Below the pieces are notes generated by a model, which saw only the letters and a program-made list of their open reading frames with translations, was not told the DNA's origin and made no database searches. The position numbers and the translations under genes were made by a program. A stretch of 40,000 nucleotides of DNA from Chromera velia (lineage: Eukaryota; Sar; Chromeraceae): contig JAHBMJ010000290.1 of NCBI GenBank assembly GCA_018398765.1, forward strand, positions 7,501-47,500, read 5' to 3'. This document shows, piece by piece, positions 1-40,000 of the stretch. Position 1 is the stretch's first letter. Every line of letters begins with the position of its first letter.

Positions 1-17
1 CTCTGTCTCTCTGTCTC

Positions 18-52
<35 letters not shown>

Positions 53-376
53 GTCTGTCTGTCTGTCTGTCTACCTGCCTGCCTGCCTGCCTGTCTGTCT
101 GTCTGTCTGTCTTTCTTTCTTTCTCTCTTTCTGTCTTTCCTTCTCTCTCTCTTACTCTCTCTCTCTCTCTTACTTACTCTCTTACTCTTACTCTTACTCT
201 TACTCTCTCTCTCTCTCTTTCTTTCCTTCCTTCCTTCATTCCTTCCTTCTCTCTCTCTTACTCTCTCTCTCTTACTCTCTCTCTCTCTCTCTCTCTTACT
301 CTCTTACTCTCTCTCTCTCTTACTTACTCTCTTACTCTCTCTCTCTCTCTGTATGTGTGTGTGTGTGTGTGTGTGT
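1..376. repeat. CT-rich compound microsatellite, then (GT)n
   Basis: Tetranucleotide GTCT, GCCT and TTCT tracts grade into CT and CTTA arrays, followed by a (GT)n run at about 355-376. No coding frame here is credible, because the apparent ORFs are repeat translations. It lies in what is probably an intron of the minus-strand gene whose second exon ends near 413. Confidence 0.95.
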
Positions 377-412
377 AGAACTAAGATTGCAAGTTCCAAC
401 TCCGAGACTGAC

Positions 413-1704
413 AGGAGCTGATTCTCGATGGCATCCGTTTGTGCTTCTATTTGTTTCGCTGCCGTCATTTCGATCAGCTTCAGGATGTCCTCCTTGGTGT
501 CCTTCAGAGATCGGCCGCAGGGCTCAAAATCCTCCCCGCCCTTTTCCTCGAACCCAGCAAGACCGGACTCGTACCTGAAAAAGAGAGGGGGAGCGATACA
601 GAGAAAAATGAAAAGGAGTGTTCCGAGGGGAAAGAGAACCGAATCGGGGGGCTTGCTGGAGGCGTTCGAAAGAAACCCCATGAAGAACTTTGAATCACAC
701 AACAAAGGACACAATCGGACAAATAGTGCGTCAGTCATTTGCTCGGTGCAAAATGCAAAGGACGGAAAGAGATTTTGCTGCCACAAACAGAGCGCGCATT
801 GAAATTCAGAGTCGGGAAGCGCTGATAAAGGACGGGAAACAGGAAGGAAGTGAGGAACTTGGCACGCCTGTGCACAGACACTACCGTCAGCGTTTCATAC
901 AGAAATTGCAGAAGAAACACATTTTAGAGGAAGGCGGAATATGAGGAATGCGTTTGTCTGTCTACCGAAGTCAACATAGGGGACAGACCTGTCGATAAGC
1001 CGGCTGAGCAACTCTACATGCGTTGCATTGAAAATGGAGGGTTCCAGAGAAATGGAAGGCAACTGCGCTGCCTCAGCAGACAGCTCTCTCTCTTCTTCTT
1101 CTGCAGCCACATCTGATAATGAACCCCCTTCGCCACTGCTGTAACGCTTCAGAGCCCGGCGGGCAGCTTTGAAGCTGTGCCTCAGCTTTTCAGGTGTGAT
1201 GTCACCATGAGGACCTTTATCTGAACACTCGGTCCCCGAGCACACAGGAGCACGTGCGTAGTTTCTGCACACTCCGAAAAGCCCCAGTCCTGTATGCATG
1301 AACACTTTTGCTGTGTGGTAGAACTTCGAGTCAATGTGCACCTGCAGCTTCAGCGTTCCCATGTCAAACCATCGGACCATATTGGTGCTGGCGACCAACA
1401 ACGCGCGTTGGCTTTTCGCGTCCCACACTTTCGTCGTTTCGTAGGCGTTCAGAAATACCCGATCGAGGTTTTTGAGGCCAGCGGGAGTCTCGCCTGCGAC
1501 AGGCTCCGTGACTGGAAGGTCAAGCTCTCCTGTCTGATCCTCCGCAGCACCTGACTCCCTGCCTTCTCGTATGTATTGCTCAGCTGCATTTTGTGCCCCG
1601 AGGAACACTTCGCGCACTTCAGCTTGCGAGCTGCTTAGAACCAGACTGAGGAGAATTGAAACAAAACAGGCACCGCTCCAGAGACGCTGAAGAGCAGACA
1701 GCAT
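413..1704 (-). CDS. Secreted or membrane protein of unknown function, 5' part (2 exons visible)
   Basis: I do not recognise this family. Exons are 1704-989 and 574-413, and the gene continues off the left edge. The start is the ATG at 1704; a hydrophobic stretch follows at residues 12-29 and ends in SSSQA, a typical signal peptide. The intron junction is CGACAG|GTCTGT to TTTTTCAG|G, phase 2, rebuilding an Arg codon. The second exon probably ends at the GTCAGT donor (412), since the frame beyond it is only repeat. The mature part has four Cys around residues 160-180 (an FGVC..PVC..TEC pattern), a hydrophilic acidic region and, in exon 2, a helical segment rich in Lys and Glu. Signal plus Cys suggests export through the ER. 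Function is unknown and no enzyme motif is visible. Confidence 0.6.
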
Positions 1705-2635
1705 GATGGACACTCCCTACCTGGTGGGAAACGTTTTGTGCAGATTCCTGGCTTGATATTCCGTCTACCGTTGTTGGGAAGATTTCAGATGCTGTGAAGA
1801 CAAGGCTGTCGCGTGAGTCTCCTCCGAACTTTCACATGTAAGCGGAGAACTGAATCTGTTTTTGTACCCGTTTAATTGTATACACTTGGGGCTGCGGAAT
1901 TGCATGATTATGAATCGATCGAGCGTAAAAGACATACGCGGATACTCTAATATGTCGTACATGCATGTACTGTTGCATCGCGTGTTGCAACACGTTTGCA
2001 AAATGTGTTGCCGGCACGTGTTAGACTGACCCCTGCATGGCAGCTATGGGGTCCCAGAATAGTCCCAGAATGATCATTAAGCCTGAGGGAATGAGAGGGA
2101 ATATTTTAATGTCTTATCCAGGCTGAGATATAATGAGCCCCAAAGCCTGAAACGTTTGACCTTTTTTTCTGTGAAACAACTGACGTTTTAAAAGAAAATT
2201 AAACCCTTAAATTTTTGAAAATTAAGTTTTTAATTATAAAGTTGAATCTGAATTTTAGCTTTAACCAACAGACTTACTCAAACATACAATTTTCTGGTAA
2301 CATTCAAGTTTATTTTTATATATCAATTTGATTTAAAAACCGGTTTAATGATAATAAAAAAAGGATCAGTTTTCATATTTTGATTTTCCGCTTTCTTTTA
2401 CTAAAATGGTAGGAGCTAGTAAATCCTGAGTGCTAGCTGGTGGAAGCTAGTTTAAGTTTCACATGCATGTAGTCACTACAATTAACTACTGACACTTAAT
2501 TGACACATCCTTAATTGAATTTTTAAGATTCAGATATATACAATTTTGATTTCTTTTTTAGGCTAAATTTTAGCATATTATGGCACGCCCGCATCTCTAG
2601 CCGCATCTAGGCCCCGGGCCACATTTGGTCAATCA
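1705..2635. other. Intergenic spacer with AT-rich island
   Basis: The space between two minus-strand genes has no credible ORF. About 2110-2575 is strongly AT-rich compared with the roughly 50% GC neighbourhood, with A and T runs and no open frame. Two similar islands occur in this window (about 16370-16690 and 27180-27620). Confidence 0.7.
1981..1994. promoter_or_regulatory. 14-bp perfect palindrome upstream of the secreted-protein gene
   Basis: CGTGTTGCAACACG is self-complementary over its full length and lies about 280 bases upstream of the ATG at 1704. It could be a dimeric factor site. Nothing else supports a regulatory role. Confidence 0.3.
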
Positions 2636-5600
2636 TCATTCGCCCTGGCCATCGTCACTGCTGTCTATGATAACAAGAGAGTCAGGCTGAGAAGCGAGAC
2701 GGGAACTCCTGCGGCACGAGTTTGGTTCGTCCCTGTCCTTCTCGTTACTGGGATTCTTGTCTTTTCCTTCTTTATCCGCCCGATTTTTAGCGACTCTTTC
2801 TCCTCTTTCACCCGTTTGTACAGCATGGCCAGTCCCCTTTGCCGCTGCCGATGCCCGCGCTGCTGCTCTCCCTGGGGGCTTTCGAAGCGCCCTGGTAGCT
2901 GCGTTGAAGAGACCCTCACTTTCTCTCTCAAAATCAGCAACAACCGGGCCCTTCTGTCGGCTTGTTCCCGCTGTGGAACTGCGCTGAAAGTACGAAGAGA
3001 CTTTTCCTGTTTGGTCCCTTAGGCCGTTTTCTTGCTTCCCGTGCTTCAGCGCGGGAGCTCCCTTGTTCCCCCCTCGCCCCTGGGCATTCTCGTCTTTTTT
3101 CGGCTTTTTTGCGGGATTTCCACCATTCTTCCGCCCTTGTCCACCGCTGCGTGAGGAGGGAGCCGCAGGACGCTTCCGGACGGCTGCTGCTGCCGTGCAA
3201 TCACTGGAGCTCCCACGTTCTTCGTCATCTGAATTCAATGCAAGTTTTTTCTTTGCCGCCTCGTCTCTCTTCCTCTTTTTGGCATCTGCTGCTGCCTGAG
3301 CTGCCGCCTGCCGCTTTCGGAGCTTTTCGCTCTCTTTCGCCCTCTTGGTCTCCTCCCGCTCTCTTTCTCTCTCAAGCCGTCGTCTCTTTTGCTCCTCCAC
3401 ACTCTTCAGTTGGTGACAGACTCTGCAGTCAAGCAGGAAGAGTGCAAAAAAACTTTGCACACTTTAACGAGGTATATAGCTTCAATGTCAGGTTCAAAAA
3501 CATATGTTAGAGGAGGGGAAACCTCCACTGAAAGGTGAGCCTGCGCGAAATGTCTGTGCTGTTGTGTCAACACAAGAAGCTGTCGTATACAAAACGAAAG
3601 CAACAACTACGAGATCTCACAAACTGAATCCAACACAAACTATTCTGCATGACATACGTGCAAAGCGTCTGGAGATTCATTAGCCCACACTGGCCTCCTC
3701 CACAGCTGACGGGCTGGATATGGTCAGCGTGCCACGCCCTTCCCTCCGCAGGGCTCCTCACGAGGAGGGCCAAGAGCGCACGATGGAAGCGGAACCGTGG
3801 CGCTCTCTGGAGGACCAGTCGCTCTCTCTCCCTCACATCCCGGAGCCCTCTCAGGGCCTGGACAAGAGCGTGACAGTCCAACCCGCATTTGTTGCAGACG
3901 CCCTTCTCGAGCTGGAACAGCTGCATGCATGGTCAATTCAGACAGGAAGATCAGAGGGAATCAGATCAGAAAGAGTGCTTTCTTTCCCCTGTGAAAAAAA
4001 GAACCGTACCTCGGGCTGGTCTTGTTTTCTGTTGAATTCTTTCTTTTGCCGTTTGTCGGAGGAGAAAAAACAAAAGGACTTGGCCAAGGAAGAGGAAACG
4101 TAAACAGAAATTGGGCGTGACAAGACAAGTGCATTCTTTGAGAAAGATGGATAGAAATCAACATGTGCACCCCAATGCATCACCCCTCATCTGCCCCTTC
4201 CGTTTGACCCACCTGTCTCCGGATACTTCCAGCACTACGAGCAGCGAAGAACTCGGCCCTGCACGCCCCCGAACAAAACAGATCTTCCTCTGTCGCAACT
4301 ATCACTTCTGCCTGCCCATCCCCCTCACCATCTTTCACACCACTGCCCTCCCTACACCCAGGGCTACCGCCCTCGACCCAGGAAGGGTTATTGCACACCG
4401 ACACAGGTGCACTCGGGACAGCGCCCTCTTTCTCTTCAATGGACATCCCCCTCTCCTCATACTCTTCTGGTTCTGACTCATCAAAACGAAGCACAGACAG
4501 AGAACTCCCCCTTCTCTCTCGAGGGGGACTGGCCGAGGGGCTCTCTCCGAAGAAACGTGAACTTCGACGGCGCCCCCTGGAGGACAAAGAGAAAGAAGCC
4601 GACGGGGCTTCCGGGGGTTCTAAAATCATGACCGAGTCTGTCGATTCTCTTTTTCTGCTTTGCCGTCTCCCCGTCTCCAATAGAACCACAGAGGAAGAGG
4701 AGACGGAGGCAGACCTGGCCGACATCCGTGCTGCTGCTGCTGCTGCTGCTTCTTCCACCTTTTTCTCCCTTTCCCCTTCTCCTTCTGTATTCTTCTGACC
4801 AGCAGATTCTCCTCCGAGTGTCCTCATGCACTCAAGACACAGGGCCCCCCTGCCCCCCGCCCCAACTCCCTGCCGGAAACTCACCGCCCGGCCGAGACGG
4901 CTATAGTATACACTGACGGTGCGCCAAGAACATTCGGAGGGGAGACGGGCATCATCCTCTTCGTCCTGCGGTCTTCGAAATCGAACGAAACAGGCCCCCC
5001 CACCCCCTCTCTTGGACTCGTTCAGCTCCTCTGCGGCAGCTAGTGATGCTTCGAGAAGGGGGGGTCTGGAAGGTCTATCACGCAGACACCTTCTCTGATA
5101 GGGAGTCAGGACTTCCCATTCCTTCAAAAACCTTGCTGCAGCCTCACGAATCGCACGAGCCCCCCTGACTGCCTCCCGATCCCCCCCAAGACCTAGGTCC
5201 TCCCTCTCCTGCCCCCCCTCCACCTTCCCCTTCCCCTCTACTTCTTCGTCCTCCCTCCCACCCAAAAGCTCCTCAGGAAGGTATGAGACTCCTGCAGGCT
5301 TGGAGCCGTCTGGGAGGAGGTGGACGTGCACTCTCGTAGTGTAAGGAGAAACCTCAAACCAGAGGCCGTCGGGGGCAGTGACTGGGCTCTCAGCGCACTC
5401 AGAAGCACTTCCTGTCCCCCCATCCCCAAAGTCAATGGTCTCTCGTTCTGGTTCGACATCCATAAACCCAAATTCAACTCTAGTGCTTTCCTCTCCATCA
5501 TCTACACCCTGTCTAATTTCTGCATCTTCTGCACACTCTTCGAACGAAAACAAATCATTCTGGGGTTGCGTCTCGCAAAGCCAACGCTCATCTGGATCAT

Positions 5601-6272
5601 CAGGATACATCGAGGCAGCAGTGGTATCGGGAAGCACATCGACCTGAGTCGAGTAGACCTCTGCACCCCAATCCTTCGCAGCGACCGCCGCGGGCCCATC
5701 CGTCACGTCCGCCACTGCTTCTGCTGAGCGCATCAGCTTCTGGTAGGCGCTGCAGTCATACACATTGAAGCGCGCTGAACGTCAGGGACAGGAGAAATTC
5801 ATTACAGAGCAAAAACATGCACCGTCACAAAACATGCGGGGTCGCAGAAACGAAAGAGAATCAGCAGTCACAAAGAAATTTAAAAATCCTGCAAGCAGCT
5901 TGACTGTTCATATCTTAGCCAATCAAGCAAGAAAGTTTTGGAAAAAGCAGACTGACATGCCGTCAAAATTTCCCAGCTTCAGGAGCTCCTTGTTGAAAGA
6001 GCGTTGTGCTGCCGCAAGGGCGTCCTGAAGAATCTCTTCCGGCTTCTTTTGCCGCTCCTCTGCGTGAACGAATGGTTCCGACTGTGTCACAGTGTCTCTG
6101 CCTGTTTTAGCACCCTTGGCACTTACACGTTCCCTTCTCTCGTCTCCGTCTCCAGAGACTTTTTCTGAGACTCTTCTCTTCCCATACTGCCACCTCACAC
6201 TTCCACTCTTCTCCTCTGCGTCACCCGCCTGCAACGCCCTTCCTGCGAGAAAGTAGGTGTTTACAGACCTGC

Positions 6273-6307
<35 letters not shown>

Positions 6308-9300
6308 AAAGAAAGAAAGAAAGAAAGAAAAGAAAGGAAGGAAGGAAGCAAGGAATGAAGAAATGAATGGGGGAAGAAACGAAGAGAGGGAAGAAGAAAT
6401 GAAACAGAACCACAAAATTGCCATAAAGAAAAACAAAAAGACCCGCCCATTCATTCTTCATATTTCCTTTCCTCAATCGATCCATCAGTCAGAACAGTCT
6501 AGTCGCCCGGGGCGGCTTTCGTGTGTAGCCAATTCTATTCCATGTCCAATCAGAGGCTCAACCATAAACAGATGAGATCTGTTTGGATGCGAGTTTTTCC
6601 TTCCCGCATGACTGCCTGCCTTCCTGACGTATTTACTTACTGCGTCTGTCCTCTTCGGTGCATTCGTGCTTCTGCCTGCTGGAGCCATCCCGCATCCAGG
6701 GGCATCTCGAAGAAGAACCCAACGGAGGCCCCACTCAAATCCACACCCAGACTGCAGGCAGTGATCGACACCAGCGCCACACGACACACGCCTCCCCTGC
6801 CGCCAGACACACACACGGACGCGGAGGTAGGGGAAGGGGGCCCAGGGCTGTCCCCACGTGTGCTGACACTGCCAGAGCCGGAGACGGGCTCAGCGTTGAA
6901 GCGTCTGAAGAGGGCCTGCCGAGTGATGGGAGGGGTGCCTCCATCAACACGGATGTAAGAGGACTTCCACTCACTTGTCGCCAAAAGTTCCTGAAGGCAA
7001 GCAGGTGGTCAGATGGTTTTTTTTTGAATTCAGAGAAGAGCCGTCGATCGGAGAAGTAATGTTGCAGCGTGTAAGCAGTCTGGTCAGAGCTCGAAGAAGC
7101 CACTCCACAGAAGAAGGCAAAAGGATCAACGTGCGCCCTTCTTGACTTCACGACGTTTGGGATCGTCGAGAAACTCCACGAAAGTCTTCACGGGAGCCGT
7201 TTAACGAGAAGGTGGAAGGAACGCGAGAGAGTGGAAAAGAGGACAGACAACGAATGAAAGGGAAAGTGAATGCGAGTCAATTAAGAAAAGAAACCCACCT
7301 CAAGGCGGTCCATGACCCTCCGGTGATGCGCAAACAAAACAAACTTTGTGCCAGCCGGAGCCCCCTTCATTTTGTCCTGTACCCAATCCCACCCGCCCAT
7401 CACCTTACAAATAGCGCAACTCTCAGCGGAAGTCTTCACTGTTGCACGCTCCCGACACCACCATCGAACGGGAACGGCTGAATCAGAAAATGCAGGAGAA
7501 GAGAGAGACCTGTTGGGTTCACGAAATCCCTCCTTCTCAAACACGCCAGATGAAGCAGCAGAATGTCCACGCGCCCTCATACTGGCCGTTGAGGGGGCAG
7601 CACGACTACTTGCACTTTCGTGCTGCTGTGTACACCTGGAGCCCCCCCGTCCATCCTTTCTGGAGGCCCCAGCGGGCAGAGGCGCCGATTTCACTCCTCT
7701 TCTGTTTCCGTTCATCTCTTGCTTGGGCTGCCTCTTCCCAACCTCCGTTTTGGGCGGAGGGTTATACCCGATATCCGTCATGTCACCTTCCGACATTCTG
7801 GCTTTTTGTTCTTCTTCTTGTGTTCTCCCTGATGGGGGGCCTTTTTTCTTTCTCTTTTGGGTCTTCGGGGGCGGATTGTACCCTATGTCCGTCATAGAGT
7901 CCTCCTCCAAATCTCCCCCCCATTCCCCAACCTCCTCTTCATCCTCCTCCAAACCCAACGACCTCCTGAGTCTGCTGAGCTCCTCAGAGTGAAATCTCTC
8001 TGACTCGTCATACATCCAATCGGTCTCTCCGGGAAGACCATCACCACCCTCTTCAACCACCCCCGACCTGCTTGCTTGGCTGTTTGCACCCCCTTCATTT
8101 TCTCTCAGGAAGGAGACAACGGAGTTTCTTGTCAACAAACGGAGCAGTGCGCGTCTGTCAAGGGCAATTGGGACAATCTGACGACGCAGAGGAGGGAGCT
8201 CCCCCATGACGTCGCTCTTCAGTCTCCGGATCATCACGGCGCTCTTCAGGAGAAGGTGCAGCTCCCACGAACGCGAGCACGTCGAGGGCTGCCAGTGACC
8301 GAACGAAGTTGTCTTCATGTCGCAGTACTCCGAGGCAAACCTAAGTCATCGTGCGGGCAGGGAAGGGAGGTATGGTTGAGGGGAGAAACTAGACATATCA
8401 ACCAAAGGAGGGCGGAACGGACCTCATTTCTTCTCTCTCAGTGTGAGAGAAGAGCTGACCAAACAAAAGTCTCATTCTACATTCACTGTTCCTGCCTGCT
8501 CTTTGCCTTCTGTCCTGCAAACCTGCACCTTGAATCAAATAGGCAACAGAAACAAAGAGCCTCTGCCCTCCCTCATGCAGAAAGAAAAAAACGTCTGCAC
8601 TTCTGAAATACCCCAATCGCAAGCGGCTCCTTTCGAGTGCAGAACCACTGATGACCCCTGTAATAGCCTTCTCCCGACAGACCAACCTGTCTTTGCATGT
8701 AGACAGCATGCCCGGACGGAGGGTGTCCATCTGCATGCGCGTATACGTGAAACAAGGGAGCGACAAAGGCTGTCTGTCTGACACACAGATTGTAAGCAGA
8801 CAGGGAGGCATGGAGGCAGGGAGGAGGTGTCTCGAGAGATGAAGAAACACTTCAGAAAGCATTAAGTGCGAGAAGCTTTTTTTTGCGTGGGTGCATATGC
8901 TTACTTGATCTGAAATGCCAACGTGGTGTGCAGATTTTTCATGCACGGTTCCATGAATGGATTCGCGAGTGCCTTCAAAATGAAGTCACACGTCTCGCTC
9001 GTTTCTTTGTCAAACGCGCGAATAAAACAAAAAGGGCCAAAGCGACACAAACAAAGAGGGTACATGAAAAAGGGAGAGATGCAGGAGTGCACCCATCGGT
9101 CCGCACGCTCTTGCATCCTCCAGTCACGTTTGTGAAAGCCTTTTTGACAATTTCGCTTCACTCTCTTTTCCTTCCGCACACGACACCTGCAGGTGCCTCA
9201 AGCCCCTCCCGACCCCAGTGCAGAGACATAAGCAGCGCGACAGGCACGAATCCCATCAGGAAGTAGCAAACCCACCTGTGCGAACATGTCGAAAGGCTTC

Positions 9301-11581
9301 ACCACAGAGGGGGTGCCGGACAGCATCACACAGTGACGAGCTTTCCTTGCCAGCTCTGCTACAGCCTGCGTTAGTTTCGAATCCGGCCTGCATAGACATT
9401 GTCAGGAAAAGACGAGGGAAGCGTCTCACATTCGCCTTGCATACCGCAGCACACCTTCAAAAAATCAGCATACAAATCTACCCTTGCACATCTGCATATC
9501 TGCCGACTGCTGACTGCCCAGAAAGAAATCCGATCACTTTTCTGATCTGCGAATCCCATCTTTCTGTCTGCCAACTCTCTTATTCTGTCAAGCCGCTCAT
9601 GCATGATGAGCATCACTCTCTCTGGCCCCTCCATGACTGACTTTCCATAGACTGATCTCATCTTGTGTGACTCGTCAATGATGACAGTACGGAAGGGTCT
9701 CTTCAAGAGGCTCTCCTTGATTTGCCTGCAGGCAGACCACATCAGAGAGAGAACAGCGACGCAAATTAAGAGGGAGAGAAGAAGAAAGCCCCACGAGTCT
9801 GCATGGAATCAAGTGGACAGAACAGAACTGAGGAGGCAAACAATGAAGGCATAGAGCTAGACGGCAAACCTCATCTCAGAATACACAATTAAAGGAATAC
9901 ATGCGCAAAAAAAAGTCCAAGAAGAGGGAGGGAGTCTCTTCAATCTCCTTTTCTCGAGAGACTCTTCTGCACATGGACCCTACCCGAACGGAAAAGATAT
10001 GGAACATGTTGGTGATAACCTTCTCTCCTTATTTTTCCGAAGAAAAGAAAAGAAAAAAAAAGGAGAACGCACCTGCACATGTGGAACGATGTGATGATCA
10101 CGGCCACATTCTCGTCAGATGCAGGCCGATCGTTGTGTCCGAAGATCACACGGATATCTCGGGGGACAAAGAGCTCAGAGAGCCACCGCTCGACCTCCTC
10201 AGCCCAAACCGAACGCATAGAGGCAGGCACGACGATGAGAGCGGGGAATGCTCTCAGGGTTGCAAGAAGCGCAATCGCCTGCAAGGTTTTGCCCAGCCCC
10301 ATCTCGTCAGCAATCAGAGACCGCGACCCTCTCTGGAGAGAGTACAGCACCCCTTCCTTCTGGAATGCGAACAGTCGACTCTGCAGACCCAAAGGCATGC
10401 GCTCTCTCATCAACTGCACACAGGCTTCCTCACTCAGCCAGTTGCCTCCCTGATTCTCTCCAGTCTCCCCCGTCTCCTCTCGAGAGCGCCGCGAGGCTTT
10501 GTACTGCTCTTTGAAAAACCGAAATGTGTTTTCAGGAATTTTTCGAACCATTCCGTTCTTCTGCAGACAGACTTCTAAGGCAACTCGGACCGCCTCTTCG
10601 TAATCTTCAAGGAGAAAAACCGCTCCCCGAACGGGAAATCCCCACCCACCCTCCCCCTCCCTCTCCGAAATCCCCCCCCCTCGGGCCCTTGTGTGTTCCG
10701 CCTGGATGCCCTCACGGTCTAGAGAGGCGAGCAGCTCCTGAAGGAGGGCCTCCGAGTCCTTCCCGGGTTTGCAGAACACCCTGAAGGTCTCGCCGGACTC
10801 CATTTCCTGACACAAGGAGGACAAGGACACACGGTACAGACGATGACACAAGAAAGAGGCAAGGGAATTTTAAAGGGCAGAAAAGCCAGATGCGGTCTGA
10901 ATGGTGAAATCCCCAGCCAGTTCGACTGACGAAAATGACTTCTGGTAGGGGGTCACCGCTGCCTGTGAGGGCCTTTCGCAGCATCCGATGGAAGTTCTCT
11001 GGATTTCCTACCTGCATGTTGGGAGAGTGGCACATGTCCGTGCAGAGAGACAGAGAAGAGGGTGGGGAGACGGGAATAGGGAGAGACGGAAGAAGGAGCG
11101 ACCGGGTGACCGCACCAACCTTGATGGGAAGGGAAGAGGTGCAAGCAAGAAGGAACGACAAGGCGGGAGATGAGCTAAGGAGACGGAGCGGATGGATCAG
11201 AGCGAATGGAAAGTCAGGTGCTGGAGTGGGGGTGGGAGCGCGGAGACATCCACACGTAGACGGGAAGTGAAACGGGAAAGGAGTGTGCTTACATTGATCG
11301 CTGTCTTGCAGACGGGGTGTTTCAGGCATCCCAGGAACCATCCAAACTTCCCAGGCCTCTTCGTCAGAGTCTTTGCATTGCATCTCGGACAGTAGAATCT
11401 GCATGCACATTGGCAGGAGGGTCGGAGACGGATCTTCACGCAGTTACAATGTGTGGAAGGGGGCAAAGGGCAGCACTGACATCTGCACTGCAAGGGCCCA
11501 AGGATCTTCCACGGGAAGATTGGCTGCGACTGTGCTTTCAGGCGGACACGCAGTGCTAGGATCAGCAGACGAAGAAGCCAT
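2636..11581 (-). CDS. ZRANB3: ZRANB3-type SNF2 annealing helicase with HNH nuclease
   Basis: Predicted nuclear DNA translocase/endonuclease that remodels stalled forks. Exons: 11581-11481, 11398-11293, 11011-10931, 10806-10073, 9725-9642, 9387-9276, 8730-8687, 8340-7299, 6990-6641, 6268-5957, 5749-4213, 3920-3658, 3422-2636. Every junction is phase-consistent, giving 5,553 nt and 1,850 residues; human ZRANB3 is about 1,080. Order: C4 zinc finger (residues 37-64); a weakly HARP-like segment (about 105-165); SNF2 lobe 1 with Walker A DEMGLGKT (263-270), DESH box (358-361) and SGTP (392-395); a long acidic/basic insertion (about 500-720); lobe 2 ending QAEARMHRRGQT (873-884); a ZRANB3-like region with FEVSPYTTRVHVH and an FCSGAC motif; HNH with CNKC, DH (1567-1568), NLQTLC and VCH; then a coiled, disordered tail with a PIP-like motif and a SIM. 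The start ATG has the context AAAATGG. The zinc-finger position and the extra length are unusual. Family and domains are seen; the biological role is inferred from ZRANB3. Confidence 0.92.
3396..3920 (-). other. HNH nuclease domain of the ZRANB3-like gene
   Basis: Spread over exons 12 and 13 (3920-3658 and 3422 onward). It shows C-x2-C, HADHIQPVSCGGGQCGL, NLQTLC and VCHQLKS, the zinc-supported HNH layout of ZRANB3. The metal/catalytic DH pair is residues 1567-1568 and Asn is 1583. About 35 extra residues sit between the first CxxC and the DH. All expected residues are present, so it is probably active. Confidence 0.88.
6271..6356. repeat. (GAAA)n microsatellite in an intron
   Basis: A GAAA/GGAA tract immediately upstream of the acceptor at 6270 of the ZRANB3-like gene. 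On the coding strand it is a long TTTC tract that doubles as the polypyrimidine tract. Confidence 0.9.
7746..7895 (-). repeat. Duplicated MTDIGYNPPPKT peptide in the helicase insertion
   Basis: The 12-residue motif occurs exactly twice, at 7895-7860 and 7781-7746 (residues 570-581 and 608-619), 38 residues apart within the acidic/basic insertion between the SNF2 lobes. Each is preceded by an acidic residue and followed by a basic patch. It looks like a duplicated linear docking motif; the partner is unknown. Confidence 0.85.
11293..11398 (-). other. Topoisomerase-type C4 zinc finger (exon 2 of ZRANB3-like gene)
   Basis: A single exon encodes C-x2-C, then G-W-F-L-G-C, then K-H-P-V-C, the spacing of the C4 zinc fingers at topoisomerase I C termini, which bind single-stranded DNA. 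Cysteines are residues 37, 40, 58 and 64. Human ZRANB3 instead has an NZF finger after its helicase. The exon is bounded by GCATGCAG and GTAAGC, and its phases fit exons 1 and 3. Confidence 0.7.
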
Positions 11582-12681
11582 TTTCCCCAGCAGATCGACA
11601 AGATCACTCAACGATCGATCGACCGAATGTCATGTCAGAAAAGCTTGTCTTGCTCAGCAGTTCCGTCGAAAAATTCAACACGCACGTTTTTGGGACCATG
11701 CATTAATACCATCGCATCCATTGAACCAATGAAACCGAACCGAACCGAACGGACATGAAGGGACACTGCCCGGCCATGTCAACGCGGCCATTGAACCTCA
11801 TGCATGCAGATCAATCGAGAGGGGGGCCGATGGGGGGCCGGGGCGCGCGGGGGGGGGCCGGGGCACCGGCATGGCACCGGCCATTCAAATTCAGTCTGGT
11901 GGCGGAGATCGAACAACACGCCACACAACAATATATATGAAGTCTCTCAGTATCCAACACAATCTCCTCACCTAATTACACTAAGAACTTATCCGAACTT
12001 TCGTGAAAGTCTATGAAAGTCCTGTCCTTCATCTGTATAGAGGGCAGAAAAAATGAGGGCAGGTTGAGAATGGAGAGCGGCTGCCTGCCTTCCCTGCTTC
12101 ACACAGATCTTGGAGACAGACAGAGCAGGCTCTGCACAAAACTGAGCACCCTCAATATTCGATGTTGTACAGACAAAGCAGATTTAAAGAGTTTGAGCGT
12201 GCTTTTCAGAGTGGACAGTCAGAGAGTGAAGGGCAGTAGAGTGATAATTTGAAATTAGAGATGGAAAGTGCGATGTTGGACTTGAACGGACTTAAACAAA
12301 TTTCTTTAAAAAAAAAAACCAGGCAGACAGTCAATGTAGCTCCATACGGTCTTTGTTTTTTGGCTGGCAGACACGTTATCTGCTTTTAGGGGGTTAGAGA
12401 ATGGATTGTAAAAAAGTTTATCTCTCCTTCGTAACTTTGCTTCTTTTTGTGGAAGACGATTTGCGAAGTTATCTCCTCAGGATACACTCTCGTACCTAAA
12501 ATTTTGAAGACTGATATTTTCTGAGGACCTAGATATTGAGCAGTGAAAGAGAATTTATCAGAAAGTCGGTGATGGGGATCTCGATGCGGTGAGACAGGTT
12601 TATCAAGTACCTGTGTTTTAACATGAAATTCCCATTCAATCATTTGTGGTCTTTCTCTTCTATCCTTCTGTCTATTGCAAG
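11582..12681. other. Intergenic spacer with G-rich island
   Basis: No credible gene. About 11818-11872 on the plus strand is a run of G6-G9 blocks (GGGGGGCC repeated) with G-quadruplex potential, about 240 bases upstream of the ZRANB3-like start. A short (CCGAA)n tract lies at about 11731-11751. Open frames at 12013-12252 lack supporting features. Confidence 0.6.
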
Positions 12682-13995
12682 CCACAATTTTGATTGACAA
12701 AGAGGCGATAGAGGTCGAGCTCATAGAATACGAGTCGCTCTTATCTTACGTTGCGAAGGTTTTGTTCAAGATCTTGGCCTACCTGCTGGAGAGAGGCCTT
12801 GATCTTAATATTCGGTCGAGTGTCCAAGGAGATGAGACTCCTCTTTTCCGGGCCAGGGGAAGGGCCATCAGTCTTCTTGTTTGGGCAGTGGCGAACGAAA
12901 ACGCCCAAAATATTTTGGGAGAGACTGCCTTCACAGCGTCTGTCCTACGTGGTGACTACGAACAGGTCAGCCGTGAAAGAAAGGGAAGGGAGCCTTGTGT
13001 TGACTGTTTGAATCTTAATTAACTTCCTGGATACTCTAGAATAGGGGATAAAGACCCCACCGTCAAGTTGTGTGACACAAAACTTCCTCCTGGCTGTCCT
13101 ACTCAGAGTTTGCTTCCTTCATATGCAGGAAAAACAGATATACACTCAAAAAGGAAATCGAGCAGGAAAGGCTGGAATCTCTACACGATTGAAGTCTTAG
13201 AACTAGTATTCTGATGTATTCTGGTTGTACGCTCCCCAATGCACCCCTTCTCTTTGCACAGACTATTTGCGTTCACTCACTAAAGTGGGTACATCTTCTT
13301 AGGTGCAGGCGGATGAGTTCATTTCGATGAAGCTGAATGTCGGAGTGTGCAACGTGAGAAGACACTCAGCCCTTCTTCTGGCTACTGCCCTGCCTGGTGA
13401 GTTGGGGCAGCTGGCCGGAGAAGAACGCTTTTGGCAAACGTTTTTCCGGTTGTGTGAAAAGAGAGGAAGCAGACTGAGTTTCACTGCTATGATTGATGCA
13501 ATAGGGCGTCGGGGTGTCTCGTGCCTTCAGGTGGCTATGGAGGGGGGCAGAAACGAATTTGCAAGGTCAGCTAACTTACCTATGTATGGGGAGGATATAA
13601 TAATAAAATTATGGTCAGACAAACACTTTTCTTGGAGGGAGGGAGGGAGGGAGAGAGGAAAGAAAGAAGGAAGGAAGGAAGGAAAGAAGGAAGGAAGGGA
13701 GGGAGGGAAAAAGGAAGAAAAGAAGGAAAGAAGGAGGAAAGGAAAAGAAAGAAGGAAGGAAAGAAGGAAGCAGGCAAGCAAGAAAGACGATAGAGAGAAG
13801 GTAGGAAAAAACAAGGAATAAAGGAAAGAAACAAATGACAGAGGTATGTAGAAAGAAGGAAAGATGCACCTCTAGTGGCAGAATTTAATTAAATGAGTGA
13901 TTAATTCATGTTTCTCCTCCTTGACCCTCTGCTTTCGCTTCAGGAAAGTTTTAACTCTCCATGTACAGCAACTCCTCAAACGATGCCAACTATGA
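12682..13995 (+). CDS. Short ankyrin-repeat-like gene or fragment (start not found)
   Basis: Three phase-consistent exons, about 12682-12965, 13309-13565 and 13944-13995. They encode repeats reading LLERGLDLN...DETPLFRA, ILGETAFTASVLRGDYEQ and DAIGRRGVSCLQVAMEGGRNEFA, each fitting the ankyrin pattern G-x-T-x-L-x-x-A...G. Donors are GTCAGC at both 5' splice sites. In the phase-matched reading the last exon stops at TGA 13993-13995. An alternative reading of that exon, continuing to about 14098 (TDIERIVHFAVYKTQF), is also open but out of phase. No initiator or upstream exon could be assigned, so this may be a gene relic. Ankyrin repeats bind proteins; no partner is visible. Confidence 0.45.
13635..13820. 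repeat. Purine-rich GGAA/GGGA microsatellite
   Basis: An imperfect tetranucleotide tract of G and A inside the second intron of the ankyrin-like gene. ORFs on both strands here are repeat artefacts. Confidence 0.92.
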
Positions 13996-15439
13996 AGACT
14001 GCAACTTGCAGTTTGCAGACGGACATCGAGCGGATCGTACACTTTGCAGTATACAAAACACAGTTCGCGGACATTTTGTCCGACCAAGGAGATACCAGGT
14101 TGGTCGGCTGGCCCTAGTCATAGTCAGCCGGGTGTAATTACATTTTTTCTTTCATACGCATACGTGCATAGACCCGCATACATTCATTTGTCTGGTGATC
14201 CCCATCATATGATGCCGACTTGCACACAATAGCATTTCATGGTGACCATCTTCGTGTAAAGTTTTGGTCTGGAGTTTTGGCTGTCCCGGCTGTCCGGCTT
14301 CCCGTGACTTCTTCACCAGGTATTTTTTTCCTCGACTCCTGTTTTTGAAGCTTAGGGCTTCCAAAAGCTACTGACTTCACGTATACCACAGAAAAGATAC
14401 AGGCTTGATTTAGTCCATTTAGCTTAGGTACGCAGAGGTGATTCTGTTGAACCATCAGTGAAAATGGATTGAATTTGAACAGATGGAGAAAGAAAAATAG
14501 AAAGCCATAAAGACATATAGAAAAAAGAGAAAAGGACAAAAACAAGAAAAAAAAAATGAATAGAAGAGTGTATGCTTTAGTTGCGTGCAGCTCTCAAATT
14601 AACCAGTCCAACGCCGCCCGCCCCCGCTTTTCAAGGGCCCCTCCGTCGATGTGTTGGGCCTCAGGAGTCCATGAACGTTCCAGGAAGGCCCGGGAGGGGA
14701 TAAAGGATGAGGGGAGCTCGACTAAGCTCGACAAGGCGAGTTAGACTCTCGAAGGAAAGGCTTTTCTGGGGATGGAGATTGCGGGCGCATACAGGGAGTT
14801 GGGCATGAACGAACACGGTCTGGTTAGTCAACACTGTGCATAGGTTGGTAGAACGGAGCTCCTACCTCTCTTCCTTTACCGTAGCTCTCCCAAACTTTGT
14901 ATCATTGCCTGCACATGCGCATATATTACGAAAATCACTGATATAATTGTGTGAACTCTCACCTTTCTTTCTTTTGTATATTCCTTCCATCCTGTCTTCT
15001 TTCATGTTTGTGCCTCTGCTGGATCCGTTGAGTTGGGATGACTTAGGATAACCAATGTGTGAACAACAAAAAGACCTGACCCTGTCGAATCGGATTTCCT
15101 TTTCCCCTTTCCTCTTGACCACTCAACCACTGGGAGGTGCGAAGGCAGCGAAGACGTCTCCATTGTTTTTCCAAATTAACACTGAGTCTCTGTGATTTCT
15201 CTTTTTCCCCTTTACATTCGTTTCACTTTTATCTCTAGATTGAATGAGTATTCTCTTTTCTGTGTGTTCAGCGAAGAATTGTTTATCGCATTGGAAAAGC
15301 TGACGAAGAAAAAGTTTGCATGCCATTGGCGGCTCCCAGTTTGCAAAGCACTCACCTTCAATGTCAGCAGAGAGATCCTCTGGCCAAGAGAAGGTCACAG
15401 AGCCCAAGATATCGGCAAGAGGCATGGGGAAGAATTCGG
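13996..15439. other. Spacer without a recognisable gene
   Basis: No family or convincing exon chain seen. It includes a GC-rich stretch near 14610-14760 with short repeated GCTCGAC units and several short unsupported frames. Confidence 0.5.
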
Positions 15440-16236
15440 ACCTCCCCCGCCCCATCCAGGACTTCTATCAGGCATGTGAAGGGCAGCTGCCGGATGAAAT
15501 CCTAAAGGTCTGTCTGTTTATCTGTTGGTTTGTGCGCCTAGTCTACCTGGCTGGCCGTGATGGTGCTTTCTTTCTTTGCCTTTGTTGTCCGTTCTCTGTT
15601 TGTTGGCTCTTTCTCCTATATGTATAAAAAAAGAAGAAAAAAGTAAGAGATGGACACAAACTAAAACAATGTGCAGTCCTTGTGTACGCAATGAATGATT
15701 ACCCAGGGCCTTCAAAGTTGTCTGTCCCTCTATGCGTTTCGTCGACTCAATTTGATTGGCATTTCTGTTTCTTTCCTTCACTTATGTTTTGCTTCGCTCA
15801 ATGCCAGGTTTTTCACCCTCATCCATTTAAGCTTGCAAGTAAATTTCTTTCGTCTGTCTTTCTCTTCAGTGCATATCCATCCAGGCCTGCAAACGATCTT
15901 CAGGAGAGGATTCGTTCAGCCTTTTCCCATCCAGATGCAGGCCATTCTGGTCCCTGATGGCAGGACGGGACCATATCAGGATTGCAGAGACAAAAAGTGG
16001 GAAAACGGTCGCGTATGTCCCGGTATGCCCTACCTCTGCTCCGCTATGCCCTTGCACAGCCCCACCTGAGGAACGGAGATGGCCCTATATTGAGCTTCAT
16101 CTGGGGTATGTACACCGGAATCCCGATTCAGGAGACTGTTCCAGCAATGAATTTTACTATTTCAAGGTTCCTTTGTACGTGTAGGTGAAGTATAGAAAAT
16201 ATGGCAAAGATGTCCGGATAATTTGCGAACGGTGAA
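15440..16236 (+). pseudogene. DEAD-box RNA helicase pseudogene (DBP2/DDX5-like), N-terminal part only
   Basis: A run in order matches a DBP2-type helicase: LPRPIQDFYQACEGQLPDEI (to 15507), an intron with GTCTGT donor, then TIFRRGFVQPFPIQMQAILVP (Q motif, about 15892-15955). A frame change leads to MAGRDHIRIAETKSGKTVAY (Walker A, about 15957-16016). A second leads to ALAQPHLRNGDGPI and IPIQETV, and after another gap comes VKYRKYGKDVRIIC, ending at TGA. At least two frameshifts are present, and the PTREL motif Ia region is replaced by unrelated residues. DEAD, SAT and lobe 2 are absent. The retained intron argues for segmental duplication rather than retrocopy. An AT-rich island follows directly. 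Confidence 0.8.
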
Positions 16237-17445
16237 CAATTTTACGCCTTGGTCTTTTTATCCGTCACTTGAATGGCAAGAGATGCCCTGGGAAGGCCTC
16301 CCCTTCTGGGAGGATCTCTCACAAGCTCTTAAAAAGAATGTGAATGAGTAGCTAGATATATGCCATTGTATAGTCTAAAGTGGGTTTTCTAAATTCTTCT
16401 GAATTCTACTGAATTCAGATAAATTAAGATAAATATAAGGCTTCACTTGAAATAACTTGAAACTATTACACTTTTACTATTTTTTTATACATTTCTTAAT
16501 ATTTTTTATGCTACTTTATATTTTAAAACCACTAGTTCAAACCAACTTCTTTAAAAGACTTTTAAACATTTTTTCTTCTTTTAATATTATTTGACATGTT
16601 ATCATGTATTTTGAATCTATTAACAACCTACAATAGTCATTTTCACTATAATGAGTGTCAAAATCCTGAATTAATTTTTGGCATGATATTGCTGGATCAC
16701 GGCGTCTCGTGATAAGTGCATGTGCCCCGACATTCTATGGAGTACGCGGCTGCGAAGGCACACATGGTGCAGGCCTACATTATATTATGATTATGCCGGG
16801 AAGAGCCTCGAGAATTGGACTAAAGAGGATCAATCGACTGTGCGAAGACGTGTCAATGCTTAGTGAGGCTCAGAGAGTCTTCAGCAACTGTGAGGCTCTT
16901 CAGCAACTGCTGTCACTCCTAGAGAGTCCAGACAATCAGACTGATCAATGTGTATTGATGTATGGGGGTGCCGTGGAAAATACTTGGTGCACCCCCCCCC
17001 TCCCCCTAGCACTTGTTCATGGGCTCTTCTTTCTATAGCGCCCGCCGCCTCCGCCGTTGTGAAGAAGCAAACGCACTGCCGGGGTCCTCATCGGGGCCTC
17101 CATGAATTTAAGGGCCATGCCGTGGCATGCCGGGGCAAGAATGAACACGCGAGGACCGGCAAGATTATTAATACAAAATTTCGTTCAAACCTAATTCATC
17201 AATTTCTGTTTTGAATCTGTTGTTGGACAAATCCAATGCTTCTGGCATCCGCCGGAGGCCAGGATGGTCTGCTGACTTCAATCGCTTTCAGACGAGATCA
17301 CGCTCGTTCTTTTCACACGGATGATTCAGTCAGCTAGAGGTGGACTCGACCGCCCCACCTGTTGAAGTTCTTGTACAACTTTTGGACTCTACTTCCGTCT
17401 CCTTCGTTCAACGTCCAGTTTGCTTCATTCTTCCGACGACTGAAC
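16237..17445. other. Spacer with AT-rich island upstream of NDC80
   Basis: About 16370-16690 is AT-rich with no frame. A plus-strand frame at 16709-17038 is open but has no recognisable domain and ends in a C-rich run at 16991-17006. Promoter elements for NDC80 should lie here; none was identified. Confidence 0.55.
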
Positions 17446-20400
17446 ATGTTGGGTGCCCGAGGAAGCCCGCAGCCGACGACCAGGCGCTCTGTCGGGGCGA
17501 CTGCTCGGACTCCCCACCCTATGGAGAGCCCCTTGATGCTTCATAGAAATGTAACTCACACAGCGAACTTGCGGTTCGTGACTATGGGTGTTGGGAATCG
17601 GAAAGACAAGGATCCTCGTCCTCTGGCAAATGCGGGGTGGCAGAGTCGAGCCATCACATCCCTGGTAGACTTCCTTGTCAACCATGACTTTCCCCACCAG
17701 ATCAACCAAAACTCTTTGAAGAGACCGACTAGAACCGTTTTCATGGTCGTCGCAAAACACCTGATCAGTCTGTACGATCCTGCTTGGCATTGGTCGGACA
17801 AGCCGGACGAAGACGTCGCGCAATTCTTCAAAATGGCAGGGTGGGTGCTCACCTTTACAGGCCGCTGCTGATCGTTCTATTTTTCGTTCACCATTTCCTG
17901 TATGCTTTCACTGTGTGCCGCTGTGCAAGCATTTTTCTTTTCTTCACTGCATTTTCAGACATCAGAGGCCTGTCTTTCTCGTCTCTAACTGTATCCATGG
18001 GCTCAGCATGCTCCATGCCCTCCTTTCAGGTATCCTTACGAGATTCACAAGTCCAAAATCGCTGCTGTGGGAGCACCCAACACCTGGCCTCATCTGCTGG
18101 GTGCTCTCTCGTGGCTGGTGGACTTGCTGCAGTACGGCGAATCTGTGAGTAATGGGGCAGGGGAGTAACCCATTTCGGTTTCTTCGCCCCCCTTTCTCCG
18201 TCTGTCATCACCACATCCCTCATGTCCTGTCCCTTTCAGCCCTCTCTTTCCCCACTTTCTTTCGGCTCGCCATCTTTCCCTCTCCTTTGCTTCTCTCCCC
18301 CACTGCCTCCCCTGTGGGCGTCTGACTCTTCGCATTGGGAAAGTGCTGAGGATGAAAGCTGAAAGTCTACACAAGAATGCAAACACGCCCCCCTCTGTCT
18401 GTGTGCCGACTGACTGTCCCCCTCCCTGGCACAGGTGGGAATCACCGCACAGTTGGCAGAGAAGAGCGGCCTCTCTCTGATCTCCTCTGTCCCTGAGTAT
18501 GACGAGAAGGCGGTACGTGTGGGGGAGGGTGTGTGGAAAGTATCAGAGGGGCAAGGGGTTCGGAAACTGGAGAAGCAGGGTGTAATGACACAGCGAGAGG
18601 CACACAGGAAAGGGAGTTGGCACCTCTTGTTTAGTTTTCTCTATTCCCGTCTCAGGGAACTCTCTCTCTGCAAGTGACTCCCGTGCACCCCTTCTCCCTG
18701 ATTTTGTTGGCCGTCTCCTCAGTGACATTTCCTACATTCCCCCTTCCCCCTTCCCTGTTTTTCTAGATTCTCGCCCGAACTCTCCGGGAAGACGCGATCG
18801 AGACTTGGGATCTCCTCGAGAGGGGCATCGAGTCGTCTCCGGAACACGACAGGAAACTGAGTCAGTCATCGATAGTCAGTGGGAAAGAAAAGGGCCGACC
18901 CGTGAGGGCTGAGGGAGAAAATGGGTGAGTGACTTAGTCGGTATGCGAGTCCAGCAGGCAGGCGAAGAACAAAGACAGATGTTTACATGGGAGGATCCCC
19001 AGCCTTTGTCTCGGTGTGGTGTGTGTGTGTGTGTGTGTGTGCGTGCGTGCGTTTGCGCGCGCGCTCTCAGCACATATGTCATGATCCTTTGCAACGTGTC
19101 TCTACGTGCAGCAAATTATCTGAAAAGTCACGTGCGGAGTCAGCAGTTGAACATCGAATATGTCAGACAGGTAGGCCTGTCTTTTTGTTCGTCCAGCGAG
19201 GAATGGACAGAAGGTAGAAAAAGGAAGGCCGGGCGGAAAGAAGGTTTCTTGGATGGTGGTTTGGCGATCCGCCGCGGGAATCTTTGCATTGATTTTCCCC
19301 TTTTCTCTCTTCCCTGCCCTTCTCTCTCTTATTTTTTCTTCTCTTCCGTGTTTTATTGTTACCTCCTTGGTGGGCAAGTCAGGCCATCTTCGCGTGCCTG
19401 TGTGCTTGGTCATGCCAGCTTTCTTGACTGTTCATTCATTTATTCATGGATCTGCCAACTTCTTTGCTTTCATTTTTTGCATTGTCAAAAGCCGATGATG
19501 AACAAAAAAGACAAATGACGGCCTGACTCACTGCTCTCGTTGGCTGTTGCAGGAGAGAGAAGAGTGCGAGAACGACATTGCAGAATTCGAACGCAAATGC
19601 CGGTCGGTCTTCTGCCAAAGTGTTGCCGCCCAATTGCCCTAGAATGAGCACCCACGCAAGCTTTCTCTCGCTCCTTTTATTTGTCACTCGGCATTTGCTT
19701 TTGTCCACCTTCTATCGGCAGCCATGCAGGTTCCCTTTCCCTTTGGGGGCAGACCATGCCCTAGCGAAGCGAATGAAAGACCGTGCCCTTCTTACTCTGA
19801 CAAGAAAGTCGTTTGTTTTTTCGTTTTGGCTCCTCACCCACCCAGAGCGTGCACTGCTGGTATGCTTTTTGGGATTGCAGGCAAGCCTCTGAGGAGCAGC
19901 GGGAGCACTCGAAAGTCCGCAAGGAATATGAGGAGATGAAGAGGAGAGAGGAAGAGAGACTGCGAGATGCGGTGAGTGAGTGAGGCAGTTGGCGGTTACC
20001 GGACAGACAGAAAGAGAAAGGCAAAGGGACCTGCTTAGAAAGAAAGTGCGTAGTGGCGGGGACAGACTTCGGAGGGAGTTTGTCTGGGAGAATTTCAATG
20101 AGTCCCGATACCGGCCTCAGAGGTGTTGTTTGCTATTGTTTCTTGACGATCCAAGTTCGCTTGGTCGTGAACACTTGGAATTTTCTTCCTCGTATTTTCT
20201 TTGATTCTACCGGCGTCCCTGTATCGTTTTTGGGTCTTCTCAAGCCATGTGAGTCTCTTCCTTCGTCTTGCTTAGTTTTGGCCGTATTCCATTGCGACCA
20301 GACCTTGTCTCCTTTTTGTCTTTGTATCAGGAAAGATGTGGGGTAAGTGTTTGAGTGTATGACTGTCGACCTTTCCATACACGTACCTTTACTTTCTTCA

Positions 20401-22115
20401 TCCCCCCTGTATGCTGACCTGACCTGAACAAGCAGAGAGGACCACTCGCAGAGAGGAGTGCTCTCCAAGAGAGGGTAGTGCGTCTGTCCAAAGAGAGAGA
20501 CGCTAAGGTGAGGGGGGGNGGGGGGGGGGGGGAATTTTGCTGAGTGACTGATTGATGAAAGAATGTTCTTGCTTCCCTTTCTTTCTATCAGTCTGTTGCC
20601 TTCTCTCATCGCGAGCCTTTTTGTGCATTCCTTTCTGGCTGTTCCTGTTTTCCCTCTATTGTTTTGGCCTCTGCTGTTTGAATGCGTGAATTTTCTTGGA
20701 AGGGATGCTTAGTTTTTTTTTTCTTTTCTGTCTGCATGCCTCTTTTGTTGTCCGTCTGATTCCATGGAGGCCCTTGTCCTTTTTCTCTTCCGGATTTTCT
20801 CCTCTTCTCTGCCGGTTTTGTTTCCTGATTCCTCAAGGAATTGTTTGTCTGCTTGACTGCTGCCCGATTCTCATTCTGTCTTCATGGCTGCCCTTCCTTC
20901 TGCAGCGGAGAGAGTGTGAGAGTCTTCGTGAGAGAGTCAACAGCCAGCCGGTAAGTCTTGTGCAGGAGGAATGAGACAGCAGTTTTACGGCTAATTAGTG
21001 AACTGAGCATGCTTTGTGATACCATTTTTTCATCCTTTACATTGGGGTCCCGGTTCTAGTCGCCAGCCTTCCTTCCTCCCTCCCTTCCTTCCCCCCTCCC
21101 TTCCTTTCTTCCTTCCCAGACGGGGGACGAAATCGAGCTCGGATTGGTACGGGGGCACTAAACAGGAAAGTAGGAGCGCGTAGCAAGCAAAGAAAAAGGC
21201 AATGAAGCCGGGATGTCCGTGTGTCGTGATTCTTTCTCTGTTGCCCCCCCTTTCTCCCCTCATGGATCCCCCCGTTGGCAGATGTCACGAGAGGACTTTG
21301 AGAGCACACGCAGAGGAATCGAGAAGACTAGGGAGGTCCTCGCACAGAGAGAAGCGGTCAGTAGGTCTGTTGGTCGGTTAGTGTGTGAACGCATCAGAGA
21401 AATGAAGCGGTTGAGACTCCATCGCAATTCACTCAGCCTTTTCTTTTCTTTTCATTTGGATGTTGTTTCATCCATCGATGCCGCGTGCACCATCATCAGA
21501 TGCGAAAACAAAACAGCAAAGAAAGGGTTTTCGGTATCCGCCAATTGACTGCCTCTCTCTCTTTTGGTGTGTGTATAGACTTGCGCTTTTGTCGCGTCTC
21601 TGAGCACGCTTCTTAAAAAAACAGATTCGACGTTTTCTCTTTTGGGTCTTTCCCTCTTTGGGCGATTCTCTTCTCATCCCTTCCTCCCCTTCCTTTTCTG
21701 ACTTCTCAAGACACCGCTATGACATGACGAGACGGGAGGATGAGGATGAGGATGAATGCTTCCTGCTGCAGGAACTTGCGGAGGTCGACAGAGACGCAGC
21801 TGCCGAGAGGGAGGTGGTCAGTCAGCCAGTGCGTGTATCGTCTCTGTTTTTTTTTTTCATCGATCGTTTTCATCGACTGCGTGTGCTGTCGGAAATGAAT
21901 GAAATGACCTGAGATGAACAGACGGGGGGGTGCATAGAGAGAAGGAGAGAAGTTCCACACCTGCACAGGATCTTGTTCGAAAGCGAACGAAGCGTGCAGA
22001 CAGACACAAAAACTTCAGGGGGAGTGCCATGCTCTTCCCACTCTCCATCGTCTGACTGAGTGCAGATTCGCGACATCGGATTTGAACTGGACGCCATCGC
22101 GCGAGAGGTGTGTTG

Positions 22116-22155
<40 letters not shown>

Positions 22156-22171
22156 AATCTCAACATCTCTT

Positions 22172-22209
<38 letters not shown>

Positions 22210-22897
22210 GCACAGAGAAAGAGAGAGAGACAGTGTGAGTGTGAGAGTGGTTCAACTCAGCATTTCATCCTTGTAGGTGTGGACGGATCAGCAAGACACT
22301 TACGCTATGGTGTGTTCTAGAGCAATTGCTTTTTGGCCAGTACATGTCTGTTGCTGTCCCCTCACTGTACTACGGTCTCTCTTTCTTTTTCATGAATCTG
22401 ATCGTTGTCGCAAGTCTATGCTCATGAACAGCTTTTCCTTTTCAGATCGGTACAGTGCCTTCATGGGAGATTCCTATCTCTGCTCACTCAGACCACGGGA
22501 GGAAAAAGGACAGCTGATTGAGAGACGAACCTCTAAAGTCACACCCAACAAAGGAAAGACCTCTTCGAAAATTACAGAGAGAGAGACAGACGCCCTCTCC
22601 GTCTTCTTGCTGCTCGCTCTGCGTCTATGCATGCAGGTCCGTGCTGCCGACGACGAACTGGTCCAGACGGCCCAGTCCTCGAAGGGATTCATCGACAAGC
22701 CAGAGGCACACCCGCGTCATCTCCTGGACTGTCCCGCGCGCATCTGCAGGGACCTGGAGGGAGGGGCTGAAGACGCGGAGACGGAGGGACTCGGGGAAGG
22801 TGACGTGAACTCTGTGGTCAGTCGGTCGGTGGGAGGGTGAGTGGGTGCTAGACGACGAGATACTTCAGGGCCCTGACGAGACACGGAGTAGGGAATC

Positions 22898-22951
<54 letters not shown>

Positions 22952-25900
22952 ATTTATCTTTCGTCTTCCCCCCTCTTTTCAGAGTAGGGAACTGAGAGAC
23001 AGACAGATAGACACGGTGAAAGGACGAGAATCGGAGCGTCGTCGACTCTCTCTTTGTTCCTGTAAAACCTGTCGCGACATCAGTTATTTTCGCTTCTTTT
23101 GAAAACGAGTGTAGGTGCTTCTTTTGCGTCAATCAATCGATTCGTGCATGCAGCTTGGCTTCCGGTGGAAAGACCAAGTGAAGCCTCTCCTGAAGGACGC
23201 AGATCTCCTCGTCTTCACAAAACACCGAGAGGTCAGTCAGGGCTGCATGTCCGATGTTCGTTCAAGGGCTGCATCGTTCGTGAGAGAGAAAGTGCATGAC
23301 AGACATGCAGGTGCTGGAAAGGACAGAAGCAAGGCGTCAGCTTCAGAGAAGAGAAGAGGAGGAAACTCTCCGCAGGAGAGACTGGTCAATCCCTCATCTA
23401 CCAAAATCACTTTCAGAAACTCAGACAGGATAAGGCAAGGGAGGGCCGTGCATCCAGGCACTCAAACGCAAATGGGTTCGCGCTCGAGTAAAAGAAGTGC
23501 ACTGGGGAAAGGTAGAGGGAGGGATAGAGCGAAAAGAGAGAGAGGCGGAGGAGGGGAGCATTCTTTGCTTTGTCCTTCTCCTGCCTGTTTCCTGGTAGCA
23601 GGCGATGCTCTTTGAGAGAGCGTAAGCTCGAGGGGGTATCTGAGAGGGTCGACTGACTGCAAAATTTTTCTCTTTCCTCTCGACTATTTGCTGGACGTTG
23701 TTTTTTTCATCCCCCAAATTGATTGCAGAATTTGAAAATCCACGAGGAGCTCCAGTCAGACAGGCTTCAACTGGAACGCGAGGAACAGGCTCTCACTTAC
23801 GTCAGTCAGTCTGTGAGTCTGCTTGTGTTCTTCTGGAGAGAACTGGTGTTCTTCCCTTTCTTCCAGTTTCTTCTTTTTTTCTCTCACTTGCTTCGTCCTG
23901 TCGCAGTCAATTGCTTTCGGCGATGGGGCTGCTTACTTTTCCCATTTTTCTCCACCCTCATTCCTGCCTGGATTCTTTGTGTTCGTCCTGAGTTGTGCTC
24001 TCTCTCAGGAAAAAGACAGGCTCGCAAGACGCGTTGCGGAGACGCAGGCTGAGAGGGAGAGAGAAGAGACGGAGGCCGCTCAGGAAATTGAGAAGAACTT
24101 CGCAGAGGCAGAGGTTGGTTGCTTCATCTGTCATTTTGATCGCCTGCCGTCTTCGTGTTTCTTATTGCTGCGGCTCGTCTTTGCTTTGTGCGACCGTGAC
24201 GGGCCACTGGAATACCGAGATTTATGCGATCTTCGTGCTTGCATAAACTCATGTCAGAAAGTTCCGCGAGCGAATCAAAGGGTCGTGGGAGGAGACAAGG
24301 AGTCTATCGTATGTAAAGGCTTATTTCGCATCCTCATTTTTCTTGCTGTTGCGCTTTCTTTCTCTTTTCTCTGTGTTGCAGGCAAGGGAGGCGGCACTGG
24401 AGAGAGACATTGTCAGCCCATGTTTGGTTTGTTGCTTTTTCTGCGCTTTCCACTTGGACAAAACCCTTCCTATTCGTCCTCCTCCCGCCGTGACTCCTTT
24501 TCGTCGTTCAACTGTTAACGTTTCAACGGCTCATGGGCCTCAATTGAAATTGCCTTGTCGTGAGCTTGGATGTCTGAGAAAAACTTGCAAACAGCCGAAC
24601 TGCTGACTACATTTCATTGGTTCGTGGAGCTCGTGAAAACGCTTTGTGCCCGGCTGATTTCCTCCACCTCTACTATGCCTCCCGTGTATTCAGTGTTCTG
24701 TACGCACTTTTCCCTGTGACCGTGCGTATTCTCATCTATTCTTCTGTCTTTCTGTATGCCTGTGTCTGTTCCCGTGCAGGCCGAAGAAGAGGGAAAAGTA
24801 CAAGACCTGAAGGAGCAGGAAAAGGTGGGTGCGCCGGTCTGTGGCTACTGTGAGCAGAAAAAGGCGCTCGACTGACAAGTTTCTGGAATGGACCTCTCTC
24901 TCTGTGAGAAGCTGTGTGTGTGGGAGTGGGGTCTCCTTTTTTATCTATGAATGGAATTTAGGGACATTTACTCCCACTGAGTCCTTGTTGCCAAGACAGT
25001 CGCGGGCTTCTCTTTCTATCAATGTGTCGGTGAATCTCTCCCCCTTTGAGTGCAGGTGGAGATGCGCACTCTCAGGAAAGCGCAAGAGGACGGGGAGGCC
25101 GCCAGGGCCACGGCGCAGTCACGTGTGAATGCGGTAAGCAGATGGGAGCTGCCTGTTCTTTGCGATAGAGAAAAGGCAGGCAAGAGCATACTTTGATGAG
25201 ACTTCGTATCTTTGTCTTTGTCGGAACAATTTCCATTCAAGCTTCGGTTTCTGTTTTTTTAAAAGGGTGGTTGAAGGAGGGAAGGAATGAAGGAAGGGAG
25301 AAGAGGGAGCTTGTGTTGTCGTGTCTTGGTCTACCTCTGGCTTTTTTTTGCGCACACTCTTTCTTGTTCCTTCCGCATGTCTTTCTTTTGTGTTTGCACC
25401 CAGGTCCGAAAGAAGCGTCCACTCCCTCCGTGCACCCTTCTCTCCCTTCCTTTTTTTGTTTCCGTGCAGATGAGTGACGGACTCGCTCAGCTTCGACAAG
25501 AAGAGAGGCAGCGCTTCAAAGCGTGAGTCTCTCTCTCTGTCTTGATGTATACATGTATGCAGAGATGAGGAGACAGGAGGGCCAAAGGAGAATACGCAGC
25601 CTACCCATGACAAAAGAAGACTTGTACAAGAAGAGAAGGTAAAGAAAAATTGAAGACGAAAGAAACACAAAAAAAACTTGTTTTTGCTAGCTCCCCTCCC
25701 TCTACTGCTTTCACTTTGTTTTCGTCTGTTTTTTTCCCTTACAGTCCTCGGCCGAAGGGAGAAGCTGGCAGAGACAAATTTCGTTTGATTTTTCTTGTTC
25801 TTTTCGCTTCCATTGCAGAGCCACCGAAGCAGCCCGTGCTGTCAGAGAGAAACTCCGGTCCTCCTTCGAAGAGAACCTGGTCCCCCTGCTGGAGAACCTC

Positions 25901-26293
25901 AGCGCGAGGGTTGCAGACCTCGCCGAGAGGGCAGGGGTCAACCTGGACTCAGACAGCAGTATGCAGGAGGCGGACGAAGGTGCAGCAGCAGAAAGGGAAG
26001 GACATGATGCAGGCAGGGACTCGGCACAGGTGTCATCAGGGCCTTCGGGGGACTCTCCTGACTGCGACATGGGGTGTGAACAGTCCGCTTCTGCTTCTGC
26101 ATCTTCTTCCTCTGCACGGCCTGAGAATTCGGGTGAGACTGAGGGAGACGGTGCGAATGGATGCTGTTTTTTCTTTGAGGTCCCTGTCGACGACGACGTT
26201 GGTGTCAAGGGGGGAACAACGGAAGAAGTGACAGAGGGGCAGGTTTGTGCAGAGGAAGGGGAAGAGGAGCAGACAGGAGACTGTCTTGTCTGA
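17446..26293 (+). CDS. NDC80: NDC80/HEC1 outer kinetochore protein
   Basis: Microtubule-binding subunit of the NDC80 complex at kinetochores. There are 23 exons: 17446-17840, 18030-18144, 18435-18512, 18767-18860, 19112-19170, 19553-19602, 19881-19971, 20331-20342, 20436-20507, 20906-20950, 21282-21356, 21772-21816, 22066-22107, 22277-22309, 22637-22816, 23154-23231, 23729-23800, 24009-24113, 24382-24411, 24780-24824, 25056-25133, 25470-25522, 25819-26293. All phases agree: 2,322 nt, 773 residues (human about 640). Residues 1-50 form a short basic Ser/Thr/Pro tail with TTRRS. Residues about 53-170 form the CH domain, with NRKDKDPRPLANAGWQ, KPDEDVAQFFKMAGYPYEI and AVGAPNTWPHLLGALSWLVDLL. From about 230 to 670 is heptad-rich coiled coil, interrupted around exons 14-16. 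The last 100 residues are an acidic, Ser-rich tail not typical of the family. The ATG at 17446 is the only in-frame start after a stop. Confidence 0.93.
19018..19044. repeat. (TG)n microsatellite
   Basis: TG run passing into GCGTGCGT in NDC80 intron 4. Confidence 0.9.
20331..20342 (+). other. 12-nt micro-exon of NDC80
   Basis: Between TTTGTATCAG and GTAAGT lie 12 bases encoding ERCG, in phase 0 with exons on both sides. The coiled coil would read RDA-ERCG-RGPL. Skipping keeps the frame, so it could be alternative. The support is strong splice sites and phase only. Confidence 0.5.
20514..20532. repeat. G homopolymer with an undetermined base
   Basis: A run of G directly downstream of the exon 9 donor of NDC80 contains an N, marking a sequencing ambiguity. 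The intron is not coding, so the gene model is unaffected. Confidence 0.9.
21066..21117. repeat. CCTT/CCCT pyrimidine tract
   Basis: Imperfect tetranucleotide tract in an NDC80 intron. Confidence 0.85.
22117..22231. repeat. (CT)n-(CA)n-(GA)n compound microsatellite
   Basis: Lies in the intron between NDC80 exons 13 and 14. The minus-strand frames here are repeat translations. Confidence 0.95.
22899..22951. repeat. (GA)n-(CAGA)n microsatellite
   Basis: In the intron between NDC80 exons 15 and 16. Confidence 0.93.
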
Positions 26294-28079
26294 CAGGCCT
26301 CCGGAAAAGAAGGAAGGAAGGAAGGAAGCAATGGTGGTAATAGTAAATTAAACGGTTCGTGGAGCCTGTGTGCGAGTTTTTTCCTGAAAGAGGAAAGGAC
26401 AAGCGGAAGGCGTGTCAAGTAGAGCAGCCAGATGAGCGAAGCTTCCTCTTTCTCTTTCTGGATGACTCCGTGCAGCATTTGTCAGTCGATCGATAGGTGA
26501 TCTTCCCAACTGCGCAGTGTTTGTGGCTGCTGAACTGCATGCGCAGTGTTTGTCTATCACTGGATCCTCTCCTCTGTCCCTTTTCCAGCTCTTTCCTTCT
26601 CTCTCCTGGCCATTTGCTTCTCTCTCAGTTTGCCAGCACGAGAGTCTTCTGTTCGCTTCTTGGAAGTCGAGCACCAACACGTTGGTTAATTAACGAAAGA
26701 TGCTTGCAGAAAAGACATTTGACCAAGAAGGATGAAAGACGGAAAGATCCCGTTCCCCGATCCATCGCAGTCTTTTCGCTTCGATCGAACAACCTTGCAA
26801 CCATCGCATGTGTCAATGAAAAAAACGGTAGAATTGTTTCTGACTATATACTTTCCATCTTTTGCATGTGTCTTGTGCGTTGCATGGAGCTCGGCTGAGT
26901 CGGCTCCGCTTGAGTCCGCCACGCTCCAGCACAGGCTGCACCTAAACTCCTCTAAATTCCTGCTTTAGTTCCTGTTCCAAATTCTTCAAAATTCCTACTA
27001 GGTTTTTGCAGGGCTAGTACCAGGGTATACGTAGAACAGTCTTTATATGTGATGCAATCTAGGATACAATTTAATTCCATGACATTCTTGGGTAAACTGG
27101 TTCGCTAAACCCTAGGCTAAACCAGAAGTAATTTTTTGGCCGGTTTCCCCCACCCTTTTTTTAGTTACAAAGATCGCTAGAAAGATCGTTTGCTAGATCG
27201 TTTATACCAGCTTTAACAAACTTTTGAAACTTTTTTAATTTTATTTCATTACGTACAGTGTAAAAATATTTGAAAATATCTTGAATATAATACAGCGTTC
27301 ATGCAGCGTTCTCCAGTTTTCAGTTTCTTAGACAGTTTCTTATATAATTTCAATTTTATTACTATTAAAATTTAAAATATAAATTTTTATAACTACGCAT
27401 CGGATCCAGTTTATAGCATAGTATAGCAATAACTGACAATTTTAAGTTGATATTCTGGGTATAGAACATAGATTAAGTAGATATACTTGAAAAATGATTT
27501 GGTTTGCAGTGATTATGAACTATCATTGTCTGACAATAGTTATGAGTATACATTTTTGTTTTGATGAGGTGAAATAGTGTGAACTGTTACAGTGACTTAA
27601 ACTATATCCCTTAAGCCTTCGAACCCATAAAAACGATAAAAAAACCGCGCTGTGGCGACGGTACGGCAGGGGGTGCTAGTGTGTGTTTTAATTTTTTTAT
27701 AGAACGTATCAGAATGTTTTGACTAGCGTTCTGATATGCTCTCGGATACGGTTTTCAACCGAGCTTTGATTATTAGCCGGATTTTTTGCTTCACCTGGAT
27801 ATTTGCTTCGTCATTGCAATGAGATCAACCATGTGATGCCCGAGGCAATAACACAGCTTGAAACATGCTTGAGAAAAACCTTTCCCGAGAGACTATTGCA
27901 ATGGCCGTCACAGTTCTTTGTCTTGGGACAGAAATGGACATCTTTTCACTGGCATCGTGCCATCGCAAGGTCCATTTGGTGGTCTTTTTGCTCTCCCCCT
28001 AATGGACAGTGATTGTACGAGTCAGGTCCGATTCCATTGACTCAAATTCATCACGTCGCTTGCACGCAAAAGGAGAAAG
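26294..28079. other. Spacer with third AT-rich island
   Basis: Downstream of NDC80. About 26310-26330 holds a GGAA tract. About 27180-27620 is AT-rich without frames. The open frame at 27803-28012 has no recognisable domain. No gene is supported. Confidence 0.6.
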
Positions 28080-28215
28080 TTAGCAGTACCGGCCGTAGGC
28101 GCACACTCCCTTTGCCATACAGATGTCCTTGCTGACGTAGCTGCTCGAAAGACTGTGTGCTCCGTCGACGCAACAGCAGCAGAACTCGTTCCCGGCCGGA
28201 TTTCCGATCTCGTCA
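28080..28215 (-). CDS. Cys-rich C-terminal exon of a possible small secreted protein
   Basis: An acceptor (CTGTTGCAG) opens a frame of 44 residues ending at TAA: DEIGNPAGNEFCCCCVDG, then a Ser-rich turn, then DICMAKGVCAYGRYC. Seven cysteines, four of them consecutive, are typical of a disulfide-rich extracellular peptide. Incoming phase is 2. A weaker upstream piece (28363 to about 28308, EKWKQKGMIYTGGHRC) lies on the same strand, but the phases do not join, so the chain is unresolved. It could be the 3' end of the signal-peptide gene at 29705. Function unknown. Confidence 0.4.
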
Positions 28216-28424
28216 CTGCAACAGAAAAGACAGGAAACACGGAGAAAAATGGACTGGTCGTATGATCCAAAACCCCAAAGTACAGGACTTTTTGCATACA
28301 TCTATGTCCGCCTGTGTAAATCATTCCCTTCTGTTTCCACTTTTCTGCCACTTCTGCCGCAGGATAAGGATTCCGGGAAGTGGCAGAGGGTGGAACACGG
28401 ATAGTGCAGTCACAGGGAAGCAAC

Positions 28425-28427
<3 letters not shown>

Positions 28428-28462
<35 letters not shown>

Positions 28463-28637
28463 CGATACACACAACGATACACACGCACGCACACACACGC
28501 ACACATACACACACACAAACACAGACACAGACACACACACACACACACACACACAGACACACACACACACACACACACACACAACGATACACACGCACGC
28601 ATACAGACGCACACATACATACACACACAGACACACA

Positions 28638-28713
<76 letters not shown>

Positions 28714-28846
28714 CACAGACACACACACAGACACACACACAGACACACACACAGACACACACACAGACACACACACACACACACACACACACACCGCACA
28801 CACACACATGAACGAAAGACAGACAGACAGACAGACAGACAGGCAA
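28428..28846. repeat. Very long compound CA/GA/CAGA microsatellite
   Basis: More than 400 bases of (CA)n broken by ACGATA and GCAC interruptions, then (GA)n, (CAGA)n, (CACACAGA)n and a final CAGA array. It is open in several frames on both strands only because it is repetitive. Confidence 0.97.
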
Positions 28847-29525
28847 ACAAACAGAGTGAAGCAGCCAGGGAGGGATGTAGAAGGAAGGGACAGACAGCCT
28901 GATGGTCAAGCGACGCTGTGATAGTATGGCATTATCGCTTGCAGGAAGAAAAGAGGGCGTACTCTGGATCATCGTCGTTGGGATACGTTTTGCACCTCAC
29001 CTGTTCCCTCATCGAGAGAAGACTGCAACGAGCGCATCAGAAGAAAAAGCGAGGCATTCGGTGTCAGAAACCACGCTGGGAAGATAAAGAAGAGACAGGA
29101 ATGACACCAGCACAGAGAACCGATAGACAAAAAGAAGAACATGCCCGTACCTGGTCGAAAGTTTGTTGCTCACATCATGCATATATAACAAAGATTCCAG
29201 CTCATAAATTCTCATGCTTACACCGCGTCAAGGTGTAATTACGTACGTAGGCCTAGGCATGAAAGAAAAGGTCCAAACATAGAACGGCAAGTGCAGTACG
29301 CCAATGCATGCGTGAAGGCATATCATTTCTCCAGATGGTACATATATATGTATGGAGCTATGCGCATTGAGGAAGCGTGGGACAGGAGCAGGAACATGGG
29401 CAAAAAAAACACTGAGCACTGAAAATGGGGGTTTCCAGAGCAACGCACAACAGTCAGATAAGCATAGAGGAGCACAAATCATTGGGCGGAGAAGGAGAGA
29501 CGGAGACGCCGTACAATCGTGCAAA
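28847..29525. other. Gene-poor stretch between two candidate minus-strand exons
   Basis: Contains a minus-strand frame near 29003-28930 (RCKTYPNDDDPEYALFSSC) that could be an exon of the secreted-protein gene. Splice phases do not settle it. Nothing else seen. Confidence 0.35.
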
Positions 29526-29705
29526 CTAGAAAGCAGCACGCTTCATTGAGAAAGCCAGCTGGAGACCATGCATGGAGGTCTCGAATACGCCTTGTTTGGC
29601 AACTTGCCTTGCAGGCTTTGCGTCGACCACTCGCGCCTCCCCCGCTCCCATAAGGCTGAGGGTAATCATGGCGAACAGAAGCAAGACAAATGCCAGAGAC
29701 TTCAT
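29526..29705 (-). CDS. Short signal-peptide ORF, possibly exon 1 of a secreted protein
   Basis: From the ATG at 29705 the frame begins MKSLAFVLLLFAMITLSLMG and reaches AGEA, a textbook signal peptide with a cleavable end. A basic/hydrophobic stretch follows, stopping at TAG 29526-29528 after 59 residues. A donor-like ATGCATG|GTCTCC near 29572 could instead splice it to downstream exons on the minus strand, such as the Cys-rich exon at 28215. Either a 59-residue secreted peptide or a multi-exon protein. No family recognised. Confidence 0.45.
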   Translation of the reverse strand: MKSLAFVLLLFAMITLSLMGAGEARVVDAKPARQVAKQGVFETSMHGLQLAFSMKRAAF

Positions 29706-30935
29706 CTTCAACCGATCCGTTGTTCCGGTCCGCAACTTTGTTTGCCCAGAGGGGATGAGGACGAGGAGCGTTCGCACTCAGAGTAGGGAATCAAATCCAC
29801 AAGAAAGACCTGAATGTTAGACTGGCGAAAACATATGCCCATGTGTATTTTTAAAAACATTGTTACACAGTCGATCAATCAAAAATTATGCACACATGAA
29901 TGCATGAATTCGTGCACACATGCAGTTTTTTCAGGGAACTATAAATTAGTGAGTGAGTACGCGCGCTTTGCGCGCAAAAGTTGTATACATGGTCATCAGT
30001 AAGTGTGTCGCTTTTTTCTGCATGTGTGTCCCTCAATCCCTTCCTAATTCCTGCACCAGCGTGGCAGGGGTGTGTGGGAAAAGAGCGTCCGGACTCCGGA
30101 TGGGGGGTTTTTAGCCACCGGCTCTTCGGGGCAGGAACCATGGAATAACATGGGGTTGATCGTGACTATTACGCTAGCATAGCAGTCCTAGAGTGCTCCA
30201 TAGCTTATGCTAGCTTGTACATACGTGCGACTAATCGTCCTACCCGGGCCACCTCCCTGACACTACAGGCCACTTGAACAAAACTAAAAGTACAAACAAG
30301 AAAAAAAAACGATATTATGAGATTGTTATGACTCTACTAACTTGTGAGCTAGCTTGTGAGGTCACATGTAATATAGCTAGCAATTGACGTGACAATAGTC
30401 ATATAAACTAGCACGTCGCTCATGTGATACTCATATAAAAGCACGCCCTGCCAGAAGTAGTAGCCTGAGAAGCGTTCCATGTTGGGTTAGTTGCAAAGTC
30501 TACGTGTTTCATGAAACAATCTTTTTTGCATGTTGTGACCTGTCAACCGCTAGAAGATGATGATAATCATTTGACAATAAAACATTTGTTAAAAAAAGAC
30601 GTCTAAATCATACACACTACATGATGTCTCTTTCAAGTCGCATGTATGATGCATATCAAAACATAAGAAAAATGTCAGTTCTCCATTCAAAGTTGCTACT
30701 ACGCAGTAATAAAGAGCGGTTACTCACAAACTTTACATTCCGTGGTCGTCCGAAAGACAAAAGAGTTGCCGAGCGCGGCCTTGAAACGGCTGATACCCTA
30801 GACGGACCTCCAGGAGCCGTTTAGTAAAGCCCTCAATCTAAAAGATTGCTGCTGCTAGCATACGACACGCTTGACATACCGTAGGAGAGACGTGGCCGAC
30901 TGCCACGTCTCTGCAACCCTGACTGCAGATTCAGC

Positions 30936-30971
<36 letters not shown>

Positions 30972-31791
30972 ATCATTTGATGAGAAAGACAAGCAGTCAG
31001 TTCCTGATTTTTTTTTACTGCGTCTGATTTTCTGTTCTGTACCGATACTGCAAGTGCCCGTTTGCGACTGTCAACGCATTTTTCGTCGTCTGCACTTTTT
31101 TCGTCTAATTTGCCTCTGTTCTGTCTTATCGATTCGCTGCCCCTTTCCCGCCTCTTTGACAAGCTACGCGCCACTTTGTTGCTTTTTTCTCAATATTGTG
31201 CCTGTCAGCACCCATACTGTTCTCCATATAGGAGCCTGTTTCGTTCCTGTGCTTTCTGATTTTCTCACGGATTTACAGTTGAGTTCTTTATTTCTTCTGC
31301 TTTTGGACAAAGAGACGCATGCAGAGAGAGAGACACAAAGGAAGGGGACGACAACGATGCATGGATGCAACGCGTTTAAACCACTGACTGACCCCTCCTT
31401 CTGTCCCACTGTTGGACAAAGAGGAAGTCATCTCGAGGACTTTCCCGAACAAAAAGCTCACGTGGGAGAGGAGGGGCTTAACCTGCATCCATCCATCCAT
31501 GCATCCAGACCAGTTTTGTCGTCTTCTGATGTCTTTTCCAGGCTTTTCGGAGAAGGAGAGTAACCCAAAGAAGACTGCGGGAAGACCTGCAACTAGCAGG
31601 TTCTGAAATGAAGGGCGAAAGGGGGGAAGAGCGGGAATCTGCATAGCCTTTGCGTTGAGCTGTAGATTGGAAAATAGGTGCGTCTGATGCATCCGACTTG
31701 ACAAAGACAACAAACGAAGTCAAAAAGTGATCTCAGATACTTTTCACTTGAGCACCAATCTTTCTTGTTCTCATGTATGTGTTTGATGAAG
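29706..31791. other. Spacer without a supported gene
   Basis: Several short frames on both strands have no domain. The stretch includes recurring GCTAGC-containing sequence at about 30170-30420, a (CA)n-(GA)n microsatellite at 30938-30971 and a hairpin at 30886-30912. Confidence 0.5.
30886..30912. other. Perfect inverted repeat (11-bp stem, 5-nt loop)
   Basis: AGAGACGTGGC is followed by CGACT and then GCCACGTCTCT, a perfect 11-bp stem. Each arm carries an ACGT core (CACGTC/GACGTG) like bZIP sites. No T-run follows on the plus strand. Confidence 0.6.
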
Positions 31792-34535
31792 TCATTTCCA
31801 ATCTCTCTCAGAATTTCTGCCATCTTTTTGATTCCCTCTCTTACGCACTCGTGTCTTCTGCTTCCCCTCCAGCTCGAGGGCTGTGAACGCAGCCATTTGC
31901 TCCACTGGCCAGGGTGCGTTCGCATCTGCACGGCGGAAGAAATAACAAATCGAGAGAGAAAATGGTTCTAGAACCTCGTGAGAGACAGGGTGCAAAGTGG
32001 AGAGGAAAAGAGAGGAGGCAGACGGGAGACACTTTCATCTGACTGCTTTCTTCACGGTGGCGGAGGAAAACACCGTATACCAAGGAACCGGTATCAAGTA
32101 CGCGGACGGGTCACATGCAGACGACGAGAAAATGCCCCTTTATTCAATGTTCTCCTCGGTTCCCTCTGTCATGGATGGCTCTACATCCGGTCCCCCACCA
32201 CAGGATGTCCAAGCTATCTACTTCTCCGCGCCTTGATTCACACGCAGCTTCATCCTGTCCACACGCACGATGTATTTGCACACAGACACGCTTGGCTAAG
32301 TTCGTTTTTGAAACAAACAATGCATGTCTTGATTGATGGTCCACACAACTCACCAGGCTCCCCGCTGTACAGCTGTATTCTATCCACGCAGGTGCCCCCG
32401 CCGGGTTTCATCACGCGTGGTGGTTTAAAGTCCTGTCCGAAGTAACACGTGCAGGCCCCGCAGGGCCCCGGCAACTGGTCCAGAGAGGTCGGCTCGTCGA
32501 ATCCCATCGAGTCTGCAAAGTGCTCTCGTTGGGCCTGAGTCATTCGGCCTTCAATCTCTAAAATCTGCATTCATGGATCAAAAGTGGCAAGCAAAAGTCA
32601 GGGAAAGAGACAGAGACAGAGAGAGAACAAAACTCACAAGGAAAAAAACACCTTTTCAAGAATTTTGCATGTGGTGTTTCATCTGTCCAAACACACCTGC
32701 ATGTCCAATTTTTGACACCCCATTCCCACACGAAGTTACACAACGACAAGAAGCACTTGATGATCTTGCTATACAAAAGGTCCATCAAGCCCTCTATCGG
32801 AAGAAATCGGAGAGGGAGACGCTCTTCTATCATGACGGTCTTTTACTAAGAGAAAACTGGCATACATACAGGCAGAGCGACCAAACTAGCCACCCCACCT
32901 GTGCAGCTCGAGAGTTCAGTGCCAGCCCCTTCATGTCATCCACAAGGACCCCGTACTTGATCGAGAGATGCGCAATCAGGAGCTTCATCAAAGTCACCAC
33001 GGCAATCAAACTCACCTGCAATCACACCCCAATATGCAGAAAGACGGCAATAGAAATCCCGTTTGGTTGCTGAGTCAAACAACACGTCAGAGAGGTTACA
33101 TGGAAAGAGAGCCGAAGACACGATGTAAAAATGAGTTTTGGGTTCACAGACAGCGGCAGGAGACGGGCATCAAGTCAAGCTTCTGGGGTTGCTTCTCTTC
33201 GGCAGCTGTATGGGCACAATACGACTGTCACCCAGCCTGCCTGCCTGCCTGTCTGAATGACCAACTGACTGACTGACTGACTGTCTGACTGACTGCCTGA
33301 CTGTCTGACTGACTGACAAGGATGAAGGAGAAGTGCCAGAGCAGAACCAGGTGCCGCCCCTCCCAATCGGGGAACCAAATCTTCAGAACACCAACCCACA
33401 ACGTCATGACTGTGCGGTCGTATCTGCAGACAGTCATGCATGACAGGCCAAGACAGAAACGAAGACCGGAGCAAAGAAAGCGACGAAAACTCTCATGACG
33501 GAAACACACAAACGCATGCAGACAACATTGATTTCTCACTCGTACAATGGATCAAGCCATGTTTGAGAAAGTGTGTGTTTCTCGCTCAGATTCGCTCTCC
33601 GACTTGACGAGATGTCTTCACACAGAAATATTGGTGTGCCCAATCACTCTTTTGACCAGACTCTGGTTCGATGCTCCTCATACGGATTTTCCGAATCTCT
33701 GCTGTCATCAACGAATAATCGGCAAGGGTCCAGGTCTTCCAGACGCAGAGACAGGATGCTGCATGCGTACATTTGGTCGGCGTGTTGGATTTTCTTCCAA
33801 AGGGACGGACTGACTGACTGACTGACTGACTGACTGACTGACTGACTGACGATTCGAATTCGATGAGAGGGTCGATGAGAGAGGAGACCTGGACTGCTGA
33901 GGCGAAGGCCAACACGACGAGGAGCTGCAGCAGTGCAGTCAGGACGCGGTGAAACAACAAGCAAAACGGTGTGTGTGTGTGTGTGTGTGTGTGTGTTGAA
34001 AGACAGAGGGAGACGCACAGAGAGAGAATGACGGGAAGCGCACGAGTGGCGCTTAATAGTCAGTGCTCTTTATATTCTTCATTTTCTTCCTTCCTTCTCT
34101 CCTTCACGCCTTCTCCCGTCTTCTCTCTAGCGGTCTAATAATCGAGAGAAGAGACCACACCGCCATCGAGAGGGGAAAGTGTCGCGTCTTTCTAATGGAT
34201 TGAATTGAGACACACAAAGAGGAACACAGGTGGACCGATAGACTGAAAAATTCACTGACCACAAAGAAAAGGATGTGAATAATCTCTCCAACGAACAAAG
34301 CGACTGCTGCTTTCACCCCCGCAATGCTGTCCAGAGTCAGGAGCACCTCCATCGAGAGGAGCCATAGGAGGAGGCCTGCACTGGCTGCTCCTCGTTCAAG
34401 CGCTGTGGATATCTGGAAGGTATCTCCGGGGACCTGCATGCATGAGCAGTATCTATCAAACGGGTACATGACGACGTCGAGAGATTTGACTCAAATGAAT
34501 GAATCAATGAGTAAATGAAAGAGACAGAGAGAGAA

Positions 34536-34580
<45 letters not shown>

Positions 34581-37187
34581 AGAGAGAGAGAGGCGGCAAA
34601 ACTCATTTGAAAAAGGAGAAAGAACAAACAAGCCAAATATAGGACGAAAGAAGCAGAGAAGAATCAGAAGCAGTCCGACGGACCGTCACGTCAAACGACT
34701 GCCCTCCAAGTTCCAATCCCGCAGCACTGCAAAGAATTATACTGCAGGCAGGCAGGCAAGCAAGCAAGCAGAAAGTTCTCAGTATCGACACAGTTTTTTC
34801 TCTGCTTCATTGACTGCCCATTATGCTCTGGAGCCACCGACGTGCAGCCTTCTGACCTTCACACAGCATTCATTTCAACAGTGTGAACAAAACTACCCTC
34901 TTCCACTCGCTTGCGTCAATCCCTTCTGACAAACTGACGTACCTCGCGACAACTCTAGACCAGTTGAAGAAGGAGACCATCTGGAGAGGAATCCATCCAG
35001 AGACCGTTCGGGAATGAATTTGAGCTGCAGGGAATAAAAAAGGGAGAGAAGAGGATACAAGAAAAGCAGAAAAAGTTCTGATTAACGTCTGCAGGCCTGC
35101 CGCAGTCCGACCTTCTCCCCCTCCTCATACCCTTCAGCCTTCAGCTCTCCAGGGACTTGCGCGTTCCTTTTGGGCCGCAAGTTGATATGAGGCGTCCGTC
35201 GTTCGAGGAAGCATGGGAACGCATTTTGTAAAAGGAACAGAAACAAGTCTAGAAAGCGCAGAAAGGGTGTGTCTCTTGGCGATGTCTGCATATCGACTGA
35301 GAAGCTTTCTCCCTCACTCCACCCCCTTCTCCTCTCAATGATGTTCATACTTTCATTCTCCCACTCATTTCTCTGTACACCGACCACAAGCCGACCAACC
35401 AATGCTGATCTGCACATGCCAGATCCCGTACCCCAAGCCGATCACCCAGGAGACAGCCCGAAAGCCGAACGCGGGTGTGCTCAGACGGTCGAGGAGATTG
35501 TACCCCAAAGTGAAGCACAGCAACTGCACATGCGGACGTGCACGTACAAAGGAGTTAAGCAGACCAGCTGGAAACAAAGGGTTTAGATGCGAATCAATAT
35601 TGCTATGAAAGGAATAATATCGGTATACATTGAATGATTCTTTCCTCTTCACAAGATTTCTCAAAAGGTCCATAAGAGCTCTTCAAACAAGTAAATCCGA
35701 AAGCTACGCACATGCAGTGCACATGAAAGGCAAGCTTCGAATGAGAAGACTGCTCGTCTCTCGCGCCCACCGTCCACCCAGCGCCCACCCTGACGTACCT
35801 GAAAAAGGTAGAGGCATTGAAGACGAACAAACTTTCTCTTTCCGTAAAGTTCCCATTTTTTCCCGACGATGAATTTGATGACCTCATGATTCGACACCTG
35901 TGGATCGCGCAGACGCACCAACGCCCCGAGAGGAGTATCCAGCACGGTCCGCCCGCTTGCTTGGTGTCTGGGGTCTCCCCACAGTTCCCGGATCCAGAAT
36001 ATAACCTGTCTCCTTCCTTTCTGGACCTTCTCTGAGCACCACATGTGGCCGTCAAAGAAGGGAAAGAGCAGCTGAGGAGCTTCCTTGCACAGTTTTGCAA
36101 CAATGTCCGGGTGGGACTCCCACATTTCGTCCCTGCAGGAATTTTTCAAAACAAGGAAGCTGTAACGAACAGAACTAAGTAAAAAGAAAGACAAGAGCAC
36201 ACAAGATGCACATGACGCGGCATATGCCCAAATCGAATCCGTCAGGGCGCACAATCAATGCAGGCAGGCAGGCATCGATGGGAACAAAAACACATGCAGC
36301 CAGAGATGGGCTCACAGAAAGAAAGATGTCATGATTGAGTGAGAAAATTCCAGAGGACAGATTGGCGCAGAGAGAGAATGGGTGCATGCAGGAGTGCTTC
36401 ACTCAGCTGCCGACCTCCCATAATAGAGTCTGAAGCCGTCACCACGGAGGGAGAGGCAATCTCGAATGAGAAGTTCTGCAATTTTCGCTTTGCCCTCTCG
36501 AAGGGCCCTGCACGCAGTCAAACAATCACGTGCTAAGTTGTTATTCAAAATCTCAGTCAAAGAATGACACGTGGAAATGACCCAAACCGTCTCATAAAAA
36601 CAGAGAGCAAAAACACTCGGACCTGAGACCTCAAAATTATTCCGGACTGAAAGGAGCATTCAGCTGACCAGTAGAGCGGGCTTTGTTTGTCGCCGTGGAT
36701 GTCCACCTGGCAGCATGCTTTCGCTCTGTCTTTGCGACTCTCCGAGTCGAGACCATCCAAAAGAATGCGCCTGCATGCAACGGTCAACGAATCTCCTTAC
36801 GCACGCATGCAGAAACAAGAGGCCGCCTTTTCCATTGGAATCCACTTAGAGATAGAAGCCGGAATCGACGGTTGTTTTATGAAAGAGACTCCTCAAGCAG
36901 ATGGAATGAGTCAACTGGCCTTTCTGGAACCTTTTTCCCTCCCCCTCATTTGTACATGGTCCGGGAACCAACAAAGGTGTATGATATGCACAAACGGAGA
37001 GAAAACTCCTCGACAGGCAAAGTCTGAGATCACCGCTGCCTCCAAATGCCCACCCAAGCACCCATGCACCTGTCGTTTGCAATGAGGGCCTTGACGATCG
37101 GTTGATTTCCGGCAGAGATCATCGACCGGAGGTCCTTGGTTGTCTGCAATCGTGTTCAACCATCCATCCATCCATCCATTCATACAC

Positions 37188-37221
<34 letters not shown>

Positions 37222-37230
37222 ACACCCACA

Positions 37231-37281
<51 letters not shown>

Positions 37282-39031
37282 GCTTCGATGAAGGATTCGA
37301 CCACACGAAACATGGAACCGATCAGGGCCACATGTAGAGAGGGACAACAGAGAAGCAATAGAAAACCCAGAGAGAAGAAATGTGAAAGAGACAAGAGCAA
37401 AGCGCATCTATCACATGGAAGGAAAAGACAGGAGGAAGTTTTGAAGTAGTCATGGAGGGAAAAAAAGCCACGGAAATAGCAGCGACTCGTTTCTCATGGG
37501 GTAGGCGCTGCCGACAAATCAATAATTCTTTTTTGTAAACCCAGAGAAAGAATCCAGGGACTAGTCAGACCGAAAGCAGGCATCGGTAAAGGTTGTCGCC
37601 AATGAAAAAATGATTTGCACGAAGACATTATTGCTGGCAGGTATTTCATCTTTCCAACAATACCAAGGGGCACTTCAAGGGGGGGCACGCAGAGAAGAAA
37701 GAACAGAAAAATCAAGTAGAGACCCCCCAAAAGGCTGAGTACACGCACGCAGGACCGATTGAGACAGGACAAGAAAAGAAAGAGGAGAACGATCCAGAAT
37801 GAAGCTACGCGAGAAGAATGGAATTTCACTGACGATTTTCCAAAAGTCCGTCCAGCTCTCCTCGTGCTTCTCTGTCCATCTGTCTCCTAAAATGTTCCTC
37901 AAAGTTCTGCAGGGAGGGAGGCAATCAGCAGCTGGCCTTCGGTCCTCTGGTCCCTTTCCCCCAGAGTCTGTCTGCGAATCCCTTTGTGAATGCTATGCAA
38001 AACGTTGTTGGTTTCACATACAAAGATAAGACAAACTGACAAATTGTTCCTCAAACAATGGAGAAGGCATCTCTCATCTGTGAACGTTCTGATTTGTCAT
38101 CAGCCAAAGGTCATCCTTTTCAGGCTTTCTCACATGTTCCACGAAAACTGAATTGGGGAAAGAAAATGAGTGTATCAACGAAGACCGGGGGCAGACAGAC
38201 CTCAGGAGCACAACCCCGAACACCGAGACGTCCTGAATTCTGACGCCCCAGATCACGTGACGCATCGCCAGGGATTTGTTTTCTCGCCAGATGAAAGCCG
38301 GACGCTCAGCAAATTCCAACAGAAGGCGAATCAAGTTGCCAAAGATTCTGTTGAGGCAAGGTGAAAAGAGAGCACAAAAAGAGCGCCACATCTGTTTATG
38401 CCAAGTCACTCAGTTTGATCTCTCTTTAATGTGAAAACCGACCCCTGCTCTTAATTCCAAACTTCATGAAATCCACTGCCACTTCACTATACAACGTTGT
38501 GCCTGCCTGCCGTCTAGCAGTCATGCATTCAGGGGACCCTGTTGTGTGTGTCAGGCAGGGATGGTATTGATGAATGATTCGAAGAATCAAGTATGATGAC
38601 AGACCAAGAGAGAGAACTGCATGGAGAGAATCCAGATCAGAGAGGGGAAAGCAGGGATGACAAAAGGGGCAAAACACACAACGAAAAGGCAGCCGATCCA
38701 CAAAACAAAAAAACAACGGGAGGGACCCTCTGAACGGAGAGAAAGAGAACGTACTATGTGACTTCGAAAGCGACCGAGTCAGCAACACAAAGTTGAGTTG
38801 AGATCTCATCAAGTCAGTAACACAAACTGAAGGATTCATAGTTTGCTGACCGAGGGTAGGCTTTTGTTGGCCGAATAAAAACTCTCCGGAGTGTCGGTGC
38901 AACGTGCAGCAGCGACTCAGTAAATTGAGCCCCAAAGTACTGCGAGGGGGACATGTTGAGACAAAAAGAAAGGCGTTCAACGTCATGAAATGCTCAATTA
39001 ATGCGCAGGAACAATGCCAGAGAGAGAGAGG

Positions 39032-39072
<41 letters not shown>

Positions 39073-39959
39073 CAATTACTGGGCCTGGATGGAAGCGCAC
39101 AAGGACTCGAGGAGATACAGGATGAAGCAATCTGCTGGTATGACTTCATGACGAGATCTCCCTTAGCCTTCTTCATGCAAGCAAATAAACGGGGGGGCAG
39201 CTGAGAATCAAGCTCCTCGGCACGACTTGACAGACATCAACTTGGTTGAACAGTCCCCCCCCCCCGGCTACCAAAGTGCGGGAGCTGAAAAGAGCAAACA
39301 CCCCCCAGGGCCCCCCGCCTCAAATTAAGACGGACCTGCAGGGCCCTATCCGATACGGGTTCTGATGTTTTCTGCGTGTCCCTCTTGGGGCTGTCGTCCG
39401 CTGCGGCCTCCCCAAAAGTGCCTAGGTTCTGCAGAAAGGAAGGAATAAGAGGCAGGAAGAGGCTCTTTTGCACGAACCTCAATGACATTCATTACACAAG
39501 GGTCCCTGCCTAGACCCCATGGAGCCTCCAGACGCTCATTCCGTTTTCTGCACAAAAAGCTGAGTGGACAACGACCATGGGATCCCCGCAAAAGAGGGCG
39601 TCATCCCGTGAGACTGATCGCGACACCAAGGTTCTTCTTTGCACAACACTCGGCAGGGATGGCGGTACATGAAATTGACATTGAACATGTCTCACACGCC
39701 AAGCAAACAAGAGTGGTGATGCGACGTGAAAAACGAGTCAATGTGTCGTCGATTTGCTCCTCTAAGTTTCAAAATGGCCAAAACAACGGCGAGAAGGACA
39801 CAAAGCGAATTGGTGAGGGGCCCGGAAAATTAAGAGACCCGTCAACTAAATGGAAAAATGACTTACGGTGAAGCCTGCTTGCCCTTCTTTGGCAAACTCT
39901 GTGTCCTGTTTGGTGTTCATCTTGAACAGGCTGGCGAATGACTGACGAACTCTCTGGAA
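31792..39959 (-). CDS. Globin-ankyrin-TRP-like cation channel fusion (5' end outside window)
   Basis: Exons: 39959-39867, 39428-39336, 38939-38851, 38347-38201, 37906-37834, 37143-37070, 36770-36669, 36507-36415, 36132-35799, 35523-35385, 35285-35157, 35024-34939, 34433-34260, 33924-33851, 33758-33684, 33423-33318, 33015-32899, 32564-32354, 31925-31792. Phases agree throughout; 780 residues lie in the window. Residues 63-165: globin. Residues 166-254: ankyrin-like repeats (DIHGDKQSPLYWALREGK, IAELLI). Residues 256-366: pre-S1 region ending HEVIKFIVGKKWELYGKRKF, as before S1 in TRP channels. Then S1 (YLFQLLCFTLGYNLL), a second hydrophobic segment, S4-S5 (AGLLLWLLSMEVLLTL; EIIHILFFVLLVVLAFASAV), pore helix (TVMTLWVGVLKIWFPDWE), S6 (VSLIAVVTLMKLLIAHLSIKYG) and a post-S6 helix NSRAAQILEIEGRM. 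The S2-S4 exons at 35523-34939 are the least certain. Likely a membrane cation channel with a cytosolic haem-sensor domain; gating is inference. Confidence 0.78.
32899..33423 (-). other. Pore helix and S6 of the channel
   Basis: Two phase-0-joined exons (33423-33318 and 33015-32899). Residues 593-627 hold a pore helix with an acidic FPDWE just after it, a possible cation filter. Residues 628-650 form a hydrophobic S6 ending LLIAHLSIKYG, close to the TRP/polycystin S6 pattern NLLIA..+..Y. Confidence 0.75.
33236..33317. repeat. CTGA/CTGC tetranucleotide array starting at a 5' splice site
   Basis: On the minus strand the intron begins GTCAGTCAGTCAGACAGTC, so the array starts at the first intron base after the pore exon (ends 33318). 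Confidence 0.9.
33807..33850. repeat. (GACT)11 array starting at a 5' splice site
   Basis: Eleven perfect copies. Read on the minus strand it is (GTCA)n or (AGTC)n, and the first base of the array is the first base of the intron after exon 33924-33851. It therefore offers a ladder of overlapping GTCAGT donor sequences. Confidence 0.93.
33969..33996. repeat. (GT)n microsatellite
   Basis: In the intron upstream of the S5 exon of the channel gene. Confidence 0.92.
34517..34592. repeat. (GA)n microsatellite
   Basis: On the minus strand a (TC)n tract in the intron before the S4 exon. The Ser/Leu-rich frame there is artefactual. Confidence 0.93.
37161..37275. repeat. (CATC)n-(CA)n-(GA)n compound microsatellite
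   Basis: In the intron between the last globin exon and the first ankyrin exon, ending about 18 bases from the acceptor. Confidence 0.95.
37834..38939 (-). other. Globin domain (three exons) of the channel gene
   Basis: Exons 38939-38851, 38347-38201 and 37906-37834. The B helix reads YFGAQFTESLLHVAPTLRRV and ends in the CD1 Phe (residue 83). SLAMRHVIWGV holds the proximal F8 His (122). The G and H helices read VSVFGVVLLRTLRNILG then WTEKHEESWTDFWKIV. From the F8 His on, it aligns with neuroglobin-class globins without a gap. CD1-to-F8 is about 11 residues shorter than in myoglobin, so either the CD/E region is shortened or a small exon in the 38850-38348 intron was missed. Confidence 0.8.
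39019..39070. repeat. (GA)n microsatellite
   Basis: In the intron upstream of the first globin exon. Confidence 0.93.
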
Positions 39960-40000
39960 CTGAAAAGTACCGAGGGCCCTTCGTTTTTTTCTTTCCTCCT

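Follow-up and report, generated by a model that had tools for sequence, protein, structure and literature searches.

A candidate family of TRPV-like channels with an N-terminal haem globin in Chromera velia

On the minus strand of the window (the whole 40,000-nucleotide stretch of Chromera velia DNA analysed here) lies a gene predicted to encode a globin, an ankyrin-like region and a TRP channel, almost certainly in a single chain. Overall, we consider it reasonably probable that the product is a single-chain, TRPV-type cation channel with an N-terminal 3/3 globin of the flavohaemoglobin (F) lineage and is gated via the state of the haem. The evidence comes from spliced alignment, profile searches and comparison with a paralog family in the same genome.

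Results

Exon structure of the window gene

On the minus strand, which bears all exons given below, phase-consistent exons with GT-AG borders extend from 39920 to 31792, and the spliced window model contains no in-frame stop before its end. The right end of the window is the end of the contig, 80 bases upstream of the assumed ATG, and the 5' end of the gene is therefore left open. The two N-terminal exons are tentative and without homology support: E1 (39867..39920; MNTKQDTEFAKEGQAGFT) is defined by an open frame and a GT donor only, and E2 (39336..39428), which precedes the globin, by GT-AG borders and phase only.

The genome (177.8 Mb, 4040 contigs) was searched for paralogs. One of them, C2621, carries globin, ankyrin-like region, pre-S1 linker and S1 in one unbroken frame (blastp against the window model, E 4e-66). 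As the sole spliced-alignment query it reproduced E4 to E8 exactly, together with the 3' end of E3 and the acceptor of E9; because this query is a single open frame, the support for these borders is non-circular. The channel halves of the paralogs had themselves been spliced under the guidance of the window model before they served as a check on the window exons, which makes that check partly circular. Of these window-guided channel models, only those of L034 and L036 are good over their whole length, and several others contain low-complexity or intron-noise stretches.

Globin and channel in one chain

The initial annotation had placed globin, ankyrin-like region and TRP channel in one chain, and had named the interval between 37834 and 37143 as the place where a gene boundary would separate them. 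This interval holds a 690-base intron with simple repeats, the longest in the model, across which adjacent globin and TRP channel genes could have been misjoined; moreover, the frame of E5 stays open beyond its donor, and E6 contains an internal ATG. In C2621, however, the junction lies inside the single open frame, and because this intronless frame spans it, a globin-ankyrin gene boundary is excluded for the family with no splice model needed. Spliced alignment recovered the order globin-ankyrin-channel in the window gene and in 17/17 other fetched loci, and all eight contigs that had first been matched only in the ankyrin/linker part also gave this order. Together with the C2621 frame, the order in these loci strongly supports the single chain, argues against the boundary named and leads us to reject two separate genes for the family; a misjoining would be exceedingly improbable. 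Globin-only spliced scores were 98.9-198.1 in 18 sense loci (the 17 plus the window), and the highest of 24 controls reached 75.6.

The family comprises the window gene and 18 loci, with further candidates besides. It escapes Pfam scans of the genome made exon by exon. Searches of protein databases, which are weak for intron-rich eukaryotes, found no homologs outside the Chromera velia genome for the full model, for the globin by itself or for an alignment of 11 members (candidates scored: 7994 for the full model and 7996 for the alignment, sharing most words, and 2 for the globin alone).

It could be argued that the copies are decaying or are an assembly artefact, given that the window gene sits at a contig end and that one paralog has a triplicated exon. 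Set against this are the spliced window model, free of premature in-frame stops, and the dN/dS ratios between close copies on different contigs: 0.03-0.05 for L047/L048/L049 and 0.08-0.15 for L042/L044, rough values with dS near saturation. The compared close copies are under purifying selection, and decay or artefact is very improbable.

The globin domain

Residues 44-153 of the window model match PDB globins (3wfw, E 7.9e-8). E3 (38851..38939), which has a PDB globin match and is exact in L034-guided splicing, corresponds to helices B-C-CD and carries the codon of Phe CD1 at 38879-38877 and that of a Tyr at the E7 position at 38858-38856. E4 (38201..38347) corresponds to helices E-F-G, with the codon of the proximal His F8 at 38259-38257, and E5 (37834..37906) to helices G-H with a conserved Trp; both are exact in C2621- and L034/L036-guided splicing. 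An HMM of 14 paralogs, with the window row left out, found E3, E4 and E5 in order (E 0.0012, 6.8e-14 and 5e-5, respectively) and no further match in the window at E<1. The full HMM has 15 rows including the window, and the leave-one-out run dropped each row in turn.

The family globin profile A1 was built from 15 members (mean column identity 38%), leaving out L044, L045, L048 and L049 as partial, poorly modelled or near-identical. Its positions 7-112 align ungapped, over helices B-H, with PDB 3ubc, the best PDB match (E 2.3e-12). The best 60 of the 104 PDB sequences matched at E<=1 are named globin, haemoglobin, flavohaemoprotein or NO-dioxygenase, and none of these 60 is labelled sensor globin or protoglobin; the closest matches listed are bacterial single-domain globins and flavohaemoproteins. 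Judged from the names of matched sequences, the predicted 3/3 globin belongs to the F lineage and not to the S lineage that characterises globin-coupled sensors. Helix A was not recognised in the PDB alignments of the window model or of A1, which begin near helix B, and a conserved stretch before helix B is present in some paralogs only. Additional globin-like segments lie upstream in several copies.

Pfam Globin matched 12/15 members at E<=1 (best 1.1e-7). The window's own sequence matched neither Globin nor Ion_trans in scans at E<=10 and E<=1, contrary to what the initial annotation had expected of the spliced protein, and the globin and channel assignments in the window therefore rest on PDB searches and paralogs. 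For the window globin alone, NCBIfam returned flavohaemoprotein at E 0.0095 (14.9 bits, cut-off 432).

The proximal His F8 is present in 19/19 family models. Its codon is contiguous in the window and in 14/18 paralogs; in L042-L045 it is split at a modelled splice junction and completed under a query carrying His there. The helix-H Trp is likewise found in 19/19, CD1 is Phe in 15/19 and Trp in 3/19, E7 is Tyr in 17/19, and no Tyr occurs at B10, counted over rows of which many have incomplete N-terminal helices (B10 is a gap in 7) and two, L044 and L045, are partly poorly modelled, L045 in helices G-H. The closest globins carry a B10 Tyr/E7 Gln pair; this pair is absent in the family, and ligand chemistry is therefore not transferable from them. 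The predicted uptake of haem via the conserved F8 His is nevertheless one that we regard as quite likely.

Non-haem sensor globins exist, and the fold could be a haemless or signal-independent module for assembly or protein contacts, with the channel gated otherwise. Such a role would agree with distal residues unlike those of the closest solved globins and with a TRPV-type linker that could receive other inputs, but it is at odds with an F8 His that is invariant despite the low mean column identity and with Phe or Trp at CD1 in 18/19, and we consider it unlikely.

The ankyrin-like region and linker

E6 (37070..37143) contributes the first helices of the ankyrin-like region directly after globin helix H, a junction that is unbroken in C2621; in the paralogs, too, helix H leads into this region without a spacer. 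The region continues in E7 (36669..36770), and E8 (36415..36507) holds an ankyrin-like repeat; E6, E7 and E8 are all exact in C2621- and L034/L036-guided splicing. On the window model, Pfam gave one recognisable repeat, below the cut-off (Ank_2 at 162-225 in E7, E 0.022; Ank at 205-226 in E8, E 0.034), and Ank was found in 3/11 members at E<=1 (best 0.0012). Of the ankyrin repeats first proposed, one is recognisable, at weak, sub-threshold scores, and the sequence between globin and channel is a predicted degenerate ankyrin/linker region.

E9 (35799..36132) comprises a DGHxWCS region, an ELWGDP segment, the pre-S1 linker and the start of S1; its start is exact with the C2621 query and both ends with the L034/L036 guides. 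Residues 193-367 match TRPV6 (E 1.8e-4) across the linker between ankyrin domain and S1. AlphaFold2 of the contiguous E9, run without an alignment, gave a mean pLDDT of 40.7 and was not used as support.

The direct attachment of globin to linker also bears on whether the globin might be a local enzyme at a membrane channel, such as an NO dioxygenase or peroxidase, with no control of the gate. Kinship to F-lineage globins, among which are NO dioxygenases, speaks for an enzyme. However, no flexible spacer separates globin and linker, a Pfam scan of the full window model found no FAD/NAD reductase domain, unlike in flavohaemoglobin, and a separate flavohaemoglobin gene is present in the same genome; an enzyme of this kind is accordingly improbable.

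The channel domain

Six exons of the channel part are exact in L034/L036-guided splicing: E10 (35400..35523; S1-S2), where identity to C3831 is 56% over 351-402; E11 (34943..35024; S2-S3 loop and start of S3); E14 (33851..33924; S5); E16 (33318..33423), with the pore helix, the filter region (VLKIWFPDWEG) and the start of S6, aligned by the A3 profile to TRPV3; E17 (32899..33015; S6 and the start of a TRP-like helix), with 53% identity to C3831 over 572-626; and E18 (32354..32564), with the end of this helix and a C-terminal domain. E12 (34684..34741; S3) and E13 (34260..34433; S4 and start of S5, also seen by hydropathy) are exact with the L036 guide, while the L034 guide agrees with the start only of E12 and the end only of E13. 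E19 (31792..31925), whose start agrees with L034/L036-guided splicing, carries an APWP motif, the C terminus and the stop codon. In L034, a single exon spans parts of E17 to E19, with the APWP motif and the E18 equivalent in the same exon.

E15 (33684..33758), an in-frame exon of 25 residues in the first model, is doubtful because splicing guided by L036 and by L034 skips it, and we do not retain it as a firm exon. An extra exon between E10 and E11 (35132..35248) was rejected, having no proper in-phase donor and being absent from paralog-guided splicing.

Positions 16-310 of the channel profile A3 (7 rows, the window among them; A2 and A4 have 11 members each) match TRPV3 426-712 at E 5.3e-10, spanning S1-S6 and the following helix. 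In that helix, the profile laraeqvleieaql aligns to TRPV3 lqrartilefekml, and the window reads NSRAAQILEIEGRM. The core had been described as TRP/polycystin-like; its TRP character holds, with TRPV3 as the best match, and polycystin-2 also matches (E 2.6e-8). Pfam Ion_trans was found in L039 at 32.9 bits, above the cut-off of 25; a PDB search with window residues 453-628 (S4-S6) alone gave no TRP match.

From S2 on, 16/18 sense loci had channel-half scores higher than any of 18 antisense controls (maximum 120.8), the controls being the opposite strand of the same loci, such that single-strand repeats could inflate sense scores. L046 (116.7) and L048 (104.8) fell below this maximum, and L035 (131.6) barely exceeded it. 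Taken together, the profile matches identify a predicted TRPV-like channel of six helices, with S5-pore-S6 homologous to TRPV.

Discussion

Gating by the state of the haem is the mechanism that we favour, with modest confidence. From homology, we infer that the N terminus bearing the globin would be cytosolic. The globin would take up haem on its conserved F8 His; an exchange of ligand, or a redox change of the iron, might then shift helices F and H, and this movement could strain the linker beneath the membrane. The strained linker would open or close a tetrameric pore, probably permeable to Ca2+, and the additional upstream globin-like segments of several copies may serve to tune inputs or to combine them. 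The initial proposal, a haem sensor that links gas or redox state to ion flux, would agree with the retention of F8 His and with the strong conservation.

Extended to the genome, the hypothesis would be a eukaryotic family of at least about 19 haem-globin-gated TRPV-like channels, some with 2-3 serial globin segments, in which a cation pore would be under the direct control of haem ligand or redox state, sensor and channel sharing one polypeptide. To this wider claim we give slightly better than even chances. A family of the window gene and 18 loci suggests importance to the organism.

Eukaryotic sensing of O2 and NO relies mostly on enzymes and slower transcriptional routes. The one-chain architecture looks like a direct conversion of oxygen, nitric oxide or redox state to an electrical or calcium signal. 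If this holds true, a globin within a TRPV-type channel would let gas or redox state act rapidly on membrane potential and calcium, the ion channel would join the known outputs of chimeric globins, and the family could be a source of a genetically encoded channel gated by gas.

With TRPV channels (TRPV3 best, then TRPV1, Inactive, OSM-9-like and TRPV5/6), the gene shares an ankyrin-like N terminus, a pre-S1 linker, S1-S6 with a pore loop and a post-S6 helix. TRPV channels carry a domain of six ankyrin repeats, whereas the Chromera gene has one recognisable repeat, adds a globin in front of the ankyrin-like region, and has a filter sequence and a C-terminal APWP motif of its own. With F-lineage single-domain globins and flavohaemoglobins (PDB 3ubc, 3wfw, 1cqx and 1vhb, among them Hell's Gate globin I and Vitreoscilla Hb), it has helices B-H, CD1 Phe and F8 His in common; the family differs from them in E7 Tyr instead of Gln, the lack of B10 Tyr and the fusion to a channel.

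A full-text literature search, taken at the level of its listings, returned no globin-channel fusion. Androglobin (globin plus calpain) is likewise a eukaryotic chimeric globin but a permuted one, whereas the Chromera globin helices stand in normal order and the Pfam scan of the window model contains no calpain. A 2006 census notes globin-coupled sensors as absent from eukaryotes (PMC1457004). The globin-coupled sensors of bacteria and archaea share with the Chromera gene a globin at the N terminus, positioned to act on an output domain; the Chromera gene would combine this arrangement with an F-lineage globin, a eukaryotic host and an ion channel as output.

Results

Globin, ankyrin and channel segments form one chain

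In the paralog contig C2621, globin, ankyrin region, linker and S1 follow one another without a break in a 487-residue frame, which aligns with the window model (214 bits, E value 4e-66, 32% identity, 302 aligned columns). Spliced alignment of the window with this frame as the sole query reproduced exons E4-E8 exactly, and recovered E3 at its 3' end and E9 at its acceptor. From the eukaryotic genome (177.8 Mb, 4040 contigs), all 18 other contigs on the match list of the window model were taken as the sample of loci. With the C2621 frame as query, the 17 loci besides its own all gave globin, ankyrin, linker and the start of S1 in this sequence, upholding the single-chain order that the initial annotation had proposed. 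Moreover, all eight contigs first matched only in the ankyrin/linker part contain a globin segment further upstream in the same orientation (E value 0.033 or better). Spliced scores with the globin part alone were 98.9-198.1 on the 18 sense strands of the window and the 17 loci, compared with a maximum of 75.6 (mean 53.9, s.d. 8.8) in 24 control strands or segments. The fusion in the window gene is real, not an artefact, and we regard the one-chain globin-ankyrin-channel architecture as practically certain.

The window lies on the right-hand side of its contig, and the two share their right end. GT-AG exons with agreeing phases run on the minus strand from 39920 to 31792, and the initial hand-built model comprised 19 exons and 737 residues. 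Paralog-guided splicing suggests that E15 is probably not used, and homology support for E1 and E2 was not found. The putative ATG lies in an open frame 80 bases short of the contig end, and thus the 5' end of the model is tentative. Some introns open with GTCA-like repeat runs (33850-33807 and 33317 onwards; also in paralog locus L035), placing the 5' splice signal itself within a microsatellite. A small gene adjoining the channel gene was seen by eye at 29705-28080 on the minus strand; its start (MKSLAFVLLLFAMITLSLMG) resembles a signal peptide and its last exon is rich in Cys.

The N-terminal domain is a globin with a conserved F8 His

Residues 44-153 of the window model matched 3wfw, a haemoglobin-like protein fused to Roadblock (E value 7.9e-8), and 3ubc (6e-4) in the PDB. 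A 15-member family globin profile matched 3ubc (2.3e-12), flavohaemoprotein 1cqx (2.6e-9) and a bacterial haemoglobin (5.9e-7), and the best 60 of its 104 PDB matches (E ≤ 1) are all named globin, haemoglobin, flavohaemoprotein or NO-dioxygenase. These matches confirm the globin domain first annotated. Pfam Globin matched 12 of the 15 members (E ≤ 1). An HMM built without the window row found the three window globin exons in order on the correct strand (0.0012, 6.8e-14 and 5e-5), with no further match at E < 1 in the full 40 kb. Domain-database matches to both globin and channel had been expected in the spliced protein, but Pfam calls neither in the window itself; the paralog evidence settles its globin identity. 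A separate flavohaemoglobin gene lies elsewhere in the genome in one open frame (L001, 1405-2613; Pfam Globin 1.2e-14, FAD_binding_6 4.9e-6).

F8 His and the helix-H Trp are invariant in 19 of 19 models, helices G-H being poorly modelled in L045. The F8 His codon is contiguous in 14 paralogs; in L042-L045 a modelled splice junction splits it, at a point where the query itself has His. CD1 is Phe in 15 models, Trp in three and Asn in one. At the position aligned with E7, 17 models have Tyr, L039 has Gln and L044 has Ala, and Tyr is absent from the B10 column of the family alignment (residues in 12 members, gaps in seven), with E7 and B10 labelled as for 3ubc.

The C-terminal half resembles TRPV channels

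Window residues 193-367 matched the pre-S1 linker of TRPV6 (1.8e-4), TRPV5 (0.01) and, weakly, TRPA1 (0.24). The ankyrin/linker profile by itself matched the KIDINS220 ankyrin region (4e-4) and TRPA1 (0.013). A profile of seven channel regions, including the window, matched TRPV3 from S1 to the helix after S6 (5.3e-10), followed by TRPV1 (1.5e-8), OSM-9-like (2.6e-8), PKD2 (2.6e-8) and then TRPV5/6; window residues 453-628 alone gave no TRP match in the PDB. In L039, where S1-S3 are not well modelled, two joined exons covering S4 to S6 exceed the Pfam Ion_trans cut-off (match E value 4.8e-8), the second alone spanning the last part of S5, the pore and S6. In L034, parts of the E17 to E19 equivalents fall in one exon, supporting these joins in the window. 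From S2 onward, the spliced channel score exceeded the maximum of 18 antisense controls in 16 of 18 sense loci; L046 and L048 did not exceed it, and L035 was marginal. Genome-wide, Ion_trans gave 55 matches (E ≤ 0.001), none within the 18 ten-kilobase family stretches fetched, indicating that an exon-wise Pfam scan misses this family.

Family members may differ in globin content

The fusion up to S1 is present in the window and 18 loci. Contig-level matches comprise globin and ankyrin segments in C2176 and C2669, and ankyrin/linker plus a short piece at the globin-ankyrin junction in C1929; C1325 gave a single weak match (0.37). With synonymous sites near saturation, dN/dS among L047, L048 and L049 was 0.03-0.04 for the globin (58 codons) and 0.04-0.05 for helix H plus ankyrin (145 codons). 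The L042/L044 pair gave 0.15 and 0.08, respectively.

Each locus was excluded from the profile before being scanned for extra globins. Sense-strand globin-like pieces were found upstream of the main globin (reversed-strand coordinates) in L034 (514-618 and 1480-1572; 9.2e-5, 0.0037), L038 (298-444 and 1729-1812; 2.3e-7, 5.1e-4) and L040 (2131-2346; 3.7e-8). Weaker pieces in L033 (317-418; 0.026) and L037 (0.16) are near noise, since antisense matches in this leave-one-out test were 0.069 or worse. Upstream spliced scores were 96.3 (L034), 87.7 (L038) and 101.4 (L040) versus a maximum of 63.1 in 42 antisense controls, and F8 His is retained in the L038 and L040 pieces. A genome search with a family-like globin gave additional upstream matches in C3646, C2259 and C2153 (0.03-0.14). 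According to these DNA-level predictions, the number of globin segments in series may be two or three in some members. One ankyrin exon of L044 (contig C2153) occurs three times in tandem (5392-5571, 6347-6526, 7180-7359) with identical translated matches, representing either an alternative exon cassette or an assembly artefact.

Discussion

Globin helix H is directly joined to the ankyrin/linker region, the haem-ligand residue is conserved, and the pairs compared are under purifying selection. We infer that the globin domain is likely to bind haem; gating of the channel by haem is the favoured reading, held with less confidence. In the proposed mechanism, a gas or redox signal would be received at the haem and pass via helix H and the linker to the gate, which would control cation or calcium flow.

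Among the full-text matches listed, mostly from outside subscription papers, there was no globin-channel fusion. The terms "ion channel" and "globin" are absent from the available main text of the Chromera genome paper (PMC4501334), as are "channel" and "fusion" from a dinoflagellate haemoglobin paper (PMC3631397), and the passages available from PMC3520999 contain no globin-channel protein. The component parts are already known, and the pairing of globin with ion channel is undescribed in the literature searched. In the portion available, a 2006 census divides chimeric globins into flavohaemoglobins and globin-coupled sensors, and notes that the latter are absent from eukaryotes (PMC1457004). 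We class the fusion both with TRPV-type channels and with chimeric globins.
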